Shown piece by piece: positions 1 through 64,000 of a DNA stretch of 64,000 nt (the first letter of the stretch is position 1; the number at the start of each line of letters is the position of its first letter). The notes under the pieces were generated by a model, which was not told where the DNA came from, did no database searches, and saw only the letters and a list, made by a program, of their open reading frames with translations. Source of the DNA: Ruminococcus champanellensis 18P13 = JCM 17042. GTDB taxonomy: Bacteria; Bacillota; Clostridia; Oscillospirales; Ruminococcaceae. A program made the position numbers and the translations under genes. Location of the stretch: assembly GCF_000210095.1 (NCBI RefSeq), contig NC_021039.1:2142113-2206112 (forward strand), in the 5' to 3' direction.

Positions 1-238
1 GATGACTGTTAGCGTGAAACCCACCTACAAACTGTCTCAACCCCATAAATACGGCTATGAATACAACAACCGCAGGCAGCGTATGGGAAAACAGAGCAAT
101 CAGCAGGACGATAATGGTATTCAGCACATCAGAGATCAGCAGCTCCATTCCATATGCGTAGATCACCTCTTTGGATTCTTCCGTTATGTTCTGAACCACA
201 AAAAAGTGTGCTATGCTTTTTGCAAGTTTTGAAATCAT
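1..238 (-). CDS. agrB: AgrB-like peptide-processing membrane protease, N-terminal part (runs off the window)
   Basis: The minus strand from an ATG at 238 is open to the window edge (about 79 residues). The peptide starts MISKLAKSIAHFFVVQN and reaches RQFVGGFHANSH, the AgrB family signature whose His belongs to the Cys protease site. A hydrophobic helix precedes it. AgrB matures and exports the AgrD autoinducing peptide at the membrane. The catalytic Cys and any agrD would lie beyond position 1. A ribosome site (GCAGGAAG) lies about 10 nt before the ATG, and a strong promoter with paired repeats lies just upstream (261-350). It is the third gene in transcription order after the LytTR regulator and GHKL kinase, as expected for an agr block. 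Family call is firm; the rest of the protein is unseen. Confidence 0.85.
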   Translation of the reverse strand, partial: MISKLAKSIAHFFVVQNITEESKEVIYAYGMELLISDVLNTIIVLLIALFSHTLPAVVVFIAVFMGLRQFVGGFHANSH

Positions 239-260
239 TTCTGAATCACTTCCTGCAAAA

Positions 261-350
261 ATCATAACACAAGTTGCAAATTTTTTCAATAGGTTTTGAG
301 AAAAAAGGTCTCAAAAGTGTCCCCAAATGTCGTCTTCTTGTCCCGAAATG
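261..350 (-). promoter_or_regulatory. agrB promoter with two LytTR-type direct repeats and an inverted repeat
   Basis: On the minus strand, -35 TTGAAA (284-289) and -10 TATGAT (261-266) are 17 bp apart. Upstream are two 12-bp direct repeats, CATTTGGGGACA (318-329) and CATTTCGGGACA (339-350), differing at one base and spaced 21 bp start to start, so they lie on the same helix face. LytTR regulators such as AgrA bind paired direct repeats with this phasing. Between repeats and -35 is a perfect 8-bp inverted repeat (294-301 / 309-316). Inferred role: autoinduction by the adjacent response regulator. Confidence 0.7.
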
Positions 351-357
351 CAAATAG

Positions 358-1656
358 TTAAATTTGTAAACAATTACGAACCATAATGTTCAGCTTAAAA
401 ATTCCGTCATCATAATCGAAACTTACTAACCCACCCAATCTATCAACGGAGGATTTGATACTGTTTATCCCTATGCCGTGAAGCCCTTGTTCTTTCTTTG
501 TTGATGTTAAAACAGATGTATCTACCTTATCTGATGTATTTGTAATGACAATAAATAGCTTCTCTCGTTCTTCCATTAGGCTTATCCAAATATGCTTATG
601 TGATACACCAGCTCTCTGGCAACCTTCTATTGCATTGTCAAGAGCGTTTCCGATGATACGGCACAACTCCAATTCGTCTGCCTTGATATTTGTTATGATA
701 TTGACCTTGCAAATAAACTCTATACCGTATGTCTGAGCAAGAGAACCCTTGATGTTCACAATAGAATCGACGGCATTATTACCAGTATAGCAGAGTCTGT
801 TAGCAAGCCTTACAAATGAGCTTAGCTTGACAAGATATTCCTTAGCAGAATCAGTATCATTGTTTTCCAACATATCATTCAGAACTAAAAATTGATTTTC
901 AATATCGTGTTTAAACTCTCGTACTTGCTTGTATGACAGGGTAAGCAGCTTATAGTTTTCCTGTTCCTGTTGCTTTATTGTTTCAAGGTATTTTAACTTT
1001 ATCTTATCTTCAAAACTTTCAAAGAAATTAAACATAGCAAGGTTTATAAAGATAATTCCTGCAAGAGAAACGCCCAAAGAAACATAACTATAAGTGTTGC
1101 TGCCAACAAATCCATCAAGCATTGTTTGTAAAAGAAAAATACTTATGATTGGAATAACTATTATCAATATCCAATATTTTATCGGCAGTTCACGAATTTT
1201 TTTGTTTATTATGCGGTGCATCAATCCTATAAGCCATAAATAAATTATATTTGTGCCTACCATTCCGAGATAACGTCCTAAACCAGACTCTAAGAATTCA
1301 TCTGGTGTTCCCATATTAGCAATGCAAAGTAATCCAATCACAATAGGTTCAGATATAGATATAATCAGTAAAAACAATATGTTCCAAAATATTTTATGAC
1401 GGATTGAATCATCATAACAAATAAAGGACATGGAGCTAATAAGAATAATGGTTGTAATCAGATACACTAAAATATTATCTGTCAACAAAACTGTCGCTGA
1501 CAGTATTACAGTAGAAAGAAGATACGACAGATAAAGAACTGCTTTATTAACTTTTGCCTTACTCAACAAGGAAAAGTATAAGAATACCAACATCATTTCA
1601 ATTGCTACATTGACAATCTCAATGATATTTTCAATCAATACGGGCAACTCGATCAT
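358..1656 (-). CDS. AgrC-like GHKL sensor histidine kinase
   Basis: 432 aa. The N-terminal ~200 residues form about six hydrophobic segments typical of an AgrC peptide sensor. A dimerisation/phosphoacceptor helix follows with the H-box FKHDIENQF (His near residue 249), then a GHKL ATPase domain with N-box RIIGNALDNAIEG (about 330) and G-box HGIGINSIK (about 395). Family role: senses the autoinducing peptide made by AgrD/AgrB and phosphorylates the partner regulator. The start ATG overlaps the regulator's stop (ATGA), so the two are translationally coupled. Stop at 358, followed by the agrB promoter. Ligand is unknown. Confidence 0.9.
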   Translation of the reverse strand: MIELPVLIENIIEIVNVAIEMMLVFLYFSLLSKAKVNKAVLYLSYLLSTVILSATVLLTDNILVYLITTIILISSMSFICYDDSIRHKIFWNILFLLIISISEPIVIGLLCIANMGTPDEFLESGLGRYLGMVGTNIIYLWLIGLMHRIINKKIRELPIKYWILIIVIPIISIFLLQTMLDGFVGSNTYSYVSLGVSLAGIIFINLAMFNFFESFEDKIKLKYLETIKQQEQENYKLLTLSYKQVREFKHDIENQFLVLNDMLENNDTDSAKEYLVKLSSFVRLANRLCYTGNNAVDSIVNIKGSLAQTYGIEFICKVNIITNIKADELELCRIIGNALDNAIEGCQRAGVSHKHIWISLMEEREKLFIVITNTSDKVDTSVLTSTKKEQGLHGIGINSIKSSVDRLGGLVSFDYDDGIFKLNIMVRNCLQI

Positions 1657-2348
1657 CTCCCTGTTGCATAGTTAAGATAGCGAGCAACTATCTCATCTTT
1701 ATATGTTTTGCCTATGGGGATTTTTCTGCCGTTGCTTAGAATAATATCGTACTTGGTAATATTCTGTATATGGTCAAGATTTACAAGTATTCCACGGTTT
1801 ATAATAGCGAAATTGTACTTTAACAACTCGCCACACACAGTTGAAAAATCGCCGCCGTACTCCAATTCACCATTAACTGTGAATAGTGATACCTTTCTTC
1901 TATGTCCCTCAAAGTAAAGAATATCTGTCAGCCTGAACTTGAATGACAGATTTTTATTATTGAAAGTGAAAGTTCTAAATCGCTGCTGGCACTCAGCAAT
2001 GATAGAATTTAGCTGTTTGGTATATACATAGTCTGGCTGATTTTTCAATATATAGCGAAACGCTCCCACATCGTAGCCCTTAACGGCAAATTCGGCATAA
2101 TTCGTCAGGAAAGAAATAATAACTGAACCATCTATCTGTCTGATTCTTTCAGCGGTCTGCAATCCGGTCAGATCGGGCATTTCAACATCGAGTATGATGA
2201 CTTCATACATTCCCTTGACATAGAAACTCAATAAGTCTCTCCCGCTTGTAAATTCGTGTATTTCGCAGTCGGGGAGTTTCATTTCTCTTAATCTGTTATG
2301 AAGTTGTTTTAAGAATACAGGTTCATCATCAACGATAGCAATATTCAT
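1653..2348 (-). CDS. LytTR-family response regulator (AgrA-like)
   Basis: 231 aa from ATG 2348. An in-frame ATG at 2372 lacks a good ribosome site, while GAGGTGA precedes 2348. The receiver domain begins MNIAIVDDEP, carries the phosphoacceptor in ILDVEMP (about residue 54), and ends near GAFRYILK. The C-terminal LytTR DNA-binding domain (about 130-231) contains LTDILYFEGHRRKVSLFT and FAIINRGILVNLDHI. First gene of the block, driven by a strong promoter (2392-2420). Likely targets are the paired repeats at 318-350. It shares the AT-rich composition of the surrounding mobile region. Confidence 0.92.
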   Translation of the reverse strand: MNIAIVDDEPVFLKQLHNRLREMKLPDCEIHEFTSGRDLLSFYVKGMYEVIILDVEMPDLTGLQTAERIRQIDGSVIISFLTNYAEFAVKGYDVGAFRYILKNQPDYVYTKQLNSIIAECQQRFRTFTFNNKNLSFKFRLTDILYFEGHRRKVSLFTVNGELEYGGDFSTVCGELLKYNFAIINRGILVNLDHIQNITKYDIILSNGRKIPIGKTYKDEIVARYLNYATGR

Positions 2349-2391
2349 AGCAATCACCTCACAATTGGTCATGCTTTATGTATCAGTTATC

Positions 2392-2420
2392 ATTATACCA
2401 CATCGGAGAGATTATTTCAA
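2392..2420 (-). promoter_or_regulatory. Promoter of the agr-like regulator-kinase genes
   Basis: Minus strand -35 TTGAAA (2415-2420), 17-bp spacer, -10 TATAAT (2392-2397), about 45 bp ahead of the chosen ATG at 2348. Confidence 0.75.
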
Positions 2421-2421
2421 G

Positions 2422-2466
2422 AGAAAAAATAGCTATGCCTCCATTAATAGTTTCGGAGACATAGCC
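2422..2466 (-). terminator. Intrinsic terminator upstream of the agr-like block
   Basis: A 12-bp stem (GGCTATGTCTCC pairing with GGAGGCATAGCT, two wobble pairs) is followed on the minus strand by ATTTTTTCTC. It would end a minus-strand transcript entering from the right. The only candidate gene there is the truncated piece at 2477-2560. Confidence 0.7.
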
Positions 2467-2476
2467 TCATGTTGCG

Positions 2477-2560
2477 TTATTTTATATTCATCGAATATGG
2501 TCTATTGCCTGATTTAAGAGTGGGTGTACTTATAAGTGCTTCACAGATACTGTCCACGAT
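2477..2560 (-). pseudogene. Possible 3' stub of a lost minus-strand gene
   Basis: A minus-strand frame ends at a stop at 2477, 11 nt before the terminator at 2422-2466, reading ...ALISTPTLKSGNRPYSMNIK. Further right the same strand is antisense to the helicase gene, so at most about 28 C-terminal residues would survive. I do not recognise the family. The placement of a stop then a terminator is the only support. Confidence 0.3.
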
Positions 2561-5500
2561 ACCACGAAACTGCACGATTTCTTCTTTGCAGAAGCTCTCT
2601 CTAAGCTCAAAGGCGGCGGAATCATGGCATTCGTGACCTCGGCAGGCACACTTGACAAGCGTGATGAGAGTGTCCGCCAGATGTTGGCTGACAAGTCTGA
2701 TTTCATCGGTGCGATCAGACTGCCGGGTGGAAAGAACGGTGCATTTAAGGATAACGCCGGAACAGAGGTCACAACGGATATTATCTTCCTGAAAAAGCAT
2801 GAAGGCAAGTCACTTGCCGAAATGTCCGATATTCCCGATTGGGTTCATATCGGTGAAACGGCTGACGGTCTGCCGATCAACAAATACTTTGAACAGCACT
2901 CTGATATGGTGCTTGGTACAGTGGTCGAGGGTAATAAGCTCTACGGCAGCGGTACTATGGTTGTCGCTGAGGACGGTTTTGACCTGAGATCGGCGCTCCA
3001 TGAAGCGGTCGGAAAGCTGTCTGCGGAGATCAGTCATGAGCGTGGCAGAGATGTGTATGCGAAAACGGCTGACGGTGTGCAGGTGCAGATTCCATCGAAA
3101 CTGCGTAATTACAGCTTTTTCCTTTCTGACAATCAGGTCTTCTTCAAGAAAAATAATGCTGCCTGTGAGTTCCGTTTTGACAAGGGTACTGCACAGCACA
3201 AGCGTTTCAAGGCATTTATTGAGCTTCGTGATCTCACCCGTGAGCTGATCGAAGCAATGGAACTTGACAAGCCTGACAGCGTTATTAAGGATTTGCAGGC
3301 AAAGCTGAATGTGGCATACGATGATTTCTACAAGAAGTTCGGGCTTATCCACTCTCAGACCAACAAGCGTTATTTTGCGGAAGATGTGTCCTACAATCTT
3401 GTGGCAGGACTGGAAAAGAGCTATGATAAGACTAAGCTCCTTGAAAAGTCCGATATTTTCACAAAGCGGACTATCGTGCCGACGAATGCTGTGGAACACG
3501 TTGATACAGCACTTGAAGCACTCACGCTCTCCATTGCGGAGAAAGCACGGGTTGACTTTGAGTACATGAGTGGACTGACAGGTATGACCGAGGACGAGTT
3601 GAAGCACGACCTGACGAGCGAGATCTTCAAGATTCCACATACGGAGAACGAGTATCAGACGGCTTCGGAGTACCTTTCGGGCGATATTCGCAAGAAACTC
3701 CGTGAAGCTGAGGAAATCGCTGAGTATGATCCCGATTTCAATATCAATGTATCGGCGCTGAAACAGGCTATGCCTGAACCGCTGAAAGCCGGAGATATTG
3801 ACATTAAGCTCGGTGCTGCTTGGCTTGATCCGAAATACTATGAGCAGTTCATGTATGAGCTGTTGCAGACTCCGGCATATCAGCGGAGTGACAGTCCGTC
3901 TTCCCGTTGGAACAAGTCTGCTATCGTCGGTGTTGAGTATTCCGTTCACGCTAACTCTTTCCATGTAAGCAACAAATCTTCCGACAGGTCGGTGCTTGCG
4001 ACTCAGAAGTACGGCACACACAAGATGAACGCTTATGACATCTTTGAGCATTTGCTGAATCTGCAAGAGCCGAAGGTCTACAAGACGATCGAAGTGCCGG
4101 ACGGCTTGGGCGATACAAAGGAAAAGCGTGTGGTGGATATAGATGCTACCCGTGTCGTACAGCGTAAAGCCGATGATATTCGCAAAGCTTTCAAGGCGTG
4201 GATATTCAAAGATCCGCAACGCCGTGAAGCTATCGTAGAGAAGTATAACGAACTTTTCAACAGTATCCGTCCCCGTGAGTTCGATGGCTCGGCTCTTTCC
4301 TTCCCGATGATGACTTCGGATATTAAGCTCCACGACCATCAAAAGAACGCAATCGCTCATGCGATGTTTGGCGGTAATACGCTGTTTGCACACTGCGTGG
4401 GTGCGGGCAAAACCTTTGAAATGATCGCAACGGCGATGGAAAGCAAGCGATTAGGTTTGTGTACTAAGAGCCTGTTTGCCGTGCCGAATCATCTGACGGA
4501 GCAGATCGGTGACGATTTTCAGAAGCTCTATCCGGGAGCAAATATTCTTGTTGCTACCAAAAAGGACTTTCAGAAAGCAAATCGTCAGCAGCTCTTTGCA
4601 AAAATCGCAACTGGAAACTATGATGCGGTTATCATAGGTCACTCTCAGCTCGGTAAAATCCCTGTTTCAAAGGAGAGACAGGTCATGACGATCCAGAGTC
4701 AGATTGACGATATTCTCCGTGGTATCGAGGAACTGAAAAAGAGCGAAGGCTCTAAGTTTCAGATCAAGGCTATGGAGCGTACCCGTAAAAGTCTGCAAAA
4801 GCAGCTTGATAAGCTCGAAAAGGCTAATCAGGACGATACGCTGACCTTTGAACAACTTGGTATAGATCGCTTGTTCGTCGATGAAGCCCATGAGTTTAAG
4901 AACCTATTTGTTGCCACAAAATTGCAGAATGTAGCCGGAATTTCCAATTCTGCTTCGCAAAAAGCACTTGATTTGTTCCTCAAATGCCGTTATCTCGATG
5001 AAAAGACTGGCGGCAAAGGCGTGGTTTTTGCTACTGGAACGCCTCTCAGTAACAGCATTACAGAGCTTCACACCATGATGCGGTATTTGGAGTATGACTT
5101 CCTGAACAATCACGGATTACAGCACTTTGACAACTGGGTAGCAGTCTTTGGAGACCAGAAAACCGATTGGGAGTTAAAGCCTGCGGGCAATGGCTTCAAG
5201 GAGCGTACCCGTATCGCCAATTATACAGGTCTGCCCGAACTGATGAGTATGTTTAAGCAGGTCGCTGACATTCGTACTGCGGATACGCTGAAACTTGATG
5301 TGCCTGACTGTGAATATCAGGTGGTTCAAGTCGAAGCCACTCCGTTCCAGCAGGAGCTTGTTCAAGAGCTTGCCGACAGAGCTGATGCTATCAATGCAGG
5401 CAATGTTGATCCCACGATCGACAATATGCTCAAGATCACGTCGGACGGTAGGAAGCTTGGTCTTGATCCTCGTCTGATTGATCCGTCATTTGAAGATAAC

Positions 5501-5917
5501 CCCGATACAAAGCTCAACCGCTGTGTAGAGAATGTTGCCCGTATCCACGCTGAAACGGCTGAGGACAGGCTCACGCAGATCATCTTCTGTGATTTGGGCG
5601 TTCCGCACAAGGCAACAGGAGAAGCAGAGGCCGAGGACGAAGATGCCGACGATGCTAAAGATAAGAAATTTATTGCTGAGGTTGAATCATTGGAGGAAGA
5701 ATGCGATTTTTGCGTTTATGACGATATTCGTGACAAGCTGATCGCAAGGGGTATCCCTGCGGAGGAAATTGCATACATTCACGATGCGAAAACTGAACAG
5801 CAGAAATCCGATCTTTTTGATAAAGTCCGTAATGGTGAGATTCGTGTTCTGCTCGGTTCTACGGCAAAAATGGGTACGGGTACTAACGTACAGAAACGGC
5901 TTAAACTCGCTCCGTGA
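2561..5917 (+). pseudogene. N6-adenine methylase / DEAD-type helicase of a conjugative element, truncated at both ends
   Basis: The open frame codes ~1,100 residues from ATG 2624, but recognisable coding begins upstream: KLHDFFFAEALSKLKGGG runs straight into MAFVTSAGTLDKRD. This is the C-terminal half of an N6-adenine methyltransferase fold; the SAM-binding and NPPF/Y catalytic motifs are absent. The SNF2-like helicase follows, with Walker A HCVGAGKTFEM (about residue 592) and Walker B FVDEAHEFKN. The reading ends at LLGSTAKMGTGTNVQKRL then KLAP and stop, just before the expected QRxGRxxRxGN motif VI. Such giant methylase-helicases are cargo of Firmicutes conjugative elements. With both ends missing, activity is doubtful. 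Confidence 0.85.
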
Positions 5918-6067
5918 CCTCAGACCGCTGTTGCGAAACTTTCGCTCGATCGCTTCGTATTCTGCTTCGGTGAGGCGTATCTGCATATACCGATTATGTG
6001 GTTCGATCTCTGCTATTTTTCTCATCTCCTTCGTTCGGGGTTCAAGGGGTGTCCCTCTTGCAAGCAT
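5903..6067 (-). pseudogene. MobC-like relaxosome accessory protein, C-terminally truncated
   Basis: From an in-frame ATG at 6067 (or 6025) the minus strand reads GTPLEPRTKEMRKIAEIEPH, then NRYMQIRLTEAEYEAIERKF, then NSGLRSRSEF. This is the ribbon-helix-helix N-terminal region of MobC-type mobilisation proteins, which help relaxase bind oriT. Homology stops after SEF, exactly where the opposite-strand helicase frame loses its own homology (about 5905). The frame continues into antisense helicase sequence, so this is a deletion/inversion scar. An upstream in-frame extension (to 6238) may be the old oriT-proximal leader. Confidence 0.65.
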
Positions 6068-6116
6068 TGTATCGAAACATTCAATTTCTGAGAAATTGTA
6101 ATGCGGAGATACCGAG

Positions 6117-6240
6117 CTTGCTAGGTTTGAATCACGCCCTTCGTGCGTGACTTCAATTTGAGCCTTTGGCTCTGTAAAGTTTCCTCTCTCAGTTGGAGGA
6201 ATTGGAGCTTTGCGACTTCGGCTGCAATACCCCCTCACTT
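6117..6240. other. Candidate oriT-proximal region with small hairpins
   Basis: Upstream of the MobC-like fragment are two short perfect inverted repeats: TCACGC/GCGTGA (6132-6137 / 6145-6150) and GAGCC/GGCTC (6160-6164 / 6168-6172). oriT sites often lie beside mobC and contain such hairpins. No nick motif I can name is present, so this is weak inference. No gene is seen between 6240 and 6540. Confidence 0.25.
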
Positions 6241-6359
6241 ATTTACCGCCATATTTTAAAAATCGGGAAAGAAATCTGCAAGAGTTCACAAAAAGTTTAC
6301 GATTGAATTTGCTGGTGATACAGCATTCCGAACGTTATGCCGCTTTTTTCCGAACCCGA

Positions 6360-6515
6360 TTGATTCTCGTGCATAATTATGGTAAAATGTTAAGAGCAGG
6401 TTGTGTCCTTATCGCTGTCTGACAGAAGAAAAAATTTCATTTAGGGCGATGCGTGAACGGGATAAGTAAAACACAAAAATCCCTATTCTGAAACGGAATC
6501 CAGAACAGGGATTTT
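6360..6515 (+). promoter_or_regulatory. Promoter and leader hairpin ahead of the WYL regulator
   Basis: A promoter, TTGATT (6360-6365), 17-bp spacer, TAAAAT (6383-6388), is followed by a long hairpin: AAAATCCCTATTCTG (6476-6490) pairs with CAGAACAGGGATTTT (6501-6515), one mismatch, 10-nt loop. The hairpin lies between promoter and ribosome site (GGAGGG near 6530). It could be an attenuator or a terminator protecting the gene from read-through; the T-tract is weak. Confidence 0.5.
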
Positions 6516-6540
6516 CAGCTTTTGCAGGAGGGAAAATAAA

Positions 6541-7521
6541 ATGGATCATGAAAGAATTATATACATCTACGATTATCTGTCACGGTACACAGACGAGAAC
6601 CACGATGTATCGATCAGCCAAATACAAGAACACCTCGCCAATGTCTGCAATCTGACCAGGGTGAAGAACGTAACGATTCGCCGTGACCTTGACAGGCTGA
6701 CTGCTATGGGAAATCATATCGTAAAGCATAACCGTGAACATAACACAGCATACTATGCTTTAATTGACAAGGGTTTCTCATTCAATGAAATACGTTTCAT
6801 CGTTGATTCGATCTCGATAAACAAATTCCTGACAGCATTTCAGAAGAAAACACTGATAAAGAAATTTGAGGGTATGTGTTCCGATGCAGAGATCAGGCAG
6901 CTCATCAGCCGTATCGTTCTGAATGAACGTTGTTCCTCGACACTCGATCTCTTGGAAAACTTGGATAAGATTCATAGATTGATCGGTGAACGGCAGAAAA
7001 TAGATTTTGAATACGGCAAGTATGACGAAACAACGAAACAGATAGCTTATTACTATAAGAAACGGTAAATGCTCCCTGTGAGCGTGATCTACTTCCATGA
7101 GCGATTCTATCTTAAATGCCTCAATGAGAAGGACAGGAAATGGCGTATATATAGAGTTGACCGAATGAAGAATATCCTCGGTGGCGAAGTGTCTTATGTT
7201 CGGCTGCCACCAGAGGACAATTATGAGGGGTTCGTAACGGATATGTTTGCTCCTGAATACTTCACCGTAGTCACACTGCGGGTAAAGAAGTATCTGCTCG
7301 ATGAAATGAGGGAAAATTTTGAAGATTACGCTTCGATCCTTCACGATGAAGATGCTGACTATGTTCGTATCCGTGTACGGGTAGGTATCAACCGCAAATT
7401 TTATCTGTGGCTTATGCAGTATGGTGACGGTGTGGAGCTTGTTTCGCCTGCAAAAGAACGAGCTGAGTATTTGGAAGAAGTCCGTAAAATGCTCAGAGCT
7501 TATCCTGAATTTGCTGAGTAA
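6541..7521 (+). pseudogene. WYL-domain transcriptional regulator split by an in-frame stop codon
   Basis: Two abutting same-frame segments (175 and 150 residues) are separated only by TAA at 7066-7068. The first has an N-terminal helix-turn-helix (VKNVTIRRDLDRLTAMG) and the start of the WYL domain (KIDFEYGKYDETTK...YYKKR). The second resumes inside the WYL sheet (LPVSVIYFHERFYLKCLNEK, ...RIYRVDRMKNI) and ends with the WCX-like tail. WYL proteins have the order HTH-WYL-WCX in one chain of about 320 residues, which matches the sum. Re-initiation at ATG 7069 has no ribosome site. Most likely a nonsense mutation. Intact homologues regulate mobile-element or defence genes by ligand binding. Confidence 0.85.
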
Positions 7522-7698
7522 CAGCTTTGTGACGGCTCTTTCTGCAACTCACAAGCAACTCTTGTGCAACCCCATAATTAATGATCTGACGGTAAGCTGT
7601 CATTGTTCTCGGATAAACAGGTTTTGAATAGCTTTGAGCGAATCGGAGCATAATGAAAGGCAGTCGGTAGCAATGTCGGTTGTTTTCTTTCTGCCGAT

Positions 7699-7727
7699 TG
7701 ACCTTTCCGTTCCGTTGTGGTATAATT
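7699..7727 (+). promoter_or_regulatory. Promoter of the exonuclease gene
   Basis: TTGACC (7699-7704), 17-bp spacer, TATAAT (7722-7727), about 35 bp before the ATG at 7763; GGAGTGAT serves as ribosome site. Confidence 0.75.
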
Positions 7728-7762
7728 AACCTATAATCTGCTTTGCTTTGGAGTGATACGAT

Positions 7763-8293
7763 ATGGCAGTCTACATAGTCTTTGACGTTGAAACGCCCAA
7801 TCGTTCAAATGACCGTATGAGTGCGATAGGCATTTCTGCAATCAAGGATAATAAGATCGTGGCGAACTACTTTTCTCTTGTTGATCCCGAAACACACTTC
7901 GACTACTTCAACACTAAGCTCACCGGAATAGATGCGGATAAGGTCAAGGGCGCTCCGAATTTTGCAGAGCTATGGAAGAAGATTGATCCTATCATGAGCA
8001 AGGGTATCCTCGTTGCACATAATGCTGTGTTCAATATGAGCGTTCTTCGTGCCTGTCTGCGTGATTACGGTATCTCTTGGAAACCGACGGCAAAATACCT
8101 TTGTATGGTCCGGATCGGCAGGCGTGTTCTGCCTGATATGAAGCATAACCTAAACGTGATGTGCGATCACTACGGTATTGCTCTCGATCATCATCAGGCA
8201 GACAGTGATAGTCATGCCTGTGCGGAGATACTGCTGAGATATATCGAAAGCGGTATTGACGTGAGAGAATATGTGAAAGAATACAAACTATAA
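7763..8293 (+). CDS. DnaQ-like 3'-5' exonuclease (DEDD fold) with an altered ExoII motif
   Basis: 176 aa, single RNase-H-like exonuclease domain as in Pol III epsilon. ExoI is FDVETPN (D8, E10). ExoII reads VAHNAVFNMSVL, with Asn91 where the family has the metal-binding Asp of HNAxFD. ExoIII is HHQADSDSHACAEIL. It has its own promoter and terminator and no partner gene. Such stand-alone exonucleases are common cargo of Firmicutes integrative elements. The Asp-to-Asn change would be expected to weaken catalysis; whether it is natural or sequencing error cannot be told here. Confidence 0.88.
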   Translation: MAVYIVFDVETPNRSNDRMSAIGISAIKDNKIVANYFSLVDPETHFDYFNTKLTGIDADKVKGAPNFAELWKKIDPIMSKGILVAHNAVFNMSVLRACLRDYGISWKPTAKYLCMVRIGRRVLPDMKHNLNVMCDHYGIALDHHQADSDSHACAEILLRYIESGIDVREYVKEYKL

Positions 8294-8306
8294 ATCATCA
8301 ATTATC

Positions 8307-8343
8307 AGAGCTGTTGCGATAAAGCAATGGCTCTTTTCTTTTC
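8307..8343 (+). terminator. Terminator of the exonuclease gene
   Basis: AGAGCTGTTGC (8307-8317) pairs with GCAATGGCTCT (8324-8334) through an 11-bp stem with two wobble pairs and loop GATAAA, followed by TTTCTTTTC. Confidence 0.8.
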
Positions 8344-9106
8344 AGAATTACAAATTCTATCTATCTTAAATGATATAATAAAAAATGAAAGTTTGTTTCC
8401 AGAAAGCCAAATTTTGTACAACTGGTTTCATATAATGGAAGCAGACAAGCATATAACTCGATACTTTTGTGATGTCATTGAACAGTTCCATACAAGACTT
8501 GATCGGTAATCCATTACGGTCTTTAGGGGGTGATAGCTGTGTACTGGACGATGATAATAGATCACGGTCTGCATTGATTGCCTTGCGGATTTGTTTGTGC
8601 TGATACAGAAGTTGAGTGTGTTATGCTGTAAACTCTCGGTATAAAGGGCGGTCTGAGCAGATCAGGCCGTCCTTTTTCTTATGCCTAATGTGATAGGAAG
8701 ATGAAATTTTGGTGAAAAGTTGCCGCACTATGGCTTTGAACGAAGGGTTAGTTTTCAATAGTGGGACAGAGGTTTGAATGAGTTAGGTGAAAATGTTGGA
8801 TTGGTAGTGCATTATCAAAAAGTGCAGGAAAATGGGGCTTTTATAAAAATCGGGTGCTCCCGAACGGGAACGCCAAGAAGTTGCTTTTTATGCTGTAATA
8901 GTTCATAATAATAATATAAAACGCATTGGTGCGTTTCTCCAACGGTGAACCTTACTGCGCAGGGGCTACTCGATCACTGTATGGAAACTGAACATCAAAC
9001 AATCGAATGGACGAGTAATGTTTGATTGTCGGACGGGTATATTCCGAATGACAGGCTTACTATGTTCATTTGCTGATTTCCGTCCGACAGAAAGGACGGA
9101 ACCAGT
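8344..9106. other. 763 bp without a supported gene
   Basis: No convincing coding frame. A GTG at about 8539 behind AGGGGGTGAT opens only a 12-codon peptide, so 8520-8640 may be a gene remnant; it ends in the terminator at 8644-8680. Sequence around 8980-9030 has imperfect repeats of ATCAAACAATC / GTTTGATTGT. The stretch 8700-9100 otherwise shows nothing I can name. Confidence 0.5.
8644..8680 (+). terminator. Intrinsic terminator of an unidentified transcript
   Basis: AAGGGCGGTCTGA (8644-8656), loop GCAGA, TCAGGCCGTCCTT (8662-8674): 13 bp with two wobble pairs, then TTTTTCTT. Its gene, probably within 8510-8640, is lost or is a small RNA. Confidence 0.75.
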
Positions 9107-9601
9107 ATGATAAATGATTTACATACTCCTCAGATTCTATTATTTAGCGAACAGGAGGAGCCGCAAAGCTACGAAATTTACGTTTACGGAACTGATGATC
9201 TTGTTGAGCAGCATAAGGACAGCTTCTGCTTAGCATTATGTCGGTATTTAGACGAGATCCATATAAGCCAGAAAACGCTGGCAAGGTTGACAGGGATTGC
9301 TCCCTCTACACTCTCACGGTATCTTTCGGGGAAAAGAAAGATGCAGTATGACTGCCTCTGTGCGGTCTGTATCGCACTTAGACTTCACCCTTGCAGGCAG
9401 CGTTATTTGTTTTCGCTCCTGATGTATGCGTTGCCATGTTATCAGGATTTCAGAAAAGCAGATAAGAACATCATCATGGCGTATCTTGACGGCTGTGCGT
9501 TCAATAACCGTTATACGCTGACAGCCTGCAATGAACAGTTGAAGGCAATCCATGCCAAACCTCTTACACACCTGACCTCTGCTAAGGGTGACAGTGTGTA
9601 A
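9107..9601 (+). CDS. XRE-family helix-turn-helix protein of the integrative element
   Basis: 164 aa. A central helix-turn-helix (about residues 50-85: ISQKTLARLTGIAPSTLSRY then LSGKRKM) has the XRE layout. The C-terminal 70 residues are helical and Cys-containing with no assigned fold. Its stop overlaps the next gene's ATG (TAATG), so the pair is coupled. Position, just before a sigma-like protein, excisionase and integrase, matches the regulatory module of Tn916/Tn1549-like elements. Inferred role: control of excision or transfer genes. No promoter stands out. Confidence 0.8.
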   Translation: MINDLHTPQILLFSEQEEPQSYEIYVYGTDDLVEQHKDSFCLALCRYLDEIHISQKTLARLTGIAPSTLSRYLSGKRKMQYDCLCAVCIALRLHPCRQRYLFSLLMYALPCYQDFRKADKNIIMAYLDGCAFNNRYTLTACNEQLKAIHAKPLTHLTSAKGDSV

Positions 9602-10032
9602 TGGGAAGATTTATGTATGTCCACTTTGGCGATGATGTTCCCCGTAATATTGAGAAAGAGTATAACAAGCTCTTGCGAAAAGAACGATACCTTGAGGAGC
9701 GAGATGCAGAAAACGGAATGATCTATGCCGATTTTGACGCTGTTCTTGCTGCAAATCCCGATCCTGCAAGTATCCCAATAAGCGAGGAAGAAGAGCAGGA
9801 GCAGATCAGGCAACGGAACAGGCATGACTATCTGCCTGATGCCTTAGAACTTTTGAAATCGGATTTTCCTGAAGGGTATGAGCTGATACGGGATTACTTT
9901 CTGAGAGAGGACAAGGTGACGATGTGGTATCTCGTTGAGAAATACGGCTTGTCCATTGATGTGGTGCGTTATCGAATCAAGATCGCAAAGCAGAAGCTCA
10001 AAGAGTATATTATCTTGCACGAAAATGAATGA
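9601..10032 (+). CDS. Sigma-70 region-4-like protein of the integrative element
   Basis: 143 aa. The N-terminal half is charged and acidic (ISEEEEQEQIRQ). The C-terminal part (about 80-140) is a helix-turn-helix, LREDKVTMWYLVEKYGLSID then VVRYRIKIAKQKLKEY, resembling sigma factor region 4. No region 2 is seen, so it is not a full sigma factor. Proteins of this size are standard in the int/xis module of Firmicutes elements. It overlaps the XRE gene by one base. Function in this module is inferred. Confidence 0.7.
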   Translation: MGRFMYVHFGDDVPRNIEKEYNKLLRKERYLEERDAENGMIYADFDAVLAANPDPASIPISEEEEQEQIRQRNRHDYLPDALELLKSDFPEGYELIRDYFLREDKVTMWYLVEKYGLSIDVVRYRIKIAKQKLKEYIILHENE

Positions 10033-10419
10033 ATAAATATGTGCAGAACGCTGATTTTTTCTTTTTGGAGAAAGAAATATGGGAAAAACTTTCCCGATTT
10101 TGCAAAATCCTCGGTTGATATATAGAGGGGTTCATACCACTGACGTTTGATAAGGGTACGGATCACTTGCTGACATAACTATCCTCTGTGATAAGGGACG
10201 GTACGGTTTTTCCATTTGCCGCACAGTCCCCTTAGCTTTGTTTGGCAGCTGATATGCTGTCGGGAGCTTCCTCTTGATCTGAGTGGGAAGCTGCCAACAG
10301 TACATCAAATATCAGGCATAAAAATAACTGACAACGATGCACTTTGTATCTTGACAATAGAATATGGAACATCTACGCTTTTTCAGTTTCTTTTTCTGAC
10401 AGGAAGGAGGTTATGTCCT
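10033..10419. other. 387 bp leader before the excisionase gene
   Basis: No gene supported. An imperfect hairpin with GGGAC/GTCCC ends lies at 10195-10230. TTGACA (10351-10356), 17 bp, TACGCT (10374-10379) is a possible promoter with a poor -10, about 40 bp before the excisionase ATG. Confidence 0.45.
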
Positions 10420-10638
10420 ATGGATTCAATACCGCTTGAAGTTGTATATAAGAATATGTATAGCGAATATCCTGAGATACTGGAAGTGAAGGACTTATGT
10501 GAAATTCTCGGCTATGGAAAGAAAAAGGTTTATCAGCTTGTCAAGGAAGGACAGCTCAAAAAAATTCCTTGTGGTAGAACGATCAAGGTCGCAAAAGTTA
10601 CGGTTATAGATTTCGTTCTGCAATGCGCACAAAAATAA
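10420..10638 (+). CDS. Excisionase-like helix-turn-helix protein
   Basis: 72 aa from ATG 10420, behind AAGGAGG; longer upstream readings in this frame lack any such site. The helix-turn-helix and wing VKDLCEILGYGKKKVYQLVK then GQLKKIPCGRTIKVAKV match the HTH_17 / MerR-like excisionase family. It sits 136 bp before the integrase in the same direction, the usual xis-int order. Xis bends DNA at attL/attR and biases the integrase towards excision. Confidence 0.82.
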   Translation: MDSIPLEVVYKNMYSEYPEILEVKDLCEILGYGKKKVYQLVKEGQLKKIPCGRTIKVAKVTVIDFVLQCAQK

Positions 10639-10689
10639 CTGGTAGAAATGTCCCTTGTGTCAAATTTAGTAGAAGTGGTAGGAAAACGC

Positions 10690-10718
10690 TTGCAAATGGC
10701 CTTGTTTCGCGCTACAAT
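10690..10718 (+). promoter_or_regulatory. Integrase promoter
   Basis: TTGCAA (10690-10695), 17-bp spacer, TACAAT (10713-10718), 57 bp before the integrase ATG. The octamer GGTAGAAA at 10641-10648 and a variant GGTAGGAAA at 10677-10685 lie just upstream; the same octamer recurs at the attachment end. Confidence 0.7.
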
Positions 10719-10774
10719 AGAGTTATGAGGTCAATCGCGCAGACCGCCGCTTTCGACATAAGGAGGGTAATATA

Positions 10775-12100
10775 ATGAAAGCAAGTCTGCCTTTTAAGTA
10801 CATTATTGCCGATAAGAAAGGCAAAAACTATGTTGTCTTTGATTTCAAGGACGACAGTGGCAAGCGTAAGAGAAAATGGGTCACGACCGATTTGCCTGCT
10901 GACTGCTCTTATAAAGCACTGACAGCAAAGGTGAACGTCATTGTAGCAAAGTTCTATGAGGAGTTTCTCACAGGCAGATTAACAAAAGTCAAGGAAGCTC
11001 CAAAGGAAAAGGAAAAGACAGAACTCAGCGAGGAGATCCTCAGTGATGATGCTGAATGCAAGACAGGTTTTGAGTTCACGGCATTTCTTGATTACTGGCT
11101 TGAAACGATCAAACCGACACTCGCCCGAACCTCTCATCAGAGCTACACTCGCTATATCACCAGGATCAAAAACTATTTTGACGAGCGTTATCCGCATCTT
11201 CTTCTCGGCAACCTGACAGCTTTACAGCTTCAGCAGTTCTATAACGATAAGTACAACAGCGGTCTTTCGGGCAATTCGGTAAAGCATTACCACGCCAATA
11301 TCCACAAAGCACTAAAATATGCTGTAAAAATGGATATGCTCGATATAAACGTTGCAGATAAAGTTGAACTGCCGAAGATCCAGAAGTTTGAAGCCAATTT
11401 CTACAACAAGGACGAGTTGGAACAGCTCTTTGAAGTATTCAAGGGCGACAGACTTGAACTTGTGGTACATATTGCAGCCTACTACGGACTTCGCAAGAGC
11501 GAGATTATCGGTTTGAAGTGGGATTCCGTCAACTTTGAAGAAAAGAAACTCACGGTTCGCCGTAAGGTCTCCAGCACTTATGGCAGCGGCAAAGAAATGA
11601 TCTTTGTCGAAAATCAGCTTAAAACTGAGTCCAGTGTAAGAACCTTTCCCTTGATTCCTCATATTGAACAGATGCTGATCGAACGCAAAACTCTTGAAGA
11701 ATACTACTCGAAGCTCCTCGGTAAAGACTTTGACAGGGAATATGACGGCTTTGTGTGCCGTGACAACTTCGGTAAGCTGATCACGCCAAACTTTGTGACT
11801 TCTCACTTCAAGTACATCATTCAGAAAAATAAGCTCAAACATATTCGATTCCATGATCTTCGTCATTCATGTGCCAGTCTGCTGCTTGCAAACGGAGTAT
11901 CCATGAAGGCGATCCAGGAGTGGCTCGGACATTCAACATTTAATGTTACAGCCAATTTTTATAGTCACCTCGACTTTCATTCCAAAGTGGAGTCTGCGGA
12001 GACTATCGCCAAAGTGTTGGGTGGAGACAGTGCAGATACGGAGCAGGCTATCCATGATAAAGGTTCTGAGGGCAAAAAAAGTCGCAAGTCCTCAACCTGA
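10775..12100 (+). CDS. Tyrosine recombinase / integrase
   Basis: 441 aa, start behind AAGGAGG. An N-terminal arm-binding domain (about 1-65, ADKKGKNYVVFDFKDDSGKR) is followed by a SAM-like core-binding domain (about 95-185) and the catalytic domain. Catalytic residues seen: Arg in YYGLRKSEIIGLKW, HDLRHS, WLGHS, and nucleophile Tyr396 in FYSHLDF. All core residues are present, so the enzyme looks intact even though the cargo is decayed. It reads toward tRNA-Leu 270 bp away, the typical placement for an integrase using the tRNA 3' end as attB. Confidence 0.95.
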   Translation: MKASLPFKYIIADKKGKNYVVFDFKDDSGKRKRKWVTTDLPADCSYKALTAKVNVIVAKFYEEFLTGRLTKVKEAPKEKEKTELSEEILSDDAECKTGFEFTAFLDYWLETIKPTLARTSHQSYTRYITRIKNYFDERYPHLLLGNLTALQLQQFYNDKYNSGLSGNSVKHYHANIHKALKYAVKMDMLDINVADKVELPKIQKFEANFYNKDELEQLFEVFKGDRLELVVHIAAYYGLRKSEIIGLKWDSVNFEEKKLTVRRKVSSTYGSGKEMIFVENQLKTESSVRTFPLIPHIEQMLIERKTLEEYYSKLLGKDFDREYDGFVCRDNFGKLITPNFVTSHFKYIIQKNKLKHIRFHDLRHSCASLLLANGVSMKAIQEWLGHSTFNVTANFYSHLDFHSKVESAETIAKVLGGDSADTEQAIHDKGSEGKKSRKSST

Positions 12101-12151
12101 GAACCTGCGATAATAGTGTGCCGATCGTCTACCCATTCTACCACGGCGGCA
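12084..12151 (-). other. tRNA-Leu 5'-half copy followed by a minus-strand terminator hairpin
   Basis: Minus strand 12151-12127 matches the first 25 nt of the intact tRNA-Leu at 12 kb in 22 positions (acceptor strand and D-arm). The rest of a tRNA is not present. It is followed by GCAGGTTCTCA-ggt-TGAGGACTTGC (12108-12084, two wobble pairs) and, on the minus strand, GAC then seven T (12074-12080). Together it resembles a short transcript unit or a tRNA remnant left by an insertion. The hairpin overlaps the last codons of the integrase. Confidence 0.5.
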
Positions 12152-12259
12152 TTATAAAAAAAAGTAAAAAAAGTCAATCAAGTCAACTTGACACGGGGGA
12201 TAAAAATCTTTTGTGCTAAGACCAAAAATGAAAGTGAAATTGAAAAAAGCAGCGATTTT

Positions 12260-12319
12260 GGTAGAAAATTTGGTAGAAATCCGGTAGAAAAACGCTCATT
12301 CACAAGAAACTTTTCTACC
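12260..12319. repeat. GGTAGAAA repeats: probable integrase arm-type sites
   Basis: Three direct copies of GGTAGAAA (12260-12267, 12272-12279, 12283-12290; 11-12 bp apart) and one inverted copy (TTTCTACC, 12312-12319) lie between integrase and tRNA-Leu. The same octamer occurs ahead of the integrase at 10641. Clusters of short phased repeats near an att core are typical arm-binding sites of tyrosine recombinases. Assignment is by position and pattern. Confidence 0.55.
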
Positions 12320-12327
12320 AAATTAGT

Positions 12328-12367
12328 CAGAAAATAAGAAAAGAATGCCGTAAAATCGACATTCTTT
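12328..12367 (-). terminator. Terminator downstream of tRNA-Leu
   Basis: AAAGAATGTCG / CGGCATTCTTT on the minus strand (12367-12357 and 12350-12340), one wobble pair, followed by TTCTTATTTTCTG; begins 4 nt after the tRNA CCA end. Confidence 0.7.
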
Positions 12368-12370
12368 CAT

Positions 12371-12458
12371 TGGTGCCGCTAACCGGACTTGAACCGGTAC
12401 GGGTTTTACCCCGAGGGATTTTAAGTCCCTTGTGTCTACCAATTCCACCACAGCGGCA
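12371..12458 (-). tRNA. tRNA-Leu (anticodon UAA), encoded CCA
   Basis: An 88-nt minus-strand gene starting TGCCGCTGTGGTGGAATTGG and ending ...AGCGGCACCA. The acceptor ends pair, the D-arm and long variable arm fit a class II leucine tRNA, and the anticodon loop is CTTAAAA (anticodon at 12423-12421). The T-arm reads GGTTCAAGTCC. Promoter at 12467-12495. The integrative element abuts its 3' end, so the 3' segment is the likely att core; no second copy of that segment is seen to the left within the window. Confidence 0.97.
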
Positions 12459-12466
12459 ATGCATTT

Positions 12467-12495
12467 ATTATACTACAGAATTCCTCTTTTGTCAA
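12467..12495 (-). promoter_or_regulatory. tRNA-Leu promoter
   Basis: Minus strand TTGACA (12490-12495), 17-bp spacer, TATAAT (12467-12472), 8 bp before the mature tRNA 5' end. Confidence 0.85.
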
Positions 12496-12536
12496 CTGTT
12501 TTTGCGCTTTCTGAGATGATGCTTTGGATATCGCAT

Positions 12537-12572
12537 AAAAAACATCCGCTGCATATGATGCTACAGCGGATG
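12537..12572 (-). terminator. Terminator of the lysine (asd-dapA-dapB) operon
   Basis: CATCCGCTG / CAGCGGATG, 9-bp perfect stem with 12-nt loop, then six T on the minus strand, 8 bp after the dapB stop. Confidence 0.85.
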
Positions 12573-12579
12573 CTTTGCT

Positions 12580-13341
12580 TTAGCCTCGTTCGTTGATCAA
12601 ATCATTCATATCATACAAGCCCGCTTTTTTGCCCTGCAAAAATACAGCGGCGTTGATGGATCCCACAGCAAACACGCCCTTGGATGCGGCAGAGTGGGAA
12701 ATGGTAATGGTTTCGTCGTGCCCGGCAAACAGCACCTCATGCTCGCCTACAATGGTACCGCCCCGGATGGCGTGAATGCCGATCTCGTTTTTATCCCGCT
12801 TGCAGCGTCTGGAGTGGCGGTCATAGACATACTGATGGGGTACTGCCATGGTTTCGTTGATGGCATTTGCAATCATCAGCGCCGTACCACTGGGTGCATC
12901 AATCTTCTGGTTGTGATGCTTTTCGATGATCTCCACATCAAACTGATCCCCCAGCAAAGCAGTTGCCTTCTTCGCCAGGCTCACCAGCAGGTTGATGCCC
13001 AAAGACATATTCCAGGAGAAGAAAACCGGGATCTGCTTTGCCGCTTCCTTGATGGAAGCGATCTGTTCGTCCGTATAACCGGTGGTAGCAAATACAGCGG
13101 CGGTGCCGGTGGACAGGCAGTATGCCAGCAATCCTTCCAGAGTGGAAGGGTGTGAATAGTCCACGATCACATCCGGCTTTTCCGGCAGTTCCTCCGGCTT
13201 GGAAACGATGGGAAAGTCTGCATAGGCGGTGGTGTTCAGGTCAATACCGCTGATGATCCTGCAATCGGCTCGTTCCTGCACACACTGGTAAATAGTGTGC
13301 CCCATTTTCCCGTTGGCACCGCATATTGTAATATTCGTCAT
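12580..13341 (-). CDS. dapB: 4-hydroxy-tetrahydrodipicolinate reductase
   Basis: 253 aa from ATG 13341, chosen because AAGGAG lies just upstream; an upstream ATG at 13374 would add an unconserved tail. N-terminal Rossmann motif GANGKMG binds NAD(P)H. The substrate motif EKHHNQKIDAPSGTA (about 150-165) carries the catalytic His and Lys. It reduces 4-hydroxy-tetrahydrodipicolinate to tetrahydrodipicolinate, giving diaminopimelate for peptidoglycan and lysine. Last gene of the asd operon, 56 bp after dapA, and followed by a terminator. Expression should respond to lysine through the riboswitch at 16084-16343. Confidence 0.97.
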   Translation of the reverse strand: MTNITICGANGKMGHTIYQCVQERADCRIISGIDLNTTAYADFPIVSKPEELPEKPDVIVDYSHPSTLEGLLAYCLSTGTAAVFATTGYTDEQIASIKEAAKQIPVFFSWNMSLGINLLVSLAKKATALLGDQFDVEIIEKHHNQKIDAPSGTALMIANAINETMAVPHQYVYDRHSRRCKRDKNEIGIHAIRGGTIVGEHEVLFAGHDETITISHSAASKGVFAVGSINAAVFLQGKKAGLYDMNDLINERG

Positions 13342-13397
13342 ATGTAGTTTCTCCTTTTTGAAAAACCGCTGCATAGGACATGCAGCGGCATTTTACT

Positions 13398-14294
13398 TTA
13401 AAGTTCCGGAATCAGCTTGTGCTTTTGCAGACAAGCCACCAGAGTGGTCAGATTTTCGCTGCTCATTCTTACAAGCGGCATCCGGCAGCTGCCCACGTTC
13501 ATGCCCATCAGATTCATAGCTTCCTTGATCGGAATCGGATTGACTTCAGAGAACAGAGCGTTGATCAGCTCCAGATACTTCAGCTGTAAAGCAGTGGCAG
13601 ACTTGAAATTACCCTTCAGACAGAACTGTGTGATCTCATGTGTCTCCCGGGGCAGGATATTGGACAGAACGGAAATGACGCCTGCACCGCCCAGAGACAT
13701 CACCGGTACAATCATATCATCGTTGCCGCTGTAAATATCCAGCTGATCTCCACAGCGCTCAAACAGCTTTGCAACGTAGGAAATGTTTCCGCTGGCTTCC
13801 TTGACCGCCACAATATTCTTGTGACCCGCAAGCTGCGTGTACGTGTCAATTGCAATATTCATACCTGTACGGGAAGGAACATTGTAGAGGATGATGGGGA
13901 TATTGACGCTATTGGCAATCATGGTGAAATGTGCAACCAATCCAGCCTGGCTGGTCTTGTTGTAATAGGGTGTCACCAGCAGCAGCCCGTCAGCGCCGCA
14001 CTTTTCAGCCTCCTGGGACAGCTGAACCGCATAGTCCGTATCATTGCTGCCCGTACCGGCAATGACCGGGATCCGCTTGTTGACATGCTCCACAGCAAAG
14101 CGAATGCACTCCACATGCTCCTCGTCCGACAGGGTCGCCGATTCACCGGTGGTGCCGCAGACGATGATGGCATCCGTTCCGTTGTCGATCTGGTAATCCA
14201 GGTTCATGGCAAACTCTTCATAGTTTACAGTTCCGTCCAGATTGAACGGAGTCACAATGGCAACGCCGGCACCGGTAAAAATGGTGTTCTTCAT
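13398..14294 (-). CDS. dapA: 4-hydroxy-tetrahydrodipicolinate synthase
   Basis: 298 aa, (beta/alpha)8 class I aldolase. Seen: pyruvate-site GTTGESATL (about 46-54), YNVPSRTG (about 135), and the Schiff-base Lys in VAVKEASGN (about 165). It condenses pyruvate with aspartate-semialdehyde, the first step to diaminopimelate. Upstream neighbours asd and an unknown gene supply its substrate or an unassigned function, and dapB takes its product. The C-terminal tail is normal. Start ATG 14294 gives the usual MKNTIFTGAGVAIVTPF beginning. Confidence 0.97.
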   Translation of the reverse strand: MKNTIFTGAGVAIVTPFNLDGTVNYEEFAMNLDYQIDNGTDAIIVCGTTGESATLSDEEHVECIRFAVEHVNKRIPVIAGTGSNDTDYAVQLSQEAEKCGADGLLLVTPYYNKTSQAGLVAHFTMIANSVNIPIILYNVPSRTGMNIAIDTYTQLAGHKNIVAVKEASGNISYVAKLFERCGDQLDIYSGNDDMIVPVMSLGGAGVISVLSNILPRETHEITQFCLKGNFKSATALQLKYLELINALFSEVNPIPIKEAMNLMGMNVGSCRMPLVRMSSENLTTLVACLQKHKLIPEL

Positions 14295-14356
14295 AGGTAC
14301 TCATTCCTTTCAAAAACAATTCAGGCATACCGCACAAGCCCCGTGCGTTGCTGCCT

Positions 14357-14959
14357 TTATTGGATGGATACGAAATTCCGCATGATCTTTTCGATGGAAA
14401 CCGGGGTTCCGACCTGAAAATCCGCCCGGAGTCCGTAGGTATACACAGGCAGCTCCCCAAGCTCATCAAGCACCTTGCATGCCTGTTGAATGGTTTCCTT
14501 TGTGCAGCTGTTAACGTCCAGGAACACCTGTTCTGTTTCCGGCGCATCCGCTGTGACATGCGTCACGGTGACACAGCGCTTGGATTCAGTCACTGCCAGA
14601 TATTCCGGTTTTTTAGAAAGCAGAAAGGCACGATTTTCGCTGATGCAGTCCTTGGCGCCACAGAAGTGGAGCATATTGTCCAGTGCCGCACTTTCCACAT
14701 TGGTGCAGTCGTCCGGCAGCACGATCAGATAATCCAGCTTCATAAAGCCCTTGTAGACGCTTGTGCCGATGAAACGGCGAAGCTCCTCAACGGTTTCGTC
14801 AAAATCTACCAGATAATCGGATACATAGGGAAGCTCCCGGGGTTCGTTCATGGAAAAATCCACAAAATCAGATGCGGAGATCAGCGCATTGGGATTGCGC
14901 AGATTCAGCAAAGAGATCAAAAGCGTGTCATTTTCTGCACTGATAAATACGTTTCTCAT
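14357..14959 (-). CDS. Unknown protein inside the lysine biosynthesis operon
   Basis: 200 aa from ATG 14959, which overlaps the asd stop by one base (TGATG). I do not recognise the family. It has no signal peptide or membrane segment; it looks like a soluble alpha/beta protein. The N-terminus MRNVFISAENDTLLISLL and the C-terminal DVNSCTKETIQQACKVLDEL then GELPVYTYGLRADFQVGTPV are the most distinctive parts. Coupled to asd and followed 62 bp later by dapA, so it should be made with the pathway enzymes. A regulatory or accessory role for the aspartate-semialdehyde branch is possible, but nothing in the sequence proves it. Confidence 0.75.
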   Translation of the reverse strand: MRNVFISAENDTLLISLLNLRNPNALISASDFVDFSMNEPRELPYVSDYLVDFDETVEELRRFIGTSVYKGFMKLDYLIVLPDDCTNVESAALDNMLHFCGAKDCISENRAFLLSKKPEYLAVTESKRCVTVTHVTADAPETEQVFLDVNSCTKETIQQACKVLDELGELPVYTYGLRADFQVGTPVSIEKIMRNFVSIQ

Positions 14960-16038
14960 CAATCAAAATACCCTTTAGCAGCCAGAAGCTCAGCCAGCAA
15001 AACACCGCCGCCTGCTGCGCCCCGGAGTGTGTTGTGGGACAGGCATACAAACTTGTAATCGTACTGTGTATCCTCTCTCAGACGGCCGATGGAAATTGCC
15101 ATGCCATTCTCCAGGTTCCGGTCCAGCTTCGCCTGGGGCCGGTCATTTTCCTCGAAGTAATGGAGGAACTGCTTCGGTGCAGAGGGCAGCTCCAGTTCCT
15201 GGGGCACGCCGGAAAATGCCTTCCAGCACTGGAGGATCTCCTCCTTGGAGGGCTTGTTTTCAAAGGAAACGAATACAGCGGCAGTGTGGCCATCCTGTAC
15301 CGGCACACGCAGGCACTGGGTGGTGATGGAGGGTGTCGCCGTCTTGACAATCTGATTGTTTTCGATGGTGCCCCATACCTTCAACGGCTCCTGCTCAGAC
15401 TTTTCTTCCTCACCGCCAATGTAGGGAATCAGGTTATCCACCATTTCCGGCCAGGTCTTGAAGGTCTTGCCGGCACCGGAAATTGCCTGATAGGTGCATG
15501 CCAGCACATGCTTCAAGCCGTACTTCCGCAGGGGGTGCAGGGCAGGAACATAACTCTGGATGGAGCAGTTGGACTTGACCGCAATGAAGCCCCGCTTGGT
15601 ACCCAGCCGCTTCCGCTGTGCATCAATGATTTCAATATGCTCCGGATTGATCTCCGGAACCACCATGGGCACATCCGGTGTAAAACGGTTTGCGGAGTTG
15701 TTGGAAACCACCGGGCACTCAGCCTTAGCGTATGCTTCCTCCAGCTTCTTGATCTCGTCCTTTTTCATATCTACTGCGCAGAACACAAAGTCCACCTGGG
15801 ATGCAATCTTCTCTATGTCCGCAGTTGCGTCCATCATGATCATATCCTTCATTGCAGCAGGCATCGGTGTGGTCATCGCCCAGCGGCTTCCCACTGCCTC
15901 TTCATAGGTCTTTCCGGCAGAACGGGGGGATGCAGCCAGCACCTTTACCCGGAACCAGGGATGATTCTCCAGCAGCGTTGCAAAACGCTGACCAACCATG
16001 CCCGTTGCACCAATGATACCTACATTGTATTGCTTCAT
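14959..16038 (-). CDS. asd: Aspartate-semialdehyde dehydrogenase
   Basis: 359 aa. N-terminal NADP motif IGATGMVGQRF, catalytic Cys in VKSNCSIQSYVPAL (about 155), GAGKTF, and C-terminal SHNTLRGAAGGGVLLAELL. Length and the SNCSIQSY motif place it in the longer fungal/archaeal-like ASADH branch rather than the E. coli one. It reduces aspartyl phosphate to the semialdehyde at the branch point to lysine/DAP, threonine and methionine. First gene of the operon, behind a lysine riboswitch and strong promoter. AAGGAG is about 10 nt before the ATG. Confidence 0.97.
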   Translation of the reverse strand: MKQYNVGIIGATGMVGQRFATLLENHPWFRVKVLAASPRSAGKTYEEAVGSRWAMTTPMPAAMKDMIMMDATADIEKIASQVDFVFCAVDMKKDEIKKLEEAYAKAECPVVSNNSANRFTPDVPMVVPEINPEHIEIIDAQRKRLGTKRGFIAVKSNCSIQSYVPALHPLRKYGLKHVLACTYQAISGAGKTFKTWPEMVDNLIPYIGGEEEKSEQEPLKVWGTIENNQIVKTATPSITTQCLRVPVQDGHTAAVFVSFENKPSKEEILQCWKAFSGVPQELELPSAPKQFLHYFEENDRPQAKLDRNLENGMAISIGRLREDTQYDYKFVCLSHNTLRGAAGGGVLLAELLAAKGYFD

Positions 16039-16083
16039 TTTTCATTCGCTCCTTGTGTTAATTTGTGAAAAGTGTATAATATG

Positions 16084-16343
16084 AAAAAAACCGGTTGAAA
16101 ACCGGCCCATCATAAGATATAATAGAAGTATTGGCATATACATCAGCGGAAGTGATCTATATGCCGATAGCGCTCCATCAATCCATGATGACAGTCACAA
16201 GCTTGTTCAGCCTGTGCCCAGAAGATGCGTTGCCGGGCACCCTCTTCGGCGGTTTTGCCTTTCTGCATGCACCGGAATGGCTGTTCCGCTGAATACTATC
16301 CGTATTCTGTGCAATGCATACTCTTCTTAACCGCACCTCTACC
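16084..16343 (-). promoter_or_regulatory. Lysine riboswitch (L box) with terminator, controlling asd
   Basis: The minus strand carries the L-box conserved blocks in order: GGTAGAGGTGCGG (from 16343), AAGAGTATGC, GCCGAAGAGGGTGCC, CTGGGCACAGGCTG, and a 3' CTATC (16170-16166) that closes P1 with the 5' GGTAG (16343-16339). The expression platform ends in a terminator, CCGGTT/AACCGG (16091-16096 / 16100-16105) followed by seven T (16084-16090). Lysine binding is expected to favour termination before asd. No competing antiterminator pairing was worked out. Confidence 0.93.
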
Positions 16344-16356
16344 TTATTCAATTACA

Positions 16357-16385
16357 ATCATAGCATTTATTTTTTTGCTTGTCAA
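16357..16385 (-). promoter_or_regulatory. Promoter of the riboswitch-asd operon
   Basis: Minus strand TTGACA (16380-16385), 17-bp spacer, TATGAT (16357-16362), about 14 bp before the start of the L-box aptamer. Confidence 0.85.
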
Positions 16386-16414
16386 TATGAATTTAAAAAA
16401 GCCAGGAGAAATCA

Positions 16415-17440
16415 ATGAAAAAATCTGATTTTTATTATGATCTGCCGGAGGAACTGATCGCCCAGACCCCGATCGAGCCCCGGAATCAGTCCCGCCTGAT
16501 GGTAATCGACCGGGAAACCGGTGCTGTTTCCCATCAGCATTTCTATAATCTATGCGATATGCTCCAGGAAGGTGACTTACTGGTACTCAACGACAGCCGT
16601 GTCATTCCTGCTCGCCTGTACGGAGAGAAAATAGACAATGGCACCTTTATTGAATTTCTGCTGTTGGAGCAGAAAGGGGATAAGCTGTGGGAGCTGATCT
16701 GCCGTCCGGGCAAAAAAGCCAAGGTTGGCACCCGGTTTTCCTTCGGCGGCGGCAGGCTCATCGGCGAGGTAGTGGAGGTCAAGGAAGACGGAAATCGACT
16801 GGTGCAGTTTACCTGCGAGGGGAACTTCTTTACCGCCCTGGAGGATGTGGGGCAAATGCCTCTGCCTCCCTATATCAAGGCAAAGCTCCAGGACAAAGAG
16901 CGCTACCAGACTGTCTACTCCCGGGAACTTGGCTCCGCAGCTGCCCCCACCGCCGGGCTGCATTTCACAAAGGAAATGCTGCAGCAGTTACAGGACAAAG
17001 GCGTACGCCTTGCCTATGTGACCCTACATGTGGGACTGGGTACCTTCCGTCCCGTAAAGGAAGATGATGTACTGCAGCATAAAATGCACAGTGAGCATTA
17101 CGCCATGTCCCAGGAAACGGCAGATCTGATCAACCAGACCAAGGCAGCTGGGGGACGGGTCATCTGCGTAGGCACCACCTCCTGCCGGACGGTGGAGAGC
17201 ATCGCCACCTTTTTTGGCAAGATCCAGGCTTGCGAAGGGTACACGGACATTTTCATCTATCCTGGCTATCAGTTCAAGGTCATGGACGGACTGATTACAA
17301 ACTTCCATCTGCCGGAAAGCACCTTGATTATGCTGGTTTCCGCTTTTCTCGGCTACGACAATACCATGCGTGCCTACAAGACAGCTGTTGAAGAAAAATA
17401 CCGGTTCTTCAGCTTCGGGGACGCATGCTTCATCCGGTAA
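16415..17440 (+). CDS. queA: S-adenosylmethionine:tRNA ribosyltransferase-isomerase
   Basis: 341 aa, full length. The N-terminus [18 protein letters not shown] then LMVIDRETG is characteristic. [12 protein letters not shown] and [10 protein letters not shown] (about 170-205) form the active-site region, with [15 protein letters not shown] near the end. It transfers the ribosyl part of SAM to preQ1 in tRNA, making epoxyqueuosine. It diverges from the asd riboswitch. Tgt starts 22 bp downstream, so two consecutive queuosine steps are co-transcribed. Ribosome site CAGGAG lies before the ATG. Confidence 0.97.
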
Positions 17441-17462
17441 CCAACACAGCAAGGAGCGTATT

Positions 17463-18596
17463 ATGTACAAACTATTAAAGCAGGAGGGACTTGCCCGGAG
17501 AGGCACGGTGGATACCGTACACGGTACCTTTCAGACACCCTGTTTCATGAATGTAGGCACTGCCGGTGCCATCAAGGGCGGCATTTCCACCATGGATCTC
17601 AAGGAACTGAAATGCCAGGTGGAGCTCTGCAACACCTATCATCTGCATCTGCGGCCCACGGACACGGTGATCCGGAAAATGGGCGGTCTGCATAAATTCA
17701 TCAACTGGGATCGCCCCATTCTCACCGATAGCGGCGGCTTCCAGGTATTCTCCCTGGCAAAGCTGCGGCGCATCAAAGAGGAGGGCGTGTACTTCCAGTC
17801 CCACATTGACGGACGGCGCATTTTCATGGGACCGGAGGAAAGCATGCGGATCCAGTCCAACCTGGGTTCTACCATTGCCATGGCGTTTGATGAATGTGTG
17901 GAGAATCCCGCAACCTATGCCTACGCCAAGCAATCCTGCGCCCGTACCACCCGGTGGCTCCAGCGCTGTAAGGCGGAAATGGCACGGCTCAACAGCCTGC
18001 CGGACACCATCAACCCCCACCAACTGCTGTTTGGCATCAACCAGGGATGCACCTTCGATGACCTGCGGGTGGAGCATATGAAGCAGATTCGGGAACTGGA
18101 TCTGGATGGCTATGCTGTGGGCGGTCTGGCTGTGGGGGAGCCTACGGAGGAAATGTATCACGTTCTGGATGTAGTGGTACCCCACATGCCGGAGCACAAG
18201 CCCCGGTATCTGATGGGGGTAGGTACTCCTTCCAACATCATTGAGGGAGTCGCCCGGGGCATCGATATGTTCGACTGCGTCATGCCCAGCCGAAACGCCC
18301 GACATGCAACCGTATTCACCTGGAACGGCATCATGCATCTGACCAACCAGTGCTATGAAACGGACGACCGCCCCATTGACGAACACTGCGACTGTCCCGC
18401 ATGCAGACACTACTCCCGGGCATACATCCGGCACCTGTTCAAGGCAAAGGAAATGCTGGCAGGCAGACTGGCAGTGATGCACAACCTGTATTTTTACAAC
18501 ACCCTGACGGAACGGATCCGCTCCGCCATTGAAACCGATACCTTTGCCCAGTTCCGGGCGGAATACTCCGGACGGCTGGCAAAGCTGATCCGCTGA
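17463..18596 (+). CDS. tgt: tRNA-guanine transglycosylase
   Basis: 377 aa from ATG 17463 behind AAGGAG; the frame is open further upstream but that part overlaps queA. Active-site motif LTDSGGFQVFSL (about 88-98) and GGLAVGEP, MGVGTP. The nucleophile Asp is in FDCVMPSRNARHA. The C-terminal zinc site is CDCPACRHYSRAYIRHLF plus a later His. It swaps guanine 34 for preQ1 in GUN-anticodon tRNAs; QueA acts next. The operon continues into a HAD phosphatase 11 bp later. Confidence 0.97.
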   Translation: MYKLLKQEGLARRGTVDTVHGTFQTPCFMNVGTAGAIKGGISTMDLKELKCQVELCNTYHLHLRPTDTVIRKMGGLHKFINWDRPILTDSGGFQVFSLAKLRRIKEEGVYFQSHIDGRRIFMGPEESMRIQSNLGSTIAMAFDECVENPATYAYAKQSCARTTRWLQRCKAEMARLNSLPDTINPHQLLFGINQGCTFDDLRVEHMKQIRELDLDGYAVGGLAVGEPTEEMYHVLDVVVPHMPEHKPRYLMGVGTPSNIIEGVARGIDMFDCVMPSRNARHATVFTWNGIMHLTNQCYETDDRPIDEHCDCPACRHYSRAYIRHLFKAKEMLAGRLAVMHNLYFYNTLTERIRSAIETDTFAQFRAEYSGRLAKLIR

Positions 18597-18607
18597 AAGA
18601 AGGAATC

Positions 18608-19270
18608 ATGATGATACGTCTGGCTGTATTTGATCTGGACGGCACGCTGGTCAACTCCCTGGCTGACCTGGCTGCCGCCTCCAACTATGGACTTCGCACC
18701 CTGGGCTTTCCGGAGCATCCCACTGAAAAGTTTCGCTATTTTGTAGGAAACGGCGTCCGGAAGCTGTGTGAACGGGTGCTGCCGGAGGATGCCAAGGAGT
18801 ATGCAGACCGACAGTATGCCCTCTTTTCTGAATATTACAACACTCATTATGCTGACCAGACCCGCCCCTATCCGGGCATCAAGTCCCTGCTGCATCATCT
18901 GAAGGATGAGGGGATCCTGCTGGCGGTTGCATCCAACAAAACCGAACTATTTACCCGGGAGATCGTGGAGCATTTCTTCGGCACGGCTCTGTTTGATCTG
19001 GTCAGTGGAAAGATTGACGGCAGACCTGTGAAGCCGGATCCGGCAATTTTACAGGCAGCAATGGAGCAGTTCGGCGCAACTCCGGCTGAAACCGTTATGA
19101 TTGGAGACAGCAACGTGGATATCCGCACCGCCAAAGCAGCCGGTACTCACAGCATCGGTTGTATCTGGGGGTTCCGGACAGCAGAGGAACTGACGGAGGC
19201 CGGGGCGGAACAGCTTGCAGAGACACCGGCACAGATCCTGGACGCCGTGCATGCATGGAAGGAGGCATAA
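18608..19270 (+). CDS. gph: HAD phosphatase of the phosphoglycolate phosphatase type
   Basis: 220 aa. Motif I is FDLDGTLVNS (D10, D12); the cap domain spans about 20-85; motif II lies in VASNKT; the motif III Lys is in GRPVKPDP; motif IV is MIGDSNVDIRTAKAAG. Family members dephosphorylate 2-phosphoglycolate or, as PpaX, pyrophosphate; the substrate cannot be fixed from sequence. It lies 11 bp after tgt and 5 bp before the mechanosensitive channel gene, so it is part of the same transcript, though with no clear functional link to queuosine. Confidence 0.9.
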   Translation: MMIRLAVFDLDGTLVNSLADLAAASNYGLRTLGFPEHPTEKFRYFVGNGVRKLCERVLPEDAKEYADRQYALFSEYYNTHYADQTRPYPGIKSLLHHLKDEGILLAVASNKTELFTREIVEHFFGTALFDLVSGKIDGRPVKPDPAILQAAMEQFGATPAETVMIGDSNVDIRTAKAAGTHSIGCIWGFRTAEELTEAGAEQLAETPAQILDAVHAWKEA

Positions 19271-19275
19271 CCGCT

Positions 19276-20130
19276 ATGGAAATCAGTAACACCATTGACG
19301 AAACCGAAGCTGTGGTGGAACAAACCACATCCTTTTTCAGCGGCATCCTGCAAAAGATCCAGGATGCAATTCCAACTGTGCTTGTGGCGGTGGTGGTATT
19401 TATCATCGGAGCTCTGCTGGCAAAGCTGCTGCAAAAAGCTGTGAAGCGGGGCATGAAGCGCTCCAACATTGACGATACTGCCATTGGCTTTTTCCAGTCC
19501 CTGATCCGGGTAATCCTGTACACGGTGCTGATCGTAATTTGCCTGTCCATTCTCAAGGTACCCATGAGCTCCATTGTGGCAGTGATCGGTGCGGCAGGGC
19601 TTGCCATTGGTCTGGCGCTGCAAAACAGCTTGTCCAATCTGGCAGGAGGGTTCATCATCCTCTTTTCCAAGCCCTTCAAGGCAGGGGACTATATCGAAAC
19701 CTCCGGCGTCAGCGGCACGGTAGAATCCGTAGGGATCCTGTACACCCGGATCATTACGCCGGACAATAAGACGGTCTACATCCCCAATGGTACCATCTCC
19801 GCCTCCGTGATCTCCAACTACACGGAAAAGAAGCTGCGCCGACTGGATCTGGAGTTTTCCATCAGCTATGAAAGCGATTTTGATAAGGCACGAAATCTGA
19901 TCCGGCAAACCATCAACGAATCAGAGATTGCTCTGAAGGAGCCGGAACCCCTGGTACGGATGGGCAGACAGGACGACAGTGCCATTATCATCTTTACCTA
20001 TGTGTGGGTGGACAGTTCCAACTACTGGGAACTTCGGTATACGTTACTGGAAAACGTGAAGAAGCAGTTTGATGCCAACGGGATCAGTATTCCCTTCCCC
20101 CAGGTGGATGTACACAATATCCCGCAGTAG
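19276..20130 (+). CDS. Small-conductance mechanosensitive channel, MscS family
   Basis: 284 aa from ATG 19276. An amphipathic N-terminal segment is followed by three transmembrane helices (about 30-50, 72-90, 97-125). The pore-lining TM3 is Gly/Ala rich: AVIGAAGLAIGLALQNSLSN then LAGGFIILF. The cytoplasmic beta domain starts PFKAGDYIETSGVSGTVESV and includes VYIPNGTISASVISNY. It opens under membrane tension to release solutes during osmotic downshock. It follows the HAD gene by 5 bp. Confidence 0.95.
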   Translation: MEISNTIDETEAVVEQTTSFFSGILQKIQDAIPTVLVAVVVFIIGALLAKLLQKAVKRGMKRSNIDDTAIGFFQSLIRVILYTVLIVICLSILKVPMSSIVAVIGAAGLAIGLALQNSLSNLAGGFIILFSKPFKAGDYIETSGVSGTVESVGILYTRIITPDNKTVYIPNGTISASVISNYTEKKLRRLDLEFSISYESDFDKARNLIRQTINESEIALKEPEPLVRMGRQDDSAIIIFTYVWVDSSNYWELRYTLLENVKKQFDANGISIPFPQVDVHNIPQ

Positions 20131-20150
20131 CCCGGAAAGGGGGACTTTCT

Positions 20151-21029
20151 ATGAGCGAATCCGTAACACCGGCTGCTCCGGATGAAGCAGCCTCTACACC
20201 AAAACCGAAAAAAAAACATACCAAGCGGCGGGTCTTTTTTCTGATCCTGGTGCTGCTGTGGTTATTCAACAACTTTACCTTGAAAACCACCAGGGAGGAG
20301 ATCACCAGCCCAAAGGTGACCAACGAGATCACCATAGCCGCTCTGAGCGATTACCACGCCAGCTGGCTGGGGATCCAGCCGGAAACGATTCTTGGAGATC
20401 TGAAGCGGATCGATCCGGATCTTGTCTGTATTCTGGGGGATATGTACACAGATCAGCCCAGCGGCAAAAGCTGCGACCGGGCGCTGGCGCTGATGAAAAA
20501 AATTGCTGCCCAGCATCCGGACAAGGTATACTATGTGCCCGGCGAGCACGACCGCACCTATGCCTACATGGATGCTCTCCGGGCAGCAGGCATTCATGTG
20601 ATGGACTACAAGCAGGAACGGGTGCAGATCGGCTCCACCATACTGGAAATCTACGGCATTGACAATGCATATTTTTCTCCTACCTTTGATCTGACCAATG
20701 CCTTCGAGCTGCCGGATCCGGAGGTTTACTCCATTCTGCTTGCTCATATTCCTGTACCAGAAAAATATGCCCCCTTCGGAGCAGATCTGGTACTGTGCGG
20801 TGACACCCACGGAGGTGTGGTACAACTGCCATTCCTGGGGCCTGTGTATGACGACGGCATCTGGCTGCCGGAGGTACTGGGAAATGCAGGCACAGTTTAC
20901 GACAAAGGGATCTTCCCCTGCGGCACCGGCAAGCTGTTCGTCACCTCCGGGATCGGAAACTATCCCAATATTCCCATTCGTTTTCTCAATCGTCCGGAGA
21001 TCGGTGTACTCAAGATCATGCCGGAATAA
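20151..21029 (+). CDS. Membrane-anchored metallophosphoesterase with variant metal-ligand motifs
   Basis: 292 aa. A basic N-terminus (PKPKKKHTKRR) and one membrane helix (about 27-42) leave the catalytic domain outside the cell. The calcineurin-like fold is recognised by LSDYHASW, ILGDMYTD, PGEHDR (131-135), LLAHIPVPEKY and LCGDTHGGVVQLP (217-221). Relatives such as YkuE have GNHD and GHTHGG; here Asn is Glu132 and the first His is Asp218. Both new residues can still bind metal, so metal preference may differ. Last gene of the queA operon; substrate unknown. Confidence 0.88.
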   Translation: MSESVTPAAPDEAASTPKPKKKHTKRRVFFLILVLLWLFNNFTLKTTREEITSPKVTNEITIAALSDYHASWLGIQPETILGDLKRIDPDLVCILGDMYTDQPSGKSCDRALALMKKIAAQHPDKVYYVPGEHDRTYAYMDALRAAGIHVMDYKQERVQIGSTILEIYGIDNAYFSPTFDLTNAFELPDPEVYSILLAHIPVPEKYAPFGADLVLCGDTHGGVVQLPFLGPVYDDGIWLPEVLGNAGTVYDKGIFPCGTGKLFVTSGIGNYPNIPIRFLNRPEIGVLKIMPE

Positions 21030-21032
21030 GAG

Positions 21033-21065
21033 AACACCGCAGGGTATGTTCTGCCCTGCGGTGTT
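21033..21065 (+). terminator. Strong inverted repeat after the metallophosphoesterase gene
   Basis: AACACCGCAGGG (21033-21044) pairs perfectly with CCCTGCGGTGTT (21054-21065). No T-tract follows, so it may be a weak terminator or an RNA-stabilising hairpin before mutY. Confidence 0.5.
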
Positions 21066-21085
21066 GCTGTATCAAGGAGTATTTT

Positions 21086-22153
21086 ATGCGTACAAATCAG
21101 CTTTTATCCGAATCCGTGGAAAAATTGCTTGCCTGGTATCCGGCTCACGCACGGGATCTTCCCTGGCGGCAGGATCAGGAGCCATACCATGTGTGGCTGT
21201 CGGAGATCATGCTCCAACAGACCAGGGTTGAGGCAGTGAAGGGCTATTACCGGCGATTTTTGCAGGCACTGCCGGATATTGCCGCCCTCGCTGATGCGCC
21301 CGAAGAACAGCTTCTGAAGCTGTGGGAGGGACTGGGCTACTACAACCGGGTGCGGAATCTGCAAAAGGCAGCCCGACAGATCATGACGGAGCATAGCGGT
21401 GTATTTCCAGGGGAATATGCTAAGATCCGGAAGCTCAGCGGCATCGGTCCCTACACTGCCGGTGCCATTGCGTCCATTTGCTTTGAACAGCCCACCCCGG
21501 CAGTGGACGGAAATGTGCTGCGGGTCATGTCGAGAATACTGAACGATCACAGCTGCGTGGATCTGCCAAAGGTCAAGCAACGGTTCACAGAGCAGTTGGC
21601 GGCGGTGTATCCGGCAGGACAATGCGGCATGCTGACCCAGGCACTGATGGAACTGGGGGCAACGGTATGCGTACCCAATGGTGCGCCCCGATGTGATGCA
21701 TGTCCTGTACGGGAACTTTGCATCGCCCATGAGCAGCAAACTGTGGAGCAGCTTCCGGTACGGGCAGAAAAAAAGAAGCGGCGCATCGAGCACAGAACCG
21801 TATTTGTGTTTCTGTGCGGCGATGCAGCCGCCGTGCGAAAGCGTGAGGATAAGGGATTGCTGGCAGGGCTTTGGGAGTTTCCCAATCTGCCACACACATG
21901 CACCCCGGAGGAGGCAATTGCCTGGGGGGAGGAGATGGGTGTACACCCGACCGCTTTGCTCCAATCCCAGGAGCGTGTCCACATCTTTACCCACATTGAG
22001 TGGCATATGACCTGTTACTTTTTCCGGTGTCTGCACCAATCCGATGGGTTTGTATGGGCAGATGCGGATGCGCTGCAGGGGCAGTATTCGCTGCCCACCG
22101 CCTTCCGGCTGTTCCTGCCGGATGTACTGGAACTACTGAATCAAGCACCATAG
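21086..22153 (+). CDS. mutY: A/G-specific adenine glycosylase
   Basis: 355 aa. Helix-hairpin-helix KLSGIGPYTAGAIASICF with the catalytic Asp in VDGNVLRVMSR (about 137). The [4Fe-4S] loop is in CVPNGAPRCDACPVRELC. The C-terminal NUDIX-like domain (about 230-350) recognises 8-oxoG (GLLAGLWEFPNLP, HIFTHIEWHMTCYFF). It removes adenine mispaired with 8-oxoguanine. Good ribosome site AAGGAG. Its last 21 bp overlap the 3' end of the convergent transglutaminase gene. Confidence 0.96.
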   Translation: MRTNQLLSESVEKLLAWYPAHARDLPWRQDQEPYHVWLSEIMLQQTRVEAVKGYYRRFLQALPDIAALADAPEEQLLKLWEGLGYYNRVRNLQKAARQIMTEHSGVFPGEYAKIRKLSGIGPYTAGAIASICFEQPTPAVDGNVLRVMSRILNDHSCVDLPKVKQRFTEQLAAVYPAGQCGMLTQALMELGATVCVPNGAPRCDACPVRELCIAHEQQTVEQLPVRAEKKKRRIEHRTVFVFLCGDAAAVRKREDKGLLAGLWEFPNLPHTCTPEEAIAWGEEMGVHPTALLQSQERVHIFTHIEWHMTCYFFRCLHQSDGFVWADADALQGQYSLPTAFRLFLPDVLELLNQAP

Positions 22154-24640
22154 GAAACGGAGCCGGAACTGCTGGAACCGGGTACAGTCTGAGCCGTATG
22201 CTTTTTGCAGCTGCATGGCAAGCTCCGTGACAAATTCCCGATCCTCCTCAGAAACAGTATGCTCACTCAAATCCGCATATTCCGCTATGGACGCAGCACG
22301 GGTCAGCGTATCTGCGGACAGATAAGGGCATGCTTCTTCTGCCCTGGCGGCAAAGCTGGTGGGCGTTTCATTGCCCGGTGTCAAGCCCATCTGTTTCAGC
22401 AGCCGCAGCAGATATTGATAAGCGCCAATCACAGCAGCATTTGTGTCTCTGGATGCAAAGACTGCTGTTCTTTTTTTCCAGATTCGATTAGCCCGACGAT
22501 GCAGATACTTCCAGATGCCACAAGGCAACAAAATCGCTACTGCAAGCACTGTCAGGATCAACAGCAAAGCCCTGAAAAGGGAGGTAGAGCCGGAGTTGTT
22601 TCTCTGTGTGCCGGTAGAACTGTCGGCTGTGCTGGTCTGGGTATGCACCGGTACAGTTGTGGTAACATGCGTCGTGGTCTGGGTGGTTGTGGTGGTTGCG
22701 GCTGTGGTGACCTGTAACGCCAATTGGTTGGAGTTTGCACCGCCGGGAGTAAAGTCATAGGGGATCCACCCGATGCCATCCAGATAGATCTCCGCCCAGG
22801 CGTGCGCATGGCTGTCATCTATCACCAATGTCCTCTCCATGGAACCAGAAAATTCCGATGCATCGGAAAGCATATCCTGGGACACGGCAACTCCCTCCAC
22901 ATACCGTGCCGGAATACCAGCCATTCGGCACAGCATAACGCCGGCAGTGGCAAAGTAGGCACAGTATCCCTGGTGACTTTCCAGAAGAAAATATTCTATA
23001 AGCTCCCGTCCTGTCGGTACAGATCCGGGCGTCAGAGTATAGGTGCAATTTTCCGTAATGGCACTGTAGATATCATCCACTTCCCGCAGAACCATGTCTG
23101 TGTGGGAGGCATAACTGTCCGCCCTTCCAATATCATTGTTCAATCGGTCAGCGTATGCTGTCTGAACACGCTGCATGGCTTCTGTATCCGGCACATCCAG
23201 GTAGGAATCATAGACAAATTTCTGATAGCTAGGCTCCCACTCATTCAGCTGTTCCGGATTCTCATCCAGTTCCATACTGGCGAAATACAGAAAGTTGAAA
23301 TTCACATAATCATCCAGCAGATACTCTACGCTATAGGACTGCGGATAGAGCCGCTTGCATGCTCCATCGTGGTAGGGCTCCAGAAGATTGGTATCATATG
23401 GCGTGACAAACGGGTATGGGGTATAGGCAATATCCGATGCTGGCGGAACCGGACTGATCTCCATCGTGTTCAGACGCATATCCGCTGTGCGAACACGGTT
23501 TTCAATAAACTGATACAGCATCGTCTGTGCAGAATCGGTTTTTCCGGCAGATTGCATCTGCTCAAGCCGTTGGTATTGCGCCTCAGTCAGAGCTGACCAG
23601 GTGTTGTTTTCATATTTGGATCCCACATAGCTTTTCAGATACAGGTCATAGTCCGGCACCGAAAAATAGCGCAGCTGAACCATGGGCTCATAGGTAAACC
23701 GGATCCCATTCAGCCTGCCCAGTGTAAAGGTATCCGGCGTGGATGTACTTGGCGCAAATTTGAAAGGGGAGGGAGCCGGTGTATCGACCTCCAGTTCCTT
23801 AGGCAGGGTAATGCGCTTTAATCCGCTTTTGATCTGCATGCGCCAGGCGTCCAGCTGTTCAGAACGGGAAAAATGACTCCAGTTTAACCCGGCGGTCACG
23901 GCAGAAAACAGCACAAGGATCAGAACCAGTCCGGTCAGCGCCGTCTGAACGCCCACTTGTCGGCGCAGTGGCTCCTTGGCATGATACTGGTGCATACGCC
24001 TGCTCCGCAAATGCAGTGTGGAAAAGGCGCGATCCTGTGCCAGAATCCCCACCCAGTATGCAAGCAGACAGGCAAACGCCGGGTAGGAGGGTGCCACGCC
24101 ATAGTACAAGCCGATTTCCGGCAGTGCGCCGGTCAGCACAAAACAGATCACTGCGTTGGGACGGGCAATGGTGAAAAAGCAGGTCAGAACGCCCAGAAAC
24201 AGCATACAGAACAGCAGCAGTGCCGTTGTTGCCTGCATCTGGTTCTGATAGGTCAAACCGGTGTAGCGCAGTTCTTCTGTAAAATGCACACGCTGATAAA
24301 TGGTGTTGAACACATAACAATAGCCGTCCACCGCCAGAGACCAGTATTTTACCAGCAGCAGTTCTCCGCCGATCAGGGTGGGGATCAGTCCCAATGCCCA
24401 GCGTTTGCCCATGATGCAGAACACGGAGGAAACCACCCAGCACAGCAGAATGCCTCCGATCAGCATTGAATAGTTGACTTGCAGATCGAACATGGACAAA
24501 AAAACTGCAAAGGTAGAGCTGATTCCAAGCAGAGCCAGCAGCATGGTATAGATCATGCTGCGCTGTTTGCCCGGTGGCGATGTGGACATGCGGGGCGCAG
24601 ACAGCAGCTGGATCCCGCTTTCCGAAGCGGACTGTTTCAT
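22133..24640 (-). CDS. Membrane protein with extracellular transglutaminase-like domain
   Basis: 835 aa from ATG 24640, which overlaps the DUF58 stop (ATGA) and follows GGGAGGTGA. About seven membrane helices occupy residues 30-230 (TgpA-like). A large external domain holds the transglutaminase core with Cys in GYCAYFATAGVMLCRMAGIP, His in DSHAHAWAEIYLDG, and Asp in PYDFTPGG. A Thr-rich linker (AATTTTTQTTTHVTTT) and a final membrane helix lead to a C-terminal cytosolic DUF4129-like tail. With MoxR ATPase and DUF58 it forms the common three-gene operon of unknown envelope function. Catalytic triad looks intact. Confidence 0.93.
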   Translation of the reverse strand: MKQSASESGIQLLSAPRMSTSPPGKQRSMIYTMLLALLGISSTFAVFLSMFDLQVNYSMLIGGILLCWVVSSVFCIMGKRWALGLIPTLIGGELLLVKYWSLAVDGYCYVFNTIYQRVHFTEELRYTGLTYQNQMQATTALLLFCMLFLGVLTCFFTIARPNAVICFVLTGALPEIGLYYGVAPSYPAFACLLAYWVGILAQDRAFSTLHLRSRRMHQYHAKEPLRRQVGVQTALTGLVLILVLFSAVTAGLNWSHFSRSEQLDAWRMQIKSGLKRITLPKELEVDTPAPSPFKFAPSTSTPDTFTLGRLNGIRFTYEPMVQLRYFSVPDYDLYLKSYVGSKYENNTWSALTEAQYQRLEQMQSAGKTDSAQTMLYQFIENRVRTADMRLNTMEISPVPPASDIAYTPYPFVTPYDTNLLEPYHDGACKRLYPQSYSVEYLLDDYVNFNFLYFASMELDENPEQLNEWEPSYQKFVYDSYLDVPDTEAMQRVQTAYADRLNNDIGRADSYASHTDMVLREVDDIYSAITENCTYTLTPGSVPTGRELIEYFLLESHQGYCAYFATAGVMLCRMAGIPARYVEGVAVSQDMLSDASEFSGSMERTLVIDDSHAHAWAEIYLDGIGWIPYDFTPGGANSNQLALQVTTAATTTTTQTTTHVTTTVPVHTQTSTADSSTGTQRNNSGSTSLFRALLLILTVLAVAILLPCGIWKYLHRRANRIWKKRTAVFASRDTNAAVIGAYQYLLRLLKQMGLTPGNETPTSFAARAEEACPYLSADTLTRAASIAEYADLSEHTVSEEDREFVTELAMQLQKAYGSDCTRFQQFRLRFLWCLIQ

Positions 24641-25806
24641 AAAATCACCTCCCGCAAGGCAACTCCAACGCATCCCGGAGAAACCGCGCAAAGCTCCATC
24701 TGTGGAAAGGCGGCCGCTGTCCGTTGAAAGCAAGCAGCGTCCTCCTCGTCGGCATTCACGGAAATCACCGTGATCCGGTCGGCGTGCAGCTGTTCCAGCT
24801 GAACCAACTGCTCCGGCTGTACACCGGCTGTAAAATAAATCAGATGAGAAATGCTTCTGTCCGGGTCTATGCAGTGCAGCGTGGAGGAAAGCGTATGGGT
24901 GGGAGTGGACATCAGTCGCCGGATGCCTTCATAGATCGACGCATCGGATACAGGGACCGTCACCAGCCGTTCGCCTGGGGGATCAAACCAGCACAGATTG
25001 TGAGGATGCTCCGACTCAGAAAAGGCGACAGAAACGGAAATCAGGGACTCCAGCAAGGCATGCTGCATCGGCAGGGGACTTTGCTTCCACTCCGCAAACA
25101 ACACAGCAGCCTGTCCGATGGGCAGACTGAATTCCTTGACGATCAGTCCCGTATTCTTTTCACTGAGTTTCCAGTGAATCCGATTCAGCCTGTCACCGGG
25201 GTGATAATCCCGCAGCCCGAATACCTCCGAAGGATCATCTCCGGATCGATACTGGGAGAAGGTTTCATTCTCGCTGTCCTGGGAAAGCACCTGCCCAGAC
25301 ACCGGCTGCATGGGCCAGATATGGGGCATGATCCACAATTCCTGTGCCGGGGGCGCAGAAATCCGGATCCGGAACATCCGGAGCATGTCATACAGCCGGA
25401 TCTGGGTGATCTCCGCCCGCAGACAACCGCAGTATTCCGGCAGCAGCTGCAAGCCGATGGTCTGACTGCTTCTGGCTGGCAGACCGGTGGACACCAGAAT
25501 GGTTTCGTCCTGCTGTGCCAGTTTGTTCCGATACCGGATCCGGAACACGGCATGGGGAATCGGCAGAATACACGGATTCTGCAAAAAAAGCTGCAATTCA
25601 ATCTGTTCCCCGGCTGGCAGGGTGCCGGAAGGACAAAGCAGCCGGATCCGGAGTCTGCTGCCGGCGATCCGGAGCCACAGCCAGGAAAACCCGGGCAGCA
25701 GGAAAATACACAGCAGCAGGATCAGACTAAGCGTATCCTTAAACAGAAGGAAGAAAAACATCAGACCCACCAGCAGCAGACAGTATGCAAGCTTCGCCAG
25801 GATCAT
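24637..25806 (-). CDS. DUF58 membrane protein
   Basis: 389 aa. Two N-terminal membrane helices (residues 5-45), a beta-rich extracytoplasmic or peripheral segment, then the DUF58 motif FGLRDYHPGDRLNRIHWKLS (about 200-220), which begins a degenerate von Willebrand A-like fold. It overlaps the MoxR stop by ATGA and the transglutaminase start by ATGA. In known systems DUF58 proteins pair with MoxR AAA+ ATPases, which are thought to act as chaperones for them. No further function can be given. Confidence 0.93.
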   Translation of the reverse strand: MILAKLAYCLLLVGLMFFFLLFKDTLSLILLLCIFLLPGFSWLWLRIAGSRLRIRLLCPSGTLPAGEQIELQLFLQNPCILPIPHAVFRIRYRNKLAQQDETILVSTGLPARSSQTIGLQLLPEYCGCLRAEITQIRLYDMLRMFRIRISAPPAQELWIMPHIWPMQPVSGQVLSQDSENETFSQYRSGDDPSEVFGLRDYHPGDRLNRIHWKLSEKNTGLIVKEFSLPIGQAAVLFAEWKQSPLPMQHALLESLISVSVAFSESEHPHNLCWFDPPGERLVTVPVSDASIYEGIRRLMSTPTHTLSSTLHCIDPDRSISHLIYFTAGVQPEQLVQLEQLHADRITVISVNADEEDAACFQRTAAAFPQMELCAVSPGCVGVALREVIL

Positions 25807-26765
25807 ATTTCATCACCAATGACAGGAACAGGCACCTGCCGCACCACATCTCCGATGACCTGCTCCACTGTGATCTCCTGCATCCGGGCCTTGGTGCTGA
25901 GCAACAGACGGTGTGCGAATACATCCCGCAGCATAAAACGCACATCGTCCGATGTAACGTAATCCCTACCCCGGAGCAGCGCCGTTGCCTTTGCGGCGGC
26001 AGTCAGCGCCAGCGTGCCCCGGGGACTGATGCCAAGTCGCAGCATCTGGTGCTGCCGGGTTGCCTGGGCAAGACTTGCGATGTAGTTGTAGATCCTGTCA
26101 TCCACATAGATCTGCTCGGTCTGCCGCTGCAGCCGCACAATATCCTCTGCCGAGGCAACCTGATGCACATGGTCAATGGGGTTCTCACTGTGCCGTGCTT
26201 TTAAAATATCCACCTCGCTCTGTAAATCCGGATAGCCCATGTTCAGCTTGATCATGAACCGATCCAACTGGGATTCCGGCAGCATCTGGGTACCTACGGA
26301 GCCGATGGGATTCTGGGTTGCGATCACGAGAAAGGGCTTGGGCAGCACCCGGGTCACGCCGTCAATGGTAACACTGCCCTCCTCCATGACCTCCAGCAAG
26401 GCAGACTGGGTCTTGCTGGAGGTACGGTTGATCTCATCCGCCAGAAACAGGTTGCACATTACCACACCGGGCTTGTAGTCGAAGCTGCCGGTCTGTTTGT
26501 TGTAGATGGTAAACCCGGTCACATCTGCCGGCATCACATCCGGTGTAAACTGCATCCGATGGTGGACAAGGTGCATTGCCTTGGAAATAGCCAACGCCAG
26601 AGTGGTTTTTCCCACACCGGGAATATCCTCGATCAGAATGTGTCCGCCAGCCAGCATTGCCAGCAGTACTTTAATCACGGTCTCATCCTTGCCGACTACA
26701 GCCTTTTTCACCTCCCGGATAATCTGCTTTGTCTGTGTAATCGCAGACTGAATCTGTTCTTCCAT
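25803..26765 (-). CDS. MoxR-family AAA+ ATPase
   Basis: 320 aa from ATG 26765, behind AGGAA; an ATG at 26828 lies upstream but lies in the untranslated leader. Walker A IEDIPGVGKTTLA (about 45), Walker B LFLADEINR, sensor 1 ATQNPIGSVGT, and the MoxR insert FTPDVMPADVTG. First gene of the operon. MoxR proteins remodel or activate partner VWA/DUF58 proteins using ATP. Own promoter at 26834-26862. Confidence 0.95.
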   Translation of the reverse strand: MEEQIQSAITQTKQIIREVKKAVVGKDETVIKVLLAMLAGGHILIEDIPGVGKTTLALAISKAMHLVHHRMQFTPDVMPADVTGFTIYNKQTGSFDYKPGVVMCNLFLADEINRTSSKTQSALLEVMEEGSVTIDGVTRVLPKPFLVIATQNPIGSVGTQMLPESQLDRFMIKLNMGYPDLQSEVDILKARHSENPIDHVHQVASAEDIVRLQRQTEQIYVDDRIYNYIASLAQATRQHQMLRLGISPRGTLALTAAAKATALLRGRDYVTSDDVRFMLRDVFAHRLLLSTKARMQEITVEQVIGDVVRQVPVPVIGDEI

Positions 26766-26833
26766 ATTGATTGTTCCTTTCTTTTTTTGTATCTTTAACA
26801 GGCTTTCCTGGATCGTTTTACAATACAATTTCT

Positions 26834-26862
26834 AGTATAACACAAAATCTGCCGTTGTGCAA
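26834..26862 (-). promoter_or_regulatory. Promoter of the moxR-DUF58-transglutaminase operon
   Basis: Minus strand TTGCAC (26857-26862), 17-bp spacer, TATACT (26834-26839). Confidence 0.7.
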
Positions 26863-26966
26863 CCGCTGAAACGCAAATAGCCATGCTTTTTTGCCGACTG
26901 TCACAACAAATTTCGACACAAATCCGGGACAAAATTGGCATATGTACCAAAAAGCCATTGCCGGAA

Positions 26967-26999
26967 TTGACAAATCACAAATTACTGGTATACTATAAT
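26967..26999 (+). promoter_or_regulatory. Promoter of ppa-prs
   Basis: TTGACA (26967-26972), 16-bp spacer, TATACT (26989-26994), overlapping a second possible -10 TATAAT (26994-26999); 38 bp before the ppa start. Confidence 0.7.
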
Positions 27000-27036
27000 A
27001 ATGTAGGTCTATGAGAACCGAGAAAAGAGGGTTACT

Positions 27037-27567
27037 ATGAACATTTGGCACAATATCAGTCCCAAACGCATCAACTCTGATGATTTTGTGGCGGTCATTG
27101 AAATCCCAAAGGGGAGCAAGAAAAAGTACGAGCTTGACAAAGAAACCGGACTGATTATGCTTGACCGAATTCTGCATACCTCAACCCATTATCCCGCAAA
27201 TTACGGTCTGATTCCCCGCACATATGCTGACGACAACGACCCGCTGGATGTTCTGGTGCTCTGTTCTGAGCGACTGTATCCGATGACCCTGGTGCGCTGC
27301 TATCCCATCGGCGTGATCCGCATGATGGACAGCGGTCATATGGACGATAAGATCATTGCAATCCCGTTCAATGATCCCAATTATAATATGTACCACGACA
27401 TCAGCGAGCTTCCCCGGCATGTGTTTGATGAAATGTCCCACTTCTTCCGGGTCTACAAGGAACTGGAGAACAAGACCACTGCCGTGAACGAAGTAGAAAA
27501 CGCAGAGGTTGCCCGCAAGATCATTCAGAGTGATATCGATCACTATATTGAAAAGTTTTGTAAATAA
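27037..27567 (+). CDS. ppa: Family I inorganic pyrophosphatase
   Basis: 176 aa. EIPKGSKKKYELDKETG, the family I signature DDNDPLDVLVL (three metal-binding Asp), and DDKIIAIP are all present. It hydrolyses PPi in the cytosol, pulling biosynthetic reactions forward. The next gene, a PRPP synthetase, follows by 21 bp, so the two are probably co-transcribed. A PPi-type phosphofructokinase is coded elsewhere in the window (62594-63808), so the cell has at least two fates for PPi. Confidence 0.97.
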   Translation: MNIWHNISPKRINSDDFVAVIEIPKGSKKKYELDKETGLIMLDRILHTSTHYPANYGLIPRTYADDNDPLDVLVLCSERLYPMTLVRCYPIGVIRMMDSGHMDDKIIAIPFNDPNYNMYHDISELPRHVFDEMSHFFRVYKELENKTTAVNEVENAEVARKIIQSDIDHYIEKFCK

Positions 27568-27588
27568 TTTTTGAAGGAGCGTGCAAGC

Positions 27589-28761
27589 ATGACAGCTGGA
27601 GCAAATGAGGTTTTGTTCGATTCACAGAAAGGCGTAGCACCCCTGGGGCTGATCGCCACAGAAAGCGCAACGGAGCTTGGTGACAAGATCAACGGGTACC
27701 TGATGCGCTGGCTCGTAAACGAGGAGGAGAATCCGGATGGATTCCTCATCGGTTCCGAGTGCCCCCGTTTTGCTTCCGGAGACGGCAAGGGTCTGATCAA
27801 GTCCACCGTCCGGGGCAAGGATCTGTTCATTCTGGTAGACGTGGGAAATTACAACTGCAAGTACAAGATGTTCGGCAGGGAAAATTCCATGTCCCCGGAC
27901 GATCACTACCAGGATCTCAAGCGCATCATCCAGGCTGCATCCGGCAAAGCACACCGGATCAACGTCATCATGCCGATCCTCTACGGCGGCAGACAGCATC
28001 GTCGCAACTTCCGTGAATCCCTGGACTGTGCATGCGCACTGCAGGAACTGGAATCCATGGGCGTTTCCAATATCATCACCTTTGATGCACACGATCCTCG
28101 GGTACACAATGCAGTACCGCTGATGGGCTTTGACAACGTAATGCCCTCTTACCAGGTGCTCAAGGCTATGTTCAAGTGTATTCCGGACTTTGACATTGCG
28201 CCGGACAAGTTTATGGTTATCAGCCCGGACGAGGGTGCGCTGAACCGGAATATGTACTACGCTTCCGTTCTGGGTGTCAACATGGGTATGTTCTACAAGC
28301 GCCGGGATTACTCCAGGATCGTCAACGGCAGAAACCCCATCGTGGCACATGAGTATCTGGGCAACTCCGTAGAGGGGCTGGATGTGTTTATCGCAGACGA
28401 TATCATTTCCTCCGGCGAGTCCATGCTGGATCTGGCATATGCCCTGAAGGACAAAAAGGCACGCCGGATCTTTGCTTACGCAACCTATGGTCTGTTTACC
28501 GACGGACTTGAAAAGTTTGACAAGGCGTATCAGGATGGGTATATTGACGGTGTGTTTGGCACCAATCTGACCTATCGCAGTCCGGAGCTTCTGGCTCGTC
28601 CCTGGTTCCACGAGGTTGACGTATCCAAGTATATTGCATACTTCATCGCAGCCATCAACCACGATGTATCCATCAGCACCGTCATCGATCCTCACCAGAA
28701 GATCGCACTGCTGCTGGAAAAGATGCATCAGAAAAAGCTGGAAAACGCACAGATGGCATAA
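27589..28761 (+). CDS. prs: Ribose-phosphate pyrophosphokinase
   Basis: 390 aa from ATG 27589, behind AAGGAGC; an in-frame start 18 bp upstream would overlap this site. Longer than the usual ~315-residue enzyme, as in a Firmicutes/Actinobacteria branch. The PRPP-binding loop is FIADDIISSGESMLDLAYAL (about 268-287); the N-terminal phosphoribosyltransferase-like half has MPILYGGRQHRRNFRESLDC in the ATP-site loop region. It makes PRPP from ribose-5-phosphate and ATP for nucleotide, His and Trp synthesis. Followed by a strong terminator. Confidence 0.93.
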   Translation: MTAGANEVLFDSQKGVAPLGLIATESATELGDKINGYLMRWLVNEEENPDGFLIGSECPRFASGDGKGLIKSTVRGKDLFILVDVGNYNCKYKMFGRENSMSPDDHYQDLKRIIQAASGKAHRINVIMPILYGGRQHRRNFRESLDCACALQELESMGVSNIITFDAHDPRVHNAVPLMGFDNVMPSYQVLKAMFKCIPDFDIAPDKFMVISPDEGALNRNMYYASVLGVNMGMFYKRRDYSRIVNGRNPIVAHEYLGNSVEGLDVFIADDIISSGESMLDLAYALKDKKARRIFAYATYGLFTDGLEKFDKAYQDGYIDGVFGTNLTYRSPELLARPWFHEVDVSKYIAYFIAAINHDVSISTVIDPHQKIALLLEKMHQKKLENAQMA

Positions 28762-28783
28762 GTTCCGATTCAATCAATACAGA

Positions 28784-28816
28784 AAGACCGCAGCCGGACA
28801 AGCTGCGGTCTTTTTT
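28784..28816 (+). terminator. Terminator after prs
   Basis: AAGACCGCAGC (28784-28794) / GCTGCGGTCTT (28802-28812), perfect 11-bp stem, then TTTTTT. On the other strand it also lies just beyond the AraC-type regulator stop. Confidence 0.9.
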
Positions 28817-31001
28817 ATGTGTCCGTCAAAGAGCATGCCCTGCGGTATTCCACCGGGGTCATGCCCGTATGCAGCCGGAACTGACGCAGGAAATACTTAC
28901 TGTCCCGATAGCCGCATTGCTGGGCAATCTGCTGTATGCTGTCCTGGGTGGTAAAAAGCAGATACCGGGCAAGCAGGATCCTGCCTTTGATGCAGTCCTG
29001 ATGGGGGTTGACGCCAAAGCAGGCTTTATAGATCGTTCGCAGGTGCCCGGAACTGTAGGAACAGGGGAGTCCTGTGCTGTCGGTTTCAAAAAACACCTCC
29101 GGGGTCAGATAGAACTGATTTCGCAGCGCAAGCATCTCCCGGTAGTGGGAACAAGTCCGCCGGGCAGCACTGATTCTGGTCAGCTGATCCAGCTCCTGCA
29201 GCGCCTTTGGCATTTCCGTCTGATAAGTTGAATTCGGCGTACAAAGCTGCGCAGTACATACGAAAGAATCGGTGCCGTAACACCGGGTGTATCCGACTGC
29301 CCGCAGCAGGATTGCACCCAGCAAATCTGCAAGAAGACGGCTGTCAGCGGTATCTGCACGCACCACACAGGCAAACGTGTTTTCCTCGACTCTGCCATAC
29401 AGCCGGGAGCCGGCACAGAAGCACTTGACTGCGTCAGATGCTGCCAGGAGCGCCTGAATCTTCTGCCTGGAGCCTTCGGTGGCATAGCTTTCGTCAAACA
29501 AGCAGACACGCAGCACCACAAGATGGACTTTTCGGGCATCGAACGTTTCAACAGCTGCATCAAAAGCAGAGTGAAACCCACGCTTGCTGTACATATCAGT
29601 CATGTTATCCACCGATTCCGACAGATTGCAGCACTGAGTCAGATACTGAATATCATTTTTCAACCGCAAAAACTCCAGACCGTTGCTGACTGCTTTCAGC
29701 CAGTGCCGGTACAATGGGGTGTTGGCTTCCGGCGTATGAAACTTCATTACCGCATAGCCCAGGGATCTTTGCAGAAAAAACAAGGGGCTGAAGCTGTATG
29801 CGGCAGCCGAACCGCTGCAAAATCGTTCCAAATCATGTTTTTGTATCGTAAATGGCTCTTCCTGAGCCAGAAGGCTGTAGCATGTCACAGTTTCCGACAC
29901 TGCCCGGTCGTTGTACCAGTCCTCATACAGGCACAGATAAACCTCCTCTGCATGTCGAAGCATATACCGATACTTTCGACAAACCTGTAACAGATCCGGG
30001 ATAGTACGACACTCGGTCAATTCAAATTCCAGCTGTCCGAACAGGTTTAGAAAGTCATCCGTGCGCTTCAGACTGATCCGCTCCTGTTCGGCAAGCAGCT
30101 GTGCCGGATCCAGACCGCATTGACAGGAATCTCCAGGAATCAGTCTGCCCGGAGGAGGGGTAAAATCCGTCCCCGGATGCCCGTCCAGCTGTTGCTGCAT
30201 CAGTCGGATCGCCTCCGCCCCCAACTGCGCCCGATTGCGCTGATAGGTGGTCAGAATCGGGTAATGGTATATACGCTCCTGAATGTACTCATAGCCTGTG
30301 ATCGTAATGCGATCCGGCACACAGATTCCGTTTTTTGCAAAAGTGTCCAGCATACCGTAAGCCATGTAATCGTTTCCGCAGAGCACTGCCTGGGGAAAGG
30401 GTCTGTCTTTTTTGATGTAGGATTCAGCAAGCTCTGCACCGGAATTCATCCAGAAATCACCGAAATGCACTTTATCCGGATCGTAGGTGAGTCCATGACG
30501 CTCCAGGGACGCCCGGTATCCGGCAACCCGTTGGTGAGACGCTTCAATAAAGTCAAACCCGGTCAGCATTTCCATATTCGTAAATCCATGTTTTTCGATC
30601 AGATGATCTGTAATCCGTTCAAAATCCAGTGCGTCACTGGTATTGAGAAACTGAAAATGCTCCAGAACAAAGCCAGGTTGCGGTGTGCCCAAAGCGATCA
30701 ATGGTACATGCGCCATGTGAGACAGATGTTCTACAATCAGTTTTTGCTGGGATGTGTTCAGTATTGTTTCTGAAAATAGGATCAGGCCGTCAAAGGCATC
30801 CGAAAGGATCAGATCGTAGATGTCATTTTCCCGTTCAATGGTGTTTGCCGGGTCATTGGGATTATAAATATTTGAAAGAAACAACAGGTCGATGTTTCGT
30901 TCCTGTGCCTGCCGGAGCATACCGGAAAGCAGTTCGGACTGCTCTATATCGCTGAGCTGGGATGCGATCACGCCAATTATGTATCTGTTGGACTTGCTCA
31001 T
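28815..31001 (-). CDS. AraC-family regulator with periplasmic-binding-like sensor and degenerate GGDEF-like middle domain
   Basis: 728 aa. Residues ~8-290 resemble a LacI/periplasmic-binding sensor (YIIGVIASQLSDIEQSELLS, TITGYEYIQERIYHYPILTT). A linker of helices follows (about 300-460). Residues ~465-600 look like a degenerate GGDEF domain (DMYSKRGFHSAFDAAVETF, then RLYGRVEENTFACVVR where GGDEF would be), so no cyclase activity is expected. The last 100 residues hold the two AraC helix-turn-helices (QQIAQQCGYRDSKYFLRQFR, GMTPVEYRR). It is divergent from the GH98 gene, with repeats between the promoters, so it probably senses a sugar and activates that gene. Confidence 0.9.
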   Translation of the reverse strand: MSKSNRYIIGVIASQLSDIEQSELLSGMLRQAQERNIDLLFLSNIYNPNDPANTIERENDIYDLILSDAFDGLILFSETILNTSQQKLIVEHLSHMAHVPLIALGTPQPGFVLEHFQFLNTSDALDFERITDHLIEKHGFTNMEMLTGFDFIEASHQRVAGYRASLERHGLTYDPDKVHFGDFWMNSGAELAESYIKKDRPFPQAVLCGNDYMAYGMLDTFAKNGICVPDRITITGYEYIQERIYHYPILTTYQRNRAQLGAEAIRLMQQQLDGHPGTDFTPPPGRLIPGDSCQCGLDPAQLLAEQERISLKRTDDFLNLFGQLEFELTECRTIPDLLQVCRKYRYMLRHAEEVYLCLYEDWYNDRAVSETVTCYSLLAQEEPFTIQKHDLERFCSGSAAAYSFSPLFFLQRSLGYAVMKFHTPEANTPLYRHWLKAVSNGLEFLRLKNDIQYLTQCCNLSESVDNMTDMYSKRGFHSAFDAAVETFDARKVHLVVLRVCLFDESYATEGSRQKIQALLAASDAVKCFCAGSRLYGRVEENTFACVVRADTADSRLLADLLGAILLRAVGYTRCYGTDSFVCTAQLCTPNSTYQTEMPKALQELDQLTRISAARRTCSHYREMLALRNQFYLTPEVFFETDSTGLPCSYSSGHLRTIYKACFGVNPHQDCIKGRILLARYLLFTTQDSIQQIAQQCGYRDSKYFLRQFRLHTGMTPVEYRRACSLTDT

Positions 31002-31045
31002 AGGCTGCTTCCTCCCAAAGTGGACGGATGTGAACGTCTGTTATC

Positions 31046-31145
31046 ATTATATCACTGTCCCAATTCACAGTCAAGAAAAAAACATCGTTTTGTCCACCTA
31101 ATCATCGTTTTGTGCGTTGACGACCTCCTGTGAATTTTCTATAAT
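31046..31145. promoter_or_regulatory. Divergent promoters with two 11-bp direct repeats between regulator and GH98 gene
   Basis: Plus strand: TTGACG (31117-31122), 17 bp, TATAAT (31140-31145) for GH98. Minus strand: TTGACT (31069-31074), 17 bp, TATAAT (31046-31051) for the regulator. Between them CATCGTTTTGT occurs twice, perfectly, at 31083-31093 and 31103-31113, 20 bp apart start to start. The second copy ends 3 bp before the GH98 -35; the first begins 8 bp from the regulator's -35. This is the layout of AraC-type activator half-sites. Confidence 0.75.
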
Positions 31146-31174
31146 AAAGAAAAGAAAAAATGGAGGTGCATTAG

Positions 31175-34100
31175 ATGAAACTTAAAAAAATCTGTGCTGC
31201 ATTGCTATCTGCGGCATTGCTCACAAGTTCCTTTGCCTATGCTTCGCCGAAGGGCACAGCCGGCAACGACGGTTCCTCTCTCTCATTCCTTGGCAATCAG
31301 TTTCAGGTCTCCACAATGACCGCAGAGGCGGCAAACAGCGTCATGCGCAGACCCTGCTCCCCGGATCAGCCCATGCTGATCGTGCACATCGACACCTGGA
31401 ATTACGCAGATCCGGCAAAAATCATTGCTTTGATTCCGGAGGATATCAAGCCCTATGTAGTGTTCAACATTTCGCTGTCCATCAATTGGAGCTCTACGGA
31501 TCACAAGTGGCTGATGGTGCAGGACGGGTATGAATGTGCCAAGTCCTGGCTGAAAACCTGCGCAGACGAAGGTGTATGGTGTATGGTACAGCCTGCAAGC
31601 GGCGGTCAGTGTCATCTGCCGGATTACGACTCTTCCGGAAACATTGTAAATTACCCCAACAAGAGCCAGTTCGTTCCCCACGCCGATGATGATTATGAAA
31701 ACACCATCTATGCAGAATTTTTCCGGGATTACCCCAACTTCATCGGCTTCAACTACAGCGAGCAGTTCTGGGGCTTTGAGTCTCAGGACTTCCCGGTAAC
31801 CCCCATTCAGCGGTATCAGCATTTTGCAAAGCTGCTGAAGCTGTGCAACAAGTACGGCGGCTATCTGAACATCAACTGGTGTGCCAATTACTGGAGCGCT
31901 GCACTGAATCCAGTGGCAATGCTGAAACGCTGCCCCGAATGGCGCAGTGCCTGTGAGCAGTATTCTGCCAATTTGCAATTGGAAGAAAAGTACACCCAAC
32001 TTGGCTTCAGTGAGGATGTGGAAAGCGAAGTGCTGGGAGCATACCTGTCCGGCTATTGCGGCAACTACGGCGTTCGGTATGATGAAACCGGTTGGTCTGA
32101 TTCCACCTGGTCAGGCAGCGGAGATGTAACCAAGGAACAATACCGACAAATCACCGGCCTGCCTATTCACATGGAGCGCATGGCACTGAATGGTGCTACG
32201 ATCATCGATGGACCCGAGCTTGTGTGGGCGGATGACTTCGCAGAAAAATGGGGCGGCATAAAGGATGGCGACTACAGTTGCCGCAGTTGGGACACCAAAG
32301 ATCAATATGTGAACGATACCCTAGGCTTCTTTCGCAAGCTGGTAGATGGAACCATCCGGATTCCCACCCGGCAGGAAGTCATCGAGCGAACCAAGGTGGT
32401 TGTGATTCAGGATAACACGACCGGGGATAATCACAACAAATACAGCACCTATCCTACTCTGTTTGAGGGGCTGTATCGCATGTCCGGAGACGGGAATCTG
32501 GATAAAAATTACAATCCATATAAGAGTACAGGACGATATCCCACAATCCCCACAGTTTATGCCCTGCGGGACAGCGTGGCAAAGAGCTTCCAGGTGCAGA
32601 TCAAGCAGTCCTCCATCCCGTCCCGGTGGAGCTCCATTTCCGCAAAGCAGGATGAGTTCAACAAGCTGTTCGCATCCGACTACTACGGCAATTGCTACGC
32701 AGGCAGGTATGAGAACACATGGGTTACCTACAACTCCAATAAGGATGGCAGCAACTGCGGTGCGGTTCTTTCTCTAAAGTACAACACCTGCAAGAATCTG
32801 GACGTTAACTTCAACCAATACGGCAACGCCCTGATCAAGGAGTACAGTGACCGGATTGACATTTACGCAAACAACTTTGACGAAAAGGCACAGACTACCC
32901 TGAGAACCGATACCTTCAAGATTTCCGGCTGTGCAGCAAAGCCCAGCTATTCCGCAAAGGATACGGGCAGAAACCAGACTGCATCCCAGATCAGCGAAAG
33001 CTATGCAAACGGTACATACACCTTAACTGTAAAGCACAACGGTCCGGTAGAGATCAGCATTCAGTGCAAGGGCAATGAGACCGGAAGACTTTCCAATCCC
33101 AAGGAGTCCAGCGTAAAAGCGCCTGCATATCCTTCCTTCTACACCGGCGTTCGTCAGTATGAGGGTGAATTCTTCGACACACAGAATGTAGAAGGCAACG
33201 TAGCAAACGGCTGCGGCAGTGGTGTAACCGGCTTTTGGGGACAGGGCTTCCTGAAGTACGGCGCAAAGAATAATGCAGCCGTTCGGGACACTGTTTCTAC
33301 CACCAAAGCAGGAAAATTTGACCTGACACTGCGGTATTCCGCAACCTCCGACATCAACAACGTAGACCTATATGTAAACGGCAGCAAGGTTAAGACCCTG
33401 TCCATGCCCAAGGGCAGCAGCTACAGCGATTGGAAAACTGTGACCCAATCCATTGATCTGAAGGCAGGGGACAACCAGGTCGAGCTGAAATCCAATGCAG
33501 CACTGGATGGCTCCCTGTATTTGGACTGCTTTACAGTCAAGGGGGATTTCGGCACCGGAACAGTCGAGGATCCGGATCCCATCAACGGCAAGATCATTCA
33601 GGAGCTTACCGTATTCGACAAGGAGAATGCTGCCGACTGGTCCATCTATTATGACGCAAAGGTTGGCTCCGTACTCTACGGTGACCGGGATCTTACTATC
33701 ACTTCCATGCCCAAGAATCTGGTGAATGCTGAAGCGATCCGCACAGCATGCGATTCCAAGCTGAGCACAAACGATCTTGGCAAGTTTACGGCCGGTGCAG
33801 ATGCAACCATCTATACAGCTGTGGACACCAGAGTGGTTGAAAACATGCCGGAATGGCTGAAGGCATGGACATTTGCAGGATGCAGCGTGACCACTTCCAA
33901 TGACGTTACCCTGATGCTCTACAAGCTGAACGTAAAGAAGGGCGATGTTGTGGCACTGGGAACCAACGGAGGCAGCGGCAATTCTGCAAACTACATTGTA
34001 TTTGCCGTTCCCCAGGAAAAAATCGTCAAGGGCGATGTGAACCTGGACGGCGTCATCAACGGTTTTGACCTGATTCTGGCAAAGCGCGGCATGGCAAACG

Positions 34101-34279
34101 GATTCACCGATACCCGTTCTTTCGATGCTGCTGATGTGGATAAGGATGAAAAATTAGAAAAGGACGATATCACACAGCTGCAGAATTTCATCAAGCTGTC
34201 TGCAAAGGAATTCACAGAAACACCTGTAACAAAGCCTGCGCCTGCTGTACTCACCGAACCGGCAGATGATCCCGGCTAA
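31175..34279 (+). CDS. Secreted GH98-type glycoside hydrolase with CBM35-like domain and type I dockerin
   Basis: 1034 aa. Signal peptide about 1-24 (MKLKKICAALLSAALLTSSF then AYA). Residues ~45-480 match GH98: MLIVHIDTWNYADPAKIIAL, FIGFNYSEQFWGFE, YDETGW (about 302), IIDGPELVWADDF. CBM35-like beta-sandwich at ~660-790 (YEGEFFDTQNVEG, LYLDCFTV). A further module (~805-950, VFDKENAADWSIYY...AVPQEK) is of a kind seen in Ruminococcus exoenzymes. Dockerin at ~951-1012 with two calcium loops, GDVNLDGVINGFDLILAKRG and AADVDKDEKLEKDDITQLQN. GH98 enzymes include blood-group endo-galactosidases and xylan-active members; substrate is undecided here. The dockerin implies attachment to a cohesin scaffold. 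Confidence 0.92.
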   Translation: MKLKKICAALLSAALLTSSFAYASPKGTAGNDGSSLSFLGNQFQVSTMTAEAANSVMRRPCSPDQPMLIVHIDTWNYADPAKIIALIPEDIKPYVVFNISLSINWSSTDHKWLMVQDGYECAKSWLKTCADEGVWCMVQPASGGQCHLPDYDSSGNIVNYPNKSQFVPHADDDYENTIYAEFFRDYPNFIGFNYSEQFWGFESQDFPVTPIQRYQHFAKLLKLCNKYGGYLNINWCANYWSAALNPVAMLKRCPEWRSACEQYSANLQLEEKYTQLGFSEDVESEVLGAYLSGYCGNYGVRYDETGWSDSTWSGSGDVTKEQYRQITGLPIHMERMALNGATIIDGPELVWADDFAEKWGGIKDGDYSCRSWDTKDQYVNDTLGFFRKLVDGTIRIPTRQEVIERTKVVVIQDNTTGDNHNKYSTYPTLFEGLYRMSGDGNLDKNYNPYKSTGRYPTIPTVYALRDSVAKSFQVQIKQSSIPSRWSSISAKQDEFNKLFASDYYGNCYAGRYENTWVTYNSNKDGSNCGAVLSLKYNTCKNLDVNFNQYGNALIKEYSDRIDIYANNFDEKAQTTLRTDTFKISGCAAKPSYSAKDTGRNQTASQISESYANGTYTLTVKHNGPVEISIQCKGNETGRLSNPKESSVKAPAYPSFYTGVRQYEGEFFDTQNVEGNVANGCGSGVTGFWGQGFLKYGAKNNAAVRDTVSTTKAGKFDLTLRYSATSDINNVDLYVNGSKVKTLSMPKGSSYSDWKTVTQSIDLKAGDNQVELKSNAALDGSLYLDCFTVKGDFGTGTVEDPDPINGKIIQELTVFDKENAADWSIYYDAKVGSVLYGDRDLTITSMPKNLVNAEAIRTACDSKLSTNDLGKFTAGADATIYTAVDTRVVENMPEWLKAWTFAGCSVTTSNDVTLMLYKLNVKKGDVVALGTNGGSGNSANYIVFAVPQEKIVKGDVNLDGVINGFDLILAKRGMANGFTDTRSFDAADVDKDEKLEKDDITQLQNFIKLSAKEFTETPVTKPAPAVLTEPADDPG

Positions 34280-34377
34280 AAGACCATTCGTCCCCATATG
34301 TACAACTATGTACGTTCCATTTTCAAAGCAACCAAGTAAAGCCTCCCCCTGGAGCTTCGGCGCTACTCATAAACCAG

Positions 34378-34416
34378 AAAACGGTACAGTCCGCAAGGGC
34401 TGCACCGTTTTCCTTT
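34378..34416. terminator. Terminator between GH98 and the convergent GT-C gene
   Basis: AAAACGGT (34378-34385) / ACCGTTTT (34404-34411) with an inner CAG/CTG pairing; T/C-rich tail TCCTTTTCC on the plus strand, and the minus strand also has a run of T after the stem. Confidence 0.75.
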
Positions 34417-34433
34417 TCCTTGTAACACTGTCA

Positions 34434-35945
34434 TTATGCAATGCTGCCTTCACGCAGCTGATACAGCTCATACCGGTATCCATCGTGGGCTTCCTCCGCC
34501 GTACCGATCAAGGTATACAGCTCAGTCAAAGCTGCGCACGGTTCTTTGCGCCAAAGGTGTTCCCGCATGCGATATCGTACCACCACGAACTCCACAGCAC
34601 CCTCCTGTACGATCCTGTCCTGCTCCTGGTACATCTCGGGCAGTTGATCCTTTGGGATATTGAGCCGGCAGAAAAACCGGGTATCCGGCAGCAAAGCGCC
34701 GGACTCCAGATAAAAACCGCCATCCAGGAAACAGTAATTCAGCAGCGTGATTTCATCCTGTCGCTTCGTTTGCTCCATCAGCTGTGCAAACTGGATCTGG
34801 GGGTAGTAGGACTCAGGCTTGCCAAGATAATACCGACAGTTGCTGGCAGGGTACAGCGCCAACAGATACAGCACCGGAAACGCCAGCTTCATGCACGTTT
34901 TCCACCGTTTCTGACCCATACCAGCCCACAACCGCAGCAGGGGAATGATGCCGAACAGGCAGTACCCTGCCATAATCAGCAGGTAATACCGATACCGGAC
35001 ACCTCCTGCAAATACAAAAAAGTACAACCCTGCATAGGTTGCGGCAATGGCGATCCGGGTGGCGGTCTGCTTGCAGCTGTCTTTTTTCAAGACAAAATAC
35101 AGCACACCACCTATGCACAGGGCAGTCATACAGAAATTGTGGAACACATCCTGCACCAGGATTCCGCCGATGCGCAGAATCAGAGAAGCAGAACGGGAAT
35201 ATAGAAAAATGTTGGAGTAGAAGTATACATAAAAAAAGTCATACAGTGCGTGGTGGTATGCAAAATACGCCAGCCATGGCAGCATGGTCAGAGCCATGCC
35301 GCTCAGGAACAGAAAACAATGGGCAAATGCCCGGCCAGGCTGTCCCTGTCGGATGGTCTGCACAAAAAAGAACAGCACCCAGGCAATGTAAAACCCCAGC
35401 ATGGTGAACTTGATCCAAAGAATCATGCCAGCCAGCACACCGCAAAGAATATGTGTCCGGCGGCAGGGGAGTGTACCGGACTCGGTGCAGCGCAGCATAG
35501 CATACAGACCGTACAGCACCAGAGGCAGACAGAATTCCTCTGCATTGTCCCCCCGGCTGAAGCAATAAGCTGTGACGGTCACAAAGCCGGATAATGCCGC
35601 CGCCGGAAATTGCAGACGCTCCGGCAGAAACAGCCCTGCGATCTTACAGTACAGCCAGAGCACCCAGGTCAGGTTCAGAATCTCTAGCAAATAGACTCCG
35701 AAAAAGCCATTGCTGTCCATCCATGCAGCCAGGGCATGCAGACCATACAGCAGGGGGCCCTTTTGCTCATACAGATCCCGGTAGGGGACTGTTCCGGACA
35801 GCATGGCTTTTCCCACCGTCAGAAAGCAGTTCTGATCCACCCCCGTGTGCAGAGGAAACAGGGGCGATGCCATGGAACAGACAGTCATCAGAAGACTGGA
35901 CAGCAGTACACAGCTCAGCAGCCGTATGCAGGTTTGCCGCTTCAA
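34434..35945 (-). CDS. GT-C-type integral membrane glycosyltransferase-like protein
   Basis: 503 aa if translation starts at TTG 35945, chosen because GGGAGGG lies 6 nt before it; the upstream TTG at 35960 is inside that ribosome site. About ten membrane helices run from residue 8 to 400, then a soluble C-terminal ~110 residues. The first external loop has HTGVDQNCFLTVGKAMLSG and VPYRDLYEQKGPLLYGLH, the acidic-motif loop of GT-C (ArnT/PMT-like) enzymes that use lipid-linked sugars. Acceptor and donor are unknown. Single gene under its own promoter with an inverted-repeat operator. It converges on GH98. Confidence 0.75.
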   Translation of the reverse strand: MKRQTCIRLLSCVLLSSLLMTVCSMASPLFPLHTGVDQNCFLTVGKAMLSGTVPYRDLYEQKGPLLYGLHALAAWMDSNGFFGVYLLEILNLTWVLWLYCKIAGLFLPERLQFPAAALSGFVTVTAYCFSRGDNAEEFCLPLVLYGLYAMLRCTESGTLPCRRTHILCGVLAGMILWIKFTMLGFYIAWVLFFFVQTIRQGQPGRAFAHCFLFLSGMALTMLPWLAYFAYHHALYDFFYVYFYSNIFLYSRSASLILRIGGILVQDVFHNFCMTALCIGGVLYFVLKKDSCKQTATRIAIAATYAGLYFFVFAGGVRYRYYLLIMAGYCLFGIIPLLRLWAGMGQKRWKTCMKLAFPVLYLLALYPASNCRYYLGKPESYYPQIQFAQLMEQTKRQDEITLLNYCFLDGGFYLESGALLPDTRFFCRLNIPKDQLPEMYQEQDRIVQEGAVEFVVVRYRMREHLWRKEPCAALTELYTLIGTAEEAHDGYRYELYQLREGSIA

Positions 35946-35960
35946 AAGCAACCCTCCCAA

Positions 35961-36013
35961 TTTGTGATATACATTTGCTTTTCTAGTGTATCACAAATCA
36001 GGAGGGTTTGCAA
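35961..36013 (-). promoter_or_regulatory. Promoter with overlapping inverted-repeat operator for the GT-C gene
   Basis: Minus strand TTGCAA (36008-36013), 17 bp, TACACT (35985-35990). A 12-bp inverted repeat, TTTGTGATACAC (35997-35986) and GTATATCACAAA (35972-35961), one mismatch, overlaps the -10 and spacer. Because transcription would start inside it, a DNA operator is more likely than an RNA hairpin. Confidence 0.6.
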
Positions 36014-36057
36014 GCCGAACCTTCGGCAGTATCGCATAGGGTTTGTGCAGTGTTTCC

Positions 36058-36996
36058 TTATAAATCCAGCCCGGCAATTACATCCTTCAGAGTCTGTACC
36101 GAATGCTCCAGCTGCTGCTGTTCGCTGCCGTCCAGAGGGATATCCAGTACCTTTTCAACGCCCTCCGCCCCCACAATGGAGGGAACGCCGAAATACACGT
36201 CCGATACCCCGTAATGACCGTTTACATAAGCGGAAACCGGCAGCACAGAATGCTCCTCCCGGACGATGGCACGGGCGATCCGGGTCACTGCCAGAGCAAT
36301 GGCATAATAGGTGGCGCCTTTTTTCTCAATGACCTTATAGGCGCTGGTGCGCACGTCCTCGTACAGCCTGTGGAGCGTTTCTCCGTCGCATGCACCGCAG
36401 ATATCGCAGAAGCTGTCCAGATCCACCCCGGAGATGTTGGCGCTGCTCCATACAGCCAGCTCGCTGTCTCCGTGCTCCCCGATGATAAAGGCATGCACGC
36501 TGCGGCTGTCCACCCCCAGATGCGCCCCAAGCAGGTATTTCAGCCGTGCCGTATCCAGCACCGTACCGGAGCCGATCACATGCTCCGGCGGGTAACCGGA
36601 CAGCTTCCACGCCGCATAGGTCATCACGTCCACCGGGTTGGATACGATCAGCAAACGGGCATCCTGCGTAACCGCAGTGATTTGGGGGATCATATCCCGG
36701 AAGATCTCCACATTTTTGCGAACCAGTTCCAATCTGGTTTCACCGGGCCGCTGTCCGGCACCGGCTGTGATGATAATCAGAAAGCAGTCTGCCAGATCCG
36801 CATAGGTGCCGGCGTAGATCTTCATAGGGTGTACAAAGGGCAGGCCATGGCTCAGATCCATCGCTTCCCCCTCCGCCTTGGTCTGATTGATGTCGATCAG
36901 CACCAACTCCGAGAACATCTCCTCCTGTATCAGAGAAAAGGCAATGGATGCCCCTACAAAGCCGCACCCGATCACGGCACATTTTTGTTTATTCAC
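36058..36996 (-). CDS. ldh: L-lactate dehydrogenase
   Basis: 312 aa starting at GTG 36996. An ATG at 37011 is embedded in the ribosome site (ATGGGAGGA), and the GTG start gives VNKQKCAVIGCGFVGASIAF, the normal family N-terminus. NAD fold GCGFVGAS, substrate/loop Arg in GQRPGETRLELVRKNVEIF, VSNPVDVMTY, and catalytic His in IIGEHGDSE. It reduces pyruvate to lactate with NADH, a fermentation end step. It stands alone, with the GT-C promoter just downstream. Confidence 0.95.
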   Translation of the reverse strand: MNKQKCAVIGCGFVGASIAFSLIQEEMFSELVLIDINQTKAEGEAMDLSHGLPFVHPMKIYAGTYADLADCFLIIITAGAGQRPGETRLELVRKNVEIFRDMIPQITAVTQDARLLIVSNPVDVMTYAAWKLSGYPPEHVIGSGTVLDTARLKYLLGAHLGVDSRSVHAFIIGEHGDSELAVWSSANISGVDLDSFCDICGACDGETLHRLYEDVRTSAYKVIEKKGATYYAIALAVTRIARAIVREEHSVLPVSAYVNGHYGVSDVYFGVPSIVGAEGVEKVLDIPLDGSEQQQLEHSVQTLKDVIAGLDL

Positions 36997-37104
36997 AAGG
37001 ATTCCTCCCATCGTAAATTCATCAGTAGCATCGCCTTTAGTCTGTCCGGAAATACCTTTTTTATGCGGTCTGATAAAAAAGGTTCAGGAATTCAAAAAAG
37101 GGGC

Positions 37105-37133
37105 TTGATTCTGTCGAAAAAATGCGGTATAAT
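37105..37133 (+). promoter_or_regulatory. Promoter of the NifU-like / GGGtGRT operon
   Basis: TTGATT (37105-37110), 17-bp spacer, TATAAT (37128-37133); ribosome site AAAGGAG before the ATG at 37189. Confidence 0.8.
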
Positions 37134-37188
37134 GATACCATATGATGTATAAGGTGAATCTCATCTTATATCGAAAGGAGTTAAGGAT

Positions 37189-37881
37189 ATGAATTATTCT
37201 CATGAAGTTGAAACAATGTGCCCTGTAAAGCAAGGCGTTGCTCACGGCGCAGCCCCGATCCCGGAAGAAGCAAAGTGGGTGAAGGCAAAGGAAATCACTG
37301 ATATTTCCGGTTTCACACACGGCATCGGCTGGTGCGCACCGCAGCAGGGTACCTGCAAGCTCACACTGAACGTTAAGGGCGGTGTGATCCAGGAAGCATT
37401 GGTTGAGACCATCGGATGTTCTGGTATGACCCATTCTGCTGCAATGGCTGCTGAAATCCTCCCCGGCAGAACCATTCTGGAAGCACTGAACACCGACCTG
37501 GTTTGCGACGCAATCAACACTGCAATGAGAGAGCTGTTCCTGCAGATCGTATACGGCAGATCCCAGAGTGCATTCTCTGAGGACGGTCTGGTAATCGGCG
37601 CAGGACTTGAGGATCTTGGCAAGGGTCTCCGTTCTCAGGTTGGTACCATGTACGGTACACTGGAAAAGGGCCCCCGTTACCTGGAGATGACTGACGGTTA
37701 CGTAACCGGCATTGCTCTGAATGAGGATGACGAGATCATCGGCTACAAGTTCGTTAACTTCGGTAAGATGATGGACTTCATCAAGGCAGGCGATGACGCA
37801 AACACAGCATACGAAAAGGCACAGGGTCAGTACGGCCGTGTTGCAGACGCTGTAAAGATCATCGATCCCAGAAAGCAATAA
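37189..37881 (+). CDS. NifU/IscU-like iron-sulfur scaffold-type protein
   Basis: 230 aa. Cysteines lie in ETMCPVK, IGWCAPQQGTCKLTLNV, ETIGCSGMTHSAAMAAEI and DLVCDA, the last two resembling NifU N-terminal cluster ligands. The C-terminal ~110 residues are a distinct extension (GPRYLEMTDGYVTGIALNED). No separate iscS is near. The next gene, 16 bp downstream, codes a GGGtGRT protein; this pair recurs in anaerobic Firmicutes as I know them, with no assigned function. Codon use is strongly biased to frequent codons, suggesting high expression. Cluster binding is inferred. Confidence 0.82.
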   Translation: MNYSHEVETMCPVKQGVAHGAAPIPEEAKWVKAKEITDISGFTHGIGWCAPQQGTCKLTLNVKGGVIQEALVETIGCSGMTHSAAMAAEILPGRTILEALNTDLVCDAINTAMRELFLQIVYGRSQSAFSEDGLVIGAGLEDLGKGLRSQVGTMYGTLEKGPRYLEMTDGYVTGIALNEDDEIIGYKFVNFGKMMDFIKAGDDANTAYEKAQGQYGRVADAVKIIDPRKQ

Positions 37882-37897
37882 GAGGAGGAAAACTACA

Positions 37898-38905
37898 ATG
37901 GCTTTATTTGAATCTTATGAGAGAAGAGAAAAGCAGATTCTTGCTGTTCTCGCACAGTATGACATTCACTCCATCGAAGAGGCTGCTGAAATCACCAAGG
38001 CTAAGGGTCTTGACATTTACAAGCTGGTTGAGAGCATTCAGCCCATCTGCTTCGAGAATGCAAAGTGGGCTTACACTGTAGGCTGCGCAATCGCAATCAA
38101 GAAGGGCTGCACCAGAGCTGCTGACGCTGCTGCTGCAATCGGTGAAGGTCTGCAGGCATTCTGCATCCCCGGCTCCGTAGCTGACCAGCGTAAGGTTGGT
38201 CTGGGTCACGGCAACCTGGGCAAGATGCTGCTGGAGGAAGAGACCAAGTGCTTCTGCTTCCTGGCTGGTCACGAGTCCTTTGCCGCTGCTGAAGGCGCAA
38301 TCGGTATTGCTGAAAAGGCAAACAAGGTTCGGAAGGAACCCCTGCGGGTTATCCTGAACGGCCTGGGCAAGGATGCTGCACAGATCATTGCAAGAATCAA
38401 TGGCTTTACTTACGTTGAAACCGAAATGGATTACTACACCGGCAAGGTAAAGGAAGTATTCCGCAAGTGCTACTCCAAGAATGCTGACAACCCCCGTGCA
38501 AAGGTAAACTGCTACGGCGCAAACGATGTAACAGAGGGCGTTGCGATCATGTGGAAAGAGGGCGTTGACGTTTCCATTACCGGTAACTCCACCAACCCGA
38601 CCCGGTTCCAGCATCCGGTTGCAGGTACCTACAAGAAGGAATGTGTTGAGCAGGGCAAGAAGTATTTCTCCGTTGCATCCGGCGGCGGTACCGGCCGTAC
38701 CCTCCACCCGGACAACATGGCAGCAGGTCCGGCTTCCTACGGTATGACCGATACCATGGGTCGTATGCATTCTGACGCACAGTTCGCTGGTTCCTCCTCC
38801 GTTCCGGCTCACGTTGAGATGATGGGTCTGATCGGTATGGGTAACAACCCGATGGTTGGTGCTACCGTTGCTTGCGCAGTTGCTGTAGAAGAGGCAATGA
38901 AGTAA
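37898..38905 (+). CDS. GGGtGRT protein (conserved family of unknown function)
   Basis: 335 aa. The name-giving motif appears as SVASGGGTGRTLHPDNMAAG (about 258-277). Other conserved-looking stretches are CAIAIKKGCTRAADAAAAIG, CIPGSVADQRKVGLGHGNLG and GNSTNPTRFQHPVAGTYKKE. No membrane segment or signal. Cysteines at several positions could bind metal. It follows the NifU-like gene by 16 bp with GAGGAGG as ribosome site and is followed by a terminator. Function unknown; association with a scaffold-like partner suggests a redox or iron-sulfur role (inference). Confidence 0.88.
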   Translation: MALFESYERREKQILAVLAQYDIHSIEEAAEITKAKGLDIYKLVESIQPICFENAKWAYTVGCAIAIKKGCTRAADAAAAIGEGLQAFCIPGSVADQRKVGLGHGNLGKMLLEEETKCFCFLAGHESFAAAEGAIGIAEKANKVRKEPLRVILNGLGKDAAQIIARINGFTYVETEMDYYTGKVKEVFRKCYSKNADNPRAKVNCYGANDVTEGVAIMWKEGVDVSITGNSTNPTRFQHPVAGTYKKECVEQGKKYFSVASGGGTGRTLHPDNMAAGPASYGMTDTMGRMHSDAQFAGSSSVPAHVEMMGLIGMGNNPMVGATVACAVAVEEAMK

Positions 38906-38925
38906 GATCGTTTTGACGATATGCA

Positions 38926-38955
38926 AAACAGCCGATGCAAAAGCATCGGCTGTTT
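38926..38955 (+). terminator. Terminator of the NifU-like / GGGtGRT operon
   Basis: AAACAGCCGATGC (38926-38938) / GCATCGGCTGTTT (38943-38955), perfect 13-bp stem with AAAA loop. Confidence 0.85.
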
Positions 38956-38989
38956 CTATATCCTTTGCAGCATATATGATGCTACACAA

Positions 38990-39020
38990 AAACCGGCATG
39001 CGGTATGCGCATGCCGGTTT
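38990..39020 (-). terminator. Terminator of the NSS symporter gene
   Basis: AAACCGGCATGC / GCATGCCGGTTT (38990-39001 / 39009-39020), perfect 12-bp stem, 13 bp past the symporter stop; T-rich on both flanks, so probably bidirectional. Confidence 0.8.
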
Positions 39021-39032
39021 TATTTTATGATC

Positions 39033-40565
39033 TTACTCTTCCCAGATCTTTGTGTGATCCTCTTCCTTCAGGTGCATCTTCTTCTCAATGATTTTTACAA
39101 TGAAGCCGCTGAGGAATACCAGAATGGTAATTGCCCAACCGCCGATGATGTTGGATGCCAGAGAATAGCCGCCGTAGATACCATTGTTCTTGGTGAACAG
39201 GGTGATTACATTCCACAGGAAGAATCCTCCCAACAGAATGGGCGCACAAAACTTGATAGAGGTGCAGAACCACCACGCAGGCATCTTGAACCGTTTGGTG
39301 TTCCGGTTGATCTCATCCAGCACCTTGCGCAGCTTGAAGCACCAGCCAATGGCGATTGCCTCCAGAAAACCTACCAGAATCAGGTTGTAGCTGTTGCACC
39401 AGTTGTCCACGATATCCAGCCAAGCCACGCCTGCGCCGGTCACAAAGAACAGGGAAAATGCTGCGGAAATGATGCAGACCCAGACGGTTGTCTTACGCTT
39501 TGCAATGTGGAACTTATCGGAAATTGCAGTGGAAACGCCCTCCACAATGGAGAATGCGGAATCGATCGCCAAGGTGCACAGACAGAAGTAGAACACTGCC
39601 GCAAAAATCGCATTGACCACGCCGGAGCCGGTCAGATGTACAATGGCGGAGGGATAAATCAAAAATGCAGTGGCAATACCGGATGCGGACATGTCGTCTA
39701 CAGTCATGCCCGTGCCATACATGGTGGTAAACAGCACGATACCGGACAGCACGCTGATGGAAAGATCGGCAAACGCAATGATCACACCGTCCACTGCCAC
39801 ATTCGCATCATCCTGCAGGAAGGAGCCGTAGGCAAACATAATCGCCATCATAATGGACAGAGAGTAGAATACCTGACCGACCGCATCGATCCACAGGTCC
39901 GCACTGGCAAGTTCAGCCAGATCCGGCACAAACATCACCTTCAGGCCTTCCATAGCCCCGGGCATCGTCAAGCCCTTGATCGCCATAATCAACAGGCAGG
40001 CAACCGGCAGGAACACGGTGTACTTGACCACCTTGCCCACACTGTTGGCGCCGTCCCGGATACACAAATAAATCACGATCCATGCCACCAGCAGGCAAAT
40101 CAGCACCGGCCAGGAGATGGTACCATAACCGGAGGTATCCCAGGTGGTTTTCAATAGGTCAGCCCACACACCGGAAGCAGCCGTGGAATCCCCGGTGAGA
40201 TTTGCGAACTTGTAAGAACATACGGTCATCAAAATAACCCAGCCAAATACCACGGCGTAGTAAATTTCGATCACGAATGCATTTGCGGTTGCAGCCCAGC
40301 CGATTGGCTCAAATTTTTTCTTGATGCTGTGCATCGCCTTGGGTGCGCCGCCTCGTACCTTTCTGCCGATGGCGATCTCCATGGTCAGAAGGGGAATGCC
40401 GATCACCAGCATTGCCGCCAGATACACCAGCATGAACGCACCGCCGCCATGCTTTGCGCACAGACCCGGAAAGCGCCATGCATTGCCAAGACCTACCGCA
40501 GATCCGATTGCGGCAAGGATGAATGTGGATCGGGACGCCCAGGTCCCTCTGCTTGAATCACTCAA
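39033..40565 (-). CDS. Sodium:neurotransmitter symporter family transporter (NSS/SNF)
   Basis: 510 aa if starting at TTG 40565, where GGGAGAG lies 6 nt upstream; the ATG at 40580 is in that ribosome site (alternative, +5 residues). The N-terminus SRGTWASRSTFILAAIGSAV then GLGNAWRFPGLC is the LeuT-fold signature holding Na+ and substrate sites. Eleven to twelve membrane helices follow. Bacterial members move amino acids with Na+. No serine/tryptophan specificity can be read. Own promoter at 40616-40644, divergent from an amino-acid ABC transporter. Confidence 0.93.
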   Translation of the reverse strand: MSDSSRGTWASRSTFILAAIGSAVGLGNAWRFPGLCAKHGGGAFMLVYLAAMLVIGIPLLTMEIAIGRKVRGGAPKAMHSIKKKFEPIGWAATANAFVIEIYYAVVFGWVILMTVCSYKFANLTGDSTAASGVWADLLKTTWDTSGYGTISWPVLICLLVAWIVIYLCIRDGANSVGKVVKYTVFLPVACLLIMAIKGLTMPGAMEGLKVMFVPDLAELASADLWIDAVGQVFYSLSIMMAIMFAYGSFLQDDANVAVDGVIIAFADLSISVLSGIVLFTTMYGTGMTVDDMSASGIATAFLIYPSAIVHLTGSGVVNAIFAAVFYFCLCTLAIDSAFSIVEGVSTAISDKFHIAKRKTTVWVCIISAAFSLFFVTGAGVAWLDIVDNWCNSYNLILVGFLEAIAIGWCFKLRKVLDEINRNTKRFKMPAWWFCTSIKFCAPILLGGFFLWNVITLFTKNNGIYGGYSLASNIIGGWAITILVFLSGFIVKIIEKKMHLKEEDHTKIWEE

Positions 40566-40615
40566 AAAAATCTCTCCCATACTTCATTTTATCTGATTTA
40601 TTATCAAGCTATTTT

Positions 40616-40644
40616 ATTGTAGCACGCCGAAAAAAGCATGTCAA
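40616..40644 (-). promoter_or_regulatory. Promoter of the NSS symporter gene
   Basis: Minus strand TTGACA (40639-40644), 17-bp spacer, TACAAT (40616-40621). Confidence 0.85.
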
Positions 40645-40779
40645 GGTGAAATGGCTGGAATTTGTTGAACCAACCGATAAGTTGTCGGTGTTCTTGTCAA
40701 ATACCAACAAGAACAGGGTGCCTGCCATAAGTGGAATCCATGAAAATGCTCAATCTTCTCACTTAGTGTGCCGGAAAGA

Positions 40780-40808
40780 TTGACTTTATTATAGTACTAT
40801 GATAAAAT
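40780..40808 (+). promoter_or_regulatory. Promoter of the amino-acid ABC transporter operon
   Basis: TTGACT (40780-40785), 17-bp spacer, TAAAAT (40803-40808); ATG at 40853 behind AAGGAGA. Confidence 0.75.
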
Positions 40809-40852
40809 AACAAGTATGGCATTTTATTCGTATCAGATAAGGAGAAGATCAC

Positions 40853-41686
40853 ATGAAACTCAAGTCTATTTTTGCAATTCTGACCGCCGGCGTGCTGGCA
40901 TGCACCGGTCTGACCGCCTGCGGCGATGACAAGGCTGCATCCAACCAGAAGGCTACCTTCACCGTTGGCTTTGACCAGGATTTCCCGCCCTTTGGCTATG
41001 TGGATGAAAACGGCGAGTTCACCGGCTTTGATCTGGAGCTTGCCAAGGAAGCTGCAAAGCGTATGGACATGGAAATCAAGCTGCAGCCCATTGACTGGGA
41101 CTCCAAGGAACTGGAGCTTTCCTCTGGATCCATCAGCTGCATCTGGAACGGTTTCACCATGAACGGCAGAGAAAATGACTACACATGGACAGAATCCTAT
41201 ATGGATAATTCCCAGGTATTTGTTGTAAAGAGTGATTCCGGCATCAAGACCCAGGCTGATCTGGCAGGCAAGATCGTGACCGCACAGACCGATTCCGCAG
41301 CGCTGAACGCATTGAACGGCGACGATTTCAAGGATCTGAAGGCAAGCTTCAAGGAACTGTTGACCTGCGCCCAGTACAACACCGCTTTCATGGATCTGGA
41401 GGCAGGTGCCGTTGACGCTGTTGCAATGGATATCGGTGTGGCGAAGTACCAGATTGAAGGCAAGGAATCCAAGTTTATCATTCTGGACGAACCCATTGTC
41501 AAGGAGCAGTATGCTGTTGGCTTCTACAAGGGCAATACTGAAATGCGGGATAAGGTGCAGAAGGCACTGGACGAAATGGCTGCGGACGGTACCTTTAAGA
41601 AGATCTCCGAAAAGTGGTTCGGCTATGATGTCTGCACATTGGCAGCAGCAAAGAACGCCAATACATCTGCATCTGATTCCAACTAA
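40853..41686 (+). CDS. Polar amino-acid ABC transporter, substrate-binding lipoprotein
   Basis: 277 aa. Lipoprotein signal ending in the lipobox LTAC (Cys at about residue 23). The mature part is a SBP_bac_3 domain: TVGFDQDFPPFGYVDENGEF then TGFDLELAKEAAKRMD, WNGFTMNGRENDYTWTESYM. It captures an amino acid (cystine, glutamine or similar; not decidable) at the outer membrane face of the single membrane. Permease and ATPase follow at 12 and 16 bp, one operon ending in a terminator at 43133. Confidence 0.95.
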   Translation: MKLKSIFAILTAGVLACTGLTACGDDKAASNQKATFTVGFDQDFPPFGYVDENGEFTGFDLELAKEAAKRMDMEIKLQPIDWDSKELELSSGSISCIWNGFTMNGRENDYTWTESYMDNSQVFVVKSDSGIKTQADLAGKIVTAQTDSAALNALNGDDFKDLKASFKELLTCAQYNTAFMDLEAGAVDAVAMDIGVAKYQIEGKESKFIILDEPIVKEQYAVGFYKGNTEMRDKVQKALDEMAADGTFKKISEKWFGYDVCTLAAAKNANTSASDSN

Positions 41687-41698
41687 CAGGGTAACATC

Positions 41699-42349
41699 AT
41701 GTCATTACAAAAAATTTTGCTGGAGCTGCTGTCCGGCATGGTCACCTCATCAGAGATCTTTCTGTTGACCCTGCTGCTGGCACTGCCTCTGGGACTGCTG
41801 ATCTCTTTCGGCAGAATGGCAAAGTTCCGGGTACTCCGGTTTTTGACCCAGTTTTACATCTCTGTGATGCGGGGTACGCCACTGATGCTTCAACTGCTGG
41901 TGGTGTACTACGGACCTTATTTTATTTTCGGCATCCGGATCACCAACGAATATCGGTTTATTGCAGTCATCATCGGCTTTGTGCTGAACTATGCGGCTTA
42001 TTTTGCGGAAATCTACCGTGGCGGCATCCAGTCCATTCCGGTGGGACAGTATGAAGCAGCAAAGGTACTTGGTTACAGCCGTGCCCAGTGCTTTGGCAGG
42101 ATCATCATGCCCCAGGTTATCAAGCGGATCATCCCCGCTCTGACCAATGAGATCATTACACTCATCAAGGATACATCCCTGTCCTTTGCCTTGGCTGTGC
42201 CGGAAATGTTCACCACTGCAAAGGCCATTGCCGCAGCAGACAAGACCATGACTGCATTTGCTGCAGCCGGCGTGTTCTACTATGTATTCAACCTGCTGGT
42301 GGCAGGAATCATGCGCAAAGTGGAACAGAAGCTGAGCTATTACCGCTGA
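41699..42349 (+). CDS. Polar amino-acid ABC transporter permease
   Basis: 216 aa, about five membrane helices, HisM/GlnP type. The ATPase-contact EAA loop reads EAAKVLGYSRAQCFGRIIMP (about 118-137), and RGTPLMLQLLVVYYGP is the conserved early motif. The only permease in the operon, so a homodimer is likely. Confidence 0.95.
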   Translation: MSLQKILLELLSGMVTSSEIFLLTLLLALPLGLLISFGRMAKFRVLRFLTQFYISVMRGTPLMLQLLVVYYGPYFIFGIRITNEYRFIAVIIGFVLNYAAYFAEIYRGGIQSIPVGQYEAAKVLGYSRAQCFGRIIMPQVIKRIIPALTNEIITLIKDTSLSFALAVPEMFTTAKAIAAADKTMTAFAAAGVFYYVFNLLVAGIMRKVEQKLSYYR

Positions 42350-42365
42350 CCGAAAGGATGTTATC

Positions 42366-43127
42366 ATGAGCGTTTTTGAAATCAAGCATGCCAGAAAATC
42401 CTTCGGTGATCTGGAAGTGCTCAAGGATATCAGTGTGTCCGTAGAACAAGGGGAGGTAGTTGCCATTCTGGGACCCTCCGGTTCCGGAAAGTCCACCTTC
42501 CTGCGTTGTGCAACCATGCTGGAGGAACTGGACGGCGGTTCCCTATGCTATGGCTCCCGGTTCGCAGCCAAGGACGAAAACGGAAAATCCGTTTATGTAT
42601 CCCGGAAAGAGCGGCACAAGCTGTATGCCCAGTTCGGACTGGTGTTCCAGAACTTCAATCTGTTTCCCCACTACAGCGTCATGGAAAATATCATCAATCC
42701 GCTGATGGTGGTGCAGCATATGAAAAAGCCGGAGGCTCTGGAGCGGGGGAAGGCCTTGCTGGAGAAAATGGGGCTGTCGGATAAGGGGGACTATTACCCC
42801 TGCCAGTTGTCCGGCGGACAGCAGCAACGGGTATCCATTGCCCGTGCGCTTGCCATGAATTCCAATATCTTGTTCTTTGACGAGCCTACCAGTGCGCTGG
42901 ATCCGGAGCTGACCATGGAAATCCTCCGTGTTATCCGGAACCTGGCGGCGGAAAATATGACCATGGTGATCGTGACCCATGAGATTGAATTTGCCAGGAG
43001 TGTGGCGGATCGGGTCATCTTCATGGCAGATGGAATCATCGTAGAAGAAGGCAAGCCAGAGGATGTGATCGATAATCCCAGCAACGAGCGTACCCAGGCT
43101 TTCCTGAAAAAATTTGAAAGTGCATAA
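42366..43127 (+). CDS. Polar amino-acid ABC transporter ATP-binding protein
   Basis: 253 aa. Walker A GPSGSGKST (about 38), signature LSGGQQQRVSIARAL, Walker B ILFFDEPTSALDPE, switch His in VTHEIEFA. Energises uptake by the lipoprotein and permease coded just before. Last gene before an intrinsic terminator. Confidence 0.96.
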   Translation: MSVFEIKHARKSFGDLEVLKDISVSVEQGEVVAILGPSGSGKSTFLRCATMLEELDGGSLCYGSRFAAKDENGKSVYVSRKERHKLYAQFGLVFQNFNLFPHYSVMENIINPLMVVQHMKKPEALERGKALLEKMGLSDKGDYYPCQLSGGQQQRVSIARALAMNSNILFFDEPTSALDPELTMEILRVIRNLAAENMTMVIVTHEIEFARSVADRVIFMADGIIVEEGKPEDVIDNPSNERTQAFLKKFESA

Positions 43128-43132
43128 TACCA

Positions 43133-43161
43133 CGCCCGGAGGAAATATCCGGGCGCTTTTT
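43133..43161 (+). terminator. Terminator of the amino-acid ABC operon
   Basis: CGCCCGGA / TCCGGGCG (43133-43140 / 43148-43155), then CTTTTT. Confidence 0.85.
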
Positions 43162-43171
43162 GGAGGGCAAC

Positions 43172-43615
43172 ATGAATATTCGCGCAATGACAATACAGGA
43201 TACGGATCAGGTGCTTTGCATGATGCGTGTGTTTTACGATTCACCGGCTGTGCTGCATAAGGCACCGAACACCATCCTGCTTCAGGATATTGCAGACTGC
43301 GTAGGGGAGTGCCCGTTTATTGAAGGCTATATCTTTGAGGAAGATGGGCAGATCGCCGGCTATGCCATGACGGCAAAAAGCTATTCCACGGAATACGGCG
43401 GGCTTTGCATTTGGGTGGAAGATATCTACATCAAGCCTGCCTTCCAGGGGCGTGGCATCGGGAAAGCATTTCTGGAGCATCTGGAGGAGCAGTACCGGGG
43501 CAGGGCGGTTCGATTCCGACTGGAAGCGGAGGATGAAAACCAACATGCAATCCATCTGTACAGCAAGCAGGGCTATCAAAAGCTGCCCTATGTGCAGATG
43601 ACCAAGGAAGTATAA
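43172..43615 (+). CDS. GNAT-family N-acetyltransferase
   Basis: 147 aa from ATG 43172, behind GGAGGG. The acetyl-CoA loop reads PAFQGRGIGKAFLEHL (about 91-106), preceded by LCIWVEDIYIK and followed by LEAEDENQHAIHLYSKQGY, the standard GNAT motifs A and B. It sits 10 bp after the ABC operon terminator, so it is made only by read-through or from a promoter I do not see. Substrate unknown. Confidence 0.9.
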   Translation: MNIRAMTIQDTDQVLCMMRVFYDSPAVLHKAPNTILLQDIADCVGECPFIEGYIFEEDGQIAGYAMTAKSYSTEYGGLCIWVEDIYIKPAFQGRGIGKAFLEHLEEQYRGRAVRFRLEAEDENQHAIHLYSKQGYQKLPYVQMTKEV

Positions 43616-43620
43616 AAATT

Positions 43621-43656
43621 CCCTGGGTGTGCTTTGCATGCCCAGGGGTCTTTTTA
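43621..43656. terminator. Bidirectional terminator between GNAT gene and surE
   Basis: CCCTGGG / CCCAGGG (43621-43627 / 43641-43647), with GTCTTTTT on the plus strand and AATTTTTATAC on the minus strand; the two converging genes share it. Confidence 0.75.
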
Positions 43657-44367
43657 TCCCACATTGTTTACAATGCCAACGGATACGTACTGATGACAGA
43701 TGGCAAACAGATCCGTACCCTCACTGCCCTGCCAATTGCGCCCGGGAATCACCCGGAACCGCATATGATCCGGATCCAGTTCCTCTGCGCTGTAGTCATC
43801 CGCATAAAACGAATCCTTTGAAACAGTGCATCCATGCATAACGCCCCTGCATGCCTCCAGAGGACAGCCGGGAAAGTTAATGTTCCAGATTTGAGAATCC
43901 GTCAGCTTCTTGTCTATGTACTCCTCCAGCAGCTGCGGCAGATACTTGTCCGTTACAGGACACTGCGGGGAATCCTGCGAAAGGGCAATGGCGTGAATGC
44001 CCCAGAATGCAGCCTCCAGCGCTGCGCCCACGGTAGCGGAATACTGAATGTCTGACGCAATGTTGTACCCGTTGTTGATGCCGGAAAGCACCACATCCGG
44101 CTTCCTGCCCATCAGCTTGATGCCCACCCGGACACAGTCCACCGGAGTGCCGCTGCACGCAAAAGCCCGTACATCAGCTGGAAAAGCATCCTGCCGCCAA
44201 ACCTCAACCGAATTCAGATAGTGAATGCTGTGGGACATGCCGCTGCGCTGACTGTCCGGTGCCACTACCCACACCTCTCCATAGGGCCTTGCAGCCTGTG
44301 CTAGCCGGAGAATGCCCTCCGCCTGTATGCCATCATCGTTTACAACTAAAATGCTTCTGGTTTTCAT
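43654..44367 (-). CDS. surE: 5'/3'-nucleotidase SurE
   Basis: 237 aa from ATG 44367, behind AGGAGG. N-terminal ILVVNDDGIQAEGI carries the metal-binding Asp pair. PDSQRSGMSHSI, SGTPVDCV and VLSGINNGYN complete the SurE motifs. It dephosphorylates nucleoside monophosphates. Single gene; its end abuts the shared terminator. Confidence 0.95.
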   Translation of the reverse strand: MKTRSILVVNDDGIQAEGILRLAQAARPYGEVWVVAPDSQRSGMSHSIHYLNSVEVWRQDAFPADVRAFACSGTPVDCVRVGIKLMGRKPDVVLSGINNGYNIASDIQYSATVGAALEAAFWGIHAIALSQDSPQCPVTDKYLPQLLEEYIDKKLTDSQIWNINFPGCPLEACRGVMHGCTVSKDSFYADDYSAEELDPDHMRFRVIPGRNWQGSEGTDLFAICHQYVSVGIVNNVG

Positions 44368-44389
44368 TGCAGATTCCTCCTGAAAAAGC

Positions 44390-44425
44390 AAAGCCACTCT
44401 TGACGCAATGGTCAAAAGTGGCTTT
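44390..44425 (-). terminator. Terminator of the cohesin-like lipoprotein gene
   Basis: AAAGCCACTTTTGAC / GTCAAGAGTGGCTTT on the minus strand (44425-44411 and 44404-44390), 15-bp stem with one wobble pair, then GCTTTTTC, 13 bp past the stop. Its closeness shows the short C-terminus of the gene is genuine. Confidence 0.85.
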
Positions 44426-44438
44426 TGTTTGTATCAGA

Positions 44439-45290
44439 TCACGGATACATACCGATATTTGCTGAAGTTGCGAATTCCTTTGCTGCACCGCCATCCACAT
44501 ATTCAAGCACGGCAGCATCGTACTGGAACTGGAAGTCGAATGCGGCAAAGCCGGAATTGTTGCTGATGCTGAAGGTCACATCCACTGTATCACCGGGCTT
44601 GCCTTCCACGGAATTGCAGGTAATCAGGAAAGAACTTGTGTCCGGAGCTTGATCCTTCTGTGCGCCGGCGTTTACACCAACATATCCCTTGGCAGTTTTG
44701 ATATCCTTAATGGTCACTGCATCATAGGTACAGAAGTCGGTGTGGGTGATGCTGATGGGATAATTGCCTGCCTGGGCACCTTCTTTGATCTTGAACCGGA
44801 AGGTCAAAAACTGACCATTGAAGGTGAAATCCCCCTGCTTGGTCAGATCCATCCACAATGCCTGTCTGGTCTCCAGCTTGGGTGTATTGGTGGAAGAACC
44901 GCTCTGTGTAGTGGTCACTGCCGGATTCGGATCACTCTGTGCCGGATTACCCGGATTGGTCTGTGCAGCAGTTGTAGCCGGCGGCACATAGGGAACTGTT
45001 GCCACATTGCCATTGGCATCCGTGGTAACAGCAAACACATTGCCGTTGGCATCGGTCACTGTGGTAACTGTGGTGTCGGTGTTGCCGCTGGGTGCAGCGG
45101 TGGTGGTTCCGGTGGAGGAACCCTTGGAATCGTCGATCAGAGTGATCTGCAAACCGGGCTGCAGAATGGCACTCAGTTCCGATTCCGTCAGACTTTCTGT
45201 CTTCCCGCCGGATTTGTTACAGCCGGCAAATGCAAATGCCAGAGCACCAACCAGAGCCAGTGCCAGAACCTTTTTACGATAGCTTTTCAT
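44439..45290 (-). CDS. Lipoprotein with a cohesin-like domain whose two halves are in swapped order
   Basis: 283 aa. Lipobox AFAGC (Cys ~23) anchors it outside. A Thr/Ser/Pro-rich linker (about 55-140) contains a short repeat (DANGNVFAVTTDANGNVATV). Residues ~145-208 (ALWMDLTKQGDFTFNGQFLT then FRFKIKEGAQAGNYPISIT) look like the C-terminal half of a cohesin. Residues ~222-283 (ITCNSVEGKPGDTVDVTFSI then SNNSGFAAFDFQFQYDAAVL) look like the N-terminal half, including the KPGDTV strand. So the order is reversed relative to known cohesins: a circular permutation, or two half domains. A terminator follows directly, so it is not a window or frame artefact. Possible dockerin receptor. Confidence 0.78.
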   Translation of the reverse strand: MKSYRKKVLALALVGALAFAFAGCNKSGGKTESLTESELSAILQPGLQITLIDDSKGSSTGTTTAAPSGNTDTTVTTVTDANGNVFAVTTDANGNVATVPYVPPATTAAQTNPGNPAQSDPNPAVTTTQSGSSTNTPKLETRQALWMDLTKQGDFTFNGQFLTFRFKIKEGAQAGNYPISITHTDFCTYDAVTIKDIKTAKGYVGVNAGAQKDQAPDTSSFLITCNSVEGKPGDTVDVTFSISNNSGFAAFDFQFQYDAAVLEYVDGGAAKEFATSANIGMYP

Positions 45291-45321
45291 TGTCCCGCTC
45301 CTTTAAAAAATTTCTCTCTTT

Positions 45322-45351
45322 ATTATACACATGTGTGAATGGCTTTGTCAA
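45322..45351 (-). promoter_or_regulatory. Promoter of the cohesin-like lipoprotein gene
   Basis: Minus strand TTGACA (45346-45351), 18-bp spacer, TATAAT (45322-45327). The spacer contains the palindrome ACACATGTGT. AAAGGAG lies before the ATG. Confidence 0.75.
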
Positions 45352-45366
45352 GTGTATTTTGCATTA

Positions 45367-47034
45367 TCACACAGTTTTCAGAATCATCCGGTTCACAGCG
45401 CTAAGCAGTGCATTGGTGGAAGAAACGATAATATCCGTGTGAATCCCCACGCCCCAGAACAGCTGTCCCTTTCTGTCCTGCAAGGATACATAGGACACCG
45501 CCTTGGATTTAGAGCTGACCTCCAGCGCATGCTCTGTGTAGCTTTTCAGAGTATAATCCAGATTCAGCGCATTCCTGACCGCATTGCTCACCGCATCCAG
45601 ACGACCGTTTCCGCTGGCAGCGACGGTTTCTATGCCTGTACCGGACTGGATGGTCACAATGGCGTCAATGCCATCCTTCTGGGCGTAATGAATGGCAGGC
45701 AGTGCAATGGGACTGGACAGATTCACATAGGTATCCTGGAAGATCCGGTAAACCTCCTCCGGCAACAGCTCCTTGTGGGCACGATCAGAAATACTCTTGA
45801 CATGATAGCCAAAGCCCTCACGCATACCATCCGGCAGCTTGATGCCATAGTAATGTTCCAGCAGGTAGCCAATGCCTCCTTTGCCGGACTGGCTGTTGAT
45901 GCGTATCACGTCTCCGTCGTAGGTTCTGCCGATATCCAGGGGGTCAATGGGCAGATAGGGCACATTCCAGGTGCTGTCCGGATGACTCTCCCGCCATTTC
46001 ATCCCCTTGGCAATGGCATCCTGGTGGGAGCCGCTGAACGCCGCAAACACCAGGGAGCCGCTGTAGGGCTGCCGTTCGTTAATGTGCATACCAGTGGCAT
46101 GCTCATAGATCCGGGTCATTTCCGGCAGATCATGAAAATCCAGTCCCGGATCCACTCCCTGTGCGTACATATTCAGGGCAATGGTCACGATATCCGCATT
46201 GCCGGTACGCTCTCCGTTCCCAAACAGGGTACCCTCCACCCGGTCTGCGCCAGCCAGCAGAGCAAGCTCGCTTTCTGCCACTGCACAGCCCCGGTCGTTG
46301 TGGGGATGCACCGACAAGATCACCCGCTCCCGGTTGTGGAGATGCCTGGACAGATACGCCACCTGATTGGCATATACATGGGGCATCGCACAGGACACCG
46401 TATCCGGCAGATTGATAATAACCGGCTGGTTGCAATCCTGCTGCCACACATCCAACACCGCATTGCAGATCTCCAGAGCAAAGTCCATTTCCGTGCCGGT
46501 AAAACTCTCCGGAGAGTACTCCAACCGGATATCGCTGCTGCATTTGTCCCGGTATTCCCTGCAAAGCATTGCTCCCTCCACTGCCAGAGCAATAATCTCC
46601 GGCTTATCCTTGTGGAATACCTGGGTACGCTGGGCAACAGAGGTGGAATTGTACAAATGCACAATGGCATGGGGTGCCCCTTGGATGGCTTCAAAAGTTC
46701 TGGCAATGATATGCTCCCGGGACTGGGTCAGCACCTGGATGGTCACATCCTCCGGAATCAGATGCTCCTCGATCAGCGTCCGGCAAAAGGCATATTCTGT
46801 TTCGGAGGCTGCCGGAAAGCCGATCTCGATCTCCCGGAACCCAGCCTGTACCAGCATCTGAAAGAATGTCAGCTTGTCCTTCAGATTCATAGGGGTGACC
46901 AGCGCCTGGTTCCCGTCCCGCAGATCCACACTGCACCACACCGGGGGATGATCAATATAGGTTTTTCTGAGCCACTGGAACTCCCCCTCCGGTGCGGGGA
47001 AGAACTGGCGGGTATACTTGCTGCTGTGTTTCAT
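45367..47034 (-). CDS. leuA: 2-isopropylmalate synthase
   Basis: 555 aa. DRE-TIM barrel: VDLRDGNQALVTPM (metal and acetyl-CoA site) and SVHPHNDRGCAVAESELA (HxH metal ligands). GSHQDAIAKG follows. The C-terminal ~130 residues form the LeuA allosteric domain (VTIQSGTGIETVAASGNGRLDAV). It condenses acetyl-CoA with 2-ketoisovalerate, the committed step to leucine. Length matches the longer LeuA branch. Controlled by the T-box leader at 47065-47330. ATG behind GGAGG. Confidence 0.96.
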   Translation of the reverse strand: MKHSSKYTRQFFPAPEGEFQWLRKTYIDHPPVWCSVDLRDGNQALVTPMNLKDKLTFFQMLVQAGFREIEIGFPAASETEYAFCRTLIEEHLIPEDVTIQVLTQSREHIIARTFEAIQGAPHAIVHLYNSTSVAQRTQVFHKDKPEIIALAVEGAMLCREYRDKCSSDIRLEYSPESFTGTEMDFALEICNAVLDVWQQDCNQPVIINLPDTVSCAMPHVYANQVAYLSRHLHNRERVILSVHPHNDRGCAVAESELALLAGADRVEGTLFGNGERTGNADIVTIALNMYAQGVDPGLDFHDLPEMTRIYEHATGMHINERQPYSGSLVFAAFSGSHQDAIAKGMKWRESHPDSTWNVPYLPIDPLDIGRTYDGDVIRINSQSGKGGIGYLLEHYYGIKLPDGMREGFGYHVKSISDRAHKELLPEEVYRIFQDTYVNLSSPIALPAIHYAQKDGIDAIVTIQSGTGIETVAASGNGRLDAVSNAVRNALNLDYTLKSYTEHALEVSSKSKAVSYVSLQDRKGQLFWGVGIHTDIIVSSTNALLSAVNRMILKTV

Positions 47035-47064
47035 ATGTCCTCCATTTGGCGTGATCCGGGGAAA

Positions 47065-47330
47065 TAAAAAAGCACTCCGCCTCTGATAAAAGAGGTGAAG
47101 CGCTGCTCCACGGTACCACTCTTTTTGACGGCATTGCCGCCCGCTTTCTGCTCTGTAACGGGAGCACCCGGAAACGCCTACTCACCACTGCTTCAGCGTC
47201 CCGCTCCGGGATGAGATGATTCTGCTGCTGCGCTGCCTTGCACCAACCGGCAGTTCTCTGCTGCATCGGACACAGAACCGGATTCCCTTCACTGCGTTTG
47301 TGCCGCAAATTCTATGCGGCTATTACTGAT
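47065..47330 (-). promoter_or_regulatory. T-box leader of leuA (leucine specifier CTC)
   Basis: Minus strand. Conserved T-box core GTGGTACCGTGG (T-box at 47117-47108) lies before a terminator stem AGCGCTTCACCTCT / AGAGGCGGAGTGCT followed by TTTTTTATTT (47065-47074). Upstream is a long stem I with GGTGCAAGGC (apical-loop motif) and, 3' of it, ATCTCATCC, in which CTC (47215-47213) sits at the specifier position. CTC is a leucine codon, agreeing with leuA. Uncharged tRNA-Leu would favour antitermination. The specifier assignment is by position only. Confidence 0.9.
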
Positions 47331-47331
47331 A

Positions 47332-47360
47332 ATGATACTACATTCTGCTGCATTTGTCAA
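47332..47360 (-). promoter_or_regulatory. Promoter of the T-box-leuA transcript
   Basis: Minus strand TTGACA (47355-47360), 17-bp spacer, TATCAT (47332-47337), immediately before the leader. Confidence 0.8.
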
Positions 47361-47498
47361 GCATCATTACACATTGACAAACCCGGATCTTTACTGCCTT
47401 GATTCTTTTCGCTTTTCTCTTTCCATACTATTGACTATGGTTCACTTCTATTATAATGTAATCCTGCAAAATGCATGCGGCTTTTTTCTTTGTTTGTA

Positions 47499-47527
47499 TT
47501 GACTATGCGCCTGTGACGGGGTATAAT
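47499..47527 (+). promoter_or_regulatory. Promoter of the thyX gene cluster
   Basis: TTGACT (47499-47504), 17-bp spacer, TATAAT (47522-47527). A second TTGACTATG ... TATAATGTA pair about 70 bp upstream, with a 15-bp spacer, may be a weaker tandem promoter. Confidence 0.75.
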
Positions 47528-47564
47528 ATAAGTGTATGTATATTAATAGAAGGGCGGCAGATAA

Positions 47565-48332
47565 ATGCAAGTTACATTGATCGGCTACACGCCGACACCG
47601 GAAAGAATGATTGCCGCAGCTGCAAAGCTGTGCTATTCGGACAGCAGTGCAGCAGACCTGCTGGAGGGTCTGGATCAGGAAAAAACCAATCACTTTATGG
47701 AGATGCTCACCAACATTGGACACGAGTCCCCCATTGAGCATGCTTCCTTTACTTTTGCTATCGAGGGGGTATCCCGCAGTCTTCTGGCGCAGATCACCCG
47801 GCATCGGATCGCATCCTTTTCCGTCCAGAGTCAGCGGTATGTGAAAAAGTCCAATTTTGTGTACATTACACCTCCTGCCATTGCAGAGGATGCAGGAACA
47901 CAGGCGGTGTTTGAGGAAGCTATGACTCATGCGTTTGCCGCATACAATCAGCTGGCTGATCAGCTGGAGCAGCGATATATGCAGGCACATTTACAGGCTG
48001 GTATGAACGAAAAGGCGGCACGCTCCAAGGCAGAAAAACGTGCCATTGAGGACGCACGGTTCGTGCTGCCCAATGCCTGTGAAACCAAGATGGTGGTGAC
48101 CATGAATGCCCGGAGTCTGTATCACTTTTTCCGGCTTCGCTGCTGCCGCCGTGCCCAGTGGGAGATCCGGGCGCTTGCCATGGAAATGCTCCGGCTGTGC
48201 TGTGAAGCGGCTCCGGTGCTGTTTGCAAATGCAGGCCCTGCATGCTGCTCCGGCGCTTGTCCGGAGGGGAAAATGAGCTGCGGCGCAGCGGAGGAAGTCC
48301 GCCGCCAGGTGGAGGAACTGCGTCATGCATAA
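47565..48332 (+). CDS. thyX: Flavin-dependent thymidylate synthase
   Basis: 255 aa. The ThyX motif RHRIASFSVQSQRYV (RHRxxSxxxxSxR type, about 78-92) binds dUMP and FAD. EHASFTFAIEGVSRSLLAQI precedes it and FFRLRCCRRAQWEIRALAME closes the site. It makes dTMP from dUMP with methylene-THF and NADPH, leaving THF. The next gene, a thymidylate-kinase-like protein, overlaps by 8 bp, and a folate enzyme is further along the same run, a coherent dTMP/folate context. A Cys-rich C-terminal tail (CCSGACPEGKMSCG) is odd and could bind metal. Confidence 0.96.
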   Translation: MQVTLIGYTPTPERMIAAAAKLCYSDSSAADLLEGLDQEKTNHFMEMLTNIGHESPIEHASFTFAIEGVSRSLLAQITRHRIASFSVQSQRYVKKSNFVYITPPAIAEDAGTQAVFEEAMTHAFAAYNQLADQLEQRYMQAHLQAGMNEKAARSKAEKRAIEDARFVLPNACETKMVVTMNARSLYHFFRLRCCRRAQWEIRALAMEMLRLCCEAAPVLFANAGPACCSGACPEGKMSCGAAEEVRRQVEELRHA

Positions 48333-49029
48333 GCCGGGCAAATTGATCGTGCTGGACGGTCTGGATGGCTGTGGAAAGTCCACACAGTTTCAATTGCTTT
48401 CCCAGCGCATGGAACAGGCGGGGATTCCGGTGCTGCCCATCAGCTTTCCGGATTATGACCATCCCTCCTCTGCGTTGGTCAAGCTGTATTTAAACGGAGA
48501 GATCAGTCCCCATGCCGGAGATGTAAACGCTTATGCAGCATCCAGCTTTTATGCGGTGGATCGGTACGCCAGTTATAAGCGCTGTTGGGAGCAGCCCTAT
48601 CAGCAGGGTACAACCATTCTCGCAAGCCGGTATGTGACCTCCAACGCCATTCATCAGATGAGTAAGCTGCCCCGGCAGGAATGGGATGACTATCTGGAAT
48701 GGCTGTCAGCTTACGAGTACGATAAGCTGGAGCTGCCCCGGCCGGATCTGGTTCTGTTTCTGGATATGCCGGTGTCGGCAGCACAGAAGCTGTTGTGTGA
48801 CAGATACGGGGGAGACGAAACAAAGAAGGACATTCACGAATCCGATGTGGCATATATGGAGCGGTGCCGGGATGCGGCACTGTATGCGGCGCAACAGCAG
48901 GGCTGGCAGGTGATCCCCTGTAGCCGGGATGCACAGCCTCTGACAGTGGAGGAAATCGGAGACCGGGTCTGGAAGGTGGTTTGTGAACAAACAGATGTTA
49001 CAGTTTCATCCGATTCAACTGGAGGATAA
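48325..49029 (+). CDS. tmk: Thymidylate kinase-like protein
   Basis: 234 aa, a little longer than a typical Tmk (~210). P-loop LDGLDGCGKSTQF (about 9-21), RYASYKR near 75, and ILASRYVTSNAIHQM with the DR(Y/H)-type motif replaced by SRY. The lid region has CDRYGGDETKKDIHE. It probably phosphorylates dTMP to dTDP. It overlaps thyX by 8 bp and the next gene by 47 bp. An alternative is another deoxynucleoside-monophosphate kinase. Confidence 0.85.
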   Translation: MHKPGKLIVLDGLDGCGKSTQFQLLSQRMEQAGIPVLPISFPDYDHPSSALVKLYLNGEISPHAGDVNAYAASSFYAVDRYASYKRCWEQPYQQGTTILASRYVTSNAIHQMSKLPRQEWDDYLEWLSAYEYDKLELPRPDLVLFLDMPVSAAQKLLCDRYGGDETKKDIHESDVAYMERCRDAALYAAQQQGWQVIPCSRDAQPLTVEEIGDRVWKVVCEQTDVTVSSDSTGG

Positions 49030-49909
49030 AAAATGGATCGATCCGCTGCTGGCGGCATCGGACAATATGGGCGGCAGCTACAGCTTTGCCAATAATCTGG
49101 CGTGGCAGCGGCTTGGAAACAGTGAGGTATGCTCCTGGGGCGGCTTTTATCTGAACAAGCAGAAAACAGCGGAGCGGATCTCCTTCTTGTTCCCGGCTGG
49201 TAAAGGGGATCTTGCGGCGGTGTTGCGAACGCTGATGGACTATGCCAATCTGCGGGGCAGACCCTTGATTCTGTTCGGCGCATCCGCCCAGGCTGCCGCA
49301 TTTGTACAGCAGCAGTTTCCCGGACGCTTTTCCGTAACGGCTGACCGGGATGATTTCGATTATATTTACCGGCTGGAGGATCTTCGCACGCTGGCAGGCA
49401 GAAAATACCACCAAAAGCGGAACCATCTGAAGAAGTTTCAGGCGTACCCCTTTACCTATGCGCCTTTGACAGAAGCGGATTATGAGGACTGCATCCGGCT
49501 TAGTGCCGAATGCTACCTGCAAAAGAACGGGATTGCTGAATATACCGGGCAGGTGGAGCAGCTTGCCATCCACACCTTTTTCATGAATTTCCGTGCGCTT
49601 GGTCTGATGGGTGGTACGCTCCGGGTGGATGGAAAGCTGGTTGCCTTTACAGTAGGGGAGCGGATCAACAGCAACACCCTGTGTGTCCACATTGAAAAGG
49701 GGGACATTGCCTACGAAGGGGTGTACCCGGCGATCAATTACTATTTTGTCAACCATGTGGAGGATCCGGCAATTGCATTTGTGAACCGGGAGGAAGATAT
49801 GGGGCTGCCGGGACTGCGTAAGTCCAAGCTCTCCTATCACCCGGTGATGCTGCTGGAGAAATATCAGCTTGTCCAGACGGACTTTCAGAAAGAAGGAAAA
49901 TCATTATGA
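48983..49909 (+). CDS. DUF2156 (phosphatidylglycerol lysyltransferase C-domain-like) protein
   Basis: 308 aa from GTG 48983, preceded by GGAAGGTGG; ATG 48995 is the alternative. Two GNAT-like halves: FANNLAWQRLGNSEVCSWGG early and HQKRNHLKKFQAYPFTYAPL in the middle, as in DUF2156 proteins. The membrane flippase domain of MprF is absent. The fold transfers aminoacyl groups from tRNA in relatives, but the substrate here is unknown. Overlaps tmk by 47 bp and DJ-1 by 4 bp (ATGA). Confidence 0.85.
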   Translation: MNKQMLQFHPIQLEDKKWIDPLLAASDNMGGSYSFANNLAWQRLGNSEVCSWGGFYLNKQKTAERISFLFPAGKGDLAAVLRTLMDYANLRGRPLILFGASAQAAAFVQQQFPGRFSVTADRDDFDYIYRLEDLRTLAGRKYHQKRNHLKKFQAYPFTYAPLTEADYEDCIRLSAECYLQKNGIAEYTGQVEQLAIHTFFMNFRALGLMGGTLRVDGKLVAFTVGERINSNTLCVHIEKGDIAYEGVYPAINYYFVNHVEDPAIAFVNREEDMGLPGLRKSKLSYHPVMLLEKYQLVQTDFQKEGKSL

Positions 49910-50448
49910 TCTATGTATTTCTTGCAAACGGCTTTGAGGAAATGGAGGCTATGGCGCCTATCGACTGTCTGCGCCGTGCAGGCAAGCAGGTTGTGACCGT
50001 AGCAGTGGGCGGTGCGGCAATCCGCAGCTCACACGGTATGCATGTGATCCCGGATCTGACAGAGCAGGAGATTACACTGGATGAGAGCCTGGAGATGATC
50101 GTGCTGCCGGGAGGCATGCCGGGTACGCTGAATCTGGAAAACTCGGAGCAGGTACAGAAAGCCATCGCCTATTGTGCAGCCCATGACAAATGGATCGCCG
50201 CCATCTGTGCTGCTCCTTCTATTCTGGGGCATCTGGGCATGCTGGATGGGAAGAATGCCACATGCTTTGAAGGCTTTGAGGCGCAGCTGAAGGGTGCCAA
50301 CGTAACCGGAGAACCGGTATGCGTGGACGGGAGGATCATTACCGCCCGGGGCGCCGGTGTGGCATTGCAGTTCGGACTGAAGCTGACCCAGCTGCTGTGC
50401 GGAGATGCGGCTTATAAAAAGCTGCACGACTCCATGCTGTGTGAATGA
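49906..50448 (+). CDS. DJ-1/PfpI family protein
   Basis: 180 aa. YVFLANGFEEMEAMAPIDCL at the start (conserved Glu), nucleophile-elbow Cys in WIAAICAAPSILGHLG (about 103), and ITARGAGVALQFGLKL near the end, all as in the DJ-1 subfamily (YajL/ThiJ type). Proposed activities include deglycation and glyoxalase; not assignable here. ATGA overlap upstream, and the cyclo-ligase ATG overlaps its stop. Confidence 0.92.
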   Translation: MIYVFLANGFEEMEAMAPIDCLRRAGKQVVTVAVGGAAIRSSHGMHVIPDLTEQEITLDESLEMIVLPGGMPGTLNLENSEQVQKAIAYCAAHDKWIAAICAAPSILGHLGMLDGKNATCFEGFEAQLKGANVTGEPVCVDGRIITARGAGVALQFGLKLTQLLCGDAAYKKLHDSMLCE

Positions 50449-51038
50449 TGGATGCAAAACGAGAACTGCGGCAGAGGATGCTGCAAATGCGGCGACAACT
50501 GGATCCGGTACAGAAAGCCCGGATGGATGCCCGGATCGCCCGGCAACTGACGGAATTACCTGCGTTTTTCCAGGCGGAGGAGCTACTGCTGTATGCAGCA
50601 ACGGAAATCGAGGTGGACACCCGGGAGATTCTTCGGGTCGCATCGGAACTTGGAAAGCGGATTTATTTTCCCTGCTGTCAGGTAGCGCAGCATGCCATGC
50701 GCTTTTATCAGGCATCATCCTTTGAGGAAATGAGGGTATCCCACTATGGCATCCTTGAGCCTGCTGCACAGCCGGATGCAGAATGGATGGGGCACAGCAG
50801 AACCCTTTGCATTGTACCGGCACTGGCTGTGGATCGCCGGGGTATGCGGCTTGGATACGGGGGCGGATATTACGATCGGTTCCTTGCCCGGCATCCCTTG
50901 GTTCAGACCATCGGGCTTTGCTACACCGCCGGTCTGGTAGACTCAGTGCCCACAGAAGCATATGACATTCCGCTGGGAATGATACTTACAGAAACGACGT
51001 TGGAGGTTTGTAATGGAGGAGCATCGGAATCAATCTGA
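50445..51038 (+). CDS. 5-formyltetrahydrofolate cyclo-ligase
   Basis: 197 aa. N-terminal DAKRELRQRMLQMRRQLDP, central VPALAVDRRGMRLGYGGGYY then DRFLAR (the ATP/substrate loop), C-terminal VPTEAYDIPLGMILTETT. It turns 5-formyl-THF into methenyl-THF using ATP, recovering folate. It overlaps DJ-1 by 4 bp and mltG by 26 bp. Shares a folate theme with thyX at the head of the cluster. Confidence 0.95.
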   Translation: MMDAKRELRQRMLQMRRQLDPVQKARMDARIARQLTELPAFFQAEELLLYAATEIEVDTREILRVASELGKRIYFPCCQVAQHAMRFYQASSFEEMRVSHYGILEPAAQPDAEWMGHSRTLCIVPALAVDRRGMRLGYGGGYYDRFLARHPLVQTIGLCYTAGLVDSVPTEAYDIPLGMILTETTLEVCNGGASESI

Positions 51039-52509
51039 TACAGACGCATTGTTGGAAGAACTGCTGCGGGAAACAGAGGAGCATGCGCCTGCGGAACCGG
51101 ATCAGCCACCTGTCCCGGAGGAGCCGGGGGAATGCCCGGCAGAGCCTGTTTCGGATCCTGAGCCGGAGCCGGAATCTGATATGGAAAAGACCCAGTCCTT
51201 TCAGTCTGTGAAACATGTTCAGGAGGAGCATGCCGGAGCGAAGCAGGAAAAGCATGCACCGGAGCATCCCCGAAAGCGTCCTGCTGCAAACAGCGCAAAG
51301 GGGAAGCAGCCTAAACAGTCGCACCCTTCCGCAAAACATGGCAGGGAGCATGCACAGGGGAAAAAGCGGCGGCGGACAAATCTGCCCTTTGTACTGGTGT
51401 GGACAACGATCGTAGTCGCCATTTCTGTGGTGCTTTCCGTTGGACTGCTTGCCATCGGCAAGGATATGTACGCAGTGGACAAGGATACGACGGAAAAGAT
51501 CATCAATGTGCCGGAAAATGCCACCACCGATCAGATTGCCCAGATGCTGTACGAGGAGGATATTATCCGGATCCCGAGAATGTATCGGCTGGTATCCAAG
51601 CTGAACGGCTCGGACGGCAAGTATGTTGCCGGGGAGCATGTGGTCAGTGCCAGCATGTCCTATGAGACCCTGACCTCCACTCTGACCAAGCCGGTGAAGG
51701 CGGAAACCGTCCGAGTCACCTTCCCGGAGGGTATTACCATGCTGGATGCGGCAAAGCTTCTGGAAGAAAACAAGGTCTGCGAAGCCAGCCGGTTCATTTA
51801 CTTCTTCAACATTGCGGATTACAACTACGATATTTTCAAAAAGATGCCCAAGTCCAGCGATCTGAAATTCTATCAGCACGAGGGGTATCTGTTCCCGGAT
51901 ACCTATGAGTTCTATGTGGGCATGGATCCGGAGCTTGTATGTCAGAAGATCTTTATGCGTACCAATGAGATCATTTCAGAGGGCAAGCTGGAGGATCTGG
52001 ATATGACCTATTACGAGCGTATGGAGGAGTTGGACATTTCTCTGGATGAGCTGATGACTCTGGCGTCCATGATCCAGCGGGAGGCTTCCAGTGTTTCTTC
52101 TATGAAGCTGGTTTCCTCTGTGTTCTGGAACCGTCTGAATGATGCAGAAACCTTCCCGCGGCTCCAGTCCGATCCTACCAGCAAGTATGTGGAGGATGTG
52201 ATCAAGCCCAACATTTCTGTTGCCAATGATGCCATCTATGAGGCATACGATACTTATAAATGTATCGGTCTGCCCGCAGGTGCCATTTGCAATCCGGGCC
52301 GGGATGCCATTGAAGCGGCACTGGATCCGACGGACAGTGCATTCTATTACTTCTGTGCGGATACGGAAACCGGCGAAATCTATTACGCAAAGACCGATGC
52401 GGAGCATGAGGCAAATCTGGAAGCCATCAGAAATCACACAAAGCCCAGCGATAATCTGGACGCTGAGGCGGGACAGGAGAGACCGGATGAGGACGATGAT
52501 GCAGAATAA
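51013..52509 (+). CDS. mltG: Endolytic murein transglycosylase (YceG-like)
   Basis: 498 aa. A long acidic/basic cytoplasmic N-terminus (1-125, Pro/Glu-rich then Lys/His-rich), one membrane helix (about 128-152, FVLVWTTIVVAISVVLSVGL), then a LysM-like domain and the YceG catalytic domain. Catalytic Glu is in LASMIQREASSVSSMKLVSS; FPRLQSDPTSKY and IGLPAGAICNPGRDAIEAAL follow. It cleaves nascent glycan strands and sets their length. The N-terminal tail is longer than in E. coli MltG but common in Clostridia. Confidence 0.95.
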   Translation: MEEHRNQSDTDALLEELLRETEEHAPAEPDQPPVPEEPGECPAEPVSDPEPEPESDMEKTQSFQSVKHVQEEHAGAKQEKHAPEHPRKRPAANSAKGKQPKQSHPSAKHGREHAQGKKRRRTNLPFVLVWTTIVVAISVVLSVGLLAIGKDMYAVDKDTTEKIINVPENATTDQIAQMLYEEDIIRIPRMYRLVSKLNGSDGKYVAGEHVVSASMSYETLTSTLTKPVKAETVRVTFPEGITMLDAAKLLEENKVCEASRFIYFFNIADYNYDIFKKMPKSSDLKFYQHEGYLFPDTYEFYVGMDPELVCQKIFMRTNEIISEGKLEDLDMTYYERMEELDISLDELMTLASMIQREASSVSSMKLVSSVFWNRLNDAETFPRLQSDPTSKYVEDVIKPNISVANDAIYEAYDTYKCIGLPAGAICNPGRDAIEAALDPTDSAFYYFCADTETGEIYYAKTDAEHEANLEAIRNHTKPSDNLDAEAGQERPDEDDDAE

Positions 52510-53734
52510 GCTGACCCAACCGGAGATCCTGGCACCGGCGGGGGATTGGGAACGGTTTGAGGCTGCGCTGGATTTTGGTGCGGATGCAGTCTATCTGGGA
52601 GGCACCCAGTTTGGCATGCGTGCAGCCTCTGCCAAATTCACTCCGGAGCTTCTGGAGAAGGCCACACGGCTTGCCCATCAGCGAGGGAAGCGAATATATC
52701 TGACCTGTAATACTCTGCCGAGAAATCAGGAGATTCCTTTGTTTGAGGGCTTTCTGGAGCAGGCAGTGGCATGCCAGGTGGATGCGTTGATTGTGGCGGA
52801 TCTGGGTCTGCTTGCCCTGGTGCGGCAGTATGCGCCGGATATGCCCATTCACATGTCCACCCAGACCGGAATCGTCAATTATGCAGCCGCCAATCAGCTA
52901 TACCAGATGGGTGCCAGCCGGGTGGTGCTTGCCCGGGAGCTGTCTCTGGATGAGATCGCCGAGATCCGGGCAAAGACCCCCAGGGAGCTGGAGATCGAAG
53001 CCTTTGTACACGGCGCTATGTGTATGTCCTTTTCCGGGCGCTGCCTGCTGTCCAGCTATCTGACCAACCGGGATGCTAACCGGGGAGCATGCTCCCAACC
53101 CTGTCGCTGGAGCTATCATCTGATGGAAGAAAAGCGTCCGGGACAGTTCTTCCCGGTATTTGAGGATGAGCAAGGCTCTTACATTCTCAATGCAAAGGAT
53201 CTTTGCATGCTGCCTTATCTGGACAAGGTAGTGGAGGCTGGGGTAGACAGCCTGAAAATCGAGGGCAGAGCCAAGTCCTCTTACTATGTGTCCGTTGTTA
53301 CCAATGCATACCGGCAGGCGATGGATCTGTATTTACAGGATCCTGCCCGGTTTCAGATACCGGACTGGCTTCTGGAGGAGGTCTATAAGGTCAGCCATCG
53401 GCAGTACTGCACCGGTTTTTTCTTTGGGCATCCCCAAGACTGTCAGTATTACGAAACCGGCGGTTACATCCGCAATTATGACGTGGTAGCGTGCGTGGAT
53501 CGCTGGGAGGATGGCAGGTGCTATGCAACCCAGCGGAACCGGTTCTTTGCCGGAGATCGGGTAGAGATTCTGGCGCCCGGACAAAAGCCCTTTGCATTGG
53601 AGATCACGGATCTGCGGGACGGAGAGGGAACTTCCATTGAAACAGCCAATCATGCCATGATGCAGCTGTCCTTTGCCTGTCCTACCCAGGTGCCGCCCCA
53701 TACCATTATCCGAAAAGCTGTTTCAGAAGTATAA
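52496..53734 (+). CDS. Peptidase U32 family protein (TrhP/RlhA-like)
   Basis: 412 aa starting at ATG 52496 or 52499; both follow GAGG, inside the end of mltG. EILAPAGDWERFEAALDFGA then DAVYLGGTQFGMRA is typical. The U32 signature is EAFVHGAMCMSFSGRCLLSS with further Cys in GACSQPCRWSY. SLKIEGRAKSSYYVSVVTNA is also conserved. Despite the name, characterised relatives (TrhP, RlhA) hydroxylate tRNA or rRNA bases; a Cys cluster fits that. Last gene of the thyX run. Confidence 0.92.
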   Translation: MMQNKLTQPEILAPAGDWERFEAALDFGADAVYLGGTQFGMRAASAKFTPELLEKATRLAHQRGKRIYLTCNTLPRNQEIPLFEGFLEQAVACQVDALIVADLGLLALVRQYAPDMPIHMSTQTGIVNYAAANQLYQMGASRVVLARELSLDEIAEIRAKTPRELEIEAFVHGAMCMSFSGRCLLSSYLTNRDANRGACSQPCRWSYHLMEEKRPGQFFPVFEDEQGSYILNAKDLCMLPYLDKVVEAGVDSLKIEGRAKSSYYVSVVTNAYRQAMDLYLQDPARFQIPDWLLEEVYKVSHRQYCTGFFFGHPQDCQYYETGGYIRNYDVVACVDRWEDGRCYATQRNRFFAGDRVEILAPGQKPFALEITDLRDGEGTSIETANHAMMQLSFACPTQVPPHTIIRKAVSEV

Positions 53735-53832
53735 TCTGCGCCCGCAAATGCGGGCATTTTTTCTGCCATTTCGATTTTTGTCACTTTATCGTAAGATTGG
53801 CGTGCTAGACTATAGGAAAGGAGGGGATTCTG

Positions 53833-54525
53833 ATGGATCATACATACGTTGTAGAAACCAAAAATCTTGTAAAGGTGTATGGACGGGGAGAAACCACTGT
53901 CCGGGCGGTGGACGATGTGACCATGCAGATTGAGCCGGGAGAATTTGTTGCGTTGGTGGGGGAAAGCGGAAGCGGTAAAACCACTCTGCTGAACCTGCTG
54001 GGGGCGCTGGATACGCCCACCTCCGGTGAGATCATCATTGGGGGACAAAGCCTTGCCGGTCAGTCGGATGCACAGCTTTCCGCATACCGGCGCCGGAATG
54101 TGGGATTCATATTCCAATCCTACAATCTGATCCCGGTGCTGAATGTGGCGGAGAATATTGCCCTGCCCATGAGTCTGGATAACCAGGAGGTGGATCAGGA
54201 CTATTTGTCTGAGCTGCTGGAGATTCTGGGGCTGACGGATCGACGGGATTATTATCCCCATCAGCTGTCCGGCGGTCAGCAGCAGCGTGTTGCCATTGGC
54301 AGAGCCTTGATTGCAAAGCCCAAGCTGCTGCTGGCGGATGAGCCGACCGGAAACCTGGACAGCCGGAACAGCCGGGAGATTGTGACCCTTTTGCAGAATT
54401 CTGTGCGGAAGTATAACCAGACCCTGCTGCTGATTACCCATGACGGGCATGTGGCAGCCCATGCTGACCGGGTGCTGCATATGCTGGACGGCAGGCTGTG
54501 GGACGGTGCAGAGGAGGGCGTATGA
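53833..54525 (+). CDS. MacB/LolD-type ABC transporter ATP-binding protein
   Basis: 230 aa. Walker A GESGSGKTTLLNLLGALD, signature LSGGQQQRVAIGRALI, Walker B LLLADEPTGNLDS, switch His LITHDGHVA. Its stop overlaps the permease start (ATGA). Such pairs export peptides or work in envelope stress as mechanotransmission complexes rather than classic pumps. Confidence 0.95.
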   Translation: MDHTYVVETKNLVKVYGRGETTVRAVDDVTMQIEPGEFVALVGESGSGKTTLLNLLGALDTPTSGEIIIGGQSLAGQSDAQLSAYRRRNVGFIFQSYNLIPVLNVAENIALPMSLDNQEVDQDYLSELLEILGLTDRRDYYPHQLSGGQQQRVAIGRALIAKPKLLLADEPTGNLDSRNSREIVTLLQNSVRKYNQTLLLITHDGHVAAHADRVLHMLDGRLWDGAEEGV

Positions 54526-57338
54526 AATACTTACTGAAAATGTCCTGGCGGTTTTTGCGGGAACAAAAGCTGCGCACCTTTCTGACGGCGGCATGCCTGA
54601 CGCTGGCGGTGTTCGTGGTGGGAATCTGCGGTGTATTCGGCAGCTCCGCCTTGTACAGTGTCCGGAATCTTTACCGGGTAGTGTACGGCAGCTACCACTT
54701 TCAGGTGAATGCATCCGCACCGGATGGCAAACAGATCACGCCGGAGGGCTTTGATGTTCTCCGGCATCACGATGTCATTGAACAATATGGGGAGATCTAT
54801 TTCTACAGTCCGGAGATTTTTGCATACGACCAGACGTTGCCCATGAACTATAATACGCTGTATAACGCAGAGCCTGGCACCCGTTTGAATTGCTGGCGCA
54901 TTACGCTGGATGATTATAGCTGCACAACCGTCAACAGCCATTCCTCCGACTTTCTCAATTACGATGCAAATCTGATGCAATTGCTCGGTCAGGATCGGAG
55001 CATCTTTCCCCGTTCTCCCATCGGCCGTATGCCGGAACAGGCAGGGGAAATCGTCCTGCCCCTGGACATGCGGGAGGGGCGGTATGATTCCTGGCTGAAG
55101 ATGATCGGAGCGGAATCCCAGGTCAAGGGCAAGGGGTATCAGATCGGGGATACGATCCACATTACCATACAGAACGGAACCACTGCCTATTCCGGCAGCA
55201 TGACAGAGGACCAGGAAATGTTGCAGACCGGTGCATCTGTGGAGGCAACTTATCGGGTAGTGGGCTTTGGGGAGTATGGTATGTCTGCTGTTATACATAC
55301 TTCTGACACGCAGCTGAGCGCCCTGCAAAGCGCCACGCCGGCGGTTGCCTACTGCCGGATCCGGGATGGAGTGGATTATACGTCCACCCTCGATTCACTG
55401 ATGAAAGAGGTGGGACTGGGTAGCATTCTGGATGCCGAAGACCAACTGACCCAGAACGAGGAACTGCTGACCATGGAACTGCGTGGGGATGACGCTATGA
55501 TGAAATTTGCTGGAATTTTCGGTCTTGTATTCCTGCTGGGCATCTTCCTGTTTTTCTTTATCCGCCTTGTCATCGACAACGCCTTTGAAATGTCCACACA
55601 GGAACGGGTGCGGCAGTTTGCGATTTTGCGGACAGTGGGTGCATCCCGGTGGCAGATTGCCGTCATGGTCATGCTGGAGGGGATTCTGTATGCTATAGTA
55701 GCCATCCCTTTCGGCATGGGAGGTGCCTGCCTGCTGGGGTACGGAGATCTGGAACATTTCTGTGCCAGCGTGAAAAATCTTGGCTCTGAAACAGCGGTGG
55801 AATACTTGTCCTGTGTGCAGTTTCACCTGTATGCGCCCGTTATGCTGCTTACCGTGCTGATTGCCCTGTGGTCCATTCTGATCTCGGCGTACACCTCTGC
55901 CATGTGGGCGGCAAAGGTGGATCCCATGCAGGCGGCTCAATTCGGCAAACCCAAGAAGGAGAAAAAGATCCGGCACAAAGTATGCAGAACCCGGCATCGG
56001 TTTGGCTTTGCCCTGTATTTTGCCCGACTGAACCAGAAGCGCAACAAGAAGCGTTACCGGATCACCATGTTCTCCGTTGCTATGGGCATGGTTATGTTTA
56101 TGACCTGCTACGGGCTGAACCGGACGATTCAGTATATCCTGCGTGTGCAAATGGCAGGTATATATGATGTCAGAGCGTCTGTCAGTGCGGAGCGGTATAC
56201 CGCTGCAGAGGGGCTTGCCCAAATCCGGAAAAGTGGTATGTTTACGGATTGTTATGTTTCTGATAGGGTGACATTGAATGTGGATTTGTCCGGACTTGCC
56301 GAGAGCCGACTCGGAGAAAACCATGCGGAGTATCCGGATGTATATGATGCTACGGAGCTGGGGGTGTTCTTCCAGCCCGTGGATCAGACGGAATATGAAG
56401 CAAAGTATCAGAAGGTCGTGGGTCTGAGTTACGCAGATTTTTGCAGCAGCGGCGGCTTGTATCTGGGAAGTACCGCGCTGGTGTATGTAGAACGGGATTC
56501 GGGTTTATCTGCCGGATATCACAGGGAGGTGGAGCTTTTGAAACCCTCCGCTGAGCCGATCCAGGCAACGCTGTTGGTAAATAAGATCCCAAAGGATCCG
56601 GAGAAGCCGGATGGAGAATTTGAACCGATCTTGGAAGCAGTTACCATTTCCGGTGTCTTTGACAGTGCAGGCTGTTCCGAGCTGATAGGGGAAATCACCT
56701 ATAACTCCAGCCCCACGCTATATGGTATCGTGGACGTGAATCGATTTGAGGAATACTGTTTTCTCCGGGATTATCAGGGGGAATGGAAGCGAGATGTCAC
56801 CCACTACACAATGAACTATGCTCCCGGTCAGCAGCAGGAGGCAAAGGAGTGGCTTGCCCAACAGCAGCAGGCGGGCTTTTTAACCGAGTATGACGGGGAA
56901 TGCTCGGCGGAAGTGGAGACCACCCAGTTTGTGTTGGATCTGTTCACCCGACTGTGCTACCATTTTGTGCTGATCCTGCTGGGCATCAGCGTGTTCACCA
57001 TTATGAACACTATGAATACAGCCATTCTGAACCGACGGCACGAGTTGGGGATGCTCCGGGCAGTGGGCATGTCCGCCAAGCAAATACGGCTGACTTTGCT
57101 CAGTGAAGCCTGCCGGTATGTGGTGCAGGCGGCTGTTGGCAGCAGCCTGGTTGCCGGGGGAATCTGCCTGTACCTGGTGTATTCCAGCTTCTACACCTCA
57201 CGGTGGATCTGGTTTCTATTGCCCGGCGCACTGATTGCGCTTGGGGTTGGATTGGTCTTTGCGGTGCTGTCCACTCTGGTTCCACTCCGGAGCCTGGAAA
57301 AGAGCGATGCCGCACAGGTGATCCGGGAAATCAACTAA
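54522..57338 (+). CDS. FtsX-like ABC transporter permease
   Basis: 938 aa from ATG 54522. One membrane helix at the N-terminus (about 18-40), a large external domain (50-330), then FtsX domain 1 (about 335-460, ILRTVGASRWQIAVMVMLEG), a second external region, and FtsX domain 2 near the end (ILNRRHELGMLRAVGMSAKQ). Partner of the ATPase just upstream. No two-component system adjoins it, unlike the bacitracin-type modules, so its trigger is unknown. Confidence 0.93.
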   Translation: MKYLLKMSWRFLREQKLRTFLTAACLTLAVFVVGICGVFGSSALYSVRNLYRVVYGSYHFQVNASAPDGKQITPEGFDVLRHHDVIEQYGEIYFYSPEIFAYDQTLPMNYNTLYNAEPGTRLNCWRITLDDYSCTTVNSHSSDFLNYDANLMQLLGQDRSIFPRSPIGRMPEQAGEIVLPLDMREGRYDSWLKMIGAESQVKGKGYQIGDTIHITIQNGTTAYSGSMTEDQEMLQTGASVEATYRVVGFGEYGMSAVIHTSDTQLSALQSATPAVAYCRIRDGVDYTSTLDSLMKEVGLGSILDAEDQLTQNEELLTMELRGDDAMMKFAGIFGLVFLLGIFLFFFIRLVIDNAFEMSTQERVRQFAILRTVGASRWQIAVMVMLEGILYAIVAIPFGMGGACLLGYGDLEHFCASVKNLGSETAVEYLSCVQFHLYAPVMLLTVLIALWSILISAYTSAMWAAKVDPMQAAQFGKPKKEKKIRHKVCRTRHRFGFALYFARLNQKRNKKRYRITMFSVAMGMVMFMTCYGLNRTIQYILRVQMAGIYDVRASVSAERYTAAEGLAQIRKSGMFTDCYVSDRVTLNVDLSGLAESRLGENHAEYPDVYDATELGVFFQPVDQTEYEAKYQKVVGLSYADFCSSGGLYLGSTALVYVERDSGLSAGYHREVELLKPSAEPIQATLLVNKIPKDPEKPDGEFEPILEAVTISGVFDSAGCSELIGEITYNSSPTLYGIVDVNRFEEYCFLRDYQGEWKRDVTHYTMNYAPGQQQEAKEWLAQQQQAGFLTEYDGECSAEVETTQFVLDLFTRLCYHFVLILLGISVFTIMNTMNTAILNRRHELGMLRAVGMSAKQIRLTLLSEACRYVVQAAVGSSLVAGGICLYLVYSSFYTSRWIWFLLPGALIALGVGLVFAVLSTLVPLRSLEKSDAAQVIREIN

Positions 57339-57357
57339 AGGTATTTGCCTATAGAAA

Positions 57358-57389
57358 AAGCGCATGGTTCAAACAAACCATGCGCTTTC
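57358..57389. terminator. Terminator between the FtsX permease and the convergent ABC exporter
   Basis: AAAGCGCATGGTT / AACCATGCGCTTT (57358-57370 / 57377-57389), perfect 13-bp stem; poly-T on the minus strand side is TTTTTCTATAGG. Confidence 0.8.
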
Positions 57390-57406
57390 GTGTTTGGTAT
57401 CCGGGA

Positions 57407-59293
57407 TCAGCTTAGCTCGAACATTCCCGTGTACAACTGATAGTATTTGCCTTTCTGTGCCAGCAGGGTTTCGTGATTGCCTCGCTCGATGATCTGTCCG
57501 TGCTCCAGCACCATAATGGCGTGGGCATTCCGGATGGTGGACAGCCGGTGGGCGATCACGAATACGGTTCTGCCCTCCATCAGCCGATCCATACCCTTCT
57601 CGATCAGGGCTTCGGTTCTGGTGTCAATGGAGCTTGTTGCCTCATCCAGAATCAGTACCGGGGGATCCGCCACAGCCGCCCGGGCAATGGCAAGCAGCTG
57701 CCGTTGACCCTGACTCAGGTTGATGCCGTCGGAGGTCAGCATGGTCTGATAGCCCTGGGGCAGGTGGGTGATGAAGCCGTGGGCATTGGCAAGCTTTGCC
57801 GCTGCAATGACCTCTTCGTCCGTAGCGTCCAGCTTGCCGTACCGGATATTGTCCATTACCGTGCCGGTGAACAGGTGGGTATCCTGGAGCACCATGGACA
57901 GGGAGTGCCGCAGGTCGTCCTTCTTGATCTTGTTGATGTTGATGCCATCGTACCGGATCTTTCCGTCCGGCACATCGTAGAACCGGTTGATGAGGTTTGT
58001 AATGGTGGTTTTCCCAGCACCGGTGGATCCCACAAAGGCAATCTTCTGACCGGGGGTTGCATACAGGCTTACATCCTTCAGAACTGTCTTGTTGGGCTCA
58101 TAGCCGAAGGTCACATCGTCAAATTCCACATTGCCAGCCACCCTTGTATAGGTCAGGGTGCCGTCATGATGGGGATGCTTCCATGCCCAGATACCGGTGT
58201 GGTGATCGGTTTCCGTCAGAGTTCCGTCCGACGCAAGCTCTGCGTTTACCAGCGTTACATAGCCGTCATCCACCTCCGGCTCCTCATCGATCAGACGGAA
58301 GATACGCTCTGCACCAGCCAGGGCGGTCAGCACCGCATTGAACTGTTGGGACAGCTGGGTCACCGGCTGGGAGAAGCTTCTGGTGTACTGAAGGAATACC
58401 ACAACCGTACCAAGGCTCAGCACCCCGTTGATGGCAAGGATACCGCCTACGATGGCTGTCACTGCGTAGTGCACATGGGACAGGTTTCCCATAATGGGCA
58501 TCAGAATGTTTGCAAAAGTGTTTGCGTTGGTGGCTGCATCGCAAAGATCCGCATTCAGCGCATCAAATTCCGCCTTGCATTCCGGCTCGTGGCAGAATAC
58601 CTTGACCACCTTCTGTCCTTCGATCAGCTCCTCAATATAGCCATTGACCTTACCGATTTCCTGCTGCTGTTTCTTGAAGTATGCGCCGCTCTTGCCACCG
58701 ATCTTGGCAATGATGAACAGCATCAGTATCAGAGTCAGGATCACCAGGATGGTCAACTGCCAGCTGTAGTAAATCATCATGATGAATACGCCCACCACCG
58801 TAATGGAAGAGGAGATGAACTGGGTCACCGTATTGCTGAGCATTTCACGGATGGTGTCCGTATCGTTGGTGTAGTGGCTCATCAGATCCCCGTGGGCATG
58901 GGTGTCAAAGAACCGGATGGGCAGATGCTCCATCTTGTTGAACATATCCGTCCGGATCTTGTACAGTGTCCGGGTGGCAATGCTGATCATGACCCGCTGA
59001 TAGAAGTAGGTGCATGCGGCACCGATTAGATATACGCCTGCCATCAGCAGCAGGGTGCGGATAAAGCCGGTCATCAGCTCCGAGCTGTATGCCTTGAGCA
59101 TGGGCTCCAGATAATTGTCGATAACCTTTTGCAGGAAGGATGTGCCGATGATCTGTGCCAATGCACTGCACAGAATAGCAAGGAACACACCGATCAGCAA
59201 GCCCTTGCTTGCCGCCATATACTGAAAGATCCGCTTTAAAGTTGCCCCCACGTTCTGGGGCTTTTGCATGGGTTTTCTGTTGGGCCCCGGCAT
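57407..59293 (-). CDS. Heterodimeric ABC exporter subunit (consensus Walker B site)
   Basis: 628 aa: six membrane helices (about 30-345) and an ATPase domain. Walker A FVGSTGAGKTTITNLINRFY, signature INLSQGQRQLLAIARA (LSQGQ in place of LSGGQ), Walker B with catalytic Glu VLILDEATSSIDTRTE. About 55 extra residues (GTLTETDHHTGIWAWKHPHH) sit between the membrane and ATPase domains. Its ATG overlaps the partner's stop (TAATG). Together with the 580-residue subunit it should form a BmrCD/TM287-288-like multidrug or lipid exporter, under the MarR protein. Confidence 0.95.
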   Translation of the reverse strand: MPGPNRKPMQKPQNVGATLKRIFQYMAASKGLLIGVFLAILCSALAQIIGTSFLQKVIDNYLEPMLKAYSSELMTGFIRTLLLMAGVYLIGAACTYFYQRVMISIATRTLYKIRTDMFNKMEHLPIRFFDTHAHGDLMSHYTNDTDTIREMLSNTVTQFISSSITVVGVFIMMIYYSWQLTILVILTLILMLFIIAKIGGKSGAYFKKQQQEIGKVNGYIEELIEGQKVVKVFCHEPECKAEFDALNADLCDAATNANTFANILMPIMGNLSHVHYAVTAIVGGILAINGVLSLGTVVVFLQYTRSFSQPVTQLSQQFNAVLTALAGAERIFRLIDEEPEVDDGYVTLVNAELASDGTLTETDHHTGIWAWKHPHHDGTLTYTRVAGNVEFDDVTFGYEPNKTVLKDVSLYATPGQKIAFVGSTGAGKTTITNLINRFYDVPDGKIRYDGININKIKKDDLRHSLSMVLQDTHLFTGTVMDNIRYGKLDATDEEVIAAAKLANAHGFITHLPQGYQTMLTSDGINLSQGQRQLLAIARAAVADPPVLILDEATSSIDTRTEALIEKGMDRLMEGRTVFVIAHRLSTIRNAHAIMVLEHGQIIERGNHETLLAQKGKYYQLYTGMFELS

Positions 59294-61035
59294 TACAATC
59301 CCTCCTTTGCTGCGCCGCTTTGCTGGCTGTTGTAAACTTCCTGGTAGATCTCATTGCCCGCCAGCAGCTCCTCGTGGGTGCCGAATGCATCGATCCTGCC
59401 ATTGTCCAGAACTAAGATCCGGTCTGCATCGCAAACGGAGGAAATACGCTGTGCAATGATAATGGTAGTGGTATCCTTCAGCTGCTCCCGGAACGCTTGC
59501 CGGATCTTGGAGTCCGTTGCGGTGTCCACAGCGCTGGTGGAATCATCCAGAATGATGATCTTGGGCTTTTTCAGCAGTGCCCGGGCAATACAAAGCCGCT
59601 GCTTCTGACCGCCGGAAACGTTGGTGCCGCCCTGTTCGATCATGGTGTCATAGCCGTCCGGGAATTGGGTGATGAAATCGTGAGCCTGCGCCGCTTTGCA
59701 TGCGGCAACCAGTTCCTCATCCGTTGCGTTGGCATCCCCCCACCGGAGGTTTTCCTTGATCGTTCCGGAGAACAGCACATTTTTTTGCAGTACCATAGCC
59801 ACTTCATTCCGCAGGTGATCCAGGGTGTAATCCTTCACATTGTGACCGCCCACCAGCAGTTCGCCGCTGTATACATCATACAGCCGGGGAATCAGCTGCA
59901 CCAGGGTGGTCTTGGCAGAGCCTGTGCCGCCAATGATACCAATGGTTTCACCCGGGTGAATGTCCAGGTTGATATGGCTCAGGGTCAGGTTTTCCCCGTC
60001 CTTGGCGTAGCTGAAGCATACATCCCGGAAGGAGATGGAGCCATCCTCACACTTGAGATCCGGGTTGGTCCGATTGTCCTTGATGTCGATGTCCTCGTCG
60101 AAGATTTCCACTATACGCCGTGCGGAAGCCAGAGAGATGATGGTCATAATAAACACCATGGCGATCATCATCAGGGACATGAGGATCTGGGTCACATAGG
60201 AAACGAAGCTGGACAGCTCACCAATGGCAAAGGTGCCGCCGATGACCATCTTTCCGCCGAACCAGAGTACCGCCAGAATACAGCCATACATGCAAAGCTG
60301 CATAATGGGCATATTCAGGATGACCAGCTTTTCCGCCTGCATCTGGGTACGGCGTACTTCATCCGCATTGGCTTCAAACTTGCTGATTTCCTTGGGCTCC
60401 CGGACAAATGCCTTTACCACCCGGATGCCGGTCAGGTTCTCCTGTACGGAGGCATTCATGGTATCGTAGCTGCGGAGCATTCTTTCAAAACGAGGCATTG
60501 CACGGGAAGCGATCAGATACAGGGAAATGCCCAGAATCGGGATCGCCACCAGGAATACCACTGCCAGTTTTGCATTGATGAGACAAGCAAGGATCAGAGC
60601 GCTGATTAACATGATGGGGGCACGGACAGCCATGCGGATCATCATCATAAAGGCATTCTGTGTATTGGTCACGTCCGTTGTCAGACGGGTCACCAGGGAT
60701 GCGGTGGAGAACTTATCCATGTTGGCAAAGGAGAAATCCTGTACCTTATAGAACAGCTTTGCCCGGACGTTCTTGCCGAAGCCCATTGCCGCCTTTGCGC
60801 CCAGCTTGCCACCCAGCGCACCGAAGCACAGGGACAGCAGCGCCATACCGATCATCAGGCAGCCCATTCTGACGGTGTAGCTGATGCCGCCATCGCCCTG
60901 GATTCCCACGTCAATGATCTTTGCCATGACCAGGGGGATCAGTACCTCCATGACAACCTCACCAATCATGACGATGGGCGTCAGAATCGCGTATTTTTTG
61001 TATTCTCCCACACAGGAGAGTAGTTTTTTGATCAA
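59293..61035 (-). CDS. Heterodimeric ABC exporter subunit (degenerate Walker B site)
   Basis: 580 aa with six membrane helices and an ATPase domain. Walker A is GGTGSAKTTLVQLIPR (Ala where Gly precedes Lys), signature TNVSGGQKQRLCIARA is canonical, and Walker B reads IIILDDSTSAVDTATD with Asp for the catalytic Glu. So this subunit contributes a weak catalytic site and the partner the strong one, as known for heterodimeric exporters. It starts 14 bp after the MarR stop; GGAGG lies before the ATG. Confidence 0.95.
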   Translation of the reverse strand: MIKKLLSCVGEYKKYAILTPIVMIGEVVMEVLIPLVMAKIIDVGIQGDGGISYTVRMGCLMIGMALLSLCFGALGGKLGAKAAMGFGKNVRAKLFYKVQDFSFANMDKFSTASLVTRLTTDVTNTQNAFMMMIRMAVRAPIMLISALILACLINAKLAVVFLVAIPILGISLYLIASRAMPRFERMLRSYDTMNASVQENLTGIRVVKAFVREPKEISKFEANADEVRRTQMQAEKLVILNMPIMQLCMYGCILAVLWFGGKMVIGGTFAIGELSSFVSYVTQILMSLMMIAMVFIMTIISLASARRIVEIFDEDIDIKDNRTNPDLKCEDGSISFRDVCFSYAKDGENLTLSHINLDIHPGETIGIIGGTGSAKTTLVQLIPRLYDVYSGELLVGGHNVKDYTLDHLRNEVAMVLQKNVLFSGTIKENLRWGDANATDEELVAACKAAQAHDFITQFPDGYDTMIEQGGTNVSGGQKQRLCIARALLKKPKIIILDDSTSAVDTATDSKIRQAFREQLKDTTTIIIAQRISSVCDADRILVLDNGRIDAFGTHEELLAGNEIYQEVYNSQQSGAAKEGL

Positions 61036-61048
61036 GTTCGGTTCCTCC

Positions 61049-61549
61049 TTACTTCGCTTGCTCCATCACCCGGTTGAGAAATGCCTGCATGGCAAAGAAA
61101 TTGTCCGGGGGCAGTTCCTCTCCGATATGCTGCGCCATGTTCTGGGCGATCCGATCCAGGTAATTTGCCAGGGTGTTTAGTTCCTGTTCACTGAATCCGG
61201 AAAAAGCCGCCTCCTCAAAGGCGTCAAAGGGCGCCTTATGCAGCTCCAGCGCGCGTTTGCCTTCTTCTGTAATGGACAGCTGCTTGCACCGCAGATTTTC
61301 CTCATTTATGGTTTTGGTCAGATAGCCTGCCTTTTGCAGGCGTTTTGTGGAAGTGGCAATGGACGCAGGGGTCACATGCAGCGCTTCTGCCAGATCCACC
61401 TGTGTGCATCGGTCATGCTTCCAGATGTACAGCAGCACCGGCACCTGGCCGAAATGCAGGGTGGTGTTGTTGGTGAGCTGCTGTGAAAACATCCGCCGAA
61501 GCAGATGTACCCGTTCCATCTTTCCTACCAGACCACTGTATGATTTCAA
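61049..61549 (-). CDS. MarR-family transcriptional repressor
   Basis: 166 aa starting at TTG 61549, 7 nt after AAGGAGG; the ATG at 61567 is upstream of that site. Winged helix: TQVDLAEALHVTPASIATST then KRLQKAGYLTKTINEENLRC. It is the first gene of the operon with the two ABC exporter subunits, and a perfect inverted repeat covers its start region (61576-61597), so it probably represses itself and the exporter until a ligand binds. Confidence 0.93.
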   Translation of the reverse strand: MKSYSGLVGKMERVHLLRRMFSQQLTNNTTLHFGQVPVLLYIWKHDRCTQVDLAEALHVTPASIATSTKRLQKAGYLTKTINEENLRCKQLSITEEGKRALELHKAPFDAFEEAAFSGFSEQELNTLANYLDRIAQNMAQHIGEELPPDNFFAMQAFLNRVMEQAK

Positions 61550-61575
61550 TGGGCATCCTCCTTCCATTACTAGCT

Positions 61576-61633
61576 AACAATTAACCGTTTAATTGTTTTC
61601 TACCATTATAGTATATCCTGCCCGGAAAGTCAA
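61576..61633 (-). promoter_or_regulatory. Promoter and inverted-repeat operator of the MarR-ABC exporter operon
   Basis: Minus strand TTGACT (61628-61633), 17-bp spacer, TATAAT (61605-61610). The perfect 9-bp inverted repeat AACAATTAA / TTAATTGTT (61576-61584 / 61589-61597, 4-bp centre) covers the expected transcription start, a classic MarR site. Confidence 0.85.
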
Positions 61634-61641
61634 TCGGCATA

Positions 61642-61686
61642 CCTCACAAAAGAAATTGACCTTTCCTTTGCGGGAAAGGTCAATTT
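61642..61686 (-). terminator. Terminator of the zinc-ribbon protein gene
   Basis: AAATTGACCTTTCC / GGAAAGGTCAATTT (61653-61666 / 61673-61686), perfect 14-bp stem, then TTCTTTTGTG on the minus strand. Confidence 0.85.
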
Positions 61687-61694
61687 GATGATGT

Positions 61695-62576
61695 TTATTG
61701 ACGAGTCAAAATCACAAAATCGGTTATGTTGATGCCCGTAGACGAATTGTACGAATACAGGCACAGGGTGTTGGAATTCACAAGCTCCAGATACAAATAG
61801 TCGGTTTCTCCGTTTTGCACAGCCTGGAGCAGATGGGTATCCGGATCGTAGGAATAGGGGAGACTGTCCGACATCATCTCCTGTCCATTGGTCGAAATAT
61901 TCAATGTCAGCTTCCCGTTGGTGCCAATGGTGAGGATCGCTTGCATAGATTCCTCAAGTCCCAGATCATCCGGAGACATGGTCCAGTCTCCTGTGACAGA
62001 GGACAGAGGTAATGGATTTGCCGGACGCAGCGGCGTGACCCCTGTGTCCGGTTTGGTTCCGGTGGCAGTCGTCTTTGCAGGCTTCGTATTCTGGGCCGGT
62101 GCGTCCGTCGTGACGGTCGGTGCAGTTGTTGTGGCGGCTTCTGTTGTGACTTCCTCCGGCTGTGTGGTGACGGTGGTTACGGTGGTAGTTTCCGTGGTGG
62201 TCGTGGATGCAATGGTTGTCATAACAGGCTGGGTATGGGTTGTGGTGGTAATGAGATCGATCACCAGGGCATTGCTGTCACGGGAGCTTTCCTCCGGCTG
62301 TTTGTCCCGGGTCATGTAATAGATCACACCGGCTGCCAGACCGATCACTGCAAGCAGCAGGAGCATGGCTACGATCACCGGTTGCGGAGAGTGTTTAGGT
62401 TCTTCCGTTTCCTCCGGCATAGTCAACTGCACTTCTTCCGGCGTATCCTGCATGCTCTGGGGCATGGCAGGTGCCTGTTCCGGCTGGGAGACAGGCTGAT
62501 CCGTCAGCAGTTGTCCGCAGTGGTTGCAGAAGATGGATTGCTCTGGATTGTCCGTACCACAGTTTTTACAAGTCAT
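61695..62576 (-). CDS. Zinc-ribbon membrane protein with Thr-rich linker and external C-domain
   Basis: 293 aa. N-terminal zinc ribbon CKNCGTDNPEQSIFCNHCG (two CxxC pairs), a Pro/Gln/Glu linker, one membrane helix (about 67-87, VIVAMLLLLAVIGLAAGVIY), then a Thr-rich stretch (about 105-170, TTTTETTTVTTVTTQP). The last ~95 residues (VTGDWTMSPDDLGLEESMQA and onward) form a small beta-rich domain, topologically outside. The zinc ribbon stays in the cytosol. Function unknown; similar layouts occur in Ruminococcus surface proteins. Gap to the phosphofructokinase gene is 17 bp, so they may share a transcript. Confidence 0.8.
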   Translation of the reverse strand: MTCKNCGTDNPEQSIFCNHCGQLLTDQPVSQPEQAPAMPQSMQDTPEEVQLTMPEETEEPKHSPQPVIVAMLLLLAVIGLAAGVIYYMTRDKQPEESSRDSNALVIDLITTTTHTQPVMTTIASTTTTETTTVTTVTTQPEEVTTEAATTTAPTVTTDAPAQNTKPAKTTATGTKPDTGVTPLRPANPLPLSSVTGDWTMSPDDLGLEESMQAILTIGTNGKLTLNISTNGQEMMSDSLPYSYDPDTHLLQAVQNGETDYLYLELVNSNTLCLYSYNSSTGINITDFVILTRQ

Positions 62577-62593
62577 AGAAATTCCTTTCTGGA

Positions 62594-63808
62594 TTACAGA
62601 ATAAAATGCACCGGCATGCCGTTGCGCATGATGGGCTGCCGCTCCCCCTGGATCAGGGGCAGGAAGTAGGGGATCGCCTCGTCACAGACTCCGTTGCCGT
62701 CAGGCGTGATCCATTCCTGGGGAAACAGACGGATCCGGTTTGCCACACGCTGTGCCTCCACAGCGGAAATGGTGATGTCGTAGGGCGCATCTCCGGTACG
62801 CTGCAATGTCATCATACAACCGCTTTTGCCCTCCAGCATGGTACACAGGGCGCAGGCTCCCACCTGCAAGGATTCGGAAATATCTGTTTCAGAGGCAAGA
62901 TGCGCTGCACAGCGCTGCATCACGTTCAGCTCGATGGAGCGCACCTTACAGCCCAGATGCTTCCGCACCATATTTTCCAGGTATTTGCCCACACCAGCCA
63001 GATACTTGTGCCCGAAGGCATCGTTCTCACCGGACTGGAAATCATCCGCAGCATATCCGCCCTCGCTGAGGCGTACCCCTTCGGAGACTGCTACGATCAC
63101 GGACTTGTGACTTGCGTGCATCCGGCGCACATCCGACATGAACCGTTCTGTGCTGAAGGGGATCTCCGGCAGGTAGATCAGATGGGGTGCCTCCAGACCG
63201 TTATGATGCAACAGGCAGGTGGAGGCGGTGAGCCAGCCGGCATCCCGTCCCATGATCTCCACAATGGTGACAGAGGGCAGGTTGTAGACCGCACTGTCCT
63301 GGGCGATTTCCGCCAGGGTGGTGGTCACATACTTCACTGCGGAGCCGAAGCCCGGTGTGTGATCCGTATACATCAGATCATTGTCAATGGTTTTGGGAAT
63401 GCCAATGACACGGATAGGGCTGTTGACGGAGGTAAGATATGCCGACAGCTTTGCCACTGTATCCATGGAATCATTGCCGCCGATGTAGAAAAAGGCGTCA
63501 ATGCTATGGGCTTTCAGAGCGTTGTGAATGGTTTCATAGGGTGTGGTATTCTCCTCCGCAAGGGGCAGCTTTACCCGGCAGGAGCCTAACGCAGTGGAAG
63601 GGGTGCGGCAGAGCAGATCCACCTGTTTCGCATCCGGCAGCAACGTGCGCAGATCTACCAGGCGCTCATGGAGGATACCCTCAATGCCGTTGCGGGAGCC
63701 GTAGATTTTTTCAATTTCCGGATGCTTGCATGCTTCCAGGTATACGCCTGCCAGGGTGGCATTGATGGCGCAGGTAGGGCCGCCGGATTGTGCGATAACG
63801 ATATTCAT
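62594..63808 (-). CDS. 6-phosphofructokinase, PPi-dependent type
   Basis: 404 aa. N-terminal IAQSGGPTCAINATLAGVYL, GGNDSMDTVAKLS (about 110) and GIPKTIDNDLMYTDHTPGFG, where the Lys in PKTIDND and the residue after GGN are features of PPi-using enzymes rather than GGDGS/PGTIDND of ATP enzymes. MGRDAGWLTA follows. It phosphorylates fructose-6-phosphate, probably reversibly with PPi, saving ATP in an anaerobe. ATG behind GAGGAA. Phosphate donor is inferred from motifs, not proven. Confidence 0.88.
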   Translation of the reverse strand: MNIVIAQSGGPTCAINATLAGVYLEACKHPEIEKIYGSRNGIEGILHERLVDLRTLLPDAKQVDLLCRTPSTALGSCRVKLPLAEENTTPYETIHNALKAHSIDAFFYIGGNDSMDTVAKLSAYLTSVNSPIRVIGIPKTIDNDLMYTDHTPGFGSAVKYVTTTLAEIAQDSAVYNLPSVTIVEIMGRDAGWLTASTCLLHHNGLEAPHLIYLPEIPFSTERFMSDVRRMHASHKSVIVAVSEGVRLSEGGYAADDFQSGENDAFGHKYLAGVGKYLENMVRKHLGCKVRSIELNVMQRCAAHLASETDISESLQVGACALCTMLEGKSGCMMTLQRTGDAPYDITISAVEAQRVANRIRLFPQEWITPDGNGVCDEAIPYFLPLIQGERQPIMRNGMPVHFIL

Positions 63809-63918
63809 ATTCTATTCCTCACAATTTTTATTTTGCAGCATGCGGCTCGGATCCCGCTGCGGCAAGTGTATCCCCGTCCGGTCTTGTGAGAGAGGGAACC
63901 GGACAGGGCGCAGGGTTA

Positions 63919-64000
63919 TTATGCAGGGGCATGGGTATCCGGAGCGGAGGATTCCGCCGGGTTCACATGCACCATGCAGTGCTTGATGGAGGGGAACTTT
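63919..64000 (-). CDS. Cation diffusion facilitator, C-terminal end (partial)
   Basis: The minus strand from the window edge reads KFPSIKHCMVHVNPAESS and stops at 63921-63919. The KHCMVHVNP motif matches the extreme C-terminus of the cytosolic domain of CDF (zinc/iron efflux) proteins. Only 26 residues are visible, so the call rests on this motif. It precedes the phosphofructokinase gene by about 110 bp. Confidence 0.6.
   Translation of the reverse strand, partial: KFPSIKHCMVHVNPAESSAPDTHAPA

Follow-up and report, generated by a model that had tools for sequence, protein, structure and literature searches.

A putative circularly permuted cohesin in a surface lipoprotein of Ruminococcus champanellensis and its dockerin-rich relatives

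A lipoprotein gene of Ruminococcus champanellensis 18P13, a cellulose degrader of the human gut, very likely encodes a naturally circularly permuted cohesin, an inference from sequence to which we give a probability of about 0.95. Work on cohesins as scaffold modules goes back decades. The gene lies in the 64,000-nucleotide stretch of DNA analysed here (the window), which belongs to a genome represented by a single contig of 2,573,208 bases. Compared with ordinary PF00963 cohesins, the permuted module runs through β6-9 and then β1-4(5), with its termini near the β5-β6 turn and β9 looped to β1. Once rotated, it matches the same profile and strand motifs as the cellulosomal cohesin module (R. 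flavefaciens CohScaB3, C. thermocellum CipA), with comparable scores.

In its native order the protein encoded by this gene (the window protein) matched the Pfam Cohesin profile PF00963 with E=8.4e-13 and 49 bits (cut-off 24.1), in two stretches, the better of which pairs residues 225-276 with profile positions 5-58. Rotating the sequence gave one continuous stretch over profile positions 5-117 of 139 at 60.8 bits. Seven homologues from several genera likewise produced two Pfam stretches in native order and one long stretch, covering most or all of the profile, after rotation; Pfam cohesin matches in these proteins are split because the halves are permuted. When the native window protein was searched against the PDB with phmmer, residues 220-271 aligned with residues 4-57 of a chain of 5nrk, and residues 143-186 with residues 77-122. 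On rotation the E-value went from 2.7e-6 to 7.5e-9 and the query gave a single alignment whose junction falls at the β5-β6 turn of 5nrk.

For a rotation scan, a model was built from ordinary cohesins only, and every domain was rotated at each position and then scored. The set comprised 47 permuted domains, two of which are overlapping copies of one gene, and 27 held-out ordinary cohesins. The median score of the permuted domains rose from 45.8 to 83.5 bits (median gain 38, range 24-57), with the best cut in or near the loop that leads from β9 to β1, whereas the ordinary cohesins, with a median of 91 bits, gained only 0-1.4 bits. This contrast is about as clear as sequence evidence for circular permutation can be. 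The C-half precedes the N-half in all 47 family domains, none of which shows the ordinary β1 to β9 strand order. The initial annotation had proposed just such a permuted order, and that claim held, with strong support from both Pfam and the rotation scan; the fold and dockerin binding are unproven.

Table 1. Features of the permuted-cohesin gene, its surroundings in the window, and ordinary-order cohesin lipoproteins of genus g98
Feature	Position	Strand	Evidence
Permuted-cohesin lipoprotein gene, 283 aa	44439..45290	-	ORF list, sequence, orthologues
Signal peptide, residues 1-24, ending in lipobox-like FAGC	45219..45290	-	sequence; LAGC in 83%-identical orthologue
Linker, residues 25-139: short conserved motif (SLTESELSAILQPGLQITLID) followed by TDANGNV repeats and a stretch rich in Thr/Ser/Pro	44874..45218	-	
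Cohesin C-terminal half, first in chain (β6-β9), residues 140-207	44670..44873	-	Pfam, PDB phmmer, AF2
Joining loop β9 to β1, residues 208-220	44631..44669	-	loop-length count, rotation scan
Cohesin N-terminal half, last in chain (β1-β4 plus helix/possible β5), residues 221-283	44442..44630	-	Pfam, phmmer, AF2
Sigma-70 promoter, perfect, TTGACA-18-TATAAT, ~30 bp 5′ of start codon	45322..45351	-	sequence
Rho-independent terminator, 15-pair stem and T-run, stem beginning at 44425, 13 nt past stop	44390..44425	-	sequence
leuA (2-isopropylmalate synthase), upstream neighbour	45367..47034	-	
surE, downstream neighbour, past terminator	43654..44370	-	
GH98-CBM6/35-dockerin enzyme, 10.2 kb from permuted gene	31175..34279	+	
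Ordinary-order cohesin lipoproteins, g98	L135:4324-5079, L136:3865-4647, L129:4020-4907, L130:1553-2527		

The window protein meets the criterion for a bacterial lipoprotein, a signal peptide with a lipobox and Cys (Table 1). Its lipobox has an atypical F at -3, replaced by L in the closest orthologue, and almost all full-length homologues have the Cys. A little downstream of this lipidated residue, at residues about 31-51 (about 45140-45200, minus strand), lies the conserved motif SLTESELSAILQPGLQITLID, which is TLSSEEIEQLKKQDLTF-like in relatives; the rest of the linker around it is low-complexity. The idea that the motif is a substitute β5 was not supported: cohesin scores did not rise consistently when the motif or another window of the linker was placed between the halves. 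The C-terminal domain comprises ~144 residues, and the chain terminus (..NIGMYP) corresponds to the β5-β6 turn. We found no LPXTG sorting signal at the C-terminus, which reads ..ANIGMYP, and no dockerin match within the protein, for which cohesin is the only family over its cut-off.

With its own perfect promoter and 15-pair terminator, the gene is likely to be a separate transcription unit, as far as can be judged from sequence alone. Only two perfect sigma-70 promoters occur in the window, the second by a tRNA-Leu gene. An 11- or 12-of-12 promoter lies within 120 bases upstream in 20 of the 25 family genes with a usable start (the window gene counted), while ~0.015 would be expected per such stretch from the density in 20 neighbourhood loci; this excess makes strong expression likely, again by inference. 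Perfect or near-perfect sigma-70 promoters 5′ of permuted genes are kept across genera. Three further claims of the initial annotation, a lipobox followed by a Thr-rich linker, a terminator 13 bp past the stop and a GH98 dockerin enzyme 10 kb away, were all borne out.

Counted from the end of β9 (GxVxV) to the turn after β1 (PGD or similar), 44 of 46 members have 24-26 residues; in the other two the search pattern matched a PGD/SGD-like triplet that comes earlier in the chain. The sequence of the joining loop itself is variable across the family. In a solved ruminococcal cohesin β1 and β9 are parallel neighbours (PMC5429695), and the joining loop must therefore span the length of a strand; a loop of ~13 residues suits a single closed domain. 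The near-constant length thus favours one closed domain over the pairing of half-domains between molecules. It had been argued at the outset that the termini of the ordinary module are close together, which is correct in part: β1 and β9 lie side by side but run parallel, and a strand-long loop is required.

Structure prediction, an early suggested check, gave an all-beta AF2 model from a three-sequence alignment (pLDDT 74.6, pTM 0.73). A short helix after β4 in this model is comparable to the helix between β4 and β5 described for other cohesins (PMC5429695). AF2 on the window sequence alone was uninformative (pLDDT 48.6), and Foldseek against the PDB returned no useful match, as might be expected of a sequential method that is not designed to recognise permutants. 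The jelly-roll cohesin fold of the permuted domain is an inference from sequence and the AF2 model, with no permutation-aware structural comparison. The nine strands of the cohesin jelly-roll form sheets 9-1-2-7-4 and 8-3-6-5, and the 8-3-6-5 sheet is the dockerin face (PMC5429695, PMC8063739). The new termini, near the β5-β6 turn, fall at the edge of this dockerin-binding sheet. The tail of the window protein is long enough for β5, since NIGMYP is matched to the 5nrk strand that precedes the turn; in several genera the tail is shorter, and there β5 may be missing.

A search for homologues with the same reversed order, the other early suggested check, detected the permuted architecture in 44 of 398 genomes sampled from the bacterial family and in 9 of the 126 genera among them, and a profile search added a tenth genus (genome G057). 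Two congeners encode proteins with 83% and 47% identity to the window protein, and all homologues stop at a similar point, 0-20 residues past the N-half match. Outside the family, the longer hits that we checked in an order sample (394 genomes) and a class sample (274 genomes), both overlapping the family, were ordinary tandem-cohesin junctions; candidates in viral contigs were also tried and rejected. A tandem junction of this kind would also be expected in the ancestor of the permutation.

Four genomes of genus g98 have an ordinary-order cohesin lipoprotein immediately upstream of one or two permuted ones, on the same strand and with gaps of ~15-80 bases. These proteins likewise have a lipoprotein signal and a single C-terminal cohesin, differing in their ordinary strand order, and some share TDxxG linker repeats with the permuted proteins. 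We regard this type as the likely parent of the permuted genes. The gene rows (L129, L130, L135 and L136) are operon-like, and in another genome, G243 (L128), three permuted genes follow one another. In a tree of rotated and ordinary domains the main permuted clade was grouped with an SH-aLRT of 99, and a single clade for all permuted members was not rejected (AU p 0.44); the tree, built on 139 columns, is compatible with a single origin of the permutation, which is possible and not proved. The route that we infer would begin with tandem duplication of an ordinary cohesin lipoprotein; the first copy would then have lost its front half and the second its back half, leaving C1-N2.

Permuted genes co-occur with large dockerin sets. 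The family search found them in 44 of the 55 genomes that have 40 or more dockerin candidates and in none of the other 343; by genus, the counts are 9 of 17 dockerin-rich genera versus 0 of 109. The dockerin numbers are first-look counts, from which 15 candidates per genome were scored, and all 15 passed in every carrier. The association is inflated by the common ancestry of the 9-10 genera, and relatives of R. albus are dockerin-rich yet have no permuted gene. On balance we lean towards the permuted lipoprotein being a lipid-anchored dockerin receptor at the cell surface, a reading in which both dockerin binding and fold are inferred and for which there are no binding data. Against it, the cut lies on the dockerin-binding sheet and β5 is perhaps absent in some members, so docking could be weakened or abolished.

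According to the receptor model, the chain would run from the lipid-modified Cys through a flexible linker to β6-7-8-9, the joining loop, β1-2-3-4 and a helix or short β5. The linker would keep the cohesin module above the membrane, and dockerin enzymes or adaptor scaffoldins would dock on the 8-3-6(-5) sheet. The GH98-CBM6/35-dockerin enzyme is a conceivable ligand, with no direct link shown. In cohesins the β1/β9 pair acts as the mechanical clamp (PMC6018229); with the tether entering beside β6 and β9 covalently joined to β1, load would be predicted to bypass it. A bolder reading, that these proteins form a distinct class of natural permuted cohesins and serve ruminococcal cellulosomes as their membrane-proximal dockerin receptor, has in our judgement slightly the worse of the odds. 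If it were true, the closed clamp and the tether at the binding sheet would alter both the receptor's way of bearing load and the orientation of its bound enzymes.

The main rival, which remains possible, is a permuted cohesin fold that does not bind dockerin, in which another surface or the opened β5/β6 edge binds a cell-wall component, a regulator or another lipoprotein. In its favour are the position of the permutation point on the dockerin-binding sheet, the apparent shortening of β5 in several members, the conserved membrane-near motif, which suggests an extra function, and the R. albus relatives, which manage many dockerins without the gene. The strong co-occurrence with large dockerin sets and the presence of ordinary cohesin sister genes within the same gene rows speak against it. 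A second alternative, already raised in its head-to-tail form in the initial annotation, is that two molecules supply complementary half-domains to each other, head-to-tail or by domain swap, to give a self-assembling surface receptor. This is formally possible, the halves being reversed, and some genomes have tandem permuted genes; we consider it very unlikely, because the β9-β1 connection is near-constant, as in a closed loop, where a swap linker need not be, and all or nearly all strands are present within one chain. That the gene is a decayed or truncated tandem cohesin, or an artefact of assembly, is all but excluded: truncation of a tandem cohesin would indeed give C1-N2, and ordinary tandem cohesins outside the family match over the same junction, but the genome is in one contig, the promoter and terminator signals are strong, and conservation across at least nine genera, in intact homologues each with a signal peptide and a stop, refutes it. 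Two unrelated immunoglobulin-like half-matches without a cohesin, suggested by weak Reeler and Ig hits, can be dismissed with similar confidence: the rotated domains score 41-63 bits as cohesins, where the cut-off is 24, and no other family reaches its own cut-off.

The permuted lipoprotein resembles the R. flavefaciens anchoring scaffoldin ScaE (PMC5301203) in holding a single cohesin at the surface. ScaE has a C-terminal sortase LPXTG anchor and an ordinary module, whereas the window protein has an N-terminal lipid anchor and a permuted one; it also differs from cohesin-dockerin adaptor scaffoldins of the ScaC/ScaF type, which carry a C-terminal dockerin in the same chain. The divergent putative cohesins ScaK, L, M, N and P of R. 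flavefaciens FD-1 are also cohesin-like without established binding; they were judged too divergent for inclusion in binding tests (PMC5301203). Some of them might be permuted, as the bolder reading would also allow. Surveys of ruminococcal cohesins describe proteins in which one cohesin is fused to regions of unknown function, as well as cohesins whose divergence precluded tests (PMC4081043, PMC5301203), and cohesins have been recounted with AF2 (PMC11557425); strand order is not discussed in the relevant sections of these three papers. We found no earlier report of a natural permuted cohesin in the open-access literature searched, a scope that excludes the R. champanellensis scaffoldin paper, which may list the protein as a putative cohesin. 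If dockerin binding, here inferred, is real, the conserved permuted family would be an added anchoring component for a dockerin-rich ruminococcal gut clade and an unusual way of holding enzymes at the surface. A permuted cohesin is also a natural experiment on cohesin mechanics, with the β1/β9 clamp closed covalently, and a ready-made part for designer cellulosomes.

Several further observations concern individual genomes and loci. In G383 (93% complete), with 175 first-look dockerin candidates, the permuted domain G383:C75:34719-35585 (L018, L048) is the only Pfam cohesin above cut-off; this status is tentative because Pfam under-detects ruminococcal type III cohesins (PMC11557425) and the genome is incomplete. 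The idea that a permuted gene is the missing cohesin of R. albus found no support: G161, an R. albus-like genome that is dockerin-rich and cohesin-poor, lacks a permuted cohesin and has no more than an N-half within a protein of 753 aa. We take its genus, g66, to be that of R. albus because G161:C31:4053-10355 bears the adhE cluster of plasmid pRUMAL01 from R. albus 7, with 96% identity. ORF clustering of the loci showed no widespread shared neighbour of permuted genes, the commonest being a leuA-sized ORF at five loci. In the window, the GH98 enzyme gene is divergent from that of an AraC-type regulator with a sugar-binding-protein-like domain (28815-31001).
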